Positions 1 to 64,000 of a stretch of 64,000 bases of DNA are shown here, piece after piece; position 1 is the stretch's first letter, and each line of letters starts with the position of its first letter. Origin of the DNA: Halorubrum sp. Hd13 (GTDB lineage Archaea > Halobacteriota > Halobacteria > Halobacteriales > Haloferacaceae); the NCBI RefSeq assembly GCF_002252755.1, contig NZ_NHOY01000078.1, positions 289 through 64,288 on the forward strand. The letters are read 5' to 3'. A program made the translations under genes and the position numbers. The notes under the pieces are model-generated. The model ran no database searches. It was not told the DNA's origin and saw nothing but the letters and a program-made list of their open reading frames with translations.

Positions 1-732
1 GACGGCGACGCGCGCGTCGAGGTTCAGCTGCGCGAACACGGCGTCCGTGATGGGCCCGCCGACGTTGTCGAAGTAGACGTCGACGCCGTCCGGCGCGGCC
101 GACTCCAGCGCGGCGCGGTAGTCGTCGGTCGTCTCGTAGTTGATCGCCGCGTCGAAGCCGAGGTCGTCGGTGAGCCAGTCGGTCTTCTCGTCGCTACCGG
201 CGAAGCCGACGACGCGGCAGCCGTTTCGCTTCGCGATCTGGCCGACGACCGAGCCGACCGCGCCCGCGGCGCCGGAGACGACGACCGTGTCGCCGGGCTT
301 CGGCTCGCCGACCTCCAGGAGCCCGAAGTAGGCGGTCCGCCCCGGCATCCCGAGGGCGCCGAGGTAGGCCTCGGGGGCGGCGACCGCGGGGTCGACCGGG
401 GCAACGTCGGCCGCGTCGAGCGCCGCGTAGTCGGCCCACCGGCCCTCGCCCGTCACGAGGTCGCCCGCCTCGTACGCGTCGTGTTCGCTCTCGACGACCT
501 CGCCGACGACGCCGCCGTTGAGCGGGTCGCCGACCGCCCACGGCTCGGCGTACGATTCGGCGTCGCGCATCCGACCGCGCATGTACGGGTCCACGGAGAG
601 GTAGCGCGTGCGAACGAGGAGTTCGCCCGGCGCGGGGGACGGGACGTCGGTCTCCCGCAGTTCGAAACAGTCCTCGTCGGGCTCGCCGGTCGGGCGCTCG
701 GCGAGCACCCACTCGCGGTTGGTGTCAGTCAC
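1..732 (-). CDS. NADP-dependent medium-chain oxidoreductase, zinc-independent (C-terminus outside window)
   Basis: The reading frame starts at a GTG at 732 (VTDTNREWVLAERP) and runs off the left edge, so only the first 244 residues are present. The order of blocks is that of the zinc-independent MDR family (CurA/YncB and leukotriene B4 dehydrogenase type). A substrate-side N-terminal domain carries YLSVDPYMRGRM. A nucleotide-binding domain follows with VVSGAAGAVGSVVGQIAK, a glycine-rich Rossmann loop, and then a DNVGG segment. Enzymes of this family reduce alpha,beta-unsaturated ketones or quinones with NADPH in the cytosol. The true substrate cannot be read from the sequence. The neighbour at 858 is divergent, so this is a separate transcription unit. 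Confidence 0.85.
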   Translation of the reverse strand, partial: MTDTNREWVLAERPTGEPDEDCFELRETDVPSPAPGELLVRTRYLSVDPYMRGRMRDAESYAEPWAVGDPLNGGVVGEVVESEHDAYEAGDLVTGEGRWADYAALDAADVAPVDPAVAAPEAYLGALGMPGRTAYFGLLEVGEPKPGDTVVVSGAAGAVGSVVGQIAKRNGCRVVGFAGSDEKTDWLTDDLGFDAAINYETTDDYRAALESAAPDGVDVYFDNVGGPITDAVFAQLNLDARVAV

Positions 733-857
733 GGTCGGCGTTGACCCCTGTGCCCCAATAGGGTTTGGACGCCAGCAGGGCATGGGGCCGAATGGGGGGC
801 GACGGCGACCCAGCTTCGCCGGGTGATTTTTTCCGACGGCCCGCGAGGGTGACGGGT

Positions 858-2126
858 ATGGACGCGTTGCACTCGTTCGAGGGGCAGACGCTGCGAGCGA
901 TCAGACGAGACCTCCACCGCCACGCCGAGGCGGGCTGGAAGGAGTTCCGGACCTCCGCGCTGCTGGCGGCCGAACTCGACGGCCTGGGGTACGACGTGCT
1001 CGTCGGCGAGGACACCGTCGCGCCGGACGAGCGGATGGGCGTGCCGCCGGCCGACGAGGTCGCCGCGGCCAAGGAGCGCGCTCGGGAGGCCGGCGCGCCG
1101 GCGGAGTACCTCGACGCGATGGGCGACGTCACCGGGGTCATCGCGACGCGGGAGTTCGGCGACGGCCCGACGATCGGACTGCGGACCGACATCGACGCGC
1201 TCGAACGACAGGAGGCGATGGACGACGACCACCGCCCGGCCGCGGAGGGGTTCGCGAGCGTCCACCCCGGCGAGATGCACGCCTGCGGCCACGACGCGCA
1301 CGCCGCGATCGGCGTCGGCGTGGCCCGGGCGTTCGCCGAGAGCGGGTTCGACGGCACGCTGAAGTTCTTCTTCCAGTCGGCCGAGGAGGGCGGGCGCGGC
1401 GGCAAGCCGATGGCCGAGAGCGGCCACCTCGACGACGTCGACCACCTGCTCGCCGTCCACGTCGGCCTCGACGAGCCGACGGGCACGGTCGTGTCGAGCT
1501 ACGACGCCCCGCTGTCGAACGCGAAGGTCGACGTGACGTTCTCCGGGGAGCCCGCCCACGCGGGCGGCGAGCCGCACGCCGGGCGGAACGCGCTGCAGGC
1601 GGCGACCGCGGCGATCGGGAACCTCTACGGGATCGCGCGCCACGGCGACGGCGCGACGCGGGTCAACGTGGGCAGGGTGAGCGCGGACAACGCCCAGAAC
1701 GTGGTCTGCGAGGAAGCGACGATGCGGGTCGAGGTGCGCGGCGAGACCCACGACCTCAACGAGTACATGCTCGGGCGGGCCCGCGAGGTCGTCGACGGCG
1801 CGGCGACGATGCACGACGTCGACGTCGAGGCGAGCCTCTACGGGAAGACCACGACCTTCCGCAACGACGACGCGGTGGTAGACGTGGTCGAGGCCGCGGC
1901 GGAGGCGACGCCGAGCGTCGACCGGATCATCGAGAAGGAGTTCGGCGGCAGCGAGGACGCCTCCTACCTCATTCGCCGCGTGCAGGACCAGGGTGGGACC
2001 GCCACGTACCTCGGCGTCGGCGCGAGCAATCCCTCGGGCCACCACACGGCGTACTTCGACGTCGACGAGGACGCGATCGACGTCGGCGTCGACGTGATCG
2101 TCGACGCGATCGGTCGGCTGGCCTGA
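858..2126 (+). CDS. M20 family amidohydrolase / peptidase (M20D-like)
   Basis: A 422-residue cytosolic metallohydrolase. The ATG at 858 was preferred over an in-frame upstream start at 765 because family similarity begins there (MDALHSFEG, then RRDLHRHAEAGWKEF). The metal-binding signatures are visible: GLRTDIDAL, and HACGHDAHAAIGVG with the Cys and His ligands of the M20D group. QSAEEGGRGG supplies the catalytic Glu region, and HHTAYFDVDED lies near the C-terminus. Relatives include aminobenzoyl-glutamate hydrolase subunits and aminoacylase or indole-acetyl-amino-acid hydrolases, which cleave N-acyl amino acids. The exact substrate is unknown. The stop codon lies within the first unit of a short tandem repeat. 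Confidence 0.88.
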   Translation: MDALHSFEGQTLRAIRRDLHRHAEAGWKEFRTSALLAAELDGLGYDVLVGEDTVAPDERMGVPPADEVAAAKERAREAGAPAEYLDAMGDVTGVIATREFGDGPTIGLRTDIDALERQEAMDDDHRPAAEGFASVHPGEMHACGHDAHAAIGVGVARAFAESGFDGTLKFFFQSAEEGGRGGKPMAESGHLDDVDHLLAVHVGLDEPTGTVVSSYDAPLSNAKVDVTFSGEPAHAGGEPHAGRNALQAATAAIGNLYGIARHGDGATRVNVGRVSADNAQNVVCEEATMRVEVRGETHDLNEYMLGRAREVVDGAATMHDVDVEASLYGKTTTFRNDDAVVDVVEAAAEATPSVDRIIEKEFGGSEDASYLIRRVQDQGGTATYLGVGASNPSGHHTAYFDVDEDAIDVGVDVIVDAIGRLA

Positions 2127-2187
2127 CGTATCCCGCTCGGGGGTCTGACGTATCCCACCCGGGGTCTGACGTATCCAACCCCGGGGG
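2123..2187. repeat. Three tandem 21-23 bp direct repeats
   Basis: Three consecutive units begin with CTGACGTATCC and end in a C-rich then G-rich tail (starts near 2123, 2144 and 2165). A fourth, truncated unit (TCTGATACGG) follows. The first unit contains the stop codon of the M20 gene. The tail of each unit can pair with itself (CCC/GGG), so the array could act as a transcript end or simply be replication slippage. There are no spacers, so it is not a CRISPR array. Confidence 0.85.
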
Positions 2188-2244
2188 TCTGATACGGTGG
2201 CGGATGCCCGGCGGACGCCCGGCGGACGCGCCGAGGCGGGACGC

Positions 2245-2376
2245 TCAGGTCGAGTCCGTCGACAGCACGAACAACGCGCACGCGGCGCCGAGCACCAGTA
2301 TCGCGATCAGGAGGACCGGCATGATCGTTTCCAGCTGCGCCGCGCTCAGACCGAACAGATCCCCGCTAGCGGTCAT
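2245..2376 (-). CDS. Small single-pass membrane peptide, 43 aa
   Basis: A short frame from ATG 2376 to TGA 2245 reads MTASGDLFGLSAAQLETIMP and then one continuous hydrophobic helix (VLLIAILVLGAACALFVL), closing with STDST. The layout, a short polar N-terminus, one membrane helix and a short tail, is typical of haloarchaeal micro-membrane proteins. It lies just downstream of the CapA-like gene on the same strand (46 bp after its stop) and could be co-transcribed. No function can be assigned. Coding status rests on the clean hydrophobic segment and position. Confidence 0.5.
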   Translation of the reverse strand: MTASGDLFGLSAAQLETIMPVLLIAILVLGAACALFVLSTDST

Positions 2377-2422
2377 GCGCATTTCAAGCTATCCAGCGGG
2401 TGACCGTCGTCGCCGCCCTAGT

Positions 2423-3550
2423 TCATCCCTCGCCCAACGGGATCGAGAGGCCGCCGGCCACGCGCTCGACGTCGGTCCCGAACGCCGCGGAGCGCTCCGC
2501 GACGGTCTCCCGAACCCACTCGGCGACGTCGGGGTCCGCGATCGTCGCCGCCTCGTCGACGATCGCGGTCGGCTCGACGAACAGCTCGTCGAGGTCGCCG
2601 TCGCGGACGACCAGCTCGAACAGCGCGCTGCGCTTGTTGTGAACCCCCTGCCGGTCGACGTAGTCGACGTAGTCGTCGACGAAGTCGCCCGCGTCGTAGA
2701 CGATCGGCCGCCCCCGATACACCTCGACGCCCTGGAGGACGTGCGCGCTGTGGCCGTGGACGACGTCGACGCCCCGATCGACGAGCCACCGCCCGAACCG
2801 CTCGTGGACCCGCCGCGGTTCGGTCTCCCAGTTCGCGCCCCAGTGCAGGGAGGCGACGACGAGGTCCGGATCGTGCGAGCGGGCGCTCTCGAGAACCCCC
2901 TCGACGAGCGAGCGCGTCGCTGGGATCGAGGGATCGAGCGTCGCGAAGGCGGTGCCGGGCTCTTCTTGAGCCGCAGCGAACGCCTCGGACTGGTCGGTGA
3001 GGCCGAACGCCGCGACCGTGACGTCGCCCGCCTCGAACACCGCCGGCTCGAGCGCCGCCCCGAGATCGGTCCCGGCACCGGCGTGGGCGATCCCGGCGTC
3101 GCCGAGGTGCGTCCGCGTGTCGCGGAGCGCGGGCTCGCGGAAGTCGAGGATGTGGTTGTTCGCGAGCGAGACGAACGAGGCGCCGGCGGCCTCCAGCGCC
3201 GGCACGGCGAACGAGGGATCCGACCGGAAGTAGTACACCTTGTCGGGCCACCGCGTGCCGCGCTCGGAGACGCAACACTCCAGATTGGCGACGAGCCCGT
3301 CGAGCTCCGCGAGGCGCGGCAGCGTCGGCCCCCAGACCCCCGCGGGGTCGTCGTCGGCCCACCGCTCGTTCACGCTGCGCCCGAGCATGAGGTCGCCGAC
3401 GAACCCGAGCCGCGCGTCGACGTCGGCGGCGTTCGGGTCCTCGCGTCCCCCGGCCTCGTCGTTACGTCCGCCCGACGGGGACGCGACGCAGCCGGCGACG
3501 CCCGCCAGTCCGGCGACGCCCGACGCCAACAGGGTTCGGCGAGTTCGCAT
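2423..3550 (-). CDS. CapA family metallophosphatase-like lipoprotein
   Basis: A 375-residue protein of the CapA / poly-gamma-glutamate system family (calcineurin-like fold). The N-terminus MRTRRTLLASGVAG has a twin-arginine pair followed by a lipobox-like VAGC, so export by Tat and lipid anchoring outside the membrane are likely, as for many haloarchaeal lipoproteins. Family blocks are in order: GFVGDLMLGRSVNERW, NLECCVSERG, SLANNHILDF, SLHWGANWE and VVHGHSAHVLQGVEVY, containing the Asp, Asn and His expected for metal binding. Bacterial CapA takes part in capsule polymer synthesis or anchoring. The archaeal substrate is unknown. Its position beside DUF368 and AglB suggests a cell-envelope role. 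Confidence 0.85.
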   Translation of the reverse strand: MRTRRTLLASGVAGLAGVAGCVASPSGGRNDEAGGREDPNAADVDARLGFVGDLMLGRSVNERWADDDPAGVWGPTLPRLAELDGLVANLECCVSERGTRWPDKVYYFRSDPSFAVPALEAAGASFVSLANNHILDFREPALRDTRTHLGDAGIAHAGAGTDLGAALEPAVFEAGDVTVAAFGLTDQSEAFAAAQEEPGTAFATLDPSIPATRSLVEGVLESARSHDPDLVVASLHWGANWETEPRRVHERFGRWLVDRGVDVVHGHSAHVLQGVEVYRGRPIVYDAGDFVDDYVDYVDRQGVHNKRSALFELVVRDGDLDELFVEPTAIVDEAATIADPDVAEWVRETVAERSAAFGTDVERVAGGLSIPLGEG

Positions 3551-3616
3551 CGCTCGCGGCTTCGGCCGGCGTCGATTTCAAGCCACCGAGTGCGCACCGG
3601 CCGCGTCCGGCCGGGG

Positions 3617-4561
3617 TCAGTACTCGATCGCCGCGGAGTACCGGTCGAGCACGAACACGAACGCCGCGCCGACGAGCGCCGCGAGCGCGAACCGCGGCGC
3701 CGCCCCCTGCCACGACTCCCCGCTCTCGGCGAGTCGAGTCGAGACCTCGAGAAGCGGCGCCCGGAGCGCGCCGACGACGAGGCTCACGAGGAACGCGAGC
3801 GTGGCGGCTCGAGCGCGGGCGAGCGCGTACCTGACCGTGTGCGCGATGGTGAACAGCCCGACGACCCCGCCGAGGAGAAACGTCAGGACCGGCGGGAGCG
3901 TCTCGACGAGCGCGTCGCTCCCGTTCCCGGTCAGGAACGCGGCGAGCCCGTCGACGGCCCGGCTCACGGTCCCAGACATGTACTCGTACTGGCCGAGCAC
4001 GATCAGGAGGAGCGACCCCGAGATGCCCGGGAGCACCATCGCGCTGACCGCGACCGCGCCGGCGACGAAGACGAGCGGCAGCGAGCTGCCGAGGCCGGCC
4101 GAGGCGACGCCCGAGGCGAGAAAGGCAAGGAGGAAGCCCGCGACCGCCGCCGCCTGCCGCCGGGGCGTGTCGAGCGTGACGCCGCGGAGCAACACCGCCG
4201 CGCTCGCCGCGATCAGCCCGAAGAAGAAGCCGTACGTCGCGACCGGCCGCGTCGCGAGCAGGTAGTTGACGCCGCTCAACACGGTGACGACGGCCGTGCC
4301 GATCCCCGCGCCGAGCACGAGCAGGAAGGCGCCGTCGATCTCGTGGAACGCGGCGCGGGCGTCCGGGATATTGGCGGGTCGGACGCCGGCGAGCACGCGT
4401 CGAATTCGAGACGGGTCGACCGCGGTCACGGCCGCGATCAGGCGCTCGTAGATGCCGACGATGAGCGCGATGGTGCCGCCGGAGACGCCGGGGACCGCGT
4501 CGGCGCTCCCCATCGCGACGCCCTTCAGGTACAGCGTCGCCCACTCTCGAAGGCCGGCCAT
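3617..4561 (-). CDS. DUF368 (PopT-type) polyprenyl-phosphate translocase
   Basis: A 314-residue polytopic membrane protein of the DUF368 family. The N-terminal block LKGVAMGSADAVPGVSGGT, with its PGVSGG signature, is repeated later as VLPGISGSLLL, the internal duplication typical of the family. Bacterial DUF368 (PopT) returns undecaprenyl phosphate across the membrane for reuse. Archaea use dolichyl phosphate, so the likely role here is flipping dolichyl phosphate back to the cytosolic side. The start codon lies 6 bp after the stop of aglB on the same strand, so the two genes almost certainly form one transcript. AglB transfer plus pyrophosphate removal leaves exactly the lipid such a carrier would return. 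Family assignment is strong; the dolichol substrate is inference. Confidence 0.85.
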   Translation of the reverse strand: MAGLREWATLYLKGVAMGSADAVPGVSGGTIALIVGIYERLIAAVTAVDPSRIRRVLAGVRPANIPDARAAFHEIDGAFLLVLGAGIGTAVVTVLSGVNYLLATRPVATYGFFFGLIAASAAVLLRGVTLDTPRRQAAAVAGFLLAFLASGVASAGLGSSLPLVFVAGAVAVSAMVLPGISGSLLLIVLGQYEYMSGTVSRAVDGLAAFLTGNGSDALVETLPPVLTFLLGGVVGLFTIAHTVRYALARARAATLAFLVSLVVGALRAPLLEVSTRLAESGESWQGAAPRFALAALVGAAFVFVLDRYSAAIEY

Positions 4562-4567
4562 CGCTGG

Positions 4568-7500
4568 TTACGGGCTCGCGCCGATGCCGACGGTCGCCTC
4601 GGCGACAGCGTCCGCCCCGACCGGCGTCGCGGGCGCGACCGTCGCGCTCTCGTTGCTCGATCCGTCGCCGCCGTCGGAGCCGCTCCCGTCGACCGGACAG
4701 TCGGGGTCGCCGCTCGGGCAGTCGATTATCTCCTCTTCGAGCTCGACCGTCGCCGCGGCGTCGTCCGCGCCGACGACCTGCCCCTCGGTCACCTCGACCT
4801 GCCCGACGCGCTGCGTGGTGTACAGGTCGTCGCCGGTCGTCTGCGCGGTGGTGATGGTGTACGCGCCCGTCGCGCGGACGCTGGTGTTCGTGTAGCCGTT
4901 CTCCGGGCCGAACTCGTCGTACCCGGTCGACGAGTACGGCACCGTGAACGCGAACTCGCCGTTCGAATCGGCCTCGGCGTACTGCGTGTACTCGAAGGTC
5001 CCTCCTGCGGGCTTCCGCATCTCGACGGTCGCCTCGACCTCCTGACCGGGCTCGGCGCCCGAGCCCTCGATCGTCGCGCCGGGGACGCGTTCGAACGTCT
5101 TCACGTAGTCGTCCTGGAACGCCGCGAGGAAGGACTCGCCGAGAATGTCCTCGACGCTGGTCCCCTCGGGGACGAGCTGCTGGAGGACACGGACCTGCAG
5201 CGCCGAGGGCGACTGTCCCTGCGCCTGCGAGGCGTGGACGAGCCGGTGGTGTTCGAGCGCGGCGACGCGCTCGGAGGGGAGGTCGCCGACGCCCCCGATC
5301 TGCGCGCTTCCGTCCTGCTCGACGTACTCGCGCGCCGCGGTCATGTTGTCGAACTGCCGCACCGTGGCTGTCGGATCGGCCGGGAGCGTGTTCACCTCGA
5401 CCTGCCCGCCGCTCCGTGTCTCGGCGGTCCGCGTCTCCCAGTCGACAACCACGGGCTCGGGGTCGACCGCGCTACCGTAGTGCTCGTACAGCCGGATCAT
5501 CTGGCTCTCGTGGTAGCGCTGAGTGTTCACCTGCATCACCGTCCGGAAGCCGCCCTGCTCGGTCTGCTGGTAGAGCACGCGGTTGAAGTCGGAGCGCGTC
5601 TCGTTGCCCGAGTAGAACGTGACCGGCGCGCCGAACTTGGAGTTCGGCGAGGCCATCTGCCAGTCGACCATCACGTAGCGGGTGTGTTCGCCCTCCGTGC
5701 TCTGGCTGGCGAGCACCTCGCGGGCCGCCTCCTCACTCGGCGCGAGGAGGTAATCCGCGGCTTCGCCCGCGTTCTGCTGGAACGGATTCGCGTTCGGAAT
5801 GCGCTCCGCGCGGGTGGTGATCCAGTGACCGTAGTCCCACCACGACTGCACGCCGTACGCGCCCTCCGGATACTCGAAGTCGCCGTCGGCCGGGCGCTCG
5901 TAGGTGCCGTACAGCTCCATGGGGTTGTCCGCGCCCTCGAGCTCGCCGGGCGTCGGCGTCTCGTCGTTCATCCACTGGAGGCTCCCGTCCCACTGCGTGA
6001 CGCCCCCGGGACCGGTGTTGGCGCCGGCGGCCCACACGGGGGTCGCCATCGCGACGAGCGGGACGATCAGGACGACGACTAAGGCGATCGCGACCATCGC
6101 CTGCCAGCCCTCGACGTCGCGGACGTCGTCAAGCGACCGGAGGCTGATCGCGTCGAGCGCGACCTGCAGGAAGTACGCCGCGCCGACCGCGACGATCACC
6201 GCGAGGTAGTAGTTGAAGCGGGTCTGCGTGAACGCGGCGCTCCCGATGAACGCCGCCCACACGACGAAGTACAGCTCCTCGGCGTCGTACTCGACGAGGA
6301 ACGTCGCGCCGACGAGGAGAGCCGCGGCGATGACGAGGCCGACGACCTGCCAGCTCACGCCGACGACGCTCCCGACCGCGTCGTAGAGCTGGGGGACCGC
6401 GTAGACAGAGCCGACCACGGCGAGCGCGGCCGGGATGTAGAGGGTGTGGGTGCTGTCGTCGGAGCGGTACAGCGGGCGGGCGACGATGTAGAGCACCGCG
6501 GCGAGCGCGAGGAAGAACGCGAAGCCGTACTGCGAGAGGACGAAGTCGGAGAAGGCGGCCTCCTGAAGTGGCGGTTGGCCCTCACCGATGGTACGGAGGT
6601 TAGCGCTTGCGCTGAAGCCGACGAAGTTCAGGAGATTGCCGGTGATCGTTCGCCAGAGAGAGGGAAGCGCCAGCCAGATGACGCCCGCGGACGCGAGGAT
6701 GAGACCGCCGACGGCCGGCGGATAGGTGTCGACCCCGAGTTCGCGAGACTCCCACTGGCGAGCGAGCCACGCGAGGAAGACGGCGCCGAGGGCAACGCCG
6801 ATCGGGAGGACGACCTGCGTGAGCGAGTAGCTGGTGACGCCGAACGAGAAGTTGTCGAGTGGGATCAGTTGCATCAGGCCGGTGACGCCCATCGCGACGG
6901 CACCGGTAAAGGCGATCGGTTCGGGCGTGGTACCGTGGTACACATCGCTGGTTATCTTGATCGCGAGGAAGACGCCGGTAAACCCGACCATGAGGACGCC
7001 CGGCTGCCACGTCCACATATAAAGGCCTAGTGCGACGCCCGCGGCGGCCGCGTACGCGGTCGGACGCTTCAGCGCGTCCCAGTCGCGATCGACGACGAGT
7101 TCCCAGACAGGCGCCTCGCGCTCGGCGACCGCGAAGGCGACGAGGAACGCGAGGACGGCGAGACTCTGGAAGAGCACTTCGGCCGCACTGTGGTCCGGGA
7201 AGCCGACGAGACTGTAGCTGAAGAAGGTGCCCGGCAGGAGCGCGAGGACGACGACGGCGGCGGCCGCGGCGAATCGGTCGACGAACCGGCGCGCGATGAA
7301 GTAGGTCGGGATCGCGACGAGTGCACCCGCGATGGGGGCCATGATGAGCATGACTTCCTCGGTGCTGCCCATGATCGGCCGGGCGATCCAGACGCTGACC
7401 GCCATGATGTGGTCCCACAGCGTGCCGAACTGCCCGGCCGACCGGCCGACGGGGAAGCCAGTCCAGACGTCGAAGGGGAGGCTGTTCGGCCAGTTCTCGA

Positions 7501-7708
7501 GGAGGTAACTGGTCTCGCGTAAGTGGTACCACGCGTCGTTGCCGCGGAAGTACACCTCGCCGTTCTGTATGAAGTTACCGTACGATCGAAGACGAGTCCA
7601 TAGCATGAACACCACGGCCCCGAGGAGGACGGGGACGTGGTACCACCGTTGGAGGACCTCGAAGGGTGATCTCTCGTGGTCCCTGACGGCGTCGGTTTGC
7701 TCGCTCAT
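4568..7708 (-). CDS. aglB: AglB, archaeal oligosaccharyltransferase (STT3 family)
   Basis: A 1046-residue dolichyl-(di)phosphooligosaccharide protein transferase, the usual haloarchaeal length. A short cytosolic N-terminus is followed by an acidic loop with GNDAW (Asp58), which binds metal and the lipid-linked sugar. A long series of membrane helices reaches about residue 560. The external domain carries the invariant SWWDYGHWI motif (Trp623-Gly627) that recognises the +2 Thr/Ser of the sequon. A beta-rich C-terminal domain ends in a Ser/Gly/Asp-rich tail. It glycosylates Asn in N-X-S/T on S-layer proteins, pilins and archaellins at the outer face. It is divergent from an AglG-like transferase, as in Haloferax, and is followed closely by DUF368. 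Confidence 0.97.
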   Translation of the reverse strand: MSEQTDAVRDHERSPFEVLQRWYHVPVLLGAVVFMLWTRLRSYGNFIQNGEVYFRGNDAWYHLRETSYLLENWPNSLPFDVWTGFPVGRSAGQFGTLWDHIMAVSVWIARPIMGSTEEVMLIMAPIAGALVAIPTYFIARRFVDRFAAAAAVVVLALLPGTFFSYSLVGFPDHSAAEVLFQSLAVLAFLVAFAVAEREAPVWELVVDRDWDALKRPTAYAAAAGVALGLYMWTWQPGVLMVGFTGVFLAIKITSDVYHGTTPEPIAFTGAVAMGVTGLMQLIPLDNFSFGVTSYSLTQVVLPIGVALGAVFLAWLARQWESRELGVDTYPPAVGGLILASAGVIWLALPSLWRTITGNLLNFVGFSASANLRTIGEGQPPLQEAAFSDFVLSQYGFAFFLALAAVLYIVARPLYRSDDSTHTLYIPAALAVVGSVYAVPQLYDAVGSVVGVSWQVVGLVIAAALLVGATFLVEYDAEELYFVVWAAFIGSAAFTQTRFNYYLAVIVAVGAAYFLQVALDAISLRSLDDVRDVEGWQAMVAIALVVVLIVPLVAMATPVWAAGANTGPGGVTQWDGSLQWMNDETPTPGELEGADNPMELYGTYERPADGDFEYPEGAYGVQSWWDYGHWITTRAERIPNANPFQQNAGEAADYLLAPSEEAAREVLASQSTEGEHTRYVMVDWQMASPNSKFGAPVTFYSGNETRSDFNRVLYQQTEQGGFRTVMQVNTQRYHESQMIRLYEHYGSAVDPEPVVVDWETRTAETRSGGQVEVNTLPADPTATVRQFDNMTAAREYVEQDGSAQIGGVGDLPSERVAALEHHRLVHASQAQGQSPSALQVRVLQQLVPEGTSVEDILGESFLAAFQDDYVKTFERVPGATIEGSGAEPGQEVEATVEMRKPAGGTFEYTQYAEADSNGEFAFTVPYSSTGYDEFGPENGYTNTSVRATGAYTITTAQTTGDDLYTTQRVGQVEVTEGQVVGADDAAATVELEEEIIDCPSGDPDCPVDGSGSDGGDGSSNESATVAPATPVGADAVAEATVGIGASP

Positions 7709-7730
7709 TACACGATGCCACTACCAAAAC

Positions 7731-7783
7731 GTCCATAAGACTTGTTATATACCGCCCGGCGGCGGGTTCAGAACCCTTATTGA
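7731..7783. promoter_or_regulatory. Divergent promoter region between aglB and the AglG-like gene
   Basis: For the rightward gene a TATA-like CCTTATTG at 7775-7782 sits about 28 nt before its ATG at 7807, predicting a leaderless transcript. For aglB the reverse strand shows CTTATGG at 7733-7739, about 28 nt before its ATG at 7708. A second AT-rich box, TATATAAC, lies at 7744-7751 (reverse strand). Which of the two drives aglB is not decidable from sequence. Confidence 0.5.
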
Positions 7784-7806
7784 TCCGGGGAGAAAATTCG
7801 GCGACA

Positions 7807-8745
7807 ATGAAGGTCTCCGTCGTCGTCTGCACGTACACGATGGACCGCTACGACGTCTTCACGGAGGCCGTCGAGAGCGCACTCGCGCAGACGTACGACC
7901 CGATCGAGGTCGTGCTCGTGATCGACGGCAACCCCGAGGTGTACGAGCGGGCGGTCGAGGATTTCGGTGACTATGAGAACGTCGTCATTTACGACAACGA
8001 CGAGAATCGGGGGATCTCATACAGTCGGACGCGGGGCGCGGAGCTGGCGTCAGGCGAAATTGTCGCGTTCATCGACGACGACGGGGTAGCCGAGGAAGAC
8101 TGGATCGCGAAACTCGTCGAGGTGTATGAGGACACAGATGCGATTGCGGTCGGCGGCGACGTCCGTCCGAATTGGAAAGGCGAGCAACCCGCTTTTTTCC
8201 CCGAAGAGTTCTACTGGCTCGTCGGCTGTGTTGAGCCGGAGTTTGCCGAGGACGGCGAGGAGGTTCGGAACACTTACGGGTCGAACATCTCATACCGTCG
8301 TGAGAAATTTTTGGAAGTGGGCGGGTACGACCCGAACACGGGCCGGAAGGGCGACAAACACTTACAGGCGCACGAAGCACCGGTCGGCATTCGTCTGATC
8401 GAGGAATTCGGACAGGGGATGGTGTACGCTGAGGATGCCGTGGTGCATCACACACTGTTCGAATACCGTGGGGAGTTCCGGTGGCTGTTGTTCCGATCGT
8501 TTTGGCAGGGCTACTCGAAGCGCGTGATGGACCTCCTGTATCCGCAGGCACCCGATGCCAAGGGCGACTATCTGAAGTGGTTAGTAGCTGATCGGGTGCT
8601 ACGGCGGCTGAAAGGGTTACTCCTATCACCCTCGACAGCGGTAGTATTACAGTTGGGGGCTATCGCCGCGTTCACCGCAGCGGTTGGGTTAGGATATATT
8701 TACGCGACGCTGACTCCGAATTTGGTGGAACAGGCTAACGCGTAG
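7807..8745 (+). CDS. AglG-like family 2 glycosyltransferase
   Basis: A 312-residue GT2 enzyme. The ATG at 7807 was chosen over an in-frame codon at 7780 because the GT-A fold begins at once (MKVSVVVCTYTMDRYD) and a TATA box is correctly spaced. The nucleotide-sugar site is visible as VVLVIDGN and VAFIDDDGVAE (the DxD-type metal motif). YGSNISYRREKFLEVGGYD is the acceptor-side block. A hydrophobic C-terminal helix should anchor it to the inner face of the membrane, where it would extend a dolichol-linked glycan. Sequence style and position beside aglB match Haloferax AglG, which adds the second sugar. The exact sugar is not certain. The 3' end overlaps the convergent GT2 gene by 11 bp. Confidence 0.85.
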   Translation: MKVSVVVCTYTMDRYDVFTEAVESALAQTYDPIEVVLVIDGNPEVYERAVEDFGDYENVVIYDNDENRGISYSRTRGAELASGEIVAFIDDDGVAEEDWIAKLVEVYEDTDAIAVGGDVRPNWKGEQPAFFPEEFYWLVGCVEPEFAEDGEEVRNTYGSNISYRREKFLEVGGYDPNTGRKGDKHLQAHEAPVGIRLIEEFGQGMVYAEDAVVHHTLFEYRGEFRWLLFRSFWQGYSKRVMDLLYPQAPDAKGDYLKWLVADRVLRRLKGLLLSPSTAVVLQLGAIAAFTAAVGLGYIYATLTPNLVEQANA

Positions 8746-9628
8746 GGGCACGGAGGTTACGTTTGGTGCCGAACAAAAACTCGTAGTAATAGCCCAGTCC
8801 ACGAGTTGCAAGCATGGCAACAGATAGAAAAAAGAACACTATGCGAGTAAACACTGAGATTGGAGACTCCTCTGCATCATTCCCACTCGGTCTCGTTGGG
8901 GTTGGAGGAAGTCCGGGACGGCCGAAGCGATCTGGGTAATACCGTTGCTTCTGGGTAAAACCGCGGCCTACGCGGAAGTTCTTTTTCCCGAGTGATTTGA
9001 CCGAGGTTCGAGCAGGATGGAATACGGTAGCATCTGCGGCGTATCCTTGTGTGTAACCTGCCTCGAAGACTCGTTCGCCAAACTCTCGATCACCGCCTGA
9101 GGTGAGTCTTGCATCAAACTGTCCGATATCATCAAAAACATAGCGCCGGACAACCAGCGCACATGTCGGTGCGTAATGCTCCTCCCGGAGATACCACTCT
9201 ACTGGAAATCCCGTCCGGACATCGTACCGACCGACAAGCGTGTCTGTTGGGAGTGTTAGTTCTACATTGCAACCGAGGTAGTCCGCGTTTTGACGCTGCA
9301 TGGCATCTAATGCGGTCTCAAACCAGTCATTGTCGATAGTTTCATTAGCATCAAGAAACGCAATGATGTCGCTCTTGGTATGTTCGATACCTACGTTGCG
9401 AGCGGCGTATGATCCCTGAATTTCATCTTCGACGAGAAGGTGAATATTTTGATACTCATTAGTATAGTCTTGAATAACTTCACGGGTGTGGTCAGTCGAC
9501 CCGTTATCCACTACGAAAACAGTGAGATCATGAAATCCCCGCAACGAGCTAATCGACGCTAGTGTATTTCGAATCCCGACTGGATCGTTGTAAACTGGAA
9601 TGACTATCGAAACAGAGTGCGAGGGCAT
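8735..9628 (-). CDS. Family 2 glycosyltransferase
   Basis: A 297-residue GT2 enzyme. MPSHSVSIVIPVYNDPVG opens the GT-A fold. VFVVDNGSTDHTREV and IIAFLDANETIDNDWF carry the nucleotide-binding Asp and a divergent DxN in place of the usual DxD. GGDREFGERVFEAGY is the catalytic-base region. A hydrophobic stretch near the C-terminus (VFTRIVFFFLSVAMLATRG) suggests membrane association. It is convergent with the AglG-like gene, ends inside it, and has lower GC than the aglB region, so it marks the beginning of the variable glycan block. The donor and acceptor are unknown. Confidence 0.85.
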   Translation of the reverse strand: MPSHSVSIVIPVYNDPVGIRNTLASISSLRGFHDLTVFVVDNGSTDHTREVIQDYTNEYQNIHLLVEDEIQGSYAARNVGIEHTKSDIIAFLDANETIDNDWFETALDAMQRQNADYLGCNVELTLPTDTLVGRYDVRTGFPVEWYLREEHYAPTCALVVRRYVFDDIGQFDARLTSGGDREFGERVFEAGYTQGYAADATVFHPARTSVKSLGKKNFRVGRGFTQKQRYYPDRFGRPGLPPTPTRPSGNDAEESPISVFTRIVFFFLSVAMLATRGLGYYYEFLFGTKRNLRAPTR

Positions 9629-9722
9629 AGTGAACTGTTTATCTTAACTCCGTTGTGTAAGTGATTTAAATACATTGAAGTAGCCTCAGAATTTCTTTAA
9701 TTCGCATTGTATTCAGATATGT

Positions 9723-11075
9723 GTGATTAACATTTTGAGGGGCGATCAAAACAACATCGCCCCGGTCTGCTGGTCCCGAGTGACGCAGTCGCTCAGACGG
9801 TATAGTAACGCATTGAAGAATATGGCGACAAACCGCTCACAATCCCCAGTCATTAAAATCCTCCTGGGCCTCAATAGAAGTAACATGGAAATCGGACAGA
9901 TTCCAGCCCGTTCAGTTCGCAAATTCACCAAAGACGGGGCAAAAGAACTCATTCATGAGGGTCATAATGTTCTAATCCAGGATTTATTTCTTTTTAGAAT
10001 CATGTACAAAAATTTTCTTAAACAAAATATAAATATTCTCACACGAAACGACATATACGGAACCGATCGGTGTCTATCGTTTGGTCAGTTTGATGGATCA
10101 ATGCGGTACAAGGGGGAAGCTGGGTTTCGGGGAGCGGACCAACCGAAGCAGTACGTCGCAGGTGACCGGTTCGTGTGCGATTTTGACGACGCTACGATCC
10201 TTGGACCAGTTGGGCCAGGACTCACAAAAGAAGGAACTGTGATTGCGGATACGGTGGGTTCTCCACCTCTTGTTTCAAGGCGAACAGGCGTTTCACTAGC
10301 CCAGTCTATATCTAAGAATGGGATCCGGCCAACGCTTAATGCTCTCCAAGGGGAAGCAACCTATACAGATAAGATCGATGTCGCGGCTCACGCGGTCTCA
10401 CCTTGGAACAACTACTATCACTGGAGTGTTGAGTGTCTTCTCCGAGTGAGACTGCTTGAGCAATACGGTGACCGGACGGGAACGTATCCGACCCTCCTTG
10501 TTCCAAATAAGCGTCCGTCTTGGATTGATGAATCACTTGAACTGATCAATTACACGGGAGATATCGCAGGTCTCAAATCCGGAGTAGTAGACGTTGAGAA
10601 GTTGGTTGTGCCGACATTCCCCGATCCGATCCCACAGGAATGTGCGTGGATTCAAGATCGAATGCGAGAGCAGGTGACAACTAGCGGCGAACAGAATCAA
10701 CGTGTGTTTGTTGCACGCCAAGATGCAACTGTTCGCCGTATTGCGAACCGAGACGCTGTACAGCAGGTGTTCGACCGGTATAATATCGACACGTACCTAC
10801 TTGGAGAGCTGAGTGTTAAAGAACAAATTTCGTTATTTAGTGACGCTGAGGTTGTCGTGGGGCCACACGGAGCGGGGTTAACAAATATTCTGTACGGATC
10901 GGATCTGACAGTCATAGAGCTGTTTGGTGATAAGACAATGGCAACGTTCGATCGCCTTGCTGAAAGTATGAGCCACGAGTATCGCTATCTGCAGTGTGAA
11001 CAGGCCGGGCTAGATATCCGCGTGGATGCGAAAGAATTAGAAGCGACACTACGTGACGTTCTCACTACTGACTGA
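9723..11075 (+). CDS. Family 61 glycosyltransferase (DUF563)
   Basis: Up to 450 residues from a GTG at 9723. The catalytic GT61 domain occupies the second half: HAVSPWNNYYHWSVECL, VARQDATVRRIANRDAV and VVGPHGAGLTNILYGS, the signature GPHGAGLTN block of the family. GT61 enzymes transfer xylose, GlcNAc or related sugars to protein or glycan acceptors. The start is uncertain. ATG codons at 9822 and 9885 are also in frame, and the first 30 or so residues look poorly conserved, so the true protein may be about 395-417 residues. No signal peptide or membrane helix is evident. It probably extends the local surface glycan. Confidence 0.82.
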   Translation: MINILRGDQNNIAPVCWSRVTQSLRRYSNALKNMATNRSQSPVIKILLGLNRSNMEIGQIPARSVRKFTKDGAKELIHEGHNVLIQDLFLFRIMYKNFLKQNINILTRNDIYGTDRCLSFGQFDGSMRYKGEAGFRGADQPKQYVAGDRFVCDFDDATILGPVGPGLTKEGTVIADTVGSPPLVSRRTGVSLAQSISKNGIRPTLNALQGEATYTDKIDVAAHAVSPWNNYYHWSVECLLRVRLLEQYGDRTGTYPTLLVPNKRPSWIDESLELINYTGDIAGLKSGVVDVEKLVVPTFPDPIPQECAWIQDRMREQVTTSGEQNQRVFVARQDATVRRIANRDAVQQVFDRYNIDTYLLGELSVKEQISLFSDAEVVVGPHGAGLTNILYGSDLTVIELFGDKTMATFDRLAESMSHEYRYLQCEQAGLDIRVDAKELEATLRDVLTTD

Positions 11076-11089
11076 CAGATTAAAGTAGC

Positions 11090-12100
11090 CTAGAGATATC
11101 CTAAGTCCTCAAGCCGTTTCTCCGCAGATGTTGATTCAGTTGTCGATTCAGGATCGGGAGCATACGAAGTGTATGTCTTTTCATCAGTTGCAGAAGTTTC
11201 CGCCCAAGGAACCTTCCGCATGCATGGAAGTGGACAGCCAATCACATGCCGATAAAAGCCGTACTCCCCGAACGCTTCACCATGATCGGCTGTAATCGCC
11301 ACCTTTTCCGCGTCCAAATTCTCTAGTAATCGTTCCACCTCATCCAAAACAAATCTGAGATTGGTCAGATATGCAGTCCATGCAGCGCCACGGGTTATCT
11401 CACCCGACCGAAGAGAATCAAATGGTTGAAACAGATCCTCATCTGTCGCGAGTGGATACGGGTCATGTGGGTACATGTAGTGTACGATGAGCTGTTTTGT
11501 TGGTTGTGCGCGGCCAGCAGCAATCGCTCTATCCGTCGTGTATCTTGGATGAACGCGTGAGCCAACTTCACCGCAAATTGACCACTCTGAATCGTCATCG
11601 AATTGAGCACGCCACAGTTCTTCGATATATCCAAATGAAGCTGGGTTCACCACGTCGTACTCTGATGGGCCGAATGGGGCGGCTGCGTGGCCAGTATCCC
11701 CATTCTGCGTAAGAACACGCTCAGTATAGGTATTACCAGATATATATGCTGTCTGTTCGATTTCACTTCGATATGTCTCATCAAATGTGTGATTCATCCA
11801 TTCAAAGGATGTACTTCCAACAGACGTTATTGAATCATCGGCGGTCAGAAATTCGTACTCATTTTCAACTTCGCGAAGTGCATCCACGCGACAGGCGTCA
11901 AGGATAATCAACGCGTCCCAGTCCCGGTTATACACGTTTGTACCCCATGGCCACCGTTTAGTAATGCTCAACAGGAATGCAATATATACATAGTAAATAG
12001 GTCGCAGCAGGCGTGATATTAGTGGTTTCTTGGTATCCCGGAGGTTAGCATAGCTCTGTGACACCCATTTTCGAAAACTAATCGTCATTGCCGGAGACAT
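11090..12100 (-). CDS. Short-type alkaline-phosphatase-superfamily protein (sulfatase-like)
   Basis: A 336-residue protein of the alkaline phosphatase/sulfatase superfamily. Metal-binding landmarks are WDALIILDACRVD (Asp68) and ITADHGEAFGEYG. Between them are STSFEWM, a Ser/Thr-rich spot where the nucleophile should lie (Ser98 aligns best), and IVHYMYPHDPYP. No Cys occurs at the nucleophile site, so formylglycine sulfatase chemistry is unlikely; phosphotransfer or phosphodiester hydrolysis is more plausible. There is no signal peptide, only one weak hydrophobic stretch near residues 36-46. The C-terminus is KRLEDLGYL, matching five other proteins in this window. Homologues lie at 41638 and 45131. 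Substrate is unknown; the glycan locus implies glycan decoration. Confidence 0.75.
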   Translation of the reverse strand: MSPAMTISFRKWVSQSYANLRDTKKPLISRLLRPIYYVYIAFLLSITKRWPWGTNVYNRDWDALIILDACRVDALREVENEYEFLTADDSITSVGSTSFEWMNHTFDETYRSEIEQTAYISGNTYTERVLTQNGDTGHAAAPFGPSEYDVVNPASFGYIEELWRAQFDDDSEWSICGEVGSRVHPRYTTDRAIAAGRAQPTKQLIVHYMYPHDPYPLATDEDLFQPFDSLRSGEITRGAAWTAYLTNLRFVLDEVERLLENLDAEKVAITADHGEAFGEYGFYRHVIGCPLPCMRKVPWAETSATDEKTYTSYAPDPESTTESTSAEKRLEDLGYL

Positions 12101-12153
12101 TCATTCTGGATAAATATTGGTACCGAAATCATCATTCCTCTGCCTCACCGAAG

Positions 12154-12163
12154 TTTACATAAA
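12154..12163 (+). promoter_or_regulatory. TATA-like box for the sulfatase-like gene at 12185
   Basis: TTTACATAAA lies about 26 nt before the ATG at 12185, the spacing expected for a leaderless haloarchaeal transcript. Confidence 0.45.
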
Positions 12164-12184
12164 TATCTATGTGGACTTGTACTC

Positions 12185-13597
12185 ATGGATAAGCCGAACA
12201 TTCTTTTATTAGTCCTTGATAGCGTTCGTGCTAAAAACGTCAGTCACTTGGGGTATCAACGAGAAACAACACCAGAGTTAGATGCGTTCTCCAAACAATC
12301 GACCACCTATTTGAACGCACGATCTCCAGGGATACACAGCATCTCAAGTCATATAAGCATTTTTACTGGTTTAGAAGTTGCTCAACATCAGGCGACATCT
12401 CACACCGCACAAATTGAATCTGGACATACGATTTGGGAGGAACTCACAGGTGAAGGGTACCGCACTGGCTTGTTTACGCCCAACGCCATTGTCGCAGAAT
12501 CCTCCAATCTTGCATCGTTTTTCGAGACGGTCGTTGGACCCAAACGTCAAAAATTAGTATTTCCGGAGGCGCTCGGCCCTAGTCAGGTTGATGGGAACAC
12601 AAGCTACGGAGAGTATCTCGTAGCCGCTGCTCAAAGTGACTCGCCTGTTAAAGCCATCATCAATGGGATTTATAGAGAATTTGGGCGATCGATCTCAGCC
12701 CATGATCCTATGCAAGAACACGCTGGTGAGTATCTTGATGCGTTTCAGACATGGCGTGACTCAGCTGACGGACCATGGGCAGCCTGTGTTAATCTCATGG
12801 ACGCACACTATCCGTACCTGCCCCAAGAGCGTTACAGTCAATGGGGCGGCAGCTCGCTTGAGAAGCTTCACCAGAAAGCAATGGGGGGCCCGCTGACGGC
12901 CCAATATCTCGGAGACCGGCCCTTCTGGGAACTTGAGGCCACAGAAAACATATATGATGATTGCATTAGGCAAGTTGATGATTATGTTGGTGACTTCCTC
13001 ACAGAACTGGAGAATGAGGGGGAACTCGACGAGACACTCGTCGTCATCACGAGCGACCATGGGGAGGGATTCGGCGAGTACAGCCTCCTCAACAGTAAAG
13101 TGAGATTAATCGACCATAGTTGGGGTATTGGCGACGAGGTTGCACACGTGCCGCTTCTCGTGAAGCCACCAGGATCGACATCTAACGAGACCGTTACCGA
13201 ACCAGCGACGCTGACCCGTTTTCCGACAGTCGTTCGAGAGACAGTCAACGGAAACACTGGGTCGTTCGTATCGGAAACCGGGGAGGCGATCACGAGTTCA
13301 TATCGCGTCGAAGAACCTGGCAATGAACTCCCGATACCGGCCGCCGATCGAGAACCGTATTTCGGACCATGGCATGCTGTATGTCGAATGCGGGACGAGC
13401 AGATACTCGTTGACGCTGTTCGCCGTGAGGACCATGTGCGGTACAGTCCAGTCGTTCGGCAAAATGTCAAATCCGGTGATAGAGACTACATCGATTCGGT
13501 GATGGACGAATTTTCACCGGCAAACATAGGGCGAGAGGACAACGCAATTGATGACGAAATCGAACAGCGACTCCATGAACTCGGATACAAGACGTAA
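12185..13597 (+). CDS. Sulfatase-family protein with Ser at the nucleophile position
   Basis: A 470-residue full-length sulfatase-fold protein. ILLLVLDSVRAKNVSHLGY holds the first metal Asp (Asp12). HSISSHISIFTG matches the sulfatase signature, but Ser52 stands where sulfatases have the modified Cys. ITSDHGEGFGEYSL supplies the second Asp-His pair. The protein has no signal peptide, so it probably works in the cytosol on lipid-linked or nucleotide-linked intermediates rather than on external sulfated polymers. The C-terminus is QRLHELGYKT. Ser or Thr nucleophiles are typical of phosphonate monoester hydrolases and phosphoglycerol-type transferases of the superfamily, so phosphotransfer is a reasonable but unproven guess. 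Confidence 0.82.
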   Translation: MDKPNILLLVLDSVRAKNVSHLGYQRETTPELDAFSKQSTTYLNARSPGIHSISSHISIFTGLEVAQHQATSHTAQIESGHTIWEELTGEGYRTGLFTPNAIVAESSNLASFFETVVGPKRQKLVFPEALGPSQVDGNTSYGEYLVAAAQSDSPVKAIINGIYREFGRSISAHDPMQEHAGEYLDAFQTWRDSADGPWAACVNLMDAHYPYLPQERYSQWGGSSLEKLHQKAMGGPLTAQYLGDRPFWELEATENIYDDCIRQVDDYVGDFLTELENEGELDETLVVITSDHGEGFGEYSLLNSKVRLIDHSWGIGDEVAHVPLLVKPPGSTSNETVTEPATLTRFPTVVRETVNGNTGSFVSETGEAITSSYRVEEPGNELPIPAADREPYFGPWHAVCRMRDEQILVDAVRREDHVRYSPVVRQNVKSGDRDYIDSVMDEFSPANIGREDNAIDDEIEQRLHELGYKT

Positions 13598-13690
13598 TTA
13601 ACCACGATTTGGTTATTTGAACTACTGGTTCCGATTGCGACTGGGGATCTTACAACAGATTGTCTAACTAGAATAGAGTAAAAAGATGCT

Positions 13691-13697
13691 CTTATAC
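13691..13697 (+). promoter_or_regulatory. TATA-like box for the flippase at 13721
   Basis: CTTATAC lies 28 nt before the ATG at 13721, predicting a leaderless message. The gap from the preceding stop is 123 bp, so the flippase has its own promoter. Confidence 0.5.
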
Positions 13698-13720
13698 CTC
13701 TCTTTTCCGCTTGTATTTCT

Positions 13721-15151
13721 ATGCGTCTAGGTCAGACATCTCTTGTCCATTTCGCGTCGCGGTTTTTAGCTTCTGTACTCGGATTTGTTTCGACGGTGTT
13801 TATCGGACGAATACTTGGATCCAGCGGTCTCGGTACGTATTACCTGGTGCTCTCGATGATTGCGTGGCTCGGAATAGCGACGAAATTTGGAGTCCCTGGC
13901 GCGGTCACAAAACGAGTCAGCGAAGGCGAGTCACAGAGCGCACACACGATTGCTGGTGTATCAATTAGCACTGGTCTGTTTATTCTCGTTGCGGGTTGTG
14001 TGCTCGTTTTTAGAGAGCCAGTCAACAACTATGTCGGCTATCCCGCCGCTAATTTTGTCGTCTTGTTGCTATTCGCGAATATTGCACAGACACTTGTCAA
14101 CGCCGTATTAAAAGGCCAACAGCTAGTTCACATCTCTGGGATATTCAATCCAATTCGCACCGGAACACGGAGTGTAGTGCAGATTACCACTCTATTTGCA
14201 GGGCTGGGCCTTGTTGGATTATTCGCTGGGTACACCGTCGGATATGCGCTTGTTGCGGTACTTGGAACATATATTGTCGTGCGAAATTTCGATCAAATAT
14301 CGCTTCCACGCCGCTCTCATTTTCGGAACATCCTCTCGTATGCGAAGTTTTCGTGGATTGGATCTCTCCGTAGCCGAGCGTTCAATTGGGTGGACGTGTC
14401 TATTCTTGGGTTCTTTGTGTCGACATCACTTGTTGGCATCTACACCGCAGCTTGGAACATTGCGGTGTTTCTGATACTTTTTGGTGGATCATTGAGTCAG
14501 ACTCTCTTTCCCGAGATGAGTTCGCTGTCAGCCGACAATGATCAAGAACAAGTCAGCGATCTGTTTGAAACGGCACTTGCCTTTGCAGGACTAATTCTGA
14601 TTCCCGGCTTCGTAGGTGCAACAGTCCTTGGCGAACGGTTGCTCCGAGTGTATGGTAGTGAGTTCTCTCAAGGTGCGGTTGTTCTCTCCGTACTTATTAT
14701 AGCAACACTCATTCAGGGGTACCAACGTCAGTTCACAACTACTTTAAATGCGATTGACAGGCCGGATCTATCGTTTCGTGTCAATGCTGTGTTTATCATC
14801 GGTAATGTAATTTTAAATGTGAGTGTTATTCCATTCTACAATATCTTCGGTGCAGCCGCTGCAACGGCAGCATCGGTCGCGATAAGTCTCGGAGTAGCCT
14901 ATGTATTACTCTCGTCACAGATTGGATTTTCTGTACCAACTCAAGAGATCGCTAAACAATGGGTTGCTGCGGGTCTGATGGGAGTAGTCGTGTTTATCGG
15001 ATTGTCTTTAGAGGAAACCCACTCACTGATTGGGATCAACATTGTCACTGTACTCGTCCTAGTCGGACTTGGCGCAACAGTGTATTTCGCGACGTTATTA
15101 GTGATCTCTTCACGCTTCCGGACAACGATCAAAGATAACCTACCAGTGTAG
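13721..15151 (+). CDS. Polysaccharide/oligosaccharide flippase (MOP superfamily)
   Basis: A 476-residue integral membrane protein with about 12-14 helices. It begins LVHFASRFLASVLGFVSTVF, followed by GRILGSSGLGTYYL, the typical N-terminus of Wzx/RfbX-type flippases in the MOP exporter superfamily. Haloferax AglR, proposed to move dolichol-linked sugars outward, belongs to the same family. It would carry a lipid-linked glycan made by the neighbouring transferases to the outer face. It is the last intact gene before a decayed insertion sequence. A second, only distantly similar flippase lies at 38036, so the window may encode two export routes. Confidence 0.87.
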   Translation: MRLGQTSLVHFASRFLASVLGFVSTVFIGRILGSSGLGTYYLVLSMIAWLGIATKFGVPGAVTKRVSEGESQSAHTIAGVSISTGLFILVAGCVLVFREPVNNYVGYPAANFVVLLLFANIAQTLVNAVLKGQQLVHISGIFNPIRTGTRSVVQITTLFAGLGLVGLFAGYTVGYALVAVLGTYIVVRNFDQISLPRRSHFRNILSYAKFSWIGSLRSRAFNWVDVSILGFFVSTSLVGIYTAAWNIAVFLILFGGSLSQTLFPEMSSLSADNDQEQVSDLFETALAFAGLILIPGFVGATVLGERLLRVYGSEFSQGAVVLSVLIIATLIQGYQRQFTTTLNAIDRPDLSFRVNAVFIIGNVILNVSVIPFYNIFGAAAATAASVAISLGVAYVLLSSQIGFSVPTQEIAKQWVAAGLMGVVVFIGLSLEETHSLIGINIVTVLVLVGLGATVYFATLLVISSRFRTTIKDNLPV

Positions 15152-15361
15152 GGTGATATCTAGACTCTTCCATCAGACAGATATAATTCCGAAATTATCA
15201 CTTATAGGTATGCTATACTATCAATGATATCATGAATAAATGCCGCCAAGCAGAACCCATTATAAAAATAAATAACAGAATACAATTGCGTTGATCAATG
15301 TGTTATCAGGTTGGCTAATTCGCGGTACACTAATATGTATTTGACAAGGCAGGTAACAGAG

Positions 15362-16754
15362 CATTCATTTGTCTTTGGCTAAGAGAGAAACCGCGTGACA
15401 GCAGCAGCTTATCAAGACTTCTTTCGAGAGGAATGAGGAAGCGGCAAGTGTACACGAAGGCACCTCCTCATTGAAAATCTTGTGTCGGATCACTATACTG
15501 TTTCCCCGAACTCCTCGAAGAACACCCAAGGGATTCGGCGTGGTCAAACGGGACAGCAAGCTTCAGATTCCTATCCTCGTGTGGGCGCTCGTGTTCGGCT
15601 TTGCCCCAGGCGAGAGCCGAACCTTGCTGGGTTCAAACACTGCTCCAACGTTACAGCTGCCGAACCAATTTCTCCCGGCGGCTTCTATCACCGGATATCA
15701 CCAACCCCCGCAGAGTATCCCCGCGACCTCGTCGAGCGCAGCCTCGACCGGGTCGCTATCCCTGATGCTGTTGACGCTGATATGGATCGATTTAGAGACT
15801 TGATGATCAGCGATAAACGGTGTTTCGGTTGCACGAGTTCCTCCCTGATGAGTTCCAATACCACCATGAGGAGCTGGTGGGAAGCTCCACCTGCTCCACA
15901 ACGCCACCGACGAGACGATTGAGCGGATCTAAGTACCGGATGAGAAAACGCACGACAGCACGCTGTTCAAGACAGGATCGTGGCTGCAAGGACGGTTGAT
16001 TCTGCTCGATCTGGCGTATTTTAATGTCGCCGCTTCACGTTAATCGATGAGAACGACGGCTACCTGATGAGTAAGCTGAAGCAGAACGCAAATCCGGTGA
16101 TAACGGAGGAATTGTAGGAGTAGCGCGGCCGCACCATCCCTTGGAGAGCAAGCAGATACAGAACATAGTTGATGACTTCACACGGAAGTACATCAACGTA
16201 GAGGTCAAAATGAATTTCGAGCGAGGTCAGTACGAATGGACGCACTCGCGGGACACGAAGCAGTTCCGTGTCGTCGGCGTCCGTGAGAGGACGACGACTA
16301 CCACCTCAATATCACGAATCTTCCAGGAGAGGTGTTCCTGCGGTCAGATTTAACACCGCTGTATCGGTGTTGCTGGGAGGTATAGAATTTCTTCCGTGGT
16401 CTGAATACATAGTATGAACTGGGCGGATTTGACACAAGCAGCCGCGATGTCGTGGGAATTTTGCTGTACGCAGCGTTGCTGCCACTGCTGGTGAATTGTG
16501 AGCTGTTGGGTCTAGTCACCGAGCGGGCCGACAATGAGATCGTGTTTCCTCTGGAACGGTGGGCGTGCGACCGGAGGATCGCCGCCCAGTTTATTCTCCA
16601 CGAACTCAGTGAGTACCTCGACTACTCGCAACCGCCGTTGCTGGAGAGGTTGATCGAGGATGCTCAGAAAATCCACCAGCAACGGCCGATACTCCAAGAA
16701 ACGCTCGCTGCCGCTACACAACCGAAGTGTAAGTCTTAGCTAAATACGAATGGG
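15362..16754 (+). mobile_element. Decayed ISH8-type (IS4 family) insertion sequence
   Basis: The element is bounded by imperfect inverted repeats: TTTGTCTTTGGCTAAG at 15368-15383 and, on the other strand, TTCGTATTTAGCTAAG at 16735-16750 (13 of 16 matching). The enclosed transposase is heavily disrupted. Length of roughly 1.4 kb agrees with ISH8-type elements. No clear target duplication was found, so the outer ends are approximate. It sits between the first glycan block and the S-layer gene and suggests past rearrangement there. Confidence 0.7.
15400..16739 (+). pseudogene. IS4-family (ISH8-type) transposase, multiply frameshifted
   Basis: Recognisable pieces of one transposase lie in order but in different frames with internal stops. 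They are a VVKRDSKLQIPILVWALVFG segment, then EPISPGGFYHRISPTPAEYP and VDADMDRFRDLMISD, then HDSTLFKTGSWLQGRL, then IQNIVDDFTRKYINVEV and RDTKQFRVVGVRE. The intact C-terminal part reads VGILLYAALLPLLVNCELLG and ends PPLLERLIEDAQKIHQQRP before the stop at 16739. These match the DDE-type transposase of haloarchaeal IS4-group elements. No complete frame remains, so it cannot move itself. Confidence 0.8.
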
Positions 16755-16950
16755 AAGTAGTATATCTGGAGTATGAACCTCTGTGACTCGAATTGGTAGA
16801 CTGTGCCCAGTGGACACAAGGACAATATCTCATACACAAACAGGTCTCAACCATTCACGATACGTGAAGGTATCATACCACGCTTAGTCTGGAAGCAACC
16901 CAGTGTCATCTACCTATCTGAGCAGCAGCTGTAGCTGGGTGGGCGAATCA

Positions 16951-16990
16951 AATAAAAAGGAACCGCGTGTGAGTCGGCCCGCGAGGGCCG
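16951..16990 (-). terminator. Hairpin plus T-run after the S-layer gene
   Basis: Downstream of the S-layer stop (17023), reading the reverse strand, CGGCCC-TCGC-GGGCCG (16990-16975) forms a 6-bp GC hairpin. A CCTTTTTATT run follows at 16960-16951. This resembles a strong end signal suited to a highly expressed monocistronic gene. Confidence 0.6.
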
Positions 16991-17022
16991 ATGGTTAGCG
17001 AGTGTGGTGAATCGCTGCTGGG

Positions 17023-19551
17023 TTACTCGTTACGCCGCGTCGCGAGGAGCGCAGCCGCGATGAGGGCAACGAGCGCGACGAGAGCACCGAAGCCGGGCGT
17101 GGAGTCGTCGGTGCCGCCGTCGCCACCGTCTTCTCCGTCGGTACCGTTACCGTCGGTACCGTCTTCACCGTCGGTACCGTCTTCGCCGTCGGTACCGTCG
17201 TCACCATCCATGCCGCCTTCGGTTTCGATGGTGAGCGTGCCGGTCGCTTCGTCGTCGTCGGTGGAGACACCGTGCTCGTAGTCACCAGCGTCGAGGCCGG
17301 ACGTGTCGGCCGTGAACTCGACGGTGGTGCTGTTACCGGAAGCAAGCGTGACATCCTGACTGTCGAGCTCGTCGCCGTCAAGCGTGAGCGCGACACTCTT
17401 CGTGTCCTGCTGGCCACCAGTGTTTTCGATCGTCGCAGAGACGGTTACCGAGTCACCAGCCGTAGCGGTCGCCTGAGACGGGCTCAGGTCCGAGACCTCG
17501 AAGACCGCGGGCTCCTGAACCTGCTCGACGACTTCACCGTCGACTTCAAGCTCTTCGTCGAGCGGCGACTGCTGCGTCGAGGTAGTGAACGTGTCGTTCA
17601 CTTCCTGTTCGTCGAAGTCGAGCTGGGCCGAGAACGTGCCGTCCGGCTGGACGACAACATCCTCAGCGTTCTTGACGAAGCTCGTCGATGCGTCCTCATC
17701 GCTGCGGGCGCGAACGGTGAACTCCGTCCCAGGCGCGACATTCATCGTACCCGAGATGGTCTGGTTCTCCGCGTTGGAGACCTGAACCGGGTCGCCGTCG
17801 AAGTCACCGTCAGCGTCGTTGACATCGAAGGTCGCGTTCGACGATTCGTACGCGTCTTCGATCTCGTCTTCGCTGTCGTCTTCGCCGTCAGCGTCGGTCA
17901 GGAGCGGGTCCTGAACCTGGAAGTCCGTGGTGTACGTATCGCCGTCCTCGATGGTACCAGTGAGCCCATCGAGGTCGAGGAACACGTAGTAGTCTCCATT
18001 GTCGTCGTCGTGGACGATGTCAACATTGGACGTGAAGGCTGCCCGACTGAGTTCCGACGCGTCGATGTCGTTCGCCTGAACGTTTGAGCCGGGGTCCTCT
18101 TCTTCGAACACAAGGCTCGTCACGTTATCGTTCCCCGCGCTGGCATTCGTGTTAAGCAGGTCCCAGAGCGCGCCGGCGTTAGTGCCGCCGTTGGCTTCAA
18201 GCGCGCCTTCAAGACCAGTCACGGAGATCTGGTGGACCAGCACGTCGCTGGGGTTACCAATCGCGACTTGGTCGGTCTGGGTCACGTTGGTTCCAGCACT
18301 GTCGGTAATCGCTTCGACAGCAGCGTCGTCACCGTCGTCATCAGCCACGTCAAGGACGTCGTCACGGACATCGTCCGTGGTACGCCAGAGCTGCATATCA
18401 CCGGTGGTGCGCTCCTCGATGACGAGCGACGCAACGTCGCTCTCGTCGTCAAGCGCGTCGCTCGCGTTATTGGAGTCAATCGTCGTCGGGCTCACGGAGA
18501 CCGTGTAGTCGCCGGAGTCCAGAAGGTCAGTGAGATTCCCGGACTCGCCCTCGACAGTGATCTCGTCATCATCGTCCGCGAGCTCGGCAATATCGCTGAC
18601 ATCGCCGGTACGGTTGCCGGCAGTGTAGGTGTTGAAGAGGACGGCAACCTCGCCGTCGTCATCATCATCCGTGATGCTGATGTTGGCTTGGTAGTTGTCG
18701 TCCTCAAGATCGCCGACCACGAGTGTTCCGGAGTCGGTTTCGTCGAGTTCGACAGTGAAGTTCACAACGTCACCCTGCGGGACGGTGTAACTGCTCGAAC
18801 CGAACTGGAGATCACCCTCACCGGCCTCAGTCACGTTGATCGAATCGGTATCCTCAGCGGACGTGTCGTTCACGTCGAAGGTGAACTCGTATTCTCCGGT
18901 ATCGACATCCGAGAGGTTCGAGAAGTTCGCGTCGTAGGTGCCGTCACCTGTGGAGACGAGCTGTATCTCGTCGTCGTCGTTTTCGTCACCGAAGTCAATG
19001 TCGAAATCGTCCGCGAAGAGCGCTTCGAGTTCCTGATCGTCGAGCTCGCCGTCGGCGCTCACGTTGAGCGTATAAGTGCCACGGTTGGAGTCGAGTTCGA
19101 ACTCGGCCTCCTCGTCAGCTTGGATCGAGTCATCGTCGAACTCGGCGGAGAGGTCCTGAACAGCAACCTCGAAGACGTTATTGATGTTACCATCGCCGGC
19201 GTCGAGGTAGTAGTCACCAGTGTCGAGATCAGCGCTGTCGAACTCGACGACACCGTTCTCGTCAACATCTAGCTCCTCTACAAGGCGGGTGTCATTATCA
19301 CCCTGATCCTCGCGGAGAGAGACCTCATCGACAGTGAATCCGTCGACTGCGACGGATTGACCTTGCCAGAGGATGGCGTTGTTGATGCCATTCGCTCCAC
19401 TCTCGCCTTCGAATGTTCTGTCTGCATCATACTCGTCGTTGAACGCAGCCGCGGGAGCAGCTGCGAATCCAGCAGCAACCATGGAAAGTACCATGACCGC
19501 TGCAAAGAAGACCGCGTTAGCCTTCTTGCGTGTTGTATTGTCGTTTGTCAT
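17023..19551 (-). CDS. csg: Major S-layer glycoprotein, PGF-CTERM anchored
   Basis: An 842-residue secreted surface protein. The N-terminus has a basic start, then FFAAVMVLSMVAAGFAAAPA, a Sec signal peptide with cleavage near AAA-FNDEY. The mature part is extremely acidic with many N-X-S/T sequons (for example NLSDVD, NISITDD, NVTQTD), the targets of AglB. A CARDB-like Ig domain precedes an acidic linker with several Gly-Thr-Asp-Gly-Glu-Asp repeats. It ends with TPGFGALVALVALIAAALLA followed by TRRNE, a PGF-CTERM tail. By analogy with the Haloferax S-layer protein, that tail is processed by ArtA and replaced by a lipid anchor. The gene has a strong TATA box, a long leader and its own terminator, as expected for the most abundant envelope protein. 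Confidence 0.93.
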   Translation of the reverse strand: MTNDNTTRKKANAVFFAAVMVLSMVAAGFAAAPAAAFNDEYDADRTFEGESGANGINNAILWQGQSVAVDGFTVDEVSLREDQGDNDTRLVEELDVDENGVVEFDSADLDTGDYYLDAGDGNINNVFEVAVQDLSAEFDDDSIQADEEAEFELDSNRGTYTLNVSADGELDDQELEALFADDFDIDFGDENDDDEIQLVSTGDGTYDANFSNLSDVDTGEYEFTFDVNDTSAEDTDSINVTEAGEGDLQFGSSSYTVPQGDVVNFTVELDETDSGTLVVGDLEDDNYQANISITDDDDDGEVAVLFNTYTAGNRTGDVSDIAELADDDDEITVEGESGNLTDLLDSGDYTVSVSPTTIDSNNASDALDDESDVASLVIEERTTGDMQLWRTTDDVRDDVLDVADDDGDDAAVEAITDSAGTNVTQTDQVAIGNPSDVLVHQISVTGLEGALEANGGTNAGALWDLLNTNASAGNDNVTSLVFEEEDPGSNVQANDIDASELSRAAFTSNVDIVHDDDNGDYYVFLDLDGLTGTIEDGDTYTTDFQVQDPLLTDADGEDDSEDEIEDAYESSNATFDVNDADGDFDGDPVQVSNAENQTISGTMNVAPGTEFTVRARSDEDASTSFVKNAEDVVVQPDGTFSAQLDFDEQEVNDTFTTSTQQSPLDEELEVDGEVVEQVQEPAVFEVSDLSPSQATATAGDSVTVSATIENTGGQQDTKSVALTLDGDELDSQDVTLASGNSTTVEFTADTSGLDAGDYEHGVSTDDDEATGTLTIETEGGMDGDDGTDGEDGTDGEDGTDGNGTDGEDGGDGGTDDSTPGFGALVALVALIAAALLATRRNE
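17108..17212. repeat. Short tandem repeats encoding the acidic Gly-Thr-Asp linker
   Basis: The forward strand shows repeated CCGTCGGTACCGTC and CTTC(A/T/G)CCGTCGG units of 15-18 bp. On the reverse strand they encode GTDGED-type repeats just before the S-layer anchor. The linker would hold the lattice away from the membrane, and its length may vary by slippage. Confidence 0.7.
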
Positions 19552-19713
19552 ATTGTTGTTTTGTTCTGTGTTGCGACAGTCTGCTTTGTCTTCACCCTGC
19601 TTGCCCGTTCGACATCGACCTACACTGCATCGAGGTCACGACCGGACTCGGTTCAGAGTACTCGCGTTTGTGTCGCTGGGTAGGGGTCTGCATCCATCCG
19701 TTAAAGGGGTCAG

Positions 19714-19720
19714 TATAAAT
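19714..19720 (-). promoter_or_regulatory. S-layer gene promoter (TATA box)
   Basis: On the reverse strand CATTTATACTG places a TATA box at 19720-19714. Transcription would begin near 19690, giving a leader of about 140 nt before the ATG at 19551. Haloarchaeal S-layer genes are known for leadered rather than leaderless messages. The 456 bp between the S-layer ATG and the decayed gene to its right hold this promoter and leader and no other gene I can support. Confidence 0.6.
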
Positions 19721-20007
19721 GCTTTGTGTGGACACGCCCAGTGTGTGAACACCTCACACAAGAGTCTGACAGGGGTAAGACGGCTGTTTCCAGAAACGTA
19801 CGAGGATCAGTCTTGCCAGGGCTAACACATCAATTTCAGCGTGGTAATTTCCCCGCCATATCCGGTCTTCGTACCCAACGGCTGGATATCAGGTTTCACT
19901 ATTTGATTCTGGCTCTTCCAGTCCAAATGACGGGATGACCGGGGGTGTAACGTAGACTCTCCGAAGGCAACCCATAAAACCCCTCATTGCTGTCAGCTAA
20001 GATTTGC

Positions 20008-20719
20008 CTAGTCGTCGAGCGCCGCTTCGACCGCCTCACAATCCGAACCGACGCTGGTAGGTTGCAAGTGTGTACTCACCCTCGCGGGCGACAGTCGTCG
20101 AGGTTGGCTGCTCGCCCAATCATAAGGCGGGCGATGAACCTCCGTGATGAGGTCGTCCGTCGGAATTGGCAGCTGGTCAGGCATCTCGGTGCCCGCCGCC
20201 GCAAGCGCCTCACTCTATGAGCCAACCCACTCTGTGTGGGTGCGTGCTCGATGAGTGCCGTGCTCGCGCATCCCTCCAAACAGGTGGTGAGTCGTGCACC
20301 ACACGGTGAAGCTCATCGGGTAGATCTCCATTTGACACATGCGCACCACCCTCCGTCGTCTCGTCGAACGCCTCCTCGAGTGCGGCCGATCACGACCCTA
20401 ATCGCCTCTGATACGTCCAGCGGGAGTACCGCCGTGCTCGTTCATCTGGTCGCCGGTCGGAATCCATTCGAGGTCGTTGGGAAGCTGCTGAACCTCGGCA
20501 AGCAGGTCCCCCGTTGGAATCGCTGTATCGGGTGCGTGCGGATCGGACGTCGGCCTGCTCGACGGCGTCATTCCACGAGCCAAACCGTCGCAGGATTGGC
20601 GTGTCGGCGATCAAGCTGTGCTCACGGAACTGCTGGAGCGTAGGTTTTCCACCAGTGTCACCAACCACGGCCACGCGACGGATCTCACCGAGTAGTTCTT
20701 TCTCGACGTACGACGGCAT
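20008..20719 (-). pseudogene. Homing-endonuclease-associated-repeat protein, frameshifted remnant
   Basis: Fragments of the haloarchaeal repeat family lie in order in shifting frames. They are MPSYVEKELLGEIRRVA, KPTLQQFREHSLIADTPI and LRRFGSWNDAVEQADV. Then in other frames come IPTGDLLAEVQQLPNDLEW and QMNEHG, DLPDELHRVV, a REHGTH...TEWVGS unit, PIPTDDLITEVHR, and finally GEYTLATYQRRFG and ALDD before a stop at 20008. The FGSW-(N/D)-x-A and xxEHG-x-(Y/S) motifs repeat about four times, which defines the family. At least three frameshifts or stops make it inactive. Its original role (DNA binding) is inferred only from the family. Confidence 0.65.
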
Positions 20720-20819
20720 ATCCGTGAGACTGACGGCAGGCTGTATGAGTGTTCGGGGATCGAACGCAGAAGCCTAAAGGCACTGCTACAACTGGGCAGA
20801 TTGAGAATCTCCCGTCTCT

Positions 20820-23438
20820 TCACATCCACTCAACACGGGAGCTGATAACACTCACCGACGAACTAGTGGCCACGTGTGAGGCGCCATCCCGATCAACCCT
20901 GGTCTGATTTCCATCAAGAACATCTGTGGACGTCACAGAGACGGTCCGGTTGCCGACAGTGTACTCGCCGGGGTGGGCGACTCGTATCGTCGCGGTTCCA
21001 TTCGACACCGGAGCACTGCGAGTGTACGTTTGGGTTTCGTCGCCAAGAGTCACCGTGGTCGTCGCAGTTACCCGGTTACCTGTCGGATCCGAGATCTCGA
21101 TAACAGCGCCGGGAACGATTGCAAACGTCCGTACGCCGTCTACCGACGCAAGCAGTTGGTAGTGACCGGTTGCCGTCGTGTTGTTGACCCCGGTGCCGAG
21201 TCCCTCATACAACGCTGCATATGCTGTATTTTCTGATGGCGCGTTCTCTCGATCCGTGAGGACGACGTACCCGACTCGTCCTTGGAACTGATCGTACCAT
21301 CCATCGGGATCCTCGGCCGTGAGGAACTGGTCGTGGTTGCTCTGGGCATACCCGTAGCCTTGGGCCTCACCGCTCACGAAGTAGTTGTACATCCGGTTGT
21401 CGCCCCACTGGCTCAACACGAAATTTTCGGGATACGCGCGATCACTGGAGTCAGCATGGGTGTCAATCGTCTGGGCGGCATCGAACTGCGCTCGATCGTG
21501 GGTCGTCTGGCCAACCAGCGGCGGCACAAGAATGAGATTAAACACCAAGACGAGTGCCACCGTCGCGACAAGATAGCCCCGTTTTCCGGTACTGGATGGC
21601 AATCGCAGCGTCGACACCTCCTGCGTATCGTCGCTGTCTTCGACACGGTCAAGGAGAGACGTGTCAACGTCGTCGCCGGCGCTTGTGAGACGTTGTGATC
21701 GCGTCGTATCTCCAGCATCGCGAGTATTGTACGCCCTCCCGAGCACATCCACAGGGCGCGTGATGTCGACCGCCGCGAGCAGGTACACAAGTCCGATCCC
21801 AGCGAATGGCGCGATAAAGATCGCTAGCTGGCCGGCAAACCGCACCTGGATCGTCGCGAGTAGCGTGTAATACCACGCAAAGCAGATAAGCACAAGCCAC
21901 CCCGGTTCGTATCGGCGCGCAACCGCCCACGTCGCAACCGCGAGCACGGCCACGGCGAAGTAGAATCCGAGTCCGAGCTGGAGCAGCGGACCGAAGACGA
22001 CTGCAAAGTCGGGACTAAATAGTGACACGGTCTCGGTGGCACCCTCCCGAAAGAACAGGTCCTCGGCCCGGGTCCGGAACCGGGCGACGTCTTGTGGGCG
22101 GAGCGTCCGATACGCGAGGAGGCCAGCGCCGGCGACGATAGCTTCGAGCCCGACGAGTCCAGTTGCCGGGAGGTCGGTGCGGTGCCACCCCTCGCCGGCG
22201 ACAACAACCGCAAGCGCTCCACCAGCAACGAGAAGCGGCGTGACCGCGGCAATTGATTCGTGCCACCCGAGCCAGCGGTGAGCTGCAAAGGCGATCCCAG
22301 CGCCGACAGTGAGCCCTGCAACGAGCGGTGCATTACCGTACACTGGGGAGACGTCGTGGCGCACGTCAAGTGCGACCCGGAGCCCGACCACGGCGGCGAC
22401 AGGAATGAATGTAAGCGGCGAGCCCCCCCACGTGTGTGCAGAAGCTGCCACAGCGACTGCGAGTCCGACCGCAATCGCCCACATTCTTGCATCCATCGCG
22501 TGTGCCCGTGTGGGAAACACGGATGTAGCCTCCTCACTGGCCGCCGTGTCGACACGCTTGGCGACGTCAGCTGCGAGGGCCAACAGCGCTAGTGCCAGCA
22601 AACCAAGCCACAAATACTGGTGGGCTTGGTGGTCGAGAAATCCCACCGAAGTGTACACGACGTTCACAGGCGCGAGCCCGTAGAATAGCACTGCAGCGAC
22701 TGCAACCCGCACATCGCCAGTGAGCAGTCGCGTTAGTCGGTAGACGACGTAGCCGAGGCCAACGGCGGCCGCAACCGGCAGCCACGCGGCGATCGTTGGG
22801 GCGGCCTCAACGCCGCCAAACAGAACAGTCACCCACCAGTTGACCGCATGTGAGAGCGGGCGAGTACTTGCAGCTCCACCCATATCGGCGAAAAGCCCGA
22901 AATCAAAAATACCGGTTGCACGAGCGGCCAGCCGCTCCTGCCAGTAGCGGAAAAAGTAGGTGTCGTTTGCGGGTGAGACGACGTAGCCGTCGCGAAACAC
23001 GGCCGGGGCGGCCACGAGTCGCGCCGCGGCGACAGCAACGAGCGCGCCGACGAGCCCGGCGACCGTCCCTAGATCACCATCGACGAGTCCAGCAATCCAC
23101 ATGCGACTGGCTTGCGTCGTAGAGCTACTCTGATCGGTAGCAGCCGCAGTGGGGGTCGTGGAGCTGTCGGGGGCGGTAGTGTCATCAAAATCACCGTCTG
23201 CGTCAAGGGCCGCACGGAGCGCGTCTGGATGCTGCAGGCGGTAGCCGTCGTCGATATTCTTCGCCAGATCACGTGAGATGAACTCACCAAACTCACCGGA
23301 ATCCAACGCTATCTCTGCGAAGTTCCACGGTTCGCCGTCTGCATCGCGCTCAAGGAGAGCAACGAGCGCGTCCTCCGTCTCAGGATGGTCCGCGAGGTAC
23401 TCGCGAGCGGCTTCGGTCGTCTCCTCGGGTGAGGGCAT
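20820..23438 (-). CDS. STT3-like membrane glycosyltransferase, AglB paralogue
   Basis: An 872-residue protein. The first ~120 residues form a soluble acidic helical domain (PETEDALVALLERDADGE) ending in a Thr/Ser linker. About 12 membrane helices follow. The first external loop has PANDTYFFRYWQERL, resembling the AglB loop with its metal-binding Asp. After the last helices comes an external domain with LSQWGDNRMYNYFVSGE (Trp678), in the position of WWDYG but altered to WGDNR. A small Ig-like domain closes the protein. It therefore has STT3 architecture, but the sequon-recognition motif is changed. It may use a different acceptor or a different lipid-linked glycan. It is divergent from a VanZ-like gene. 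Confidence 0.82.
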   Translation of the reverse strand: MPSPEETTEAAREYLADHPETEDALVALLERDADGEPWNFAEIALDSGEFGEFISRDLAKNIDDGYRLQHPDALRAALDADGDFDDTTAPDSSTTPTAAATDQSSSTTQASRMWIAGLVDGDLGTVAGLVGALVAVAAARLVAAPAVFRDGYVVSPANDTYFFRYWQERLAARATGIFDFGLFADMGGAASTRPLSHAVNWWVTVLFGGVEAAPTIAAWLPVAAAVGLGYVVYRLTRLLTGDVRVAVAAVLFYGLAPVNVVYTSVGFLDHQAHQYLWLGLLALALLALAADVAKRVDTAASEEATSVFPTRAHAMDARMWAIAVGLAVAVAASAHTWGGSPLTFIPVAAVVGLRVALDVRHDVSPVYGNAPLVAGLTVGAGIAFAAHRWLGWHESIAAVTPLLVAGGALAVVVAGEGWHRTDLPATGLVGLEAIVAGAGLLAYRTLRPQDVARFRTRAEDLFFREGATETVSLFSPDFAVVFGPLLQLGLGFYFAVAVLAVATWAVARRYEPGWLVLICFAWYYTLLATIQVRFAGQLAIFIAPFAGIGLVYLLAAVDITRPVDVLGRAYNTRDAGDTTRSQRLTSAGDDVDTSLLDRVEDSDDTQEVSTLRLPSSTGKRGYLVATVALVLVFNLILVPPLVGQTTHDRAQFDAAQTIDTHADSSDRAYPENFVLSQWGDNRMYNYFVSGEAQGYGYAQSNHDQFLTAEDPDGWYDQFQGRVGYVVLTDRENAPSENTAYAALYEGLGTGVNNTTATGHYQLLASVDGVRTFAIVPGAVIEISDPTGNRVTATTTVTLGDETQTYTRSAPVSNGTATIRVAHPGEYTVGNRTVSVTSTDVLDGNQTRVDRDGASHVATSSSVSVISSRVEWM

Positions 23439-23587
23439 TAGTGTGCAACTGTGCGCGCCCCCGATTAGCGTTTTCGTTCGATATGACCAGTGCTAAGCGC
23501 TGCGCCAGTCGGGGAGTAGTTCCGAACACATCAACAGAAATCGACAGATTGCGTGGTCTTTATTTGCTGACAACTCTCCCACGGAGT

Positions 23588-24031
23588 ATGCGCCGGTTGC
23601 GGCTCCCACTTGTGCCAAAGACGGTTCGATGGAGCGCCGTTCTCGCGGTTGCGGGAATTATTCTGTATTATTCGATCCGCGCCGGCCCGGGCACCCAAAC
23701 CTTTCAGACGGGACCGCTTGGGTTGGTTCCTTACTCGGACTGGCTGCACTTTCTCGCGTACGCCTGTCTGGCTGTCATGCTCGCGTACGCACTGCATGAC
23801 TCTCGGCTGCGCGGATGGCACGTGTTTCTGCTCGTGTTCTGCTGTGCTGTGGGGTATGGCGTGACGATTGAGCTGCTACAGTCGCGACTCCCCTCTCGCA
23901 CCTTCGCGTTCGGAGATATCGGCGTCAACGCGACGGGGGCGGCTGTAGCGGTGGTCTGTTGGCGAGCCATCGTGCGATACGCTCGGTTTTACCGAGCGGC
24001 ACAGCTGGCTGATATTGAATCGCCGGTCTGA
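23588..24031 (+). CDS. VanZ-like membrane protein
   Basis: A 147-residue protein with four predicted membrane helices. The ATG at 23588 was chosen over an in-frame start near 23429 because the upstream stretch is not conserved-looking and a TTTATT box lies about 30 nt upstream. YSDWLHFLAYACLAVMLAYA matches the VanZ signature (acidic residue, then H-F-x-A-Y). GVTIELLQSRLPSRTFAFGD, followed by the DIGVNATGA segment, matches the second block. VanZ-family proteins are widespread envelope proteins of unclear biochemical role. The gene shares a 149-bp divergent promoter region with the STT3-like gene, so co-regulation is possible. Confidence 0.82.
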   Translation: MRRLRLPLVPKTVRWSAVLAVAGIILYYSIRAGPGTQTFQTGPLGLVPYSDWLHFLAYACLAVMLAYALHDSRLRGWHVFLLVFCCAVGYGVTIELLQSRLPSRTFAFGDIGVNATGAAVAVVCWRAIVRYARFYRAAQLADIESPV

Positions 24032-24245
24032 CGCGCGCGGTCACCGCTACAGGCGAGCTCGCGAGCGGGACACCGATCAGAAAACAACTTGCGGCAGACT
24101 CAGTACTCGCCGCTGCAATCTGGAGAGAGCTACCAAGTCCTTCCGTACCTGTGTGGCCTGCTGGCAGCCATAACGCGAGTGTCTAAGACCGCCTTAATTC
24201 GGATTCAATCTCTATTACAATGACTCTCGGTTGGGTTGAGTCGCT

Positions 24246-27200
24246 ATGTCCGGCCGTAAAGCAACCGCTATCTGGCTCTGTATTGTAGTCATATTTGCAG
24301 CAGTGACTCTTTCAGGCGGGAGCAGCATCGGAGCCGAAGCTGCCGCAGTGAACGCCGAGTTTCAAGTAACGAACGCCAGCCTTGAGCAGTCGGAGGTCGT
24401 CGAGGGAGACACCGCCACGATCACAGCCGACATCGAGAACGTGGGCACTGAGACAGGGACATTCACGGCCGAGCTAAGGAGCGACGCAGACGGCGTTATC
24501 AACACCACAGATGTTGAGATCAGACCGGACGAGACGCGAACTGTCGACTTTCGTCACCCGTTCGAGAACACAGGCACCTACGAGCTCAACGTCAACGGTA
24601 CGGATGCAGGAGAACTCACTGTTACGGAACCCCCCTCAGCCGAATTCGACGTGACAGCGGTGACGCTGTCTGAATCCGAGATTACCGTCGGCGAGACGGT
24701 CACCGTGACAGCTGAGATTGCCAATATCGGAGATGCAGACGACACGTATACGGCCGAACTACAGCGTAATGGCACTGCCAGAGAATCCAAATCCGTCGAC
24801 GTTGCTGCCGGTGAGACGGCGACGGTTAGTTTCACGCCGTCGTTCGAGACGGCAGGTGATTACGCGATCGGTATCGGTGACGGTCCCACGCAGACACTCA
24901 CCGCCGACCAACCGCAACCAGCAAACGTCTCAGTCACAGACGCAGAGCTGTCAGAGACGCGGCTCGACCCTGGTGAGTCGGTAACGGTCACAGCAACCGT
25001 CGAAAACGACGGTGGGACTGCAGGCGAGATTACTGCCGACCTCCAAGTTGACGGGACGACGAGAACCTCCGAGATGCGCACCGTTGATCCTAGCGAGCAA
25101 ACGACGATCGAGTTCACCCCGAGCTTTGCGGAGGCGGGAACGTACGGAATCGCCGTCAACGATGAGTCGGCTGGTACCCTCACAGTCTCGGAACCCGCAG
25201 CGTTTGAGGTGTCAAACGCGTCTCTCGGTGACGACACCATCTTGGCAGGCGGCACCGCCGTCGTGTCCGCTGAGGTAACAAACGTCGGCGATACTGAGGG
25301 AACATTTAACCTGGAGTTCCGCGCGACGAACCAGGATGGCACCACCGAAACGGTCGATACGCGATCAGTGATGCTTGGAGGCGGAGAATCACAAACAGTC
25401 GAGCTACGTGGAGCCATAGATGAGCCCGGTGAGTACGACGTGCAGATCAACCAGACTGCGGCTGGGACACTAATGATCGAATCACCAGCAAATCTGGCAG
25501 TCACCGACGCAGAACTCGAGGGGGACGTTGTGGACGCTGGTGAGGAGGTTACGGTGAGCGCCACCATCGAGAACACGGGCGACCGTGAGGGGACGCTATC
25601 AGTTTCGGCAGCGGCCGGTGGGGATGTCAAGACGACCGAGGCGGTAACCGTCGGCCCCGGGGAGACCAGAACACAACAACTCACCTACACAGCGACTGCC
25701 GCCGGCGAGTACGAAATCACCGTGAACGGGATGACTGCTGAAACGCTCACTGTGATCCGCCCGGCAACGTTCCGAACGACAAATCCTGATATCGAGTCGG
25801 ACACAGTACTTGAGAGCGAGCCAACCGAGGTGACCGCAACCATCGTGAACGTTGGGACCGAATCAGGCACACACACCGCCACGTTAGTCGTCGACGGTGA
25901 GTCCGTTGCGACGCAAGCACTCGATATCGGTCCTGGTGACAGCGAGACAGTCGTATTTTCACGGGCGTTCGATGAGGCAGATGAGTACGCAATCGCCGTG
26001 AACAACGACACGGCCGGCACGCTCAGTGTGCTCGAACCCGCGAACGTCTCGATCCGTGAGACCACGCTTTCATCCGAGACGATTACTGCCGGTGAGTCTG
26101 TCACGGTGACCGTCGTTCTCACAAATGACGGCGATGTCGACGGCGAACTCACGACACAGCTTCGGGACGGCAACGCCACGCTTGGGACCGACATTCGGAC
26201 GGTCGGTCCGGATGCCAACGAGACCGTTCGCTTCAATCGGACGTTCGAGACGTCCGGCGACTACGATCTCGCCGTCAACAACGACGGTGTTGGCACCCTA
26301 GCCGTGCTCGAACCAGCCGATGTGTCGCTCGGCGAAACGACCGTTTCCTCCGACTCGGTCGAGGTCAACGAGTCAGTGGAGTTTATGATCGATCTCCGGA
26401 ACGATGGCGAGGCCACCGGGCAACGAGACGTCGACATCGCACTTGGTGATGGGACTGTCATCCAGCGATCGTCTGCCGTCCCCGAGAACGGAACGACGCT
26501 GACGGTCACTCATGCATACAACGCAACCGGAGAGTATACCGTTGCAGTCGATGAGATGACCGTCGCCAACGTCACCGTTGACGACCCAGAGCCGACTAGC
26601 GGCTCCGGTGGCGGAGGTGGAGGAGGTGGGGGCGGATCATCTGGGGCATCCGGCTCATCGGGGTCGACGACGACAGGCGGTGCCGATCCGACCGTGGTCC
26701 GGTCTGAGTCGGAGGAGGCTGTCAGCGTCAGCGTTGTTGGTGGGAGCGGCGAGCCCTACGATATTGCGGTAGACCTCGCTGGCCCATCGGCGTCACAGTC
26801 CGCAGTGGCAGTGTCCTCTGTCGGGATCGACCCGACTGGTGAGCCAACAGTGTACGAAACGACCATCGGCCAGCCAACGGCCGAGCCCAGCGATCGCAAC
26901 CCTGCCCCTTACGGGGTGGCGCTGGGATATCTGGAGTTCAATGCCTCGCTTGACGCAGCCAGTACCAGTGCAGCAACGCTCCAATTCACCGTCGATGAGG
27001 GTGCAATTCCGAGTGGCCTCAGCCAAGAGAACGTCAGCGTGTACCGGTATGCCGACAGCGAGTGGACGATGGCGAACGTGACCCACGATGTCGACGGCGA
27101 CACACATACGGTGACACTCCCACACGCGATGCCCGTAGCCGTCGTCGCGCTCGATCCCGGACGCGTGGAGATTGTCGAGAGTGTCGTGCCTGCCGAACAG

Positions 27201-27551
27201 GTCCGGGCAGGGTACGAGACGACGCTTCGGACGACGGTTGTCAACCCCGGTGACAGCCCGGCAACCCGTGCTCTCACCGTCAGCATGGACGGCGAACCCG
27301 TTACTGAACGCGAAGTGACGCTCGATCCGGGGGAAAATGCAACCGTCCGAATCGAGTTTGAACCATCCGAAAGCGGATCTGTCTCACTCGAGGGGACTGA
27401 GGTCGGCGACGTCACGCTGTTCGGTGTCGACGACGGGAACACGACGACAGCGGACCCGGAGACGAACGAGAACGTTCCGGGGTTCGGTGTTGGTGCTGCA
27501 GTGCTCGCGCTGCTCGTGACAGCACTCGGTGTCCGGAGTCGGCGATCATAA
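24246..27551 (+). CDS. Large CARDB-repeat surface protein with PGF-CTERM anchor
   Basis: A 1101-residue exported protein. A signal peptide (IWLCIVVIFAAVTLSGGSS) is followed by eight Ig-like repeats of about 90 residues, each opening with (A/S)xFxVTNASLxx or a variant, continuing through GExVTVxAxIxNxGxxxGT and closing with a Gly-(E/D)-Y-x-I/L-x-V-N strand. This is the CARDB/cell-adhesion pattern. A Gly/Ser linker (residues ~785-810) then leads to a PGF-pre-PGF domain, a ninth CARDB-like unit and the tail VPGFGVGAAVLALLVTALG with terminal Arg residues, a PGF-CTERM anchor. It should be lipid-anchored outside the cell as a stalk or adhesin. Several N-X-S/T sequons make it a likely AglB substrate. 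A ligand cannot be predicted. Confidence 0.88.
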   Translation: MSGRKATAIWLCIVVIFAAVTLSGGSSIGAEAAAVNAEFQVTNASLEQSEVVEGDTATITADIENVGTETGTFTAELRSDADGVINTTDVEIRPDETRTVDFRHPFENTGTYELNVNGTDAGELTVTEPPSAEFDVTAVTLSESEITVGETVTVTAEIANIGDADDTYTAELQRNGTARESKSVDVAAGETATVSFTPSFETAGDYAIGIGDGPTQTLTADQPQPANVSVTDAELSETRLDPGESVTVTATVENDGGTAGEITADLQVDGTTRTSEMRTVDPSEQTTIEFTPSFAEAGTYGIAVNDESAGTLTVSEPAAFEVSNASLGDDTILAGGTAVVSAEVTNVGDTEGTFNLEFRATNQDGTTETVDTRSVMLGGGESQTVELRGAIDEPGEYDVQINQTAAGTLMIESPANLAVTDAELEGDVVDAGEEVTVSATIENTGDREGTLSVSAAAGGDVKTTEAVTVGPGETRTQQLTYTATAAGEYEITVNGMTAETLTVIRPATFRTTNPDIESDTVLESEPTEVTATIVNVGTESGTHTATLVVDGESVATQALDIGPGDSETVVFSRAFDEADEYAIAVNNDTAGTLSVLEPANVSIRETTLSSETITAGESVTVTVVLTNDGDVDGELTTQLRDGNATLGTDIRTVGPDANETVRFNRTFETSGDYDLAVNNDGVGTLAVLEPADVSLGETTVSSDSVEVNESVEFMIDLRNDGEATGQRDVDIALGDGTVIQRSSAVPENGTTLTVTHAYNATGEYTVAVDEMTVANVTVDDPEPTSGSGGGGGGGGGGSSGASGSSGSTTTGGADPTVVRSESEEAVSVSVVGGSGEPYDIAVDLAGPSASQSAVAVSSVGIDPTGEPTVYETTIGQPTAEPSDRNPAPYGVALGYLEFNASLDAASTSAATLQFTVDEGAIPSGLSQENVSVYRYADSEWTMANVTHDVDGDTHTVTLPHAMPVAVVALDPGRVEIVESVVPAEQVRAGYETTLRTTVVNPGDSPATRALTVSMDGEPVTEREVTLDPGENATVRIEFEPSESGSVSLEGTEVGDVTLFGVDDGNTTTADPETNENVPGFGVGAAVLALLVTALGVRSRRS

Positions 27552-27610
27552 CTGACAACGCGAAAGGAACAACCACCCGTCAGTGCAGGTGCTGAAAATA
27601 ACAGGCCGGC

Positions 27611-28438
27611 TCACACTACGACCGAGACGAGGCCGCCACCGACAATAGCGAGCCCACCAAGGCCGAAACAGACAGCCCAGAAGGGAATGCGTTCGACGAC
27701 CCGCATGAGTGCGTCAATCGTGAGATACCCCACGACGGCGCTGACCGCAAGCGCGACGGCTGCGGCTGTGGGACGAATTCCGGGGAGGCCACCCGCGCTG
27801 AGCAGTGTGAGGGCGGCTGCCCCGAGACTGGCTGGAATCGAGAGCAGAAATGAGAGTCGAAATGCGGCCGGCGGATCGTAGCTGCGGAACAGGAAGGTAC
27901 TGGTGGTCATCCCTGACCGCGAGATGCCAGGTAAAATGGCGAGCCCCTGAACGGCACCGACAAGTATCGAATCGGCGAGTGTTGGTGTCGTGTGCCCGTC
28001 CATCCCACCGGACTCAGACGCGAGTTGGAGGATGCCGGTTGCGATAAGCAGCAGCCCAATGCCGGCGATAAAGACGCCGCCGGTGAGTTGGCCAGCCAGA
28101 TCGACGGCAAAGATGTAGAGCGGGATGCCGACGACACCCGTCATAAACGAGGCGACCACGATGTATGAAGCGAGGGCGTTGTCTTCCTCGTAGGCCGCTC
28201 GGGGGCGCCACCCCGGCACTGCCGCAAGTGCGGTCTGGATTTCGTGTCGGTAGTACGTCGCTGCCGAGAGCGTGGTGCCAACCTGTAAAAAGAGCGCGAG
28301 CTGCAGCGCCACCGCGGGGTCGGTGCCGACCAGCGTCAACACTAACGACAAATTCCCCTGACTCGAAACGGGAAGCCATTCGACGACACCCTGCACAAGC
28401 CCGGCGAGAATCGCAATCAGCAGATCCGAGAGCGTCAC
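27611..28438 (-). CDS. uppP: UppP/BacA-like polyprenyl-diphosphate phosphatase
   Basis: A 275-residue membrane protein of the BacA/UppP family. The first signature VQGVVEWLPVSSQGN (residues 15-29) has Gln16 and Glu20, but Asn29 stands where bacterial UppP has His in SSTGH. The second, LPGISRSGMTTSTFL, is intact. Bacterial enzymes remove one phosphate from undecaprenyl diphosphate at the outer face. Here the natural counterpart would be dolichyl diphosphate or another polyprenyl diphosphate. The gene follows cetZ on the same strand (112 bp apart). With the DUF368 protein beside AglB it could form a carrier-recycling route. The missing His is worth noting when assigning activity. Confidence 0.88.
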   Translation of the reverse strand: MTLSDLLIAILAGLVQGVVEWLPVSSQGNLSLVLTLVGTDPAVALQLALFLQVGTTLSAATYYRHEIQTALAAVPGWRPRAAYEEDNALASYIVVASFMTGVVGIPLYIFAVDLAGQLTGGVFIAGIGLLLIATGILQLASESGGMDGHTTPTLADSILVGAVQGLAILPGISRSGMTTSTFLFRSYDPPAAFRLSFLLSIPASLGAAALTLLSAGGLPGIRPTAAAVALAVSAVVGYLTIDALMRVVERIPFWAVCFGLGGLAIVGGGLVSVVV

Positions 28439-28550
28439 TGGCTAGAGTGGGTTGGGCGGGCTACTTAAGGGATACAGATCTGTGATGAGCTGTCACGCGC
28501 ACGTCGCTCATTTGGGCTGTGGTAGAGACTCAACGAGCATGCGGGACGAT

Positions 28551-29729
28551 TCAAAACAGCGATTCCAGATCATTGTCGTCGCCGAGCAAATTCTGTCGGT
28601 TGTCCTCACGTTCGTCGTCAATCGCGTCTCGATTTTGTTTGGCTTCGACGGCAACTTGTTGGAGCTCTTTGACACGGGGGACGTTCGTCACGCCAGCAAG
28701 CAACACGACGGTGGCGACGACGCCGCTCCCCGTCCGGGGGTAGTCGCCGCCCCGTACCTCCATTGAGCCGGTCTGTTCTTCGAGCCATTTACGGCTGCGC
28801 TCGATTCCCTTCCGGTTGAGCAGTGGCCCGGCGCCGGCAACGACGAGCAGTGCGCGTTCGGTGCCGTCGACCTCACAGGGGAGTGTGAGGCGACCGAGGG
28901 TGGCTTTTCGGACGAGACTCGTGATGCGATTGGTGGTGTCCGTACTGTCGAACGAGACACTACTGTTACCCCCACTCGAGAGCCGCGAGAGCAGCCCTTG
29001 CCGTTTTGGCTCGTCGACAGCCGCCTCCGCATAGCCGAGCGTCGAGATGCCCCCGCCTGCGAGCGTGTTGATGATCTCCGAGGAGTCGACGACGCTTTCT
29101 GCAACATTGTTTCCGGCCTGGATCTCGCCGGCGCTGAACAACAGCCCGAACCGCTGAACGATTTCCTCGTTGATCGCTGCAAAGCCCTCGGTGACGGATT
29201 CAGCTGTTTGCCGCCAGGCGTCGTTATCGAACAGCAGCAGATTGTCAACCTCGCGGACGAACGTCTGCAGCGAGCGCGCCGCATTGAGCGTGTAGATCCC
29301 ACCTTCATCGCTGCCGGGGAGGATGCCAAGCCCGTAGACGGGCTCGGTGTAGATCCGCTTGAGGTATTTGCTGATGACTGGCGCCCCGCCCGATCCGGTG
29401 CCGCCGCCGAGCCCGGCGACGACGAGAAAGGCGTCAATTTCATGCGATGGGACCGTGTCCAACGCACCCTGTATCTCGCCCAGACCGCGTTCAATGACCT
29501 CGGCGCCGAGTTCATTGTCGGCGCCAACACCGTGGCCTTTCACCTCGGCTTGGCCGACGAGGAGCCGCCGGTCCTCGGGGATGTGTTTCAAACCACGCAA
29601 GTCCGCTCGTGCGGTGTTGACGGCGACCGCACCGCGGACGATTTCCGCGCCGTGCTTCTTGTCGTATTCAATGAATTTATCGACGATTTTTCCGCCGGCT
29701 TGGCCGACGCCGATGAGTGCGAGTTTCAT
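28551..29729 (-). CDS. cetZ: CetZ, tubulin/FtsZ-family cell-shape protein
   Basis: A 392-residue GTPase of the archaeal CetZ group. The ATG at 29729 was chosen because MKLALIGVGQAGGKIVDKF is the conserved beginning; an upstream in-frame extension is not conserved-looking. The tubulin signature GLGGGTGSGG is at residues 106-115. The T3-type loop (VNTARADLRGL), the GILPGSDEGG segment and an acidic C-terminal tail (REDNRQNLLGDDNDLESLF) are present. CetZ proteins polymerise under the membrane and control rod shape and motility, distinct from the division protein FtsZ. The tail may bind partners. It lies upstream of uppP and downstream of the DUF4330 pair on the same strand. Confidence 0.93.
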   Translation of the reverse strand: MKLALIGVGQAGGKIVDKFIEYDKKHGAEIVRGAVAVNTARADLRGLKHIPEDRRLLVGQAEVKGHGVGADNELGAEVIERGLGEIQGALDTVPSHEIDAFLVVAGLGGGTGSGGAPVISKYLKRIYTEPVYGLGILPGSDEGGIYTLNAARSLQTFVREVDNLLLFDNDAWRQTAESVTEGFAAINEEIVQRFGLLFSAGEIQAGNNVAESVVDSSEIINTLAGGGISTLGYAEAAVDEPKRQGLLSRLSSGGNSSVSFDSTDTTNRITSLVRKATLGRLTLPCEVDGTERALLVVAGAGPLLNRKGIERSRKWLEEQTGSMEVRGGDYPRTGSGVVATVVLLAGVTNVPRVKELQQVAVEAKQNRDAIDDEREDNRQNLLGDDNDLESLF

Positions 29730-29909
29730 TGGAGGGCGCCTTGGAAACCGTTTCCCGCGCGATTGAAATAAATCTGTAGGCGCCAGCGAGTGGTGGACGG
29801 ACGTTACCGTGGCAATGAACGTTTTCACTGCGATTCTGTGGGCCAAGACGCGTCCGTTCACCAAGTATAACTCCGGAGTCGCTATCCCAGTCCACATCGC
29901 AGTACTCTG

Positions 29910-30608
29910 CTAGGTGTTGTCTGGTCTCGACTGTTCGTCGGCGTCTGCTGAACTCCCTGAGAGTGCGTCTGCGTCCTCTGAGCCGTCAGCGTGAGCGGGG
30001 TCTCTGTCTGTGCGGTGGTTGGCTTGCGGGCGGCCAGCCGTCTCGTCGTCAGCTGCCGTCTCTGGGGGATCCGGTGGCTCCAACGCAGCAAGAGTGAGAG
30101 CGACCAGCCGTGTCTCACGCAGTGTGGCCGCGTCACGTTCATCTTGCATGGCGATCAACCCAGCAACAGCGATGCTGACACCGATAGTCAGCCGCGTCGT
30201 CGAGACCCCACCCATGAGGCTACTCCCGGCGACGGCGAGTCCCAGTGTCGCGATCACAAGTCCGAATGCACGAAGCGGTGCTGCACGCGTCACAGTGACG
30301 CCACGCTGGGCGACCCCGACGACACGCGAACCGGCCGCAGCATCTAAGAGAATGTCGACGACCCAGTCGAGGAGACGAACGAACGGCCCGACAGTCCACG
30401 TCTCGCGTAGATCGATGACGATTACGTCCGGATCGGGCTCGGCGGTGAGCCACTGATATAGCGCCGAATGTCGCACCCACAACCCAACACGTGTGGTAGC
30501 TGCGCGAACGGCTGAGACAATTCGGGAGCCGGCCAGCGTGGCTGGAAGCTCATCGTCGGCCGGCGGCTCAGACGTGTTCGCACCTCCGGACCCATCTGTC
30601 GCGCGCAT
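29910..30608 (-). CDS. Uncharacterised membrane protein, 232 aa
   Basis: Translation from ATG 30608 gives a protein with an acidic N-terminus, a PDVIVIDLRETWTVGPFVRL segment, two adjacent membrane helices (LRAFGLVIATLGLAVAGSSL and LTIGVSIAVAGLIAM) and a long acidic, Asp/Ser-rich cytosolic tail. An in-frame TTG at 30641 is a possible earlier start. I recognise no catalytic family. It follows the DUF4330 gene on the same strand by 79 bp (46 bp from the TTG), and the two are probably expressed together, suggesting a shared membrane role. Confidence 0.7.
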   Translation of the reverse strand: MRATDGSGGANTSEPPADDELPATLAGSRIVSAVRAATTRVGLWVRHSALYQWLTAEPDPDVIVIDLRETWTVGPFVRLLDWVVDILLDAAAGSRVVGVAQRGVTVTRAAPLRAFGLVIATLGLAVAGSSLMGGVSTTRLTIGVSIAVAGLIAMQDERDAATLRETRLVALTLAALEPPDPPETAADDETAGRPQANHRTDRDPAHADGSEDADALSGSSADADEQSRPDNT

Positions 30609-30687
30609 GGTCACTTCGCGTGCACCTCTCTCGACGGACAAGAGAAGGGCAAATGTCGGGTGGCGACGGGGGGGACACCGTGGATCA

Positions 30688-31782
30688 TTATCTGATACTC
30701 ACGACCTTTGTCTCGATGATGCGCGTCCCAAGGTCGAGGGTAATGTTCGTGCCACCACGAAGCGGTTCACCCTTGAATTGGACGCCCGTCGCTGTTTCTC
30801 GGACCTGGAGTTCCGCCGTGATCGTCACATCCCGATTAATCGGGTGATCAACGACGTTGACGCTGCCGTCTTCGCCCGTCGCGATGATGAGCGACGGCTC
30901 GGTCTCGACGGCGGTGATCTCCGCAACTGGATCGGTACTCGAGCCTTCGCTCATTCCCGGGCGGATAGCGTCCGCGGTGTCGGCACGCACCTCCGTCATC
31001 CGGAGCGTGACCTGTCGCGTCGACGTTTCGCCCAGCTGGAGGTTGCCGTTCACACGCTCGATCTGGCCGTCGAGCGTGTAGTCGGCAGCCGGGAGGGTGA
31101 GCGACTGCCCGCGCTGGAGCGGAACTCCGCCAAAGCGGGACTGACCACCCTCTCGGTGGGTGGCAAGCGTCGCCTCAACGAGCACGCGCGTCTGGTCGGG
31201 GCTGTCCGTGGCGTAGCTAGCGACCTCCTCAACAGTCGCGACCGTGCGCCCGGCAAGCCGAATCTCGTCGCCCGCAGTGACTTCGGTGGCGGTTTTAGCA
31301 TCAAGCGTGTCACGGAGGATTACCTGTTGGCTGTCGCCGGCCAGCGTGTCGCTATCGCTGACATCCCGCACTTGGCCGCTCACTTCATACTGTGATGTTT
31401 CAATGGCCAGCGTTCGGCCGAGCCGTGGTGGAGCGTTCGCATACGTGATGGTGTCGTCGTCGGTCTCGCCTTGGAGTTCGACGCGGAGTGTGACACCGAT
31501 CTCGGTTCCGCGAGGGGTGAGGTGGACATCAGTGACCGTGAGCGTGGAGCTGTCGTCCGGTTCGTACATGTCACCCTCGTTGATTGCCTCCACGATGTAG
31601 GCAGGCTGTGTCCCCAGATCGAGCGTGGCGTACGTCGTGTCAGTGTCGGGTTGGGGCGCCGGGTCGTCGGCGAACACGAAAGCCGCACCGGCGACGCCGA
31701 CTGCAAGCACCACGAGCACAACAAGCACGTCGACAACGTTGACGGCACCGAAGAGATTGCCGTCATCATCGATTACCTCCAT
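30688..31782 (-). CDS. DUF4330 family membrane-anchored protein
   Basis: A 364-residue protein with the DUF4330 opening: MEVIDDDGNLFGAVNVVDVL, followed by one membrane helix (VLVVLAVGVAGAAFVFA). The rest is a long external part made of repeated beta-rich units with (E/D)-x-(V/L)-x-L-x-G patterns. DUF4330 proteins are anchored by the N-terminal helix; their function is not established. Context (CetZ, UppP, surface proteins) points to the envelope. The gene is preceded by a short gap containing its promoter and a decayed nucleotidyltransferase tail on the other strand. Confidence 0.8.
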   Translation of the reverse strand: MEVIDDDGNLFGAVNVVDVLVVLVVLAVGVAGAAFVFADDPAPQPDTDTTYATLDLGTQPAYIVEAINEGDMYEPDDSSTLTVTDVHLTPRGTEIGVTLRVELQGETDDDTITYANAPPRLGRTLAIETSQYEVSGQVRDVSDSDTLAGDSQQVILRDTLDAKTATEVTAGDEIRLAGRTVATVEEVASYATDSPDQTRVLVEATLATHREGGQSRFGGVPLQRGQSLTLPAADYTLDGQIERVNGNLQLGETSTRQVTLRMTEVRADTADAIRPGMSEGSSTDPVAEITAVETEPSLIIATGEDGSVNVVDHPINRDVTITAELQVRETATGVQFKGEPLRGGTNITLDLGTRIIETKVVSIR

Positions 31783-31919
31783 TGGGGACCACCCGAGCGT
31801 CGCATTATCACGGAGGATTCACGCCTCCGTCAAAAGCGTATTCGTTCGGGAGTTGCGTATGAGAGTCAGCGATCAAGCGGGTAGTGACCGGGGTAACAGC
31901 CAGTACAAGGATACCGATC

Positions 31920-32094
31920 CATAAAAACGTCTTTCACGCCTGTGAGCTGGTCCGACCGTCCGCCGAGGGCGAGTACCAGCTGAGCGGGTGTGGGTCGACT
32001 GGTGCGTGCGGGCTACGAGGTGGTAACTGTGCGTCTCGGCGAACGCGTGAACAACCCGGCAGACGTGGGACGGGCGAGCGAATTAGTCGAGTGA
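31920..32094 (+). pseudogene. 3' remnant of a sugar nucleotidyltransferase
   Basis: The piece reads VFHACELVRPSAEGEYQLS, then after a one-base frame change VGRLVRAGYEVVTVRLGERV and finally NPADVGRASELVE with a stop at 32092-32094. This is nearly the same as the C-terminus of the intact nucleotidyltransferase at 34276-34980 (VGLLVRAGYEVATVRVGRRV, then VNVNTPADVERASELV). Nucleotide identity is also obvious by eye. The 5' part of the copy is absent. It is a leftover of a duplicated or exchanged gene, about 2.9 kb upstream of its intact relative. Confidence 0.8.
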
Positions 32095-32211
32095 GAGCAG
32101 ACTACGTCTCACGGTCTGCGATTCATCAGTGTTCGTCCGACTGCTCGCTGTGTCACCGACTCGGCCGTTCTCGGACGACCCCACTGAAGAGACAGATATG
32201 TTCTGTCACCA

Positions 32212-32225
32212 AAATATATTTTATT
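32212..32225 (+). promoter_or_regulatory. AT-rich promoter-like box upstream of the epimerase
   Basis: AATATATTTTATTG lies about 170 nt before the epimerase ATG at 32391. If used, it gives a leader of roughly 140 nt. It is the only clear TATA-like element in that gap. Confidence 0.35.
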
Positions 32226-32390
32226 GAGGTCGTCTCCGAGAGTATGTCAGGGGACTCCACGCTACCACTTCAGTTGAATACGAGACAGAGCAGAGTGTCG
32301 ATCGGTCAGCGATGTCGTTGAGAGAGTTCCGATTGCGTCGTGTCACGGGCGAATCGCGCGAGTTTTGTGTCGGCCGCTGAAAGCGCCGCC

Positions 32391-33377
32391 ATGCAAATCC
32401 TCGTGACGGGAGGGGCCGGATTTATCGGCGGCCACCTCGCCGAGTCGTTCCTCGACGATGGGCACGACGTTCGGGTCCTCGACAACTTCGAGCCGTTCTA
32501 CGCCGAGGGGATCAAACGCCACACGCTCGACGTCCATCGCGAGGTAGCAAGCGCGAGCGACGCGAGCTACGAGTTTGTCGAGGGCGACGTCCGAGATCGG
32601 GAGACGGTTCAGTCGGTCGTCGCTGATGCGGATGTCGTCGTCCACCAGGCCGCACAGGCGGGCGTCCGCGAGAGTGTGGACAACCCGCGGAAGGTGACCG
32701 ACATAAACGTGAGCGGGACGGTGAACCTCTTGGAGGCGTCGAAGGAGGCAGGTGTCGAGCGAGTGATCGTAGCGAGTTCGTCGTCAGTGTACGGGAAGCC
32801 GAAGTCGCTCCCCTACGAGGAGGACCATCCCACCGAACCCGTGAGTCCCTACGGCGTGACGAAGCTGACCCAGGAGCATATGGCGCGGGTGTACACGGAG
32901 CTCCACGGGCTGTCGACCGTCTGTCTGCGGTACTTCACCGTGTACGGGCCGCGGATGCGCCCGAACATGGCGATTTCGAATTTTGTCTCGCGGTGTGTGA
33001 ACGGAGAGCCGCCGGTGATCTACGGGGACGGCCAGCAGACGCGGGATTTCACGTACGTGGCCGACGTGGTAGACGCGAACCGAACGCTGCTAGAGTCAGA
33101 GACTGCCGACGGGGACGTGTTGAACATCGGGAGCTCGGACAACATCTCGATCCAGAAGCTGGCCGAGACGGTTCGGGATCAGTTAGCGCCCGAGTTGGCG
33201 ATCGAGTACGAGTCCGCCCGCGAGGCCGACGCCGAGCACACCCACGCGTCGGTGGCGAAGGCCCGGGAGCAGATCGGGTACGAGCCCTCACGGACGATCG
33301 CTGAAGGGGTCGGAGAGTTCATCGAGTGGTACCAAGCAAATCGGGAGTGGTACGAGCCGTTGGTGCGGTCGTCGTAA
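32391..33377 (+). CDS. NAD-dependent nucleotide-sugar epimerase/dehydratase (extended SDR)
   Basis: A 328-residue extended short-chain dehydrogenase. The ATG at 32391 begins directly at the Rossmann fold (MQILVTGGAGFIGGHLAE), so the in-frame upstream extension was rejected. NAD-binding GGAGFIGG, the active-site strand IVASSSSVYGKPKSLPY and the catalytic pair in SPYGVTKLTQEH (Tyr-x-x-x-Lys) are all present, with GDGQQTRDFTYVADVV typical of UDP-glucose or UDP-glucuronate 4-epimerases. It would interconvert UDP-hexoses or UDP-uronates for the glycosyltransferases. The precise substrate is undetermined. It is convergent with the next gene: their stop codons are adjacent (33377/33378). Confidence 0.88.
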   Translation: MQILVTGGAGFIGGHLAESFLDDGHDVRVLDNFEPFYAEGIKRHTLDVHREVASASDASYEFVEGDVRDRETVQSVVADADVVVHQAAQAGVRESVDNPRKVTDINVSGTVNLLEASKEAGVERVIVASSSSVYGKPKSLPYEEDHPTEPVSPYGVTKLTQEHMARVYTELHGLSTVCLRYFTVYGPRMRPNMAISNFVSRCVNGEPPVIYGDGQQTRDFTYVADVVDANRTLLESETADGDVLNIGSSDNISIQKLAETVRDQLAPELAIEYESAREADAEHTHASVAKAREQIGYEPSRTIAEGVGEFIEWYQANREWYEPLVRSS

Positions 33378-34115
33378 TTACTCGAGCATCACGCTCGTGT
33401 GGTCCGTCGCCACGCTGACGGTGGCGTCCGTGTACTTGCTGACGGTACTGACAAGCTCGTCGGCGTGCGGTTCCGTCTCAGGAAACAGATGCGTAAGCAG
33501 GATGCGGTCAATGTCGATGTCCGCGAGCAACTTCCCAAGTGCCGTGGGTGTTGAATGTCCTGGTGACTCCGTCCCGTCCGGATACGCGCACTCGTGGACG
33601 AGCACCTCTGATCCGTCGGCGAGCGAACAGACCGGCTCGGTTGGTGCCGTGTCGCCGGCGATCGTCACTCGCTCGTCAAATCGGTATGCGTAGCCCGGTT
33701 TCGAGTGGTCGGTCGGCGCGCGCTCAATCGCTATCTCGCCGATCGCGAACGGGTCGGTGCCTGTGGGAAGTTCGCGAACGGTGAGGTTGAGACGATCAGC
33801 GAGCTCGTCAACGGCGAACAACGCGTCACAGACATCGCTGGTGCCTTGCGGTCCGACCACCGTGAACGCGTCGTGGCCGTCGAGTAAGCGGGCCTTGGCG
33901 AGGGTCGGAAGGTCGGCGACGTGATCGAGGTGTGTGTGCGTGAGGAGGACGGTATCGACATCGCGGTAGTCGATATCCGACTGCGCGAGTCGGTGGGTGA
34001 CTCCGCTCCCGCAGTCGACGAGGAGCGTGTCGCCTCCGCGCTCGACGATGGCTCCCGTCTGGAGTCGCGTCGGCGACGGGAGGGCACTACCGGTACCGAG
34101 TAGGGTTAGGCGCAT
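33378..34115 (-). CDS. Metallo-beta-lactamase-fold hydrolase, RNase Z-like
   Basis: A 245-residue protein starting at ATG 34115 (MRLTLLGTGSALPSPTRLQ). A longer in-frame extension to 34277 is not conserved-looking and would overlap the divergent gene. The metal site is LLTHTHLDHVADLP (HxHxDH), with GTGSA, VTIAGDTAPTEP and a final THLFPE supplying further ligands. This is the pattern of the RNase Z/ElaC branch, but the exosite arm of true tRNase Z is short or absent. A phosphodiesterase-type function is therefore possible. No neighbour suggests a pathway. It is divergent from the nucleotidyltransferase at 34276. Confidence 0.82.
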   Translation of the reverse strand: MRLTLLGTGSALPSPTRLQTGAIVERGGDTLLVDCGSGVTHRLAQSDIDYRDVDTVLLTHTHLDHVADLPTLAKARLLDGHDAFTVVGPQGTSDVCDALFAVDELADRLNLTVRELPTGTDPFAIGEIAIERAPTDHSKPGYAYRFDERVTIAGDTAPTEPVCSLADGSEVLVHECAYPDGTESPGHSTPTALGKLLADIDIDRILLTHLFPETEPHADELVSTVSKYTDATVSVATDHTSVMLE

Positions 34116-34275
34116 ACGCGCTCGTATTCGGTCGTCCGGCAAGAGAATGCGGGACAGTCGTAATGGGCCGTGTCGAGGACGTAGCATTAAGAGACGGTCT
34201 TGCTGATGAGTCCGTGAAAGCTCTCGCGACAGACTCATCGTCGGATTCAGGTATCTCGTGGTCGATTTTCGTGAC

Positions 34276-34980
34276 ATGGACGCAGTTATCCCCGCTGCCG
34301 GGCGCGGAAGTCGACTCGACGAGCTGACGGCGGACCGACCGAAGGGGCTTGTTGACGTCGCGGGGCGGCCCCTCCTCGCACACGTCTTCGAGACGGCGAT
34401 CGAGGCCGGAGCCGACGCACTGGTCGTGATCGTTGGGTATGAGGCAGGCCAGATCGTCGACCGGTTCGGCGACGCCTTCGTCGGTGTTCCTATTACCTAC
34501 GTCCACCAGCGCGAGCGGAAGGGGTTGGGTCACGCGGTGTTACAGGCCGAGCCGAACGTCGACGGGACGTTCTTGCTCGTGAACGGCGACAACGTCTTCG
34601 CGGGGAGCGTCGAGCCGGCGATTGAGGCTGTTGAGGAGGCGGACGCCGCGCTCGCGGTCGAGGAGGTGTCGCCCGCGGTCGCGGCGACGACCGGTGTAAT
34701 CGATACAGATGAGGCGGGACGCGTGACGGGGATCGTCGAGAAGCCTGACGACCCGCCGTCGACGCTCGTGACGACTGGGTGTTACGTGTTGCCTGAAGAC
34801 ATCTTTCACGCGTGTGCGCTGCTCCGGCCGTCGGCTGAGGGCGAGTACCAGCTGAGCGAGGCCGTCGGCCTGTTGGTGCGGGCGGGCTACGAGGTGGCGA
34901 CGGTTCGCGTCGGTAGACGTGTGAACGTGAACACGCCCGCGGACGTGGAACGGGCGAGCGAGTTGGTCCAATCACAGTAG
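34276..34980 (+). CDS. Sugar-nucleotide transferase (nucleotidyltransferase family)
   Basis: A 234-residue enzyme starting at MDAVIPAAGRGSRLDELTAD, followed by RPKGLVDVAGRPLL, the NTP-binding and substrate loop of glucose-1-phosphate nucleotidyltransferases. VVIVGYEAGQIVDRF, LLVNGDNVFAGSV (metal-binding Asp) and GIVEKPDDPPSTLVTTG complete the set. It charges a sugar-1-phosphate with NTP in the cytosol. It resembles the protein at 62366 (AglF-like), but the signature reads RGSRLDELT rather than KGTRLRPLT, so substrate preference may differ. A decayed copy of its 3' end lies at 31920-32094. Confidence 0.85.
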   Translation: MDAVIPAAGRGSRLDELTADRPKGLVDVAGRPLLAHVFETAIEAGADALVVIVGYEAGQIVDRFGDAFVGVPITYVHQRERKGLGHAVLQAEPNVDGTFLLVNGDNVFAGSVEPAIEAVEEADAALAVEEVSPAVAATTGVIDTDEAGRVTGIVEKPDDPPSTLVTTGCYVLPEDIFHACALLRPSAEGEYQLSEAVGLLVRAGYEVATVRVGRRVNVNTPADVERASELVQSQ

Positions 34981-35174
34981 CTTCATCAATATATACTCCC
35001 TCTCAGCGAGTCTAGACCGTGGTAGTGATAGCGTGATCCGGGTGAAGTCGGTCAAGGAGCGTCCGTACACAGATCGTGGGCAGAGCACAAGAGGGGACGG
35101 ACGACATTATTCAGGTCGTCATCCGTATCAGACAATTCTCTGTATTTCATCGTCAGATCCCGAGCCAATCTATA

Positions 35175-36572
35175 TCAAATGTATCCGAGATCTTCGAGTT
35201 GTTCCTGTACACCCTCACTGAAATCTGTGGTTGATTGAGTGGCAAGAGGCTCTTGCGAGAGATGTTCATCAAGTATTGCCCGTAACTCGGAGGTTCGATC
35301 CGGGCGATCATCACTCCGATCTTTGGTTTCACCCTCCTTAGTATCAAGATTGTAGAGTCGAACGTCGTCATCGGAAATAACCAGTTTGTCTGAGCCGTCG
35401 CGAACCACAGATAGTCTGGTATCACACTCGTTATGATATGAGAAAGACTGGTTCACCTGCTCACGGAACGATTCCAACATAGATTCGGGTGTCCGGTAGT
35501 GGGCAAATATTCGCTGATTATTGTTGGCGTGTTGCTCCTGTAGCGAGACTCGATCAAACTCATTCGATGGCTCAATATTAGCAATATCGGCGACCGTTTT
35601 GAATATATTCGAAAGACTAACAAATGCTTCCGACCGGTTCGTAGCCAAGGGGTTCGATTCGTTAGGCCACTTTACGAACAGCGGTACGCGGAGTAGGTCG
35701 TCAGAAAGTGAAAAATGGTGACCGATGAGGTCGTATTCTCCGAACAGTTCTCCATGATCGCCCAGAATAACGATTAGCGAGTTTTTGAATTCGCCAACAC
35801 GTTTGAGTCTGTCGAACAACTCAGCTAATTTATTATCGAGGTATTGGATTTCAGAATCGTAGAGATCGACAAAGCCTCGCATCTGCTTCGGCGAGATCGA
35901 TGTGTTGCCGGCAAAATACTTGCCGCGTTGCGTATACACCTCACGCTGTTTGACTAACAACGGTATAACTGACTGGTCGACATACTCCTTGTGATACGGC
36001 CGCATCGGATTATAGAGGTAGTGGGGCTCCATCAGATGGAAGAAGGCGAAGAACGGCGAGGCCTCGGGTGAGACTGTCGCATTACGATCCGTTTGAATCC
36101 ATTCCCGAAAACTCCGAACCGAGTCGTCAGCACCGTCGTCCTGCATTGAGAGTATCATCTCAAGTCGGTTCAGATTTCGTTCGACGAACCCGGGTGAAAC
36201 ATCCGTATTAAAAATCTCAACAACCTCATCAAACGCGTCAGTGACACCGCCATTTGTCAGCCAACCATTGGTCAGAAACGCAGTCGTATCGTAACCTGCT
36301 TTTGACAGCTCCGCTGCGAGTGTGTGTTCTGGATCGATACGAAGACCTTTGTCATAGAGCCCATGTCGGACAGTCGAGAGTCCTGTGAAGAGGGACGTGT
36401 GTGAGGGAAGTGTCCACGCTGTCGTCGCAAAGGCATTTTCGAAGACGGTTACGTCTGAACGATTACCGAATTCAGTGAGTGCTGGAGATGTACTGCGAGA
36501 ATATCCGTAGGTTGGAAGGTGATCAGCTCGAAGACTGTCAAGCGTGAGGAGTATTACGTTTGGCGTTGTCAT
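35175..36572 (-). CDS. Sulfatase-family protein with Thr at the nucleophile position
   Basis: A 465-residue full-length sulfatase-fold protein. VILLTLDSLRADHLPTYGY carries the first metal Asp (Asp12). AWTLPSHTSLFTG is the sulfatase signature with Thr54 where Cys or Ser is modified in true sulfatases. VILGDHGELFGEYDLIGHH holds the second Asp-His set. There is no signal peptide. The C-terminus is EQLEDLGYI. Thr-containing members of the superfamily act as phosphotransferases or phosphodiesterases, so phosphate-containing group transfer to a lipid-linked glycan is a reasonable guess. It is last in a four-gene leftward cluster (methyltransferase, flippase, sulfatase-like, this gene). Confidence 0.83.
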   Translation of the reverse strand: MTTPNVILLTLDSLRADHLPTYGYSRSTSPALTEFGNRSDVTVFENAFATTAWTLPSHTSLFTGLSTVRHGLYDKGLRIDPEHTLAAELSKAGYDTTAFLTNGWLTNGGVTDAFDEVVEIFNTDVSPGFVERNLNRLEMILSMQDDGADDSVRSFREWIQTDRNATVSPEASPFFAFFHLMEPHYLYNPMRPYHKEYVDQSVIPLLVKQREVYTQRGKYFAGNTSISPKQMRGFVDLYDSEIQYLDNKLAELFDRLKRVGEFKNSLIVILGDHGELFGEYDLIGHHFSLSDDLLRVPLFVKWPNESNPLATNRSEAFVSLSNIFKTVADIANIEPSNEFDRVSLQEQHANNNQRIFAHYRTPESMLESFREQVNQSFSYHNECDTRLSVVRDGSDKLVISDDDVRLYNLDTKEGETKDRSDDRPDRTSELRAILDEHLSQEPLATQSTTDFSEGVQEQLEDLGYI

Positions 36573-36657
36573 TAGTCTGGTATCGGTTTATCAGTCGGTT
36601 ACTTAGATTATTCCCAAACAAGATCCTGGAAAGTACATAATCAGGAATTTCTATCGT

Positions 36658-38013
36658 TCATTCAAGATATCCTAATCCACGCAATCGTTCTTCTACTGCC
36701 TCGTTATCGGTTTGCTCGGGCGAATTTTGAGATTTCTTAAATAAATAGTCCGGGATCAAATTTCGATAACGGGATACAACTTCGGGGTGTTCATCAACGA
36801 GGTTCTGCTGTTCAGATGGATCGTCCCGCAGATTATAGAGTTCTTCGTGAGTAGCTGTGAATATGTACTTCCATTCATCCCACCGGCCAGCGACAACCGG
36901 GCCCGATTCAGCAAATGAGCCGGTAGCGATTACTTGTCGATCGTTAGCACAGGAAAGGGGGCTACCGTGGAATATCTGTTCTTCGATGTTCATAACTTCG
37001 CATATTGTGGGCGCAATATCTAGTAATTCTCGTGGATCAGCAACTACATCCTTTGTATAGCTTGGAGCTTTCACGAATAGAGGCACGTGGAGAATCTCAT
37101 CGTACGGAACGTTTCGATGGAAATAATTCTCATGCTCTCCAAATTCTTCCCCGTGATCTGAAGTACATATCAACGAAGTATCATTCCAGATGTTGAGTTC
37201 CTCAAGTTTGTCGAAAAGGCGAGCGATTGCCTGCGAGGTGTATCGGAGGTCAGAGTCGTAAAGATCAATCATACGTTTACGTTCCGCGTCTGTTACAGAC
37301 GACGGGTGAATCCCTGCTTTTGACATCAAATTTTGTATCTCAGACAGATTTACTTGCTCACCATATACTGGATCATCAAGATCAATTCCATATGGTCGAT
37401 GAGGGTCGAGGTAGTGTACCCAGAGAAAAAACGACTCGTCTGAGTGTTTCTGTAACCAGTCAACAACGGCATCAGTTAATTTCTCACCGTTCACGTAATA
37501 ACTCATTGAATGTAACGCAGAATCAGGGAGAAGTGAATTTTTAACACGCTTAGCGAAAGATTTGACTCCAAGACGTTCAACAAGCGGTTTTATTTTATTA
37601 GCACTTTTCAAATATATTTGACGGGAGAGAGAGGTGTACTTATCATTCGACTCGTTCTCACGCACGCCAAAGTCTTGAAAATCGTCGAACCCATCAGGTA
37701 CACCGACAGCATTAGCAAAGAGAGTATTAGAATGAAAACCAGCAGTTCGAACACCGGCGTTACTAAGAACTGTAGCGACCGTCTGTCCGTTGATACATGG
37801 GTCACGACCGTGATACTGTGAACTCAGCAAGGAAGGAAGTGAAACGCCAGTATTCGTTCCATTAGCAAAGGCCGATTCGTAACGAGTTGCTTTGTCGGCA
37901 AGCCGATCTAGTGCGGGCATCGTGTTTCGCTCGTACCCGTACTGGGATAGATGATCAGCGCGAAGCGCGTCAATCGTCAACAGAATCGTACGCGAGGGGC
38001 CCCGATCAGCCAT
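36658..38013 (-). CDS. Sulfatase-family protein with Ser at the nucleophile position
   Basis: A 451-residue member of the same superfamily as its neighbours. TILLTIDALRADHLSQYGY contains Asp15. TGVSLPSLLSSQY replaces the usual CxPSR and puts Ser58 at the nucleophile site. ICTSDHGEEFGEHENYFHR supplies metal ligands, and EELYNLRDDPSEQQNLV is the common sulfatase C-terminal block. It ends ERLRGLGYLE. A Ser at the site is compatible either with formylglycine made from Ser by anaerobic maturase systems or with phosphotransfer. No maturase is visible in the window. The 22-bp gap from the flippase indicates one transcript. Confidence 0.83.
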   Translation of the reverse strand: MADRGPSRTILLTIDALRADHLSQYGYERNTMPALDRLADKATRYESAFANGTNTGVSLPSLLSSQYHGRDPCINGQTVATVLSNAGVRTAGFHSNTLFANAVGVPDGFDDFQDFGVRENESNDKYTSLSRQIYLKSANKIKPLVERLGVKSFAKRVKNSLLPDSALHSMSYYVNGEKLTDAVVDWLQKHSDESFFLWVHYLDPHRPYGIDLDDPVYGEQVNLSEIQNLMSKAGIHPSSVTDAERKRMIDLYDSDLRYTSQAIARLFDKLEELNIWNDTSLICTSDHGEEFGEHENYFHRNVPYDEILHVPLFVKAPSYTKDVVADPRELLDIAPTICEVMNIEEQIFHGSPLSCANDRQVIATGSFAESGPVVAGRWDEWKYIFTATHEELYNLRDDPSEQQNLVDEHPEVVSRYRNLIPDYLFKKSQNSPEQTDNEAVEERLRGLGYLE

Positions 38014-38035
38014 CGTTGTAACTTTGTTAATGAGA

Positions 38036-39577
38036 CTATCGTATAAAGGGGAGTCGATTGTCGCGCAGAATTTTTAGTATAGATTTTTTTTCATCAGGTG
38101 AAAGTAAACCGCTATTCCAAATAATAACCAATTCGACAATACAGAATACAGCTACAAAAACGAAAGGTATAGCAGGGATATCAAAGGACAAGATTACTGC
38201 GTCACCGACAGCAAATTCTGTTAAGAGAGACACCGGAATGCTAGCCGTGACAAGTGTGAAAACACCGGCTACGTACCGTAGAGTGTATGGGTGAAGAGTG
38301 GTATATCGGTAGACTAGCAGAACTTGAATCGTATTCATAAATAAGATACTGATAAAGGTGCCAATAGCAGCGCCCAGAATACCCAAATTCGAGACAAGAA
38401 TATAGCTCATTCCAGCATTTAATATCATTGTTATAATTGTGGTAGCAAAATCAACTCTCGTCCGGTCAATTGCCTGAAGAGTAGCCGAGGCAGGACCCAT
38501 TCCAACTCGAAATAGAATATCGGCTGCGAGGATGGTTAACACGACAGAACCAGCCGTGTACTCGGCACCGAACAGAATTTGGATGATCTCGTCTGGAAAG
38601 TAGAGCATAGGAACAATTAAAGGAAGCGTGAGAAGTGTACTCCACTTCGTCGCTTGGCGATACAGTTGCTCCATTCCTTTGTGATCGTTGTTGTCGTAGC
38701 GGCGGGCAACACGGGGAGTATACAGATACGTGATTGAGATCAACGTGATCATCCCAAGTTGGGATATGACATATCCGACTCGATAGTAGCCGACGGCAGA
38801 GGAGGCCAACAAAGCGCCAACAAGCACGATATCCGTGTTACCGAGCAGACGACGGGTCGCGTTCTTGAACGCTAGGGGCCACGAATAAGAGAAGAGACGA
38901 CGCGCGTCCTGATTAAATTGGTCGAGTTTTGTGACTCTCGTCAGTTTCATCTTAAGAAGGTAGATCACATATCCACCGGCAAACACACCACTCAAAAGAT
39001 ACTGACCCAGATAGAAGGATAAGAAAATCAATATCCCACTACTTTGCCAGATAGCGATACCAAGTGCGCCAAGCGCGATCAGTTTGTTCAATATATCGCC
39101 GGAGAGCACTTTGGGGGCAGAACGATCATATCCACGCATGATCCCGAAAGAGATCTGTGTAACGGGATAGGCGATGACAAGAGGCGCCAAGAGCTTAATC
39201 CACTGCCACTGCTCCCGAGAGATTCCGAATCGTTCGATGAACGGGAATGGAATAATATAGATCGTGAGAAAACTGGTGGCAATGACAATAGTAAGGATAA
39301 CAATTCCAGAGATAATGATCCGAAACGCTGTGTCGGTGTCATCGCGTTCGTCTAAGATAGAAAGGTAGTATGTGAACCCTTCCGGAATCCCGATGAGCGC
39401 GATACCGCCGACCGTGAGTAAGATTGTGTATGCGAAGATTGCTGCGCCGAATTCTGACGCGGCCAGTTCTCTAGCGACCACGGTTTCGGCAAAGAGGCTG
39501 ATACCCTTTGAGAAGATCATTCCTGCTCCGACGACAGAAGCACTTTTTAGAATGTCACGAAACCCGTAGTCAGTCAT
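38036..39577 (-). CDS. Polysaccharide/oligosaccharide flippase (MOP superfamily)
   Basis: A 513-residue polytopic membrane protein. ILKSASVVGAGMIFSKGISL opens the first helix, and ELAASEFGAAIFAYTILLT is the typical Wzx-type loop. The central helices and LLASSAVGYYRVGYVIS match the same family. It would move a lipid-linked glycan from the inner to the outer leaflet. It is distinct from the flippase at 13721 and belongs to the leftward cluster that begins with the methyltransferase at 40394. The AT-rich composition of this gene contrasts with the aglB region. Confidence 0.87.
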   Translation of the reverse strand: MTDYGFRDILKSASVVGAGMIFSKGISLFAETVVARELAASEFGAAIFAYTILLTVGGIALIGIPEGFTYYLSILDERDDTDTAFRIIISGIVILTIVIATSFLTIYIIPFPFIERFGISREQWQWIKLLAPLVIAYPVTQISFGIMRGYDRSAPKVLSGDILNKLIALGALGIAIWQSSGILIFLSFYLGQYLLSGVFAGGYVIYLLKMKLTRVTKLDQFNQDARRLFSYSWPLAFKNATRRLLGNTDIVLVGALLASSAVGYYRVGYVISQLGMITLISITYLYTPRVARRYDNNDHKGMEQLYRQATKWSTLLTLPLIVPMLYFPDEIIQILFGAEYTAGSVVLTILAADILFRVGMGPASATLQAIDRTRVDFATTIITMILNAGMSYILVSNLGILGAAIGTFISILFMNTIQVLLVYRYTTLHPYTLRYVAGVFTLVTASIPVSLLTEFAVGDAVILSFDIPAIPFVFVAVFCIVELVIIWNSGLLSPDEKKSILKILRDNRLPFIR

Positions 39578-39692
39578 AATTGAAATTCACCCCATGTAAG
39601 TCAGGTAGTACGACAGTAGTAAATTGTTCTCCGGCATTATGATCTGTACTTAGGAGGTAATTCAATTAAACACACAATAGGTTATTTTAGTG

Positions 39693-40394
39693 TTAGAGGT
39701 CTGTTCCTGAACGAAAAACCATCAGATTCTCTTGAATCCAGATAGCCTCTTCAACTTCAATTCGATTAACAAGGGTTTCGACATCTTGTGAATCATATTC
39801 AAATCCTCGTGACTCAAATTTATCGCACCAGTATTCTGGTGGTTGTTCATTAACATGGTGTGTACCACCCTGCCCCGGAGGAGCAGCGGTCATTACTATC
39901 GTATCGCTGGACTTGGTAAGGGTATCTACAAGTACGTCCGCATACTCCTCTGGGAGGTGTTCAGCAACTTCAAAACAGAATGCGATATCGTAGGAGCGTT
40001 CAGGATCGTACGGCTCCCGAAGGTCATGCTCTACGAGATGTTCGACCGGTACAACGGCATACTTGAAGGCATCTGAGTTACCCTCTACACCTTTGATCTC
40101 GATATTTTCTTCGTAGAATAATTCAAGATGGGCTCCGATAGCACATCCAAAGTCAATAACGCTATTGGGTTCAAAGTATTCACGAAGCGCGCGCGATACA
40201 GAATGTGCATCAGACCGCCATGGGTCTTCTCGCCGCTTAGCATAATAATTTTCTTCGTAGATTGTACTAGGATCAACGAGTTTCATCGAATCAGCAATAC
40301 TGAAAATCTGTTCCCTAGATCTCCGATAGATCGGTCGTAAAACAGCCAACACGGGCTGAGGAGCGTATCTGGAAATCCACCCGACTATACTCAT
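39693..40394 (-). CDS. SAM-dependent methyltransferase (class I)
   Basis: A 233-residue protein with the class I fold. SVIDFGCAIGAHLELFYEEN is motif I (the usual GCGxG reads GCAIG), EIKGVEGNSDAFKYAVVP is motif II, and YDIAFCFEVAEHLPEEYAD is the acceptor-side block with the E-V-A-E-H-L signature. Homologues in glycan clusters (FkbM- and UbiG-like) methylate sugars, as Haloferax AglP methylates a hexuronic acid. The substrate here is unknown. It heads the leftward cluster and is divergent from the GT2 gene at 40586. Confidence 0.8.
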   Translation of the reverse strand: MSIVGWISRYAPQPVLAVLRPIYRRSREQIFSIADSMKLVDPSTIYEENYYAKRREDPWRSDAHSVSRALREYFEPNSVIDFGCAIGAHLELFYEENIEIKGVEGNSDAFKYAVVPVEHLVEHDLREPYDPERSYDIAFCFEVAEHLPEEYADVLVDTLTKSSDTIVMTAAPPGQGGTHHVNEQPPEYWCDKFESRGFEYDSQDVETLVNRIEVEEAIWIQENLMVFRSGTDL

Positions 40395-40585
40395 AGCCTG
40401 ATATACGAAACTGTTACTCTAAAGTGGTTTCGTTATCGAGAATCATTCAAGATGCAGACAAATGTCACTTCAAACGAGTTCTACGAGAACAAGACGAAGT
40501 CACTCGATCTGTCCCTTAGTAGAGAATTAAAACTTCATCGTCACATTAATTCTGAATGGCACCAGAATACAGGTAATTCGTATTC

Positions 40586-41551
40586 ATGGCACAAACTGTA
40601 TCCGTAGTAATTCCAACCTATGAACGCCCTGAGTTCCTTCCAGGTTCAATAAAGACTGCGGTAGAACAAACGTACGACGATATCGAAGTAATTGTTATCG
40701 ACGATGGCTCTAAAGAATTATATGCTGACAAAATGGTTTCTGAATTCTCTGAGTCAGTGAGCTGTGTTCGTCATGAAGACAACAAAGGATTATCCGCAGC
40801 CCGAAACACAGGGATTCGAAACGCCAATGGCGAATACATCGCATTTCTCGATGACGACGATCGCTGGCACAAGACGAAAATTGCTCGCCAAGTGGAGGCA
40901 ATCAAAAAAGACAAACAGGTCGGACTCGTTACTTGTCTAGTAGCATCGATCTCACCGGATAATGAGATTATTTACTGTGAAACCAGTGCCCCGGACGGAG
41001 ATTGCTCTGAAGAACTACTGATCGGGAATTCGATCGGGACACCATCACGGGTTCTCGTCCGGCGCAAAGCGATCAACGATGTTGGAGCCTTCGATGAATC
41101 CTTGCCCACAAAACAGGATTGGGATTTCTATATGCGGTTATGTCAGAATTGGCGGGTTGGAGCTGTTGAGGACTATCTCTGTTTTCGAACGATCCATGAG
41201 AGCATGTCGAGTTCTCCTGAGTCATCAAAAAATGACAACGAAACGATCCTAGACAAGCATAAGGCTCGAATACGCGAGAGAGGATTGTGGGATCTGGCCA
41301 GAGCGGAGGTCGCTGAGCGGGTTGGGAGAGCGTATCTCAAAGGAGGAGATCTGAAGACAGCCCGGCAACATTTGCGAGATTCTGTTTCGTTGGACCCAAC
41401 GGTACGCCGCCGGATTTTGCTGGGACTCTCGTATACTCATCCAAACATCGTTAACAGAGTCACAGCATTGAAACGTGCCGTACAATTGCGGCAGAGTGAT
41501 TGCTCTGAACTGGATTTGAATTCAGCGGAGGTTCCTGGTCTGGAATTGTGA
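40586..41551 (+). CDS. Family 2 glycosyltransferase with C-terminal TPR-like tail
   Basis: A 321-residue GT2 enzyme. VSVVIPTYERPEFLPGSI, EVIVIDDGSKELYADKM and YIAFLDDDDRWHKTKIARQ carry the nucleotide-binding Asp and the DxD motif (DDDD). VGAFDESLPTKQDWDFYMRL contains the catalytic-base region. After residue 235 a helical segment (AYLKGGDLKTARQHLRDSV) resembles a single TPR-like pair, which may mediate contact with another enzyme. No membrane helix is visible. It lies between the methyltransferase cluster and a short-type alkaline-phosphatase-superfamily gene. Confidence 0.85.
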   Translation: MAQTVSVVIPTYERPEFLPGSIKTAVEQTYDDIEVIVIDDGSKELYADKMVSEFSESVSCVRHEDNKGLSAARNTGIRNANGEYIAFLDDDDRWHKTKIARQVEAIKKDKQVGLVTCLVASISPDNEIIYCETSAPDGDCSEELLIGNSIGTPSRVLVRRKAINDVGAFDESLPTKQDWDFYMRLCQNWRVGAVEDYLCFRTIHESMSSSPESSKNDNETILDKHKARIRERGLWDLARAEVAERVGRAYLKGGDLKTARQHLRDSVSLDPTVRRRILLGLSYTHPNIVNRVTALKRAVQLRQSDCSELDLNSAEVPGLEL

Positions 41552-41637
41552 GATCATCTATGGGAGATCTTACCTAGTTCAAAGTCCACGAAGGTTATAT
41601 ATCTCAAGCCGAATCCCGAGATATCAGCGAGTGACAA

Positions 41638-42579
41638 ATGGATTCAAAAGATCGGTTAATAAGGGCATTCAAAAGCCCAAAGCTCTTTCTCCGGGGATTG
41701 AATCGTGCGTATCACCGTCGTGGAGGACTTCGATCAGAGAACACAGCCGGCATAGACGTATTCGACGAGGACTGGGACACACTCGTCGTTCTCGACGCTT
41801 GTCGATACGACATGTTCGAGGAAATGAATCACATCGAAGGGGAGCTCACAGCGAGGGAATCCAAAGGATCATCGACATCCGAGTGGCTCCGCACAAACGT
41901 CGACGGTCGCGATCTACGCGATACGGTTTACGTTACGGCAAATCCCCAACTCGAACGCAACCGTGAGAACTGGGATGTCGACTTTCACGAGGTGATCAAC
42001 GTCTGGCTCGACGAGGGTTGGGACGAAGACACCGGAACCGTACTCGCTGATACGATGACTGAGACCGCGATAACGGCACACGAGCAGTTCCCACAGAAGC
42101 GTATAGTGGTCCACTACATGCAACCACACTATCCGTTCGTTTCGTCCGATACGGAGTTCGATAAGGAGCACTTGGCATCTATCGAAAGCGGTGAGGACGA
42201 AGCGACCGGAGAAAACGTCTGGGCACAGAAGTTCACGGGTGAACTCGACCAGACTCGATCAGAGCTGTGGGATGTATACACTGCGAATCTCGAGTACGTA
42301 TTGAAACACGTTGAGGACCTGCTTACCGAGATACTGGGAAAAACGGTTATTACCTCTGATCACGGGAACTACGTCGGTGAACACGCGTCACCGATACCTA
42401 TCCGAGAGTACGGTCATCCTAGAGGATTATATGAGGAACCAGTTACGCGTATTCCCTGGTTGGAGGTTGTTCAGGGGGAACGGCGACAAATTCGAACAGG
42501 AGTGACCAACGAGATAAGTAAAGAAATTGACACAGACAGAGTTACGGAGAGACTCAAAGACCTCGGATATCGGGGTTAA
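41638..42579 (+). CDS. Short-type alkaline-phosphatase-superfamily protein (sulfatase-like)
   Basis: A 313-residue homologue of the proteins at 11090 and 45131. WDTLVVLDACRYDMFEEM holds Asp53. GSSTSEWLRTNV is the putative nucleophile spot (Thr80 or Ser81). IVVHYMQPHYPFV is a conserved His-containing strand, and VITSDHGNYVGEHASPIP then YGHPRG supplies Asp-His and a terminal His for metals. It ends ERLKDLGYRG. There is no signal peptide or membrane helix. The short type lacks the N-terminal part of ordinary sulfatases around the signature and is half the usual size of LTA-synthase-like enzymes. Function is unknown; glycan modification is inferred from three copies in one locus. Confidence 0.75.
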   Translation: MDSKDRLIRAFKSPKLFLRGLNRAYHRRGGLRSENTAGIDVFDEDWDTLVVLDACRYDMFEEMNHIEGELTARESKGSSTSEWLRTNVDGRDLRDTVYVTANPQLERNRENWDVDFHEVINVWLDEGWDEDTGTVLADTMTETAITAHEQFPQKRIVVHYMQPHYPFVSSDTEFDKEHLASIESGEDEATGENVWAQKFTGELDQTRSELWDVYTANLEYVLKHVEDLLTEILGKTVITSDHGNYVGEHASPIPIREYGHPRGLYEEPVTRIPWLEVVQGERRQIRTGVTNEISKEIDTDRVTERLKDLGYRG

Positions 42580-42643
42580 CATGATAGATGGGACTAATTT
42601 TGTCACATCTCAAAAATTCAAAATGAAATATGATCTCAGGTTA

Positions 42644-43846
42644 TCAATCCGGATGAGTAGCCGTAATGGAGTATCCCATTAGTAAAGCGATGATCGAAGA
42701 GCGCATTGCTACTCCCACGAATGAAAGAGAATTAAATATTTGAACAAATACAAATGAGACAAGCAACATCGCAAGTATAACTTGCGAATCGGTGGTAGCC
42801 TGTCGAGTAGCACTGATGGGAATTCCGAGTGACAGTATGGAATAAAGGCACCCACCAAAGAGACCAAACGCGGAGAACATCCGTAAATATGAATTGTGAG
42901 GATTACCCACGATGTCAACTACTCCTGTGAAATTATATCCGAAAAATGGCCGCTCCTGTAGTGCTAAAATACTTGTTGTCCAAAGTTCCCGACGATTATT
43001 AAGCGAAACTTCTGTGAGGAATTCCGGACCAGGGAATACGTTAAACATCATTAAAAAGGCAATGAGTAGACTGGAAAAGCCACTGATTACTGCGAGGGTC
43101 ATAAACTCTCTACCTAGTTTTGTGTATACAACATAGATAGCTAGTGCCGCCAATAACGCAATCCATCCTGTCCTATAATTTGAGAACGCTAGTCCCAAAA
43201 GATTCAGGACCAATATAAGGGTCGTGTACGAACTGCGATCAGTCTTCCATTCGTATAGTGAAGCGATAGTCGCGAAGAGAGCAAAAGAACCGAGCTGATT
43301 CGGATTGACAAACACACTCATCATAGGTTGTAAACTTGGATACCAATACAGTTGACTGCCCCATAGGGACACATCTATGAATCCAATACCGAAGGAAAGT
43401 CCAAAATATGGAAGAAATCCTAGCACAACTAGAAAGGCACCGAGTCGGCTACCAATAAGACAGAATTGACGAAAACTGAAGACCTGAGGAAGAATAATTA
43501 GATTCGCAGTCGTAAAAGTGAGTAAAGCCAGAAGACGAACTACGTCACCAAGAACTGGATTAAATAGTGTTCGAAAAAGGATGAGTGACGCAAATAATAA
43601 AAACCAAAGAATATAAAACTTATTTACAATCTTTACTTGATGGATATAAATAGAGAAGTACAACGAAATTACACCATATACGATTGCTATAGTTATATAC
43701 GCTGACCTAGTAGATATGGTTGTGTTCTGTAATATGAGAGAACAAAATAAGAATAACAATAATAGTGGTGGATAAATTGAACCAATCTTTTGTCGTTGAG
43801 ATTCCCAAGTGACTCCCACAAGGTCATCGATAAAGTGTTGAATCAT
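42644..43846 (-). CDS. O-antigen ligase / polymerase-like membrane protein
   Basis: A 400-residue protein with 10-12 hydrophobic helices and little else, the profile of Wzy polymerases and WaaL ligases. The key external loop ends VDIVGNPHNSYLRMFSAFG, in which NPHNSYL is the O-antigen-ligase signature (conserved His). In bacteria such enzymes polymerise or attach undecaprenyl-linked glycans outside the cell. Here it could polymerise a dolichol-linked repeat or attach it to a surface acceptor without AglB. AT content is high. It is convergent with 41638 and divergent from the GT4 gene at 43945. Confidence 0.83.
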   Translation of the reverse strand: MIQHFIDDLVGVTWESQRQKIGSIYPPLLLLFLFCSLILQNTTISTRSAYITIAIVYGVISLYFSIYIHQVKIVNKFYILWFLLFASLILFRTLFNPVLGDVVRLLALLTFTTANLIILPQVFSFRQFCLIGSRLGAFLVVLGFLPYFGLSFGIGFIDVSLWGSQLYWYPSLQPMMSVFVNPNQLGSFALFATIASLYEWKTDRSSYTTLILVLNLLGLAFSNYRTGWIALLAALAIYVVYTKLGREFMTLAVISGFSSLLIAFLMMFNVFPGPEFLTEVSLNNRRELWTTSILALQERPFFGYNFTGVVDIVGNPHNSYLRMFSAFGLFGGCLYSILSLGIPISATRQATTDSQVILAMLLVSFVFVQIFNSLSFVGVAMRSSIIALLMGYSITATHPD

Positions 43847-43944
43847 AAGTACTGTGTTTCAGTTTGATCCTCTACAAACAGATCGTCGTGATCAAAGTTA
43901 TAAAGTGCGAATTTTTATTAACCCACCAGAATATCTTAAGTAAA

Positions 43945-45048
43945 ATGCCAGATGTTCTATATCTCGTCAATTCGATTTCATCAACATCAATTCCAGTTGA
44001 AATCGCTTCTGCTATCAACGAGTATACTTCTTCAAACGTTACGGTCGGCGTTCTTATGGAAAATTCTAATAATAGACTCGATCCAGATGTCCAAGAGATG
44101 GAGCTACCGATAATATTCTTCGGAGGATCTGGGAATTTCGATATCACTCCCTACCGACGGTTATGGGATCATCTACACGATAAGAAATATGACATAATTC
44201 ATCCACACCACAATTTTACTGGATCAATTGGGAGACTCATTGGAAGATCACATCAACTCTCAGTTGTGAATACAGAACATAATGATATTCAACATTTTTC
44301 TCTGCCACAACGGCTTGTGAATACGGCTACCTTCTGGTTACCACAAGTGAACGTTTACAACTCGGAGAGTACTCTGTCATCACTGGGACCAGTCGAGCGA
44401 TGGCTTTCAAAGCGCAACGAAGTCATTTACAATGGAATTGATATCGAACGTATTAGCAAAAGTAAGGATCATGAGCTCCCCGTTGATCTTCCAAACAAAC
44501 TGCTGATCACAAATGTAGGGGTCATGACGGAACAAAAGAACCAAAGGAATATTCTGAGAGCTGCTCGACAAATGAAACAAAGGTCAGCAGCCGATAACGT
44601 TCACTTCGTCATCGCGAGTAGTGGACCGCTCGAAAAGGAATTAAGAGATCTCTCTTCCCAACTCGGTCTTTCAGATCTAGTGACGTTCACGGGCTATCTT
44701 CCCGAACGGGAGCAAATATACAGTCTACTTCACCAGTCAGATATATTTCTCACACCATCAGTGTATGAAGGGTTTTGCGTAGCAGCCGTGGAAGCGATGG
44801 GTTGTGGTTTACCTGTGGTCGCGAGTGATATAGATGTCTTCCGCGAAGTTATTGGGGAACACGGGATTTTTGTCCCACATGATGATCCGAACGCGATCGC
44901 GACTCAGCTAATCGAGATCAGCTTTGAGATCGATAGTGAACGTGTTCAAAGAATGCGTGAGAAGCTACGTCAAAGAGCGATTTCAGAATATTCCTTGAAA
45001 GAAACAGCATTTGCTTATCACGAATTGTATACTGAGATTGCTAAGTGA
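43945..45048 (+). CDS. Family 4 glycosyltransferase
   Basis: A 367-residue GT-B enzyme. The ATG at 43945 starts at the first Rossmann strand (MPDVLYLVNSISSTSIPVE); an in-frame extension to 43864 is rejected. NTEHNDIQHFSLPQRLVNTA and VYNSESTLSSLG are acceptor-side elements. The donor site includes LLITNVGVMTEQKNQRNILR and LTPSVYEGFCVAAVEAMGCG, the EGFCVAxxEAM signature with the Glu pair. GT4 enzymes are retaining transferases using nucleotide-diphospho sugars. No membrane helix is seen. The donor sugar is unknown. Confidence 0.88.
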   Translation: MPDVLYLVNSISSTSIPVEIASAINEYTSSNVTVGVLMENSNNRLDPDVQEMELPIIFFGGSGNFDITPYRRLWDHLHDKKYDIIHPHHNFTGSIGRLIGRSHQLSVVNTEHNDIQHFSLPQRLVNTATFWLPQVNVYNSESTLSSLGPVERWLSKRNEVIYNGIDIERISKSKDHELPVDLPNKLLITNVGVMTEQKNQRNILRAARQMKQRSAADNVHFVIASSGPLEKELRDLSSQLGLSDLVTFTGYLPEREQIYSLLHQSDIFLTPSVYEGFCVAAVEAMGCGLPVVASDIDVFREVIGEHGIFVPHDDPNAIATQLIEISFEIDSERVQRMREKLRQRAISEYSLKETAFAYHELYTEIAK

Positions 45049-45130
45049 TTCTATCTTTCTGAAAATGAGTTTTTGAAATGAATCAATGTCAAAATAGAGT
45101 AGCAATTAGTACAATCAGATCCGACTCGAG

Positions 45131-46075
45131 ATGTCTATTAAATTCCTCCATTTTAATTATGGTGACGAGAATCCGGACGTAATGTTTGAACGAGTTCGCA
45201 AAACGATCAGGTTCCCCGAAGCAGCCAAGCGAAAAGCTGCTGCGACTCTCGTCCGTCCTTTCGTGTCTGGTTCGTTTCCCGAGGAATCCCACGTCGATAC
45301 TGATTGGGACTATCTGATCATCCTCGACGGGTGCCGATACGATACGTTCCAGGAGTACAATCCGTTTAGTGAGTCAGCAACGGAGGGAACCTCGAATGCG
45401 AGCCACACGACGGACTTTCTGGCAAGAAATCTAACTGGGGACCAGTCGGACACGGTGTACGTGACCGCGTCTCCTCAAGTAACCAAGTGTGAATCGAGGT
45501 TCCATAAGGTCGTTCATGTCTGGCAGGACGCGTGGGACGAGGAACTACGAACGGTTCCACCACAAAGCGTAACCGAGTCAGCAATAGAAGCCCTCGAGGA
45601 GTATCCGGACAAGCGGCTGATCGTACACTACATGCAGCCGCACTATCCCTTCATCGGCCCTACCGGACGCGATCTGGAGACGCACGCCACGTTCACGGGA
45701 GGACTCCGAAAACGAGAGCATCCGTCCATCTGGGAGATGTTGTCTTCGGGGGAGGTCTCAGAAGATGAGGTCAGAAGGGCATACGAGGAGAACCTCGAGA
45801 TCGTACTCAACGAGGTCATGGCGCTAACTGACCGGATCGACGGGAAGACGGTGATCACCAGCGATCACGGAAATCTGTTCGGAGAACGCGTCTCACCACT
45901 TCCGGTGAAGATCTATGGACACCCCTCGAACTTACCAGCGAAAGGTCTCACCTCAGTACCGTACCTTGAGCTAGAACACTACGAACGACGATCGATCTCG
46001 AAGGGTGATCGCGAGGAGCAGGAAGAGGAACACGAGGAAGTGAAGTCGAGACTCGAAGATCTCGGATACGTCTAA
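45131..46075 (+). CDS. Short-type alkaline-phosphatase-superfamily protein (sulfatase-like)
   Basis: A 314-residue homologue of those at 11090 and 41638. WDYLIILDGCRYDTFQEY contains Asp66. SNASHTTDFLARN is the putative nucleophile region (Thr93 or Thr94). LIVHYMQPHYPFIGP and VITSDHGNLFGERVSPLP followed by YGHPSN complete the metal site. The end is SRLEDLGYV. It lacks a signal peptide. The last 4 bp overlap the convergent GT4 gene at 46072, marking the right-hand boundary of the AT-rich glycan island. Possible start sites other than 45131 include the ATG at 45182, but the frame and codon use favour the longer form. Confidence 0.75.
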   Translation: MSIKFLHFNYGDENPDVMFERVRKTIRFPEAAKRKAAATLVRPFVSGSFPEESHVDTDWDYLIILDGCRYDTFQEYNPFSESATEGTSNASHTTDFLARNLTGDQSDTVYVTASPQVTKCESRFHKVVHVWQDAWDEELRTVPPQSVTESAIEALEEYPDKRLIVHYMQPHYPFIGPTGRDLETHATFTGGLRKREHPSIWEMLSSGEVSEDEVRRAYEENLEIVLNEVMALTDRIDGKTVITSDHGNLFGERVSPLPVKIYGHPSNLPAKGLTSVPYLELEHYERRSISKGDREEQEEEHEEVKSRLEDLGYV

Positions 46076-47169
46076 TCAGCGAGTTCCTCTAGTGACGTAG
46101 TCGTCTGAGTAACCGTTCGTGCCCAACTACACGACCCGGTAAGACTCACTTCATAAGTCGGATCGCCGATCGAAGACACGAGCTGTTTCACGAGTTCGTG
46201 TTCGTCCTCGGTCTCGATCAAGTGGAGGTGTGGATCGTCCAACTCGCTGAGTTGCGAGAGGTCCGAACAGACGATCTCCAGCCCGCTCGCCATCGCCTCC
46301 AACACCGTCCGCGGCACGCCCTCCGCCCGGCTCGGCAGTACCAGCACGTCCCCGCTCCGGTACACCTTCGGCATCTGGTCGTAGGGCACGTGCCCGAGGA
46401 ACGTCACCGCCTCCTCGATCCCCAGCTCTGCCACCTGCGCCTCCAGGTCCCCGCGTAACGCCCCGTCGCCACACAGGTACAGTTCCGCGTCCGGGTACTC
46501 CGCGATCACCTCCGCGAACGCCTCGACCGCGAGCCACGGCCGCTTCCCCTCCGCGAACCGCCCGACGAACAACACGACCGGCCCCTCCGCGTCGATCAGA
46601 TCGCTTTCGGAGCCCTCCGGCGTGAACCGCTCCGTGTCGATCCCGTTCGAGACGACCTCGATCCGCGAACTCACACCTAGGTCCCGCACGCGCTCTTTGT
46701 CTATGTCGGTGTAACAGAACACCACGTCCGCCTGGTCGAACGTCCACCGGCCGAGCGTCTTCAGGTACACCGAGAAGAGCCGCTCCGGCGCGTTCTGGCT
46801 GTACAGCCCGTGGTTGGTGATCGCCAGCGGCAGGTCCCCGAGCCGCGCTTTCAGCGCCGCGAGGTTCGTCACGAAGTAGCAGTGCGAGTGCGCGTGGATC
46901 ACGTCGAAGCCCTCGCCGTCAGCGTGCCACAGGTACCGCGCCACCGCGGGCGAGACGTCGTTCCCGAGAAGCGTCACGCCCGGCGAGACGTGCAGGATCG
47001 TGTACCCGTCCGTCTCCTCGACCCGCGGCAACGACTCGTCCTCACGCGTCGTGAGCACGGTTACGTCGTGGCCCATCGCGGCCTGGTCTCGCGACATCGC
47101 GTGAACGTGGTAATCCCCGCCGCCCTTCGTGTCGGGGTAGATCCACGGCGCGACACGGAGAATTCGCAT
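46072..47169 (-). CDS. Family 4 glycosyltransferase
   Basis: A 365-residue GT-B enzyme starting at ATG 47169 (MRILRVAPWIYPDTKGGGDY, followed by HVHAMSRDQ), the usual GT4 beginning with a Gly-rich acceptor loop. VVSNGIDTERFTPEG, VVLFVGRFAEGKRPWLAVEA and VLPSRAEGVPRTVLEAMASG (donor-site EGxxxxxxEAM block) are present. GC is far higher than in the convergent gene to its left, so it probably belongs to the older chromosome rather than to the AT-rich island. An inverted repeat lies about 60 bp upstream of the start. It probably adds a sugar to a lipid-linked glycan at the inner face. Confidence 0.88.
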   Translation of the reverse strand: MRILRVAPWIYPDTKGGGDYHVHAMSRDQAAMGHDVTVLTTREDESLPRVEETDGYTILHVSPGVTLLGNDVSPAVARYLWHADGEGFDVIHAHSHCYFVTNLAALKARLGDLPLAITNHGLYSQNAPERLFSVYLKTLGRWTFDQADVVFCYTDIDKERVRDLGVSSRIEVVSNGIDTERFTPEGSESDLIDAEGPVVLFVGRFAEGKRPWLAVEAFAEVIAEYPDAELYLCGDGALRGDLEAQVAELGIEEAVTFLGHVPYDQMPKVYRSGDVLVLPSRAEGVPRTVLEAMASGLEIVCSDLSQLSELDDPHLHLIETEDEHELVKQLVSSIGDPTYEVSLTGSCSWARTVTQTTTSLEELAD

Positions 47170-47230
47170 TACCGGCTCGTACCCGACGCCCGCGTACAAA
47201 CGTACCGGTTCGGGTTAGTCACGCGTCTTG

Positions 47231-47271
47231 TTAACCAACAACTGCTCTCAGATTGGCCAGGTGTTGGTTAA
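47231..47271. repeat. Perfect 10-bp inverted repeat upstream of the GT4 gene
   Basis: TTAACCAACA (47231-47240) and TGTTGGTTAA (47262-47271) are exact inverted copies separated by 21 bp. The centre-to-centre distance of about 31 bp is three helical turns, which would suit a looped or dimeric regulator. It could also form a stem-loop if transcribed. No protein can be named. Confidence 0.7.
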
Positions 47272-47321
47272 GCGTGATTTGCCAACTCAGAGTAATCCAC
47301 ACAGATTCAGAAAAATACCGT

Positions 47322-47618
47322 TCACCTGTCTATGCCAGTATCTTCAGCTAGATCGTCATGTGCGTCCTCACCATCTTCATTAATATACTTCCAATGTTCA
47401 GTGTCCAGATGTCCTTTGAGATATGCCTCACCGTCTTCAGAGATCATATAGACACCATTACCTAAGCTTTCGAGGAGGCCTTCTTCATCCAATTTCTTAC
47501 ACCTTCGATCAACATGCTGTCTAGAGTAAGGTAGAGATGCCTCTGTAGTCATCTTCGTAGGTGTTGTCGGCTTATTCTCATGAAGGAACTCCAAAATCCG
47601 ATCGTCAAGAGAAGTCAT
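47322..47618 (-). CDS. Winged-helix DNA-binding protein
   Basis: A 98-residue protein from ATG 47618 (MTSLDDRILEFLHENKPTTP); in-frame starts at 47639 and 47660 are possible. The helix-turn-helix reads TKMTTEASLPYSRQHVDRRC, followed by KKLDEEGLLESLGNGVYMIS, the wing. This is the MarR/PadR-like winged-helix pattern that is common in haloarchaea. An acidic tail follows. It is probably a local transcription regulator. Its divergent position relative to the overlapping operon to the right and the AT-rich 150-bp gap between them, with several TATA-like stretches, suggest that it may regulate that operon. Confidence 0.75.
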   Translation of the reverse strand: MTSLDDRILEFLHENKPTTPTKMTTEASLPYSRQHVDRRCKKLDEEGLLESLGNGVYMISEDGEAYLKGHLDTEHWKYINEDGEDAHDDLAEDTGIDR

Positions 47619-47837
47619 CCACTTGCCTGAGTGCCTCATAGAGCACATATCCAATATCACAGTCTATAGTACGGACGAATAGCACTTATAGGCTATACAA
47701 AGCACATTTCGAACTATACCGTCAAATATATGTTACCAGAGGCTAACCGTTATTATACGGAACCCGAGTGACGAACCCTCGGCTCGTGAGAAAGTGTAGA
47801 AACCCCGGCCGCGGTGCTGGAACACCCGGCCAGGACG

Positions 47838-47861
47838 GGTTCTGTGTCGTACCACAGAACC
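47838..47861. repeat. 9-bp stem inverted repeat at the head of the accessory operon
   Basis: GGTTCTGTG (47838-47846) and CACAGAACC (47853-47861) pair perfectly around a 6-nt loop, TCGTAC. The hairpin immediately precedes the ATG at 47862. It would cover the start region in RNA, or be a palindromic DNA operator. Confidence 0.7.
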
Positions 47862-48053
47862 ATGCTGATACTGGCAACTGCAGGGCTTAAGCCCTGCGAG
47901 ACGACTGACGGATCGAACAGTAACAACTCCGGCTGTAGTTTGTGTCTCAAACCAGCGGACGGCTACGACGCTGCCTTCGACGGCCCACTCTGTACACCGT
48001 GTGCTGCGACACGCAGCATCGACAAGGACACCGTGGAGGATCATAATGTCTAG
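47862..48053 (+). CDS. Small putative zinc-ribbon protein
   Basis: A frame of 63 residues from ATG 47862 (an in-frame GTG at 47814 would give 79). The only clear feature is GCSLCLKPADGYDAAFDGPL followed by CTPC: two CxxC pairs 16 residues apart, as in a zinc ribbon. The stop at 48051-48053 overlaps the ATG of the next gene (48046), so translation is probably coupled, which supports it being real. The N-terminal part contains a perfect palindrome in DNA and may not be translated. Confidence 0.5.
   Translation: MLILATAGLKPCETTDGSNSNNSGCSLCLKPADGYDAAFDGPLCTPCAATRSIDKDTVEDHNV
47880..47897. repeat. 18-bp perfect palindrome
   Basis: GCAGGGCTTAAGCCCTGC is its own reverse complement. It lies 18 bp after the hairpin at 47838-47861. 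The pair of symmetrical sites near the operon start looks like binding sites for a dimeric regulator, for which the adjacent winged-helix proteins are candidates. Confidence 0.75.
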
Positions 48054-48360
48054 TCCCACCGAGAGCGACGCCATTTCGCTTGCCGATCTCTCAGCCGCCC
48101 ACCGCGACCTGCTGTGGATACTCTCACAGACCGGCCCCAGCGAGAGCGGCCCACTACACCACGCACTCACCGACTACTACATTGACGGCATCGACCACAC
48201 CCGCGTCTGTACCATCCTCGAGGAGCTCATCGAACGCGACTTCGTCACCAAACACACCCACGGTTCCCAATACCGACTCACCGAATCGGCCCGCCGCGCA
48301 CTTTCCGCGCGACAGGCGTGGCAAACTGCCACCCACAACACGGAGGGAGGCCACGAATGA
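48046..48360 (+). CDS. Winged-helix regulator, phage PhiH1 repressor-like / PadR-like
   Basis: A 104-residue protein. LADLSAAHRDLLWILSQTGP opens the winged helix. VCTILEELIERDFVTKHTHG is the recognition helix and SQYRLTESARRALSARQAW is the wing and last helix. The pattern matches the haloarchaeal PhiH1-repressor-like group of PadR-type regulators. Its start overlaps the previous stop by 8 bp, and its TGA overlaps the next ATG (ATGA), so the three frames are translationally coupled. A role in autoregulating this operon through the palindromes upstream is a natural inference. Confidence 0.78.
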   Translation: MSSPTESDAISLADLSAAHRDLLWILSQTGPSESGPLHHALTDYYIDGIDHTRVCTILEELIERDFVTKHTHGSQYRLTESARRALSARQAWQTATHNTEGGHE

Positions 48361-48833
48361 CGCGCTCCAACGACCCACTAGCCGCAGACCTCGCCAAACT
48401 CACACGCAGCTCACTCGGCACCGGCAACCCGATCTGCCAAGTCTGCGGCCAACCGCTCCACGAAGGCGACGACATCACCGCCTACGCCTACCGCGCGGCG
48501 GGCGAACCCGCGTACGCGATCGGCTACATCATGTGCGGCTCAGATAGCCACGAACACCCGACCGTCTTCACCCGCGGTGTTCGCGAGTACATCCTTACGG
48601 GTCACATCGGGACGTGTTCAAACACCCGAACACAATCCACAACGTTCGTCCTCCTCGATCCGACCCCGGTCGTCACGAGTCCCACGACAACCGCTGAGCC
48701 ACACGTCCACCCGGACGCCCCAACACCACGAGAGCCAACCCAGCCAACACAGCAGGAGCCAACCCCGCTTCTTACCGCTGTTCAAGAACACGCCCGCTCC
48801 GATGGTGGCTCCCCACGCGAGGGGTCGGAGTGA
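48357..48833 (+). CDS. Uncharacterised protein with CxxC pair, 158 aa
   Basis: The ATG at 48357 overlaps the preceding stop. The N-terminal ~95 residues contain GNPICQVCGQPLHEGDDITA (CxxC) and a second part with YIMCGSDSHEH and HIGTC, enough Cys and His for one zinc site. The tail is Pro/Thr/Glu-rich and looks disordered. No family is recognised. It has the GC-rich, acidic character of haloarchaeal coding DNA. Membership of the coupled operon suggests it works with the large protein that follows. Confidence 0.65.
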   Translation: MTRSNDPLAADLAKLTRSSLGTGNPICQVCGQPLHEGDDITAYAYRAAGEPAYAIGYIMCGSDSHEHPTVFTRGVREYILTGHIGTCSNTRTQSTTFVLLDPTPVVTSPTTTAEPHVHPDAPTPREPTQPTQQEPTPLLTAVQEHARSDGGSPREGSE

Positions 48834-48880
48834 TGCTGGCCGATCTGACTCACCAGCCCACCACCAGCAGGTGATCGGCG

Positions 48881-51742
48881 GTGGGAACACGCCAGCCCGC
48901 GGCCCGGAAGCGAGGGGTCCGGCTTGTCAGCCACACCACAGACATCTCCACTGAGGGGATCACCTGTCCAGCAGTCTCGCCCCGGCTGACCGAGTGGATA
49001 CCGGACCTCCTCGCCAAACTCCGGCCACGCACCGAGCGAACCGTCCGCGAGTACGCCACCACCGATCCGTGGCGGACGAGCTCACAGCTCCTCGCCAAAA
49101 TTCTGCCAGCGTGGCAACAGACCGAGGACCCGTGGACCGACGACGTCGCTGAAGCCGTCGCGTACACGCGCGCCATCACGACACTTGCGCTCATCTATGG
49201 AGATGAACCCACCAGCACGCTCAGTCCGTACCACCAACAGCGGTACACTAATCTCACCGACACAGTCACCAGCATCGGGACGGGCCGTGGTCCAGTCAAC
49301 GCCGACCTCGGGGCACTCGCGAAAGGACCAGTCGCACTCCATCGCGAGCTCGACGCCCAACCTACCGCCCTCACGCTCCTGTTGGACGGCGACGCTTGGA
49401 CCTCTCTTACAGACCGCCGCACGGGCGTCCGCGCACTCGCGGCGATCGCCGTCCTCGCCGACGGGTTCGACGTCAGACTCGTCGCTTCCCCCAAAGTCCA
49501 CCGACATCTCTCGAAGCGGTATCCCAACTGGACCGGGTGTCACCTCGATCTTACTGGCAGCCGGGATCGGTCCCCCCACACCGACCACGCCTCCCAGACT
49601 GCCGCGGCCGCGTGGGAGGCCATCCGTGATCTCGACACCGAACCTGGGAAACGCCGGCTCCTCGGGAACCTCAACCCTGAGTACGCCCGGAGCTACCGCG
49701 ATCTCACCAACGACCACGCGATCGATGTCGCTGAAGGCACCATTAGCAGATACGTCCTCGATCTCGAAGACCGTGAGTTAGTCACGATCGACCGCCGTGG
49801 CCAATATAACACCGTCCAACTCACCGAGCTCGGAGAGCGAGCCGTCCAGCAGTGTCTCGACGACACCTACGACCTCGTCCACCCGAATCAGCGCCGGCTC
49901 GATGAGAGTCTTACTGCGACCCCTCAGGAATCTACAAGTACAGTGTCGCCCCGCCGGGCAGGTAGGGAGACACCCACTCCCGACGAGTGGGTGGCGGCAA
50001 CCGGCGACCCCGACGCAGACGCCGACTACGTCCAGTGGCTCAATACTGCTGAGAACGCCCCAAGCAACCTTCACGAGCGATTCAGCACCGTTTCCCATGA
50101 CGATGCTATCACCCTCGTCGACGACCAACTCCACTCGTTCGACGACGGCCGTGTCGCGTACCTCAGTCACACCGATGGTGAAACCCTCGTTGTGCTCCAG
50201 TGGGGTGGGCCCCTCGCCACCCTGGGACGTCTCGCAAGCACCTTACTGAGCGAGAAATCCCTCTCCAAAATCCTCACTCCCTCACGGCTCGGCCACGAAT
50301 TCGAAGCGATCGACGACGACACCCAGGCGTATCCCGTAGACCGTATCCTCCGGCGTGGTCACCAAGTGGGCTGGTACAGCGATTCAGAAACCACCTACGG
50401 AGCGTGGCGTGAGCGAATCACAACGGTTCGAGACCAACTCCTCGCACAAGTCGCCGAACTCACAGACAGCGACGACACCGCCGCCCGCGCCAACCTCTTC
50501 GAAGATCTCCACGGCCTGATCGCCTCAGCGACCCAGCTGTATCACGCAGCCGGTATCGATCTCACGACTACCATCAGAGTGCCCGATACCGACGCCCTCG
50601 CACGCAACACCACCCAACGACAGGACCTCTGTGGGTTCCTCGCCAAGACGGCCCCTAAACAGTCCGTCTACGGAATTCACTCGGGCTACCGCATGCTGTT
50701 CGAAGACCGGCCCGCAAAGCTGTGCCGGCGACTCCCCGCCGAAGCGGACCACGACGCGAGGATGGATCTCACCATGTCGTGGGTGGTTGCCGGCCCGACG
50801 ATCACGGAACTCCACGACGACATCACTGCCGCCCTCGCAAGCGAACTCACGACCGTCCGGGAAGCGATCGCCGACGGCACTGAACCCGCACCGACACTCG
50901 AAATCCCGGTCGTCGACGGGACGACCTACCCCGCCATCCGGCGGGTGATCGACGAGGTCGCGATGACCCACGACACCCAGTGGACACCCCGCGAGCGCCA
51001 GCGGCTCGTGCGGCGCTGTCTACGCTCGTTCAGCCCGGCGGGCACCAACCAAGCGTGTCCGTACGACGTCGTGGTGAGCCTCTTGAGAGCGCTGAACGAG
51101 TCTCAAACGCCGACGCTGGGCGCAGTCGAGCGCGCAGCGGCCACACTCTCACCGGAGCGCTTCCGGCCCGAGCTCACGCCGACAGCGACGAAGCTGTACG
51201 CCGCCCTGCTGCGAGCCGACGAACCACTCGGCCGCTCGGAGCTCATCGAGCAAGCAGAGATCTCCGCGAGCAGCTATGACCGTCGCCTGAGCGATGTTCG
51301 CGATCTGGACCGCGTCACGCCCGTCCAGCAGGGGGGCCACCGGCGGTGGGCCACGACGACTCCGACACCATCCCCGAAGACACCCCCTGTGACGGCGTGG
51401 CTCCCGGCGAGCAGCGATCAGCCCGCGCCGCCGCTGGTAACGCACCGACAGTCAACCATACCCGCCGGGCCGAACAGCCCGCCTCCTGACTACACGGAGA
51501 GAGGCAATCGCGGTAGATGGGACAGACAGCCACCGATTGCGATTCCCACCGAACCCGGCGGCGACACCGATTACACCACACGTCCGATGACGACCACCAA
51601 CCAGAGCCGACAGCCGAACAGCCACGCCAACCAGGTCCCAGACACCCGAGACCACCCAACCGACATCATGACACCGACACCACACCCGACGACAGCAGTC
51701 GCGACCCCACAAACACGGCTCTCGAACGGGGGTGAGCAGTAA
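48881..51742 (+). CDS. Large uncharacterised protein with two winged-helix segments
   Basis: A 953-residue frame from GTG 48881; the true start may be slightly downstream. Residues ~120-240 look like an alpha/beta fold (ALTLLLDGDAWTSLTDRRTG, then VRLVASPKVHRHLSKRYPNW). Residues ~255-340 form a winged helix (EGTISRYVLDLEDRELVTID, LTELGERAVQQCLDD). Residues ~765-825 form a second (GRSELIEQAEISASSYDRRL). The last ~120 residues are Pro/Thr-rich and probably disordered. No Walker A, nuclease or polymerase motif is seen. Its stop overlaps the next ATG (TAATG). It is the core of the operon, perhaps a DNA-binding scaffold of a plasmid- or virus-derived module; the function is unknown. Confidence 0.7.
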   Translation: MGTRQPAARKRGVRLVSHTTDISTEGITCPAVSPRLTEWIPDLLAKLRPRTERTVREYATTDPWRTSSQLLAKILPAWQQTEDPWTDDVAEAVAYTRAITTLALIYGDEPTSTLSPYHQQRYTNLTDTVTSIGTGRGPVNADLGALAKGPVALHRELDAQPTALTLLLDGDAWTSLTDRRTGVRALAAIAVLADGFDVRLVASPKVHRHLSKRYPNWTGCHLDLTGSRDRSPHTDHASQTAAAAWEAIRDLDTEPGKRRLLGNLNPEYARSYRDLTNDHAIDVAEGTISRYVLDLEDRELVTIDRRGQYNTVQLTELGERAVQQCLDDTYDLVHPNQRRLDESLTATPQESTSTVSPRRAGRETPTPDEWVAATGDPDADADYVQWLNTAENAPSNLHERFSTVSHDDAITLVDDQLHSFDDGRVAYLSHTDGETLVVLQWGGPLATLGRLASTLLSEKSLSKILTPSRLGHEFEAIDDDTQAYPVDRILRRGHQVGWYSDSETTYGAWRERITTVRDQLLAQVAELTDSDDTAARANLFEDLHGLIASATQLYHAAGIDLTTTIRVPDTDALARNTTQRQDLCGFLAKTAPKQSVYGIHSGYRMLFEDRPAKLCRRLPAEADHDARMDLTMSWVVAGPTITELHDDITAALASELTTVREAIADGTEPAPTLEIPVVDGTTYPAIRRVIDEVAMTHDTQWTPRERQRLVRRCLRSFSPAGTNQACPYDVVVSLLRALNESQTPTLGAVERAAATLSPERFRPELTPTATKLYAALLRADEPLGRSELIEQAEISASSYDRRLSDVRDLDRVTPVQQGGHRRWATTTPTPSPKTPPVTAWLPASSDQPAPPLVTHRQSTIPAGPNSPPPDYTERGNRGRWDRQPPIAIPTEPGGDTDYTTRPMTTTNQSRQPNSHANQVPDTRDHPTDIMTPTPHPTTAVATPQTRLSNGGEQ

Positions 51743-51999
51743 TGAGCGACCAAACACTCGACCTAGAGACCGTCATCAGACGCGATCGCCCGACAGCGAC
51801 GGACGGGAGTATCCAGGTCAGCACCGACAGCACCGACGTCACCGAGGGATCGCGTGTCCTCCTTGGCTTCGGCGATGACCGTGAGGTCACCTTCGCCGTA
51901 CTCACGCCGACAGAAGCCAAAACGGTCGCAATAGCCCTCGAAGAGGCAGCCCAGCAGGCAGACGCCGCTGACACCATCGAGAACCCAACCGATGAGTAA
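51742..51999 (+). CDS. Small acidic uncharacterised protein, 85 aa
   Basis: An 85-residue acidic protein (pattern VTEGSRVLLGFGDDREVTFA, TPTEAKTVAIALEEAAQQAD) without cysteines. Its ATG overlaps the preceding stop by one base, and its TAA lies within the start of the nuclease gene (8-bp overlap), so it is translated together with both. The beta-strand-then-helix layout could be a small adaptor or inhibitor of the nuclease, but that is only positional inference. Confidence 0.65.
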   Translation: MSDQTLDLETVIRRDRPTATDGSIQVSTDSTDVTEGSRVLLGFGDDREVTFAVLTPTEAKTVAIALEEAAQQADAADTIENPTDE

Positions 52000-52642
52000 C
52001 GACATTCCCGATTTTACGGACGAAATTGACACCGTGGGCACCCCAGACGGCGAGGAACCGGACCACGATCCAACCAACGGCCGCTGGCTCGAGACGCGGG
52101 TCGCCGAGACACTCGAGCAGTGGGGGTACTCCACAGCCCGCAACGAGTACTGCTTCGGGCTCGAAACCGACGTGATCGCCCGCCGAGACGAGCTCCGTTG
52201 TGATCCTGACGATTTCCTCGTCGTCGAGTGTAAAGACTGGCATCAAACCCCGGTCCAGCGGGACGCCGTCGAAGCAGTCGCGCTGCGGGCCGCGCTCACG
52301 CGAGCAATGCCCGTCCTCGCTGTCGCGCGCCGCGTAACTGAGAGTGCGTGGCAGTTAGCGCAATTGCTCGACGTGCGGATTATTACCGAGCAGGATCTCG
52401 ACAAAGACCAACTCCCACCGCTCACCAAACGCCGGCCTCCGAGTGGAACGCTCAACGCGCGGCGAGAACCGATCGTCCGAGACGTGCGTGACCGGTTGCC
52501 GCTTCTGCTCTGCCGTCGAAGTGGACTGGATATTGAAGCTCCCGTCTTCCACCAAGTTGATAGCGGCCCCTGTTACGTGCCGGATCGAACAGGGAACGAC
52601 GCGTACGTCGACGCCCACGATAGCGACTACGAGTTCGGGTAG
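51992..52642 (+). CDS. PD-(D/E)XK nuclease-like protein
   Basis: A 216-residue protein with the nuclease core visible near the N-terminus: RWLETRVAETLEQWGY (Glu34), ETDVIARRDEL (Asp60) and LVVECKDW (Glu79-x-Lys81), the E...D...ExK pattern of Mrr/Hjc-type PD-(D/E)XK enzymes. The C-terminal half is not recognised. It could be a restriction, repair or Holliday-junction-type nuclease. Position as the last gene of a coupled operon with two regulators and a large DNA-binding-like protein fits a defence or plasmid-maintenance module. No methyltransferase partner is seen. Confidence 0.78.
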   Translation: MSNDIPDFTDEIDTVGTPDGEEPDHDPTNGRWLETRVAETLEQWGYSTARNEYCFGLETDVIARRDELRCDPDDFLVVECKDWHQTPVQRDAVEAVALRAALTRAMPVLAVARRVTESAWQLAQLLDVRIITEQDLDKDQLPPLTKRRPPSGTLNARREPIVRDVRDRLPLLLCRRSGLDIEAPVFHQVDSGPCYVPDRTGNDAYVDAHDSDYEFG

Positions 52643-52675
52643 GGGTGGACGCTGAAGAGGCCACTCCCCGGTGCA

Positions 52676-52795
52676 TTACTCCATCCTACCGCTCGGGCTG
52701 ACGTCCTCGCGCTTGAGGGTGGGGCTTCCTGCTTCCAGGACGCGCGTTACAGACACAACGGTGTCCACAGGGAGTGCGGTCCCCACAGGTAAACG
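52676..52795 (-). pseudogene. C-terminal tail of an IS1341-type TnpB protein
   Basis: On the reverse strand one frame reads LPVGTALPVDTVVSVTRVLE, then AGSPTLKREDVS and a stop at 52676-52678. This is the characteristic end of haloarchaeal TnpB proteins of the IS200/IS605 (IS1341) group. No upstream catalytic part is present because the frame is lost near 52796. In these elements the 3' end of tnpB and the DNA beyond it also encode the guide (omega/re) RNA, so part of that RNA region may persist here. Confidence 0.75.
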
Positions 52796-52809
52796 ATGGA
52801 AGAGAAAAA

Positions 52810-53217
52810 TCAGTCCCAGATCGTCTTGTAACCGGCGTCACCGATAACACCGTCAGTCGTGAGGATCGCATCAGTCTCCTGTGCCCGGTGACTAGCGATG
52901 ATCAGGCCGTCGTCGATGCTGAACTCACCAAGCAATTGGGCGTATTCTGCCAGCTCCGCATCACCGACAGGCGCGACCGAGATCGGTCCGTTTCCAACCA
53001 GCGCTTGACGGGCGTCCTCCGGTGTCCCCGTGAGAGAGATGCCCTGAACGTCCTTGTCGCGGGAAACCGAGTACAGCACTTCAGCGATCGCCGTACTCGG
53101 TGTCTCGATGACCGTTTCCCCGGCTTCAGCTTCAGCGAACACCTGGTCAGCCTCTCGCGGGAGCGCGTCGACGAGATAGACTAGCAGCGAGACGGCGTCA
53201 GCAGTGTATGCTGCCAT
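52810..53217 (-). CDS. vapC: PIN-domain toxin (VapC-like)
   Basis: A 135-residue protein from ATG 53217. The PIN acidic set is present: TADAVSLLVYLVDA (Asp7), STAIAEVLYSVSR (Glu46), SIDDGLIIASHR (Asp102/103) and AILTTDGVIGDAGY (Asp122). PIN toxins of VapBC pairs are RNases that cleave tRNA, rRNA or mRNA. It starts 1 bp after the stop of the AbrB-type antitoxin, so both are made from one message. Length and order (antitoxin first) are standard. Target RNA is unknown. Confidence 0.88.
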   Translation of the reverse strand: MAAYTADAVSLLVYLVDALPREADQVFAEAEAGETVIETPSTAIAEVLYSVSRDKDVQGISLTGTPEDARQALVGNGPISVAPVGDAELAEYAQLLGEFSIDDGLIIASHRAQETDAILTTDGVIGDAGYKTIWD

Positions 53218-53218
53218 T

Positions 53219-53479
53219 TCAGGCTTCCTCGTAGTTCCGATCACGGCGATCTCGGACGCGCTGGCCCAACTCCTCGGCGATCTCCTCGCGCTTCGCATCC
53301 GAGGTGTCGTCAGGAACGAGCATCCCGCGTCCGCCGGTACGAGTACGCTTTTTCACCACGATCCCCTCATCAGTGTCCATCCAGACGACCTCGTCACCGG
53401 GATTTAGGTCGTACTTCTCGCGGAGTTCGTGAGGGATCGTCGCTTGGCCCTTCTCTGTGACACGGGTAGACTTACTCAT
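53219..53479 (-). CDS. vapB: AbrB/MazE-type antitoxin (VapB-like)
   Basis: An 86-residue protein. STRVTEKGQATIPHELREKY and LNPGDEVVWMDTDEGIVVK form the SpoVT/AbrB swapped-hairpin DNA-binding domain. The charged C-terminal helix (SDAKREEIAEELGQRVRDRR) should wrap around the toxin. It represses its own promoter and neutralises the PIN protein downstream. Two direct copies of an 8-bp motif lie immediately before the ATG and are the probable operator. Confidence 0.88.
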   Translation of the reverse strand: MSKSTRVTEKGQATIPHELREKYDLNPGDEVVWMDTDEGIVVKKRTRTGGRGMLVPDDTSDAKREEIAEELGQRVRDRRDRNYEEA

Positions 53480-53484
53480 ACGTA

Positions 53485-53504
53485 GTAATACCAGTCGTAA
53501 TACC
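53485..53504 (-). promoter_or_regulatory. Probable VapB operator: paired GGTATTAC repeats
   Basis: On the coding strand GGTATTAC occurs twice (53504-53497 and 53492-53485), 12 bp apart and 5 bp before the antitoxin ATG at 53479. Spacing near one helical turn fits binding of a dimeric AbrB-type antitoxin. Autoregulation of this kind is known for VapBC pairs; here it is inferred. Confidence 0.55.
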
Positions 53505-53528
53505 TTAGTCTTGCGGAGGGTAATCGAT

Positions 53529-54293
53529 TCACCATGCTGGATTGCTCAGGGTGACATCGTCCTCCGAGACAGCATTCACCAGGCCAACGAGATGGAGCCA
53601 AGCCCACCCGAATAGAGATGCCACACCTGCGCGGAGACTGGAGTCGCTCACAGCGGCAAGCTGGGGCTCAACAGACAGTCCACTAACGACGAGGCTCACC
53701 CCAAGCAACCCGAACACGACCCCACTAATTCCAAAAAGAGAAGCAGCAGTCTGCTGTGCGGACGTGAGATTCGCATAAGCCGCGGTAAACAACGTCAGAA
53801 CCCGCTGATAATTTTTAATTGGTTTATCCGGTTCTGTGTGATCAGCCTCGTGGGTCGCTGTCGGAACATCGAGTTCCGGCTGTTGTAAATCAACACCAGA
53901 ATCTTCGACAGCGACATCAGTCGTCGTCGAACTGACCCAAGAGTCAGCAATAGTGTACCAGTACGGTCGTCCAGTCGTATCGGCATCAAGATAGCCGTAC
54001 TCAGCGAGTGTATCCAAGTCCCTACGCAGCGTGTCTTCTGTCACAGCAAACGCCTCGCAGTCGGCCAACTCCTGAACACAGACTGTTCGTGCCTGCTGGT
54101 CGGTCGGCTCCCGACTGCGGTCGTCGCCCGGAAAATAAATGATCTCAACAATCTCTTTCGCCCGGGATTTCACCCGAGAAACCGGTTGCTGATCAGATCC
54201 AATCCGGTCGTCACGACTGATAGCAGCTTGTATCGCTTCGACAGATGAGGGACAGTCCTCTCGCTCGCGTCCCGTCTCTGAGACGGCACCCAT
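53529..54293 (-). CDS. HTH-containing membrane protein of unknown function
   Basis: A 254-residue protein. The N-terminal half has a DeoR/winged-helix-like segment (FAVTEDTLRRDLDTLAEYGY followed by LDADTTGRPYWY). The C-terminal third contains two hydrophobic helices (SLFGISGVVFGLLGVSLVVS and SLRAGVASLFGWAWLHLVGL). A DNA-binding domain tied to the membrane suggests a one-component sensor, as found elsewhere in haloarchaea, but there is no direct evidence. It is upstream of the vapBC pair on the same strand and divergent from the split gene at 54526. Confidence 0.65.
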   Translation of the reverse strand: MGAVSETGREREDCPSSVEAIQAAISRDDRIGSDQQPVSRVKSRAKEIVEIIYFPGDDRSREPTDQQARTVCVQELADCEAFAVTEDTLRRDLDTLAEYGYLDADTTGRPYWYTIADSWVSSTTTDVAVEDSGVDLQQPELDVPTATHEADHTEPDKPIKNYQRVLTLFTAAYANLTSAQQTAASLFGISGVVFGLLGVSLVVSGLSVEPQLAAVSDSSLRAGVASLFGWAWLHLVGLVNAVSEDDVTLSNPAW

Positions 54294-54525
54294 CGCGAGT
54301 GTGTTCCCACTGATGGTAATAAGATACCCTCGGTGAAGATATCAGTTTTGAGAACCGACTGCCTGATTCAATATACATCTTTCGGAGATTCGACTTTCGA
54401 ATTCGAGAAATCGATTTTCATAATCCCCCCGTCAGTGCCCAGCGCAGGATGTACGAACCACCAACCTGTCGTGGACACACCACGGCACGACGAACCAACT
54501 CTCCGTCACAGTGGAGGTGGCCCGT

Positions 54526-56151
54526 ATGAGCCAGCAAACACTCTCGACGGGTACCGTTGAACAGTTATTCAATCGGCATGAAACGCGCCCGGAACTGTGG
54601 ATCGGCGAACTCCAAAGCGGGCGCGTAAGACAGGATACGGTTCACACAACACCACCGGTCGATCCCGTATACAGAGACAAGCTCGTACACGAGACGGGTG
54701 ATGAAATCGCGGAGGCAATCACAAAACTCATCGAAAAGATAGACGCGCCAATTGAAGTACTAACGTACCCGCGGCCGGTATCGCGTACAGATGTGGATAC
54801 TGCGGCGGTGCTGTGTCATGCGTTCCATATCAGTCCGCATTTCGTCGATGGCCGCGCGATCCAGGCTGACGTCACTGACTTCGACGAGCGGGTGCTGCAA
54901 AACGTCCTCGACGTCGCCCACGAGAAAATCGCCGATAGCTTCCCCGACGTGTACAATGTCGAGGTGGGCGATCTCGATCTTGACCCGATCGCGACCGGTG
55001 GACCGACCGCCACATGCCGGCTTGTCAACGAGGATGCCGAAGAACTCGCTGGCGTTGGCAAAGTCAATGCGGAGATGATGGAGCAAACATACGACGCACT
55101 CACGCACGCGCGTGAGCCGTTCGTTCACCAGCTCATCGCTGAACCCGATGGCGGGAAAAACTACATTACATCTCGGCTCGCAGCACTGTCGTCCAACCAC
55201 ACATACCAAGGGGATCGCGGACTCGCCCGACTCGTCAAGGAGGGGGCATCCGAGGATTTCGGTCGGCTGTTTAAATCGATCGGTCTCACGTCGAATTACA
55301 ACATCGACATCGAAGACTACCTTCACATCAAATACGACCAGCAGGTCAACGGACAGACCGCCCACACGGTCACTATCAGAGATGCGATGCGAAAACGGTA
55401 CGATACGAAATACCAACACCGGCGCAAAATCGAGAAATTGAAAAAAATTGTGTTGGGCCATCCTGATTTCCGACGACTGCTCAACGGCTCAACAGGCTGG
55501 AAACAAGCGGCAGAAGATCACGGGTACTACGGCCGATTCTGGATCCCGCCGGCGGCAATTAGCTACTTCACAAAACGGTACGCACACTACTACGACATCG
55601 ATCCGTGGACGTATTCGCCGGTCCGAGAAGCGCCAGAGTTCACGCCGCGTTCGGTACGCGATATCGATGTCAAGACAGACTGGGAGACGCCCGGACCGAC
55701 CGTCGACGCTGAACAGCGACACCAGACCGATGGAACTGATGGCCATCTGGAACTCGGCGACAGGTTCATGACATTTGCGCGTGCCCGCGGCGACGAGATC
55801 GGCCGTGTCGAACAAGACGGGGATTCGCTGCCGGATCAGGAACTCACCACCGATGAGGACTACATTAATACCCTCGAAAAGCAGGTCGACAGCGACGTGG
55901 TCAACGTTGAACCGGAGTACGAAAACAAGACCAAGCCGGCAAACATCCTCACGAACGTCGAACGTGCGATCGCTGCGGACCGGCACGTCATCCTCGTCTG
56001 TAAAAGCGAATCGGCCGCTGACCGCGTCTATGAGATGCTCTATGCGACGTATAAGAGGCTAACAGAACACGGCGTCAAAACGTATCAGGGAGACGCAATC
56101 CCCGAAATCGACGGAAAAATGCTCGTCACAGCCGAATCGGAGTCAACATGA
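54526..56151 (+). CDS. Uncharacterised large protein, N-terminal part (ends at an in-frame TGA)
   Basis: The frame gives 541 residues from ATG 54526, ending at a TGA at 56149-56151. The same frame continues without interruption to 56781 (see next entry). The C-terminal ~70 residues (ILTNVERAIAADRHVILVCK, SESAADRVYEMLYATY) correspond to a segment of the neighbouring 56804 protein (LVSAAARKETTAYIVVDTEE, TANRAARLL). The middle part (FVHQLIAEPDGGKNYITSRL) also resembles it. There is no Walker A or nuclease motif. I read this as the front of a 751-codon gene whose Trp codon has become TGA. The function is unknown; such proteins sit in haloarchaeal mobile or accessory regions. Confidence 0.7.
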   Translation: MSQQTLSTGTVEQLFNRHETRPELWIGELQSGRVRQDTVHTTPPVDPVYRDKLVHETGDEIAEAITKLIEKIDAPIEVLTYPRPVSRTDVDTAAVLCHAFHISPHFVDGRAIQADVTDFDERVLQNVLDVAHEKIADSFPDVYNVEVGDLDLDPIATGGPTATCRLVNEDAEELAGVGKVNAEMMEQTYDALTHAREPFVHQLIAEPDGGKNYITSRLAALSSNHTYQGDRGLARLVKEGASEDFGRLFKSIGLTSNYNIDIEDYLHIKYDQQVNGQTAHTVTIRDAMRKRYDTKYQHRRKIEKLKKIVLGHPDFRRLLNGSTGWKQAAEDHGYYGRFWIPPAAISYFTKRYAHYYDIDPWTYSPVREAPEFTPRSVRDIDVKTDWETPGPTVDAEQRHQTDGTDGHLELGDRFMTFARARGDEIGRVEQDGDSLPDQELTTDEDYINTLEKQVDSDVVNVEPEYENKTKPANILTNVERAIAADRHVILVCKSESAADRVYEMLYATYKRLTEHGVKTYQGDAIPEIDGKMLVTAESEST

Positions 56152-56781
56152 TGTATCACGCCCGACGGCATGCTCGTCTACGTCATCGACGGCGAGATCG
56201 TCAGCCGGTGTCCGACTGAGGCAGATCTCACCGAGGTCGACCACGGCTGTGCGACGGCACAAAAAGAAGATGGCAAATACATCGTCACCACCCGCGACGG
56301 TGAGACGCTGACCTACGAGAGCAGAACGGCGTTCAAACGAGAGTGGAGCCGGGTCACGACGCCCCACGTCCCGATCGACATCAGCTACCTCCAGTACGTG
56401 ACGATTATGTACGAGACGGGTGCGGAACACAAAGACAGCGGTGACTTCGTCGAATATGAAGCCACGCCGGAGTGGGAGCGCGCCGGGGGTAAAATGGACC
56501 GGTACAAGGAGTTCGGAAGCGAGGTCAAAGACACGTTCCTCACCGAGACTCCTGACACCGAGCTCACCACGAATGAGTGTCATTCGACAATGATGGGAGT
56601 CTACCGGTGGTGTACCAGCAAAGACGCCCCGGACACGGCTAGATTCGGTGGAGGATTACCCGACATCGACCGAAAAGACACGTCCGACGGAAAGAGAGCG
56701 CTCGATGGCTACAGCTGGGTGTTCCCCCGCGGACTCGTCTCACCGCATCTCGCCGGTGTCGACGCTGACCTCTCGCTGTAG
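56152..56781 (+). pseudogene. C-terminal part of the split gene, downstream of the TGA
   Basis: In the same frame as the upstream part: after TGA the reading continues CITPDGMLVYVIDGEIVSRC to a stop at 56781, with a possible restart at ATG 56170 (203 residues). CITPDG matches WLRPDG in the paralogue at 56804, and GKYIVTTRDGETLTYESRTA matches DAYVVRDADGDHRTEFQTAD there. The next gene starts 22 bp later. Without read-through or restart this domain is lost, so the gene is probably inactive or makes two pieces. Confidence 0.65.
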
Positions 56782-56803
56782 TCGCTGGCACCGATTTTTA
56801 ATT

Positions 56804-58801
56804 ATGTCGTTAGAACGAAGCTTCCTGCGACTTCGCTGGCCGGGTGTCGATATTGCCGATGAGCGACGCACGACACCACTGCGTGATGACCTCGCCCGGG
56901 CGGTGTACACCGCGACCCGCCAACCGGATGATCTTGTCGAGGTGACCATCCACACCGGCGCACAATCACAAGAGCTGCTGTTGGCGGCAGGGAACCGAAC
57001 ACTCGAAGCGAACTACCCGCTCATCCGGGCCGCCCAAGATGAGCTCCCACAAGAGATTGGGTTTGAGATCGTTGACGCAACGAAATTGGGGCCCGTCCCC
57101 GCATTGACGGCGTGTCTCCTCGGCCCGGACACACCAGCTACAGAAACGACCCGCGCTCAGTCCGCCCGAGACCCGGAGCTGTCTCCGCCACGAACGGCAC
57201 TCCAAGAGTATCTTGAGACGCTCATCGACACCGAACTCGCGCATGTGATTCGGATTCTCGTCCGAAACGCGGGCACCGATCGAGAGGTAGCACTCCGCGC
57301 AGCAATATACGATCCCGACCGCCAGTGGGTGAGCGACAGCGACTACGCCGCCACGCTCAATGACGGCACCATCGACCCGGCGACGTATTTCACCGATGAC
57401 GCAATCACGTCGTCATGGCGCCTGCCGATTGACGTAACGTGGAGCGTGTCGGCAGATGCGCCCGTGATCGGCGAAACCCATGAGACGCCGCGGCTGTATC
57501 TCGACACCGACAAACTCCGTGGACTCGGGCGCGACGAGACCCACCGACCGGACAGCCGCCGCCGACTCGCCCGCAGCCCCGAGGCGTTCGATGCCTCGCG
57601 AGACCAAACAGTAAGCCAGTCCCGACAGCGCGCATACAGCTCCCTCGACGTCGATCCGTGGCTGACAGTCGACGCCGAGACGCTGCCAGCGTTTCTCGCG
57701 CACGTGCCCGCCTACTACGACCGGGATCGATGGCCACGACGCGCTGGTTGGGAGCCGTTCAGCTACAGTGTTGAATCCGTGCTTCGCGAGGCACCGGGGA
57801 CGGCCCCTGGCGCAACAGCCGATCGAACGACACCAACGACCGACCCACTCGACGCGCTCGATATCGACGCCAGCGACGACCACACCGAAGCCGCAGTCAC
57901 ATGGTTACACACACGAGGAAAGCTTCAAGATCCGAGCTGGTTCCCCGCTGCCACGGTCGAACTTGTCCGCCCCGGCCTCGCACGGCCAGTCAGTATCGGC
58001 ACTGACGAGACGCTCGCTGCCGGGGATCTTATTGCGCTTGTCAGCGCCGCCGCTCGCAAGGAGACGACCGCGTACATCGTCGTCGACACTGAGGAGACGG
58101 CTAACCGCGCCGCCAGATTGCTGGCCCAGCCGTTCCGCGAGCCAACGTCGGAGCGAGTGCGGCTGTATACGGCCTCAGAGCCGATTAGGGCCGATGGAGC
58201 AATGGTAGTGTTCCCGCGGTCGGCTGGCCCGCCGACGTGGTGGCTCCGGCCTGACGGCGCGCTCGAGTTGTACAGCGGTGAAAAGCGGCTCAGGGAGTGG
58301 GTACAGCCGTGGACAGCCGAGACACTCGTCGCCTCGCTCCCGACCAGTCGCCGCGGTGACGACGCGTACGTCGTCCGTGATGCCGACGGCGACCATCGCA
58401 CGGAGTTTCAAACAGCAGACGATCTCGCAGCGTCGTGGGCGCCACTTCCAGCGCCCGTTGCGCCGGCGTTTCTCGCAACCGGGCTGTATCATGGAACCAT
58501 CCTGACGCCAACGACCCGCGGATTCCAAGAGTACCACCACCGACCAACGTGGGTTACAGAAGATAATCCACGGTACAGATCGCCGTCAGTTATCGAGGCG
58601 GTCGTCGACCGATTTCTCAAGGAGTACACTGTCCCAACAGACGCTGATCCGCTTGAGGTCGACCAAGTGTTTCCACGGCTTTGTACCTGGCTGCGAACGA
58701 TTGATCCATACGGGCTCGAGTTCGATCTTGATCGCGATCGAATCAGCCATTACATCAACGACCAGCGTCAGTGGCGGTATCCGCCGTCCGAGTCAGGGTA
58801 G
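56804..58801 (+). CDS. Uncharacterised large protein, 665 aa, paralogue of the split gene
   Basis: A 665-residue acidic protein. The ATG at 56804 follows the upstream frame by 22 bp and begins MSLERSFLRLRWPGVDIADE; the in-frame start at 56648 lies inside the previous gene and was rejected. About residues 410-520 form a part with VELVRPGLARPVSIGTDETL, ALVSAAARKETTAYIVVDTE, GAMVVFPRSAGPPTWWLRPD, followed by DAYVVRDADGDHR, which corresponds to the C-terminal domain of the preceding split gene. No membrane helix and no known catalytic motif are seen. It is the last gene of the accessory block. Function unknown. Confidence 0.75.
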   Translation: MSLERSFLRLRWPGVDIADERRTTPLRDDLARAVYTATRQPDDLVEVTIHTGAQSQELLLAAGNRTLEANYPLIRAAQDELPQEIGFEIVDATKLGPVPALTACLLGPDTPATETTRAQSARDPELSPPRTALQEYLETLIDTELAHVIRILVRNAGTDREVALRAAIYDPDRQWVSDSDYAATLNDGTIDPATYFTDDAITSSWRLPIDVTWSVSADAPVIGETHETPRLYLDTDKLRGLGRDETHRPDSRRRLARSPEAFDASRDQTVSQSRQRAYSSLDVDPWLTVDAETLPAFLAHVPAYYDRDRWPRRAGWEPFSYSVESVLREAPGTAPGATADRTTPTTDPLDALDIDASDDHTEAAVTWLHTRGKLQDPSWFPAATVELVRPGLARPVSIGTDETLAAGDLIALVSAAARKETTAYIVVDTEETANRAARLLAQPFREPTSERVRLYTASEPIRADGAMVVFPRSAGPPTWWLRPDGALELYSGEKRLREWVQPWTAETLVASLPTSRRGDDAYVVRDADGDHRTEFQTADDLAASWAPLPAPVAPAFLATGLYHGTILTPTTRGFQEYHHRPTWVTEDNPRYRSPSVIEAVVDRFLKEYTVPTDADPLEVDQVFPRLCTWLRTIDPYGLEFDLDRDRISHYINDQRQWRYPPSESG

Positions 58802-60468
58802 CCGTCACCCCCGTCAGCGCGTACGCAACTGACAGAGGTGCTACCCAAAATATCTGATTTCTGTTACAAAATTAAAACGGAAACGCAGCGCCAGCAGCAC
58901 CCGTGTGCGACCAGCAGCAACCCCGAACGAGCGGCCCACCCCCGGACCGGTTCCGTCGGGGTCTCGAGGCTCAGTGAACAATATATAGTAACTCCCACAG
59001 AGCCGCCAGTAGTCGGACCGCACCACCGGCAGCAGCAGCCTGTGCGGCAGTACGTGCTTACCGCACCAGCATCACCAGAAATCGCACTCAGGCGGCGACA
59101 CAGCAGCAGCAGATCCCGACTAATATAGTAGATGTGGTTCCCAAATACAGCGGTGATAACGCACTGCGTACGACTACCAACTCAGGGGGGACCCAAGAAT
59201 CCGCACCTGACTGGCGACCGCTGTGGAAAGAGAGCGATCGATGGCGAAACGCGGCCGCACACTGGGTCCCAACCGAGACGGTAGAGTGGATGCTCAGTAG
59301 GTCGCACCCCAACCAGATATACCTATTTTCTGATATAACCTCGGAATGGGAGAGTAAGCAGTGTGGCCGCTCGGACGACGTCGCGAGACAGCGGTAGCAG
59401 CGTCGATACTGGGGTCAAGTCCTGACCGACAGCCGGAAGGCCAAGGACAACTGGTGGATTTGTGTCGCACTACAATCGTCGGAGACCGATAGTTGCGGCC
59501 CCATCTGTCCCCGTCGTATCAATCCAGTTCCCCTGATAGATGGAGACTGGTGAGGATCGTCGCAGAACAGGTGTGTTTGCGTGGGACCGTCAGTCCAAAT
59601 GAACGCATGACGACTTCGGTCCCGTACTACCGAGTCTCAGGACAGTCCAGTTGGCTTGACCCGCAGTGGGGGGTGTATTTCGGGTTCGTAGTGAACAGTA
59701 GTGTCCCTTTAGTGTGCGTGACTTCGGTTAGGGGTTGTGGGCCGACTGTATTCAGCCGCTCATCGACTGGTGTCGCCGTCGAGTCATGGTGATAGGGGAG
59801 TACTGCGGGCCATCGCCAGTTCGGGCCCAATCTGAAAGGAGGGGTGCTCAGTGCGCTTCAGCCGCCGGTGGCTGTGTCCCTTCATCCCGGGTGGGCAATT
59901 CGTTTCGATCCGGCTGTTCGTTGGGTCCTTCCTGTCTTTCTCACAGCCCCCGGCGCACTCACTACTTTGACGACAACTACTATCTCAGTCGGTAACTGGT
60001 GCTGCTGTAACCACCCCGTCCGGGGATTTAGCAGGAAACTGCTCCTGATGACTCGAGGTAGAGCGATGCGCTGCTGCCGATGCTGCGGTAGGTATTTGTC
60101 GCCGACAGAGGTGGGTTAATTCCTAGAAACACCGCTCTTTGTATTCACAAAGTCGATCAGAGTATTCGAACTGACGACCACCAGTTAACCGTCCTTCGTG
60201 GACTTAGGGTCGTCCCGATTGACAGCCGTGAATTTTGAGCCCGTTACACCCATCGGGGTCTGTGGATCACGTCGTTGAACGTGGCATAGGGCTGTCGCAC
60301 AACTTCAATAGAGAGATATCGGTCTTGGAACGGTCAGTAGAGTTGGTCGCCAACCTCAATAGCCAAAATGCCGTGGGTGAGACAAACATATCGGCCGTGT
60401 CCAACACAAGAGGTTGGAGGTCTACAGGCGGTTCAAAGCGGGTGCCTTGGGGCGTAACCCGCGGCAAT
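58802..60468. other. 1.67-kb region without a convincing gene
   Basis: Short open frames occur on both strands but none has a family signature. The best is a W-rich frame at 59134-59397 (APDWRPLWKESDRWRNAAA), without a clear promoter of normal spacing. CAG/GCAGCAG-rich tracts occur at 58890-59115, and AT-rich TATA-like boxes occur near 58980 and 59120. It could hold an untranslated RNA, an origin-like region or eroded mobile DNA; I cannot decide between these. Confidence 0.5.
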
Positions 60469-61542
60469 TCACGAGAGATGTTGCCAAATCGTCGTCGGGT
60501 CGGCGTCGTTCAGTTCGGCGTTCGTCTCCATTTTTCGAAGTTCTGTGACACACCGCTTGGCGACGAGTGGATAGACGTCCGCAGGCGTGAACTCGAACTC
60601 AAGTCGCATGATTTCGGACCAGTGTTCGGCCCAGATGTCTTCGACGACCCGGGGATACAGATCTTCCACGAGATGAAGGCCGAACTCGTGACCTTCTTCG
60701 ATAACCAGCGAGCGAACCGTCTTGCGGATCCGGGCAGACGTACAGTACATCGCGACGAGCTGTTCAGCACCCGTCTCTGCGTCATCCGGGTCTTGACCGA
60801 ACTGTTCGCGATTCAACTCCTCGAACGCGTCGCGGACCACTTTCACACGGCGGTCTTGGCTGTCGCTACGGACGACGACGCCTTCCGCACGGATATCGCC
60901 GGCAAGCGACGACTGTGGAACGGTGTAGGTCTCTGGATCAAACTCGGTCGGCTTGCCGATGATCGTTGCAGGAACGAACGCGCGATCAGGCGACACGTTC
61001 CCGAATCGGATCCGGTCGAAGACGCCCCAAGCCGACTCAGTCGGGAGAAATCCCTCGAAGGTTTCAGCGTATGGACTGCCTGGTGGCGTCATCGAGTCGA
61101 TAGACGAGTACGGAAGGACATCGAAGCCGACGAGAGCGGGAAGGTCGCGTTCGGTGTATCCATAGTCTAGCGTCGAGTACACCAAGTTCTCTGCGTACAC
61201 GATGAGTGGGCCACCGTGTTCGTCGTGGGCTCGACGGAGGGCGTCCACGTCGATCCCGTCGCGGAGACACCGAACGGCGCGGTGGAGCGCCCCGTCAATG
61301 TCCTCGAGATCATCACGATGACAGCACATGATGGAGCGCCGCGTTCCGAAGACGAGGCTGCCGTCCCCGTCGGCGGCATTTATGACAGGATCTGGGTAGG
61401 ACGACGCGTGACGCTCGTCATAGAGCGTAAATCGGAATGAGCTCCCGTCGAACTTCTCGAGGACCACCAAATCCTCAACATCGAAGAACGACTCCGGGAC
61501 GACGGGATGATCGTATCGTGGGATCTTCGGGTATACTTTCAT
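60469..61542 (-). CDS. RNA ligase family protein (nucleotidyltransferase fold)
   Basis: A 357-residue enzyme. LVVLEKFDGSSFRFTLYDER is motif I: Lys30 in EKFDGSS would be adenylated by ATP. YAENLVYST is motif III, AEGVVVRSD motif IV (around Glu220) and RRVKVVRDAF motif V (Lys234). The set and spacing are those of covalent nucleotidyltransferases of the RNA ligase (Rnl2-like) group, rather than DNA ligase, because the OB-fold and zinc finger are absent and a helical C-terminus follows. It would join RNA 3'-OH and 5'-phosphate ends, in repair or processing. Two small genes precede it in the same direction (gap 27 bp), suggesting an operon. Confidence 0.85.
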   Translation of the reverse strand: MKVYPKIPRYDHPVVPESFFDVEDLVVLEKFDGSSFRFTLYDERHASSYPDPVINAADGDGSLVFGTRRSIMCCHRDDLEDIDGALHRAVRCLRDGIDVDALRRAHDEHGGPLIVYAENLVYSTLDYGYTERDLPALVGFDVLPYSSIDSMTPPGSPYAETFEGFLPTESAWGVFDRIRFGNVSPDRAFVPATIIGKPTEFDPETYTVPQSSLAGDIRAEGVVVRSDSQDRRVKVVRDAFEELNREQFGQDPDDAETGAEQLVAMYCTSARIRKTVRSLVIEEGHEFGLHLVEDLYPRVVEDIWAEHWSEIMRLEFEFTPADVYPLVAKRCVTELRKMETNAELNDADPTTIWQHLS

Positions 61543-61569
61543 CGGCTAGTGGTAGAGTGTTTTGGGGGA

Positions 61570-61839
61570 TCAAGTATCACCGTTCGGTGGCCACTCAAGA
61601 CCCTCCCACGTTCGAACGGCGTCGCCGATGGCCGTCTGAAACTCATCGACCGGCGTGGTACGGACACTGGAGGGCATCGGACCGTAATCGTCCCATTCCG
61701 CAGTGTAGCGGACGACTCTCGATCGGAGACGACCGTCTCTTGAGTCCAGATCGTACGTTTCGAAGATGTGGTGGACACCGAGCACGAGTACCTCCCCAAG
61801 CTCATCGTGTCGATAAATCGTGTTTTCAGTGAGGTTCAT
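61570..61839 (-). CDS. Small conserved-looking acidic protein, 89 aa
   Basis: The frame runs from ATG 61839 (a GTG at 61854 is also possible, directly after the upstream stop) and gives MNLTENTIYRHDELGEVLVL, then GVHHIFETYDL and RYTAEWDDYGPMPSSVRTTP. The beta-rich start with an N-terminal Asn-Leu-Thr-Glu pattern is common among small haloarchaeal proteins near nucleic-acid enzymes. No family or catalytic site is recognised. Location between the upstream small gene and the RNA ligase implies co-expression. Confidence 0.65.
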   Translation of the reverse strand: MNLTENTIYRHDELGEVLVLGVHHIFETYDLDSRDGRLRSRVVRYTAEWDDYGPMPSSVRTTPVDEFQTAIGDAVRTWEGLEWPPNGDT

Positions 61840-61854
61840 GTGTGTTCGACGCAC

Positions 61855-62106
61855 TCATTCAATCTCTACGTCCGGCCGGTCGATACCGGCTTTGAGGTCG
61901 GTGAGGTCGCGTTCGAGTCGATCGATGTGCGTTTCGAGGTCTTCGACGCTCATCAAAGCGAGACGAAGGAACGCCTCGTCCCACTCCGACATCAACGGAA
62001 GCTGACCATTCGATGCTGGCGGGTCGTCCGACTGTCGTATGCGTTTGCGGACGAGTTCTTCGCGAGCGCAGCGCAGTTCTCGACGGAGGAGTTCGTCGTC
62101 GTTCAT
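61855..62106 (-). CDS. Small coiled-coil protein, 83 aa
   Basis: Starts MNDDELLRRELRCAREELVR (ATG 62106; an in-frame start at 62118 also exists). The ends are helical and charged: LMSVEDLETHIDRLERDLTD would form a short coiled coil. It is followed within one base by the next start codon. A TATA box (TATTTATAG, reverse strand, 62231-62240) predicts a ~100-nt leader for the whole operon. A scaffold or partner role for the RNA ligase is possible but unproven. Confidence 0.65.
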   Translation of the reverse strand: MNDDELLRRELRCAREELVRKRIRQSDDPPASNGQLPLMSEWDEAFLRLALMSVEDLETHIDRLERDLTDLKAGIDRPDVEIE

Positions 62107-62230
62107 GGGTTCACACACCGGAGTACAGCCCGCTACGGCCCCGGAAGGGCTGTCGCACGGGCCGTCTCACCGAGTGTGTGGCTTTCCGACCAGCGATCGG
62201 AGATTCATGACACGTTGTGCCGAGAGCCAC

Positions 62231-62240
62231 TATAAATACT
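62231..62240 (-). promoter_or_regulatory. TATA box of the RNA ligase operon
   Basis: The reverse strand reads AGTATTTATAGTGG across 62243-62230. Transcription would start near 62206, giving a leader of about 100 nt before the first ATG (62106), unlike the leaderless genes elsewhere in this window. Confidence 0.5.
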
Positions 62241-62332
62241 TTCTGTGGAGTACACCGGTCCCAGTACAGCCTACCAGTTCCAGCTGTGCACGTCAAATTG
62301 TGTGGAAACCGTCCCGGATTGTGAAGGCAGAA

Positions 62333-62340
62333 TCCTTATG
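62333..62340 (+). promoter_or_regulatory. TATA-like box of the AglF-like gene
   Basis: TCCTTATG ends 26 nt before the ATG at 62366, predicting a leaderless transcript. Confidence 0.5.
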
Positions 62341-62365
62341 ATTGCCTGAACTGAACTGTCGGATC

Positions 62366-63130
62366 ATGAAAGCAGTCGTACTCGCGGCCGGCAAGGGCAC
62401 GCGCCTCCGCCCGCTCACGGACGACAAGCCCAAGGGGATGGTCGAGGTCGCCGACAAACCCCTCATCACCCACTGCTTCGATCAGCTGATCGACCTGGGC
62501 GCCGACGAACTCATCGTCGTCGTCGGCTACATGAAGGAGAACATCATCGACCACTACGGCGACGAGTACGAGGGCGTCCCAATCACCTACACCCACCAGC
62601 GCGAACAGAACGGGCTCGCCCACGCGCTGCTCACCGTCGAGGAGCACATCGACGACGACTTCATGCTTATCCTCGGCGACAACATATTTCAAGCCAACCT
62701 CCAGGACGTGGTCCGTCGCCAGCGTGAAGACCGTGCAGACGCCGCCTTCCTCGTCGAGGAGGTCCCCTGGGAGGAGGCCTCCCGCTACGGCGTCTGTGAC
62801 ACCAACCAGTACGGCGAGATTACGGACGTCGTCGAGAAGCCAGAAGACCCGCCGAGCAACCTGGTGATGACCGGCTTTTACACCTTCTCACCCGCGATCT
62901 TCCACGCGTGTCACCTAGTTCAGCCCTCCAATCGTGACGAGTACGAGATCAGCGATGCGATCGATCTCCTCATCCAGTCCGGCCGCACCATCGACGCGAT
63001 CGGCCTCGACGGCTGGCGCATCGATGTCGGCTATCCTGAGGATCGTGACGAGGCGGAGCGTCGTCTCACTGAGGGTGCCGAGAACGAACCAGAACAGAGT
63101 CCAGACAGTACCATTAAATCAGACGGGTGA
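62366..63130 (+). CDS. aglF: AglF-like sugar nucleotidyltransferase
   Basis: A 254-residue enzyme beginning MKAVVLAAGKGTRLRPLTDD followed by KPKGMVEVADKPLI, the glucose-1-phosphate nucleotidyltransferase signature with NTP loop and substrate lysine. VVVGYMKENIIDHYGDEYEG, LILGDNIFQANLQ (metal Asp) and DVVEKPEDPPSNLVMTGFY complete the family set. WRIDVGYPEDRDEAERRL is the typical C-terminal helix. Haloferax AglF makes UDP-glucuronate precursor from glucose-1-phosphate in the AglB pathway, and this protein is close in style, so the symbol is tentative. It would supply UDP-glucose for the epimerase or transferases. It stands alone between two divergent/convergent neighbours. Confidence 0.87.
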   Translation: MKAVVLAAGKGTRLRPLTDDKPKGMVEVADKPLITHCFDQLIDLGADELIVVVGYMKENIIDHYGDEYEGVPITYTHQREQNGLAHALLTVEEHIDDDFMLILGDNIFQANLQDVVRRQREDRADAAFLVEEVPWEEASRYGVCDTNQYGEITDVVEKPEDPPSNLVMTGFYTFSPAIFHACHLVQPSNRDEYEISDAIDLLIQSGRTIDAIGLDGWRIDVGYPEDRDEAERRLTEGAENEPEQSPDSTIKSDG

Positions 63131-63312
63131 TTTTCGGACGGTTTCGGTGAAAACAAGAATCGAATAATCTGTCTTATCTTGGACTCTTATACCAGAGTGT
63201 CGAGTGTACTTTAGTTGTAAGTCAGCGCTCTCTCAGGAAATCAACACCATATACAAAACCTATTTTAGACGCCAAGCTTCCCAGATGTCCGCTCCGGACC
63301 GCTCACCGACAG

Positions 63313-64000
63313 TTACCTGCGAATCGTCGACATGACATCAAGTCCAACCTTCCAAATCTGGCGCACAACGAGCTTCAGATCGTAGGTGAACGACTGCTGT
63401 TTGACGTACTGCAGATCATATCGAAGCTTCTCTTCGGGATCCGTGCTTTTCGCGCCATTCACCTGCGCGAGTCCTGTGAGCCCCGGCTTAACGAACCACC
63501 GCTTGCGCCACGACTGTTCTTGCGCCTCCAACAACGATTCTTCCTCAGTCCACACGGCTCGAGGGCCGACAACGCTCATGTCGCCGACGAGAATTGACCA
63601 CAGCTGAGGAATCTCATCAAGATGGGTCTGTCGCAACACGCGCCCTACACGCGTAATCCGGCCATTCTCATCATCGTCAATCGGCTCAACGGATTCACTC
63701 TCTGGCTTCATCGACCGGAATTTGAACACTTCGAACGTCTCACCGAACACCGCCGTACGGTCTTGACTGTACAGGATCGGCCCACCATCATTCATCTTGA
63801 TTACCACCGCAATTACACAGATGACGGGACTCAACAGGACCAGCCCGGCCACAGCAAACACAACATCGAAGCCGCGCTTGAGCATGTGGTCTTGGATGTC
63901 CCACGGCTCAACATCGACGCTGACGAGTGCGCCGACCTCGCTGTCTGCAGTCAACACGCGGTCAGCTTGATCGCGGTGAACAAGCGCATCAACACCGTGT
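63313..64000 (-). CDS. Polyprenyl glycosylphosphotransferase (initiating sugar transferase), N-terminus outside window
   Basis: The frame runs to the right edge (residues HGVDALVHRDQADRVLTAD precede the first in-window start candidate), so the 5' part is missing. The C-terminal catalytic domain is complete: MLKRGFDVVFAVAGLVLLSP, a membrane helix; GPILYSQDRTAVFGETFEVF and KFRSMKPESE; SVVGPRAVWTEEESLLE; and KPGLTGLAQVNGAKS, the WbaP/WcaJ-type signatures. These enzymes transfer a sugar-1-phosphate from a nucleotide to a polyprenyl phosphate, the first step of lipid-linked glycan synthesis. In this window it would start the chain that the glycosyltransferases extend. Confidence 0.9.
   Translation of the reverse strand, partial: HGVDALVHRDQADRVLTADSEVGALVSVDVEPWDIQDHMLKRGFDVVFAVAGLVLLSPVICVIAVVIKMNDGGPILYSQDRTAVFGETFEVFKFRSMKPESESVEPIDDDENGRITRVGRVLRQTHLDEIPQLWSILVGDMSVVGPRAVWTEEESLLEAQEQSWRKRWFVKPGLTGLAQVNGAKSTDPEEKLRYDLQYVKQQSFTYDLKLVVRQIWKVGLDVMSTIRR

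Follow-up and report, generated by a model that had tools for sequence, protein, structure and literature searches.

Cells building glycans on polyprenyl phosphates must all bring the spent carrier back, and to our knowledge the protein that returns dolichyl phosphate is established neither in archaea nor in eukaryotes. In bacteria, DUF368 proteins take part in moving C55-P across the membrane, and a V. cholerae DUF368 mutant is rescued at least in part by the H. volcanii member, HVO_RS12060 (PMC9876793), which is indirect support for polyprenyl-phosphate transport by the archaeal proteins. The closest described proteins, V. cholerae VCA0040 and S. aureus PopT, share PF04018 with the DUF368 protein analysed here and are represented by the same NCBIfam models that it matches, but they serve undecaprenyl phosphate and peptidoglycan, whereas the archaeal protein is linked with aglB and its lipid would be dolichyl phosphate. 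The DedA/UptA family is proposed to perform C55-P return (PMC10127716; PMC11474028), the same task as that proposed for DUF368, but it belongs to PF09335 and is not conserved as a neighbour of aglB.

Among the described glycosylation loci, the H. volcanii agl cluster HVO_1517-HVO_1531 (PMC3871713) and the Hrr. lacusprofundi cluster Hlac_1062-1075 (PMC10384203) contain genes of the same pathway as the cluster reported here, namely aglB with glycosyltransferases, AglM and a putative flippase. These published clusters end with aglM (HVO_1531; PMC3871713) and with aglB (Hlac_1062; PMC10384203), and DUF368 appears to lie just outside both of them, at positions that we infer. It is already in print that DUF368 proteins are polyprenyl-phosphate transporters and that they are present in Halobacteria, and the same authors raised dolichol phosphate translocation as a possibility (PMC9876793). 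In the open-access literature, a scope outside which most subscription papers fall, we found no paper joining DUF368/COG2035 to AglB, dolichyl phosphate or glycosylation. What is new here is the ancestral linkage with aglB, the history of its loss and replacement, the specific assignment, and the location of DUF368 at the edge of the published agl clusters.

The window, the whole 64,000-nt stretch of DNA analysed in this work, holds an N-glycan gene cluster of a Halorubrum-like genome, because the neighbours of aglB are an AglG-type enzyme, glycosyltransferases including one of family 61, a sulfatase-family protein and a Wzx-type flippase (Table 1). The identity of AglB is given by a TIGR04154 (NCBIfam) score above the cut-off together with a WWDYG motif in the translation, and STT3, AglB_core-like and AglB_L1 domains were found by Pfam profile search. 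The first-pass annotation had placed DUF368 immediately past the aglB stop on the same strand, and this was borne out: both genes are real and the coordinates are correct, with the aglB stop codon ending at 4568 and the DUF368 ATG beginning at 4561. A separate DUF368 promoter would not fit into such a gap outside the aglB frame, and the spacing suggests that aglB and DUF368 are carried on a single transcript, of which the PGA_cap gene is a possible third member. PGA_cap is not conserved as a partner of DUF368, and the gene after DUF368 varies widely between genera.

Table 1. Features of the window around the aglB-DUF368 pair, with profile scores
Feature	Position	Strand	Details
PGA_cap (capsule-synthesis type) protein	2423..3550	-	PF09587 222 bits; 66 bp past DUF368, same strand
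DUF368 / VCA0040-PopT family membrane protein, candidate dolichyl-phosphate transporter	3617..4561	-	314 aa; PF04018 208.4 bits, gathering cut-off 26
Gap, aglB stop to DUF368 ATG	4562..4567	-	6 bp, from sequence
AglB oligosaccharyltransferase	4568..7708	-	1046 aa; TIGR04154 928 bits, cut-off 450
AglG-type glucosyl-dolichyl phosphate glucuronosyltransferase, divergent from aglB	7780..8745	+	NF041394 491 bits, equivalog cut-off 440
Family 2 glycosyltransferase, surrounding glycan cluster	8735..9628	-	PF00535 96.5 bits
Wzx/MurJ-type flippase	13721..15151	+	PF01943 68.6 bits, PF03023 42.1 bits
BacA/UppP-like polyprenyl diphosphatase	27611..28438	-	PF02673 169 bits

The DUF368 protein scores above the gathering cut-off of PF04018 (VCA0040-like, undecaprenyl phosphate translocase-like), but it reaches only 180.8 bits with NF052564 (VCA0040 type) and 104 bits with NF052563 (PopT), both below the equivalog cut-off of 400, and by the NCBIfam rule it is classed as a member of the family and not as an equivalog of VCA0040 or PopT. 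Twin PG(V/I)SG motifs occupy residues 24-28 and 178-182, one in each half of the protein; their residues are conserved over 27 aligned homologues and nearly invariant in the 116 proteins of the tree described below, and we read such twin motifs in a helical membrane protein as defining the PF04018 family. The AlphaFold2 model is confident (mean pLDDT 86.6) and all-helical with the helices broken at both motifs, which might together form the phosphate head group site. For the fold itself, a PDB sequence search gave no match to a solved structure, and Foldseek gave none at E <= 0.001.

To place this locus in its class, 292 whole genomes of Halobacteria, from 77 genera and 11 families, were searched with the PF04018 and TIGR04154 profiles and the coordinates were then matched, a pair being counted as linked when DUF368 directly follows aglB in the same orientation with at most 2.5 kb between the profile matches. 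DUF368 was present in 289 genomes and both genes were detected in 286, of which 200 had the linked arrangement and three more kept the same order within 3.2 kb. At least one linked species occurs in 54 of the 77 genera, and linkage extends to 9 of the 11 families, while DUF368 upstream of aglB, or on the opposite strand within 10 kb, was seen in none of the 286 genomes. The arrangement is thus far from chance. In the other 83 genomes DUF368 lies elsewhere, 44 times far off on the same contig and 39 times on another contig, one or two of the latter probably being contig breaks (e.g. G162 and G262). The first-pass annotation had proposed such a survey of neighbours and had held that DUF368 being rarely near aglB in other haloarchaea would speak against its reading; the pair is instead frequent, and the linkage proved ancestral and tight across the class but not universal.

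Neither gene strictly needs the other, since one genome (G021) has aglB without DUF368 and three (G118, G226 and G282) have DUF368 with no aglB detected; both genes are missing from G187 and G206. Such figures could also be read to mean that DUF368 translocates polyprenyl phosphate or lipids in general, for life in high salt or alkali, and serves all users of dolichyl phosphate, its position beside aglB only steadying expression, as the gene is near-universal, is kept in the three genomes with no detected aglB and stands elsewhere in the 83, and the salt and pH dependence seen in V. cholerae and the enrichment in halophiles (PMC9876793) point in the same direction. However, a fixed partner, orientation and spacing over nine families would not be expected from a purely general role, and we regard such a role as unlikely.

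The spacing was computed for the 49 genus-level loci (window included) that have a placeable start, assuming a fixed N-terminal length. The median distance from the aglB stop to the DUF368 start was 33 bp; 24 loci had gaps of at most 30 bp, several with overlaps of 1-4 bp. Only two gaps exceeded 300 bp, and each of them holds an inserted UDP-glucose dehydrogenase that falls in the same sequence cluster as one scoring above the AglM equivalog cut-off; in Haloferax denitrificans the order is aglB, a reversed AglM-type UDP-glucose dehydrogenase, and DUF368. The gene before aglB is the divergent family 2 transferase of an AglG-containing cluster in 22 of 53 genus representatives, and across 53 loci the gene after DUF368 is of 31 kinds, with no more than 6 occurrences for the most frequent one, which indicates that the pair is kept while its surroundings change. 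The pair often stands at a border, with a variable glycan cluster on one side and housekeeping genes on the other, so that passive preservation of an inherited but functionally meaningless gene order is conceivable. Yet when the window protein is compared with linked DUF368 proteins from other genera, the median identity is 49% (minimum 40%), and although the flanks are scrambled the two genes have stayed together and closely spaced, and an empty inheritance of gene order seems extremely improbable.

The history of the linkage was followed in a tree of 116 DUF368 proteins, taken by direct motif search with L122 left out; the tree comes from a quick search, and with 47 of its 113 inner branches weak its fine detail is unreliable. 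Every deep branch of the class has linked copies, and by these sequences the linkage dates to the base of Halobacteria. In three families (f3, f4 and f11) the unlinked copies belong to a single clade (SH-aLRT 99), which groups with Haloferacaceae copies with a support of 100; this pattern fits a copy gained by transfer or duplication that then displaced the linked one. A few further unlinked copies, from f1, from f10 and singly from genera g31 and g58, are placed among linked copies and suggest local moves. Several displaced genomes keep aglB with its usual other neighbours but without DUF368, and loss of the linked copy goes with the presence of the unlinked one. A search for remnants behind aglB in the unlinked genomes gave one clear case, G116, where about 240 bp behind aglB there is a DUF368 remnant of 78 residues, 51% identical and containing stops, and an unlinked copy exists elsewhere in the genome. 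In genus g2 it is aglB that has moved, and DUF368 still has an AglM gene and the usual glp genes next to it.

Outside the class, DUF368 was found in 34 genomes of a wider phylum sample. Among the 21 loci listed, with 1.5 kb flanks and neighbours judged by eye from translations and not by profile, none had aglB beside DUF368, methanogens included; the neighbours were various, often a sugar epimerase.

Based on these findings, we propose that DUF368 brings dolichyl phosphate back to the cytoplasmic face once AglB has transferred the glycan, which is the best explanation of the gene context and in our judgement a probable one. It draws on the fixed downstream same-strand pairing, the close spacing within scrambled flanks, the spread over deep branches, the near-universal presence of DUF368 in the class, its membership of the VCA0040/PopT family, the co-occurrence of linked-copy loss with an unlinked copy, and the N-glycan genes inserted into the pair. 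The characterised haloarchaeal N-glycans are mostly built on dolichyl monophosphate (PMC8674786; PMC3871713), and a second glycan of Hbt. salinarum rides on a diphosphate; therefore AglB mostly leaves dolichyl phosphate outside. In the proposed cycle, AglB would move the glycan to protein and release dolichyl monophosphate on the outer face, a pocket between the two broken-helix PG(V/I)SG motifs of DUF368 would take the phosphate head group and re-expose it inside, and the dolichyl-phosphate glycosyltransferases would then recharge the returned carrier. Co-expression of aglB and DUF368 would keep the return of the carrier in step with its use, and where the aglB-linked copy has been lost an unlinked homologue of the Haloferacaceae type could do the job. 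On balance we also favour, with somewhat less assurance, the wider view that the pair is an ancestral unit of lipid spending and lipid return, and that DUF368 would be the first dolichyl-phosphate return transporter of archaeal N-glycosylation to be assigned by context. The first-pass annotation had likewise assigned carrier return to DUF368 in haloarchaea; the context supports this strongly through its ancestral and tight linkage, but the function in archaea was less blank than had been stated there (PMC9876793). The role may exceed N-glycosylation, since dolichyl phosphate also serves other pathways. A gene fixed beside the oligosaccharyltransferase throughout the class offers a named candidate that can be deleted in tractable organisms, and the linkage suggests adding this one gene to the published agl gene clusters.

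Adjacency to aglB would also fit an outward role, in which DUF368 flips the charged dolichyl-phosphate glycan for AglB. In H. volcanii, proposals exist for dolichyl-phosphate mannose (AglR) and for the low-salt glycan (Agl15), and the main tetrasaccharide has no named flippase in the part of PMC3871713 consulted. However, bare polyprenyl phosphate is what the bacterial relatives act on (PMC9876793), export of the charged lipid-linked glycan falls more probably to the Wzx/MurJ-type flippase of the window, and many of the surveyed clusters contain a related Wzx family, so that an outward function is very unlikely.

With dolichyl monophosphate as the carrier, a diphosphatase such as UppP is not needed for the return of the lipid by DUF368. 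The UppP-like protein at 27611, which had been suggested to remove the terminal phosphate of a diphosphate carrier, is encoded by a real gene but is no general partner: it lies about 20 kb from the aglB-DUF368 pair and forms no conserved unit with DUF368, and BacA/UppP was found in 40 of 77 genus representatives, being absent from the other 37 and from the H. volcanii control. DedA as a replacement beside aglB for an unlinked DUF368 was likewise rejected, as among the matches listed only G213 has a DedA gene a few kb away. DedA-family proteins (PF09335) nevertheless occur in 76 of the 77 genus representatives, and they may share the task of carrier return with DUF368.

The haloarchaeal genome G021 (family f5, locus L152), which is 98% complete, carries aglB together with both DedA and UppP, while DUF368 was not found in it; G021 is a natural DUF368-negative haloarchaeon. 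Immediately behind aglB in genome G116 lies a decayed DUF368 remnant interrupted by an internal stop, and this genome also holds an unlinked DUF368 copy at another site.

In several f4 genera, the unlinked DUF368 and a conserved gene for a family 2 glycosyltransferase are convergently oriented (loci L130, L133, L134, L135, L140 and L141). A second DUF368 copy in genome G130 adjoins a divergent DedA-family gene, placing two polyprenyl-phosphate transporter families side by side. At loci L182, L185, L188, L189, L191, L194 and L195, which come from methanogens of the phylum that contains Halobacteria, DUF368 adjoins an NAD-dependent sugar epimerase gene, not aglB.

In the window, DUF368 is followed after 66 bp by a same-strand, lipoprotein-like gene of the PGA_cap (capsule-synthesis) type; the two may be co-transcribed. 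This neighbour is not conserved in the other loci. The window also encodes a repetitive secreted protein of 1101 aa, whose C-terminus resembles a PGF-CTERM archaeosortase signal; the description of the AglB model TIGR04154 likewise calls it archaeosortase A system-associated.

Coordinates of DUF368 copies, neighbours and other window genes
Locus	Position	Strand	Feature
L168 (G116)	5316-5549	-	DUF368 remnant
L130	7300-9332		DUF368/glycosyltransferase pair
L227 (G130)	6836-8598		DUF368/DedA pair
Window	2423-3550	-	PGA_cap gene
Window	24246-27551	+	Secreted protein
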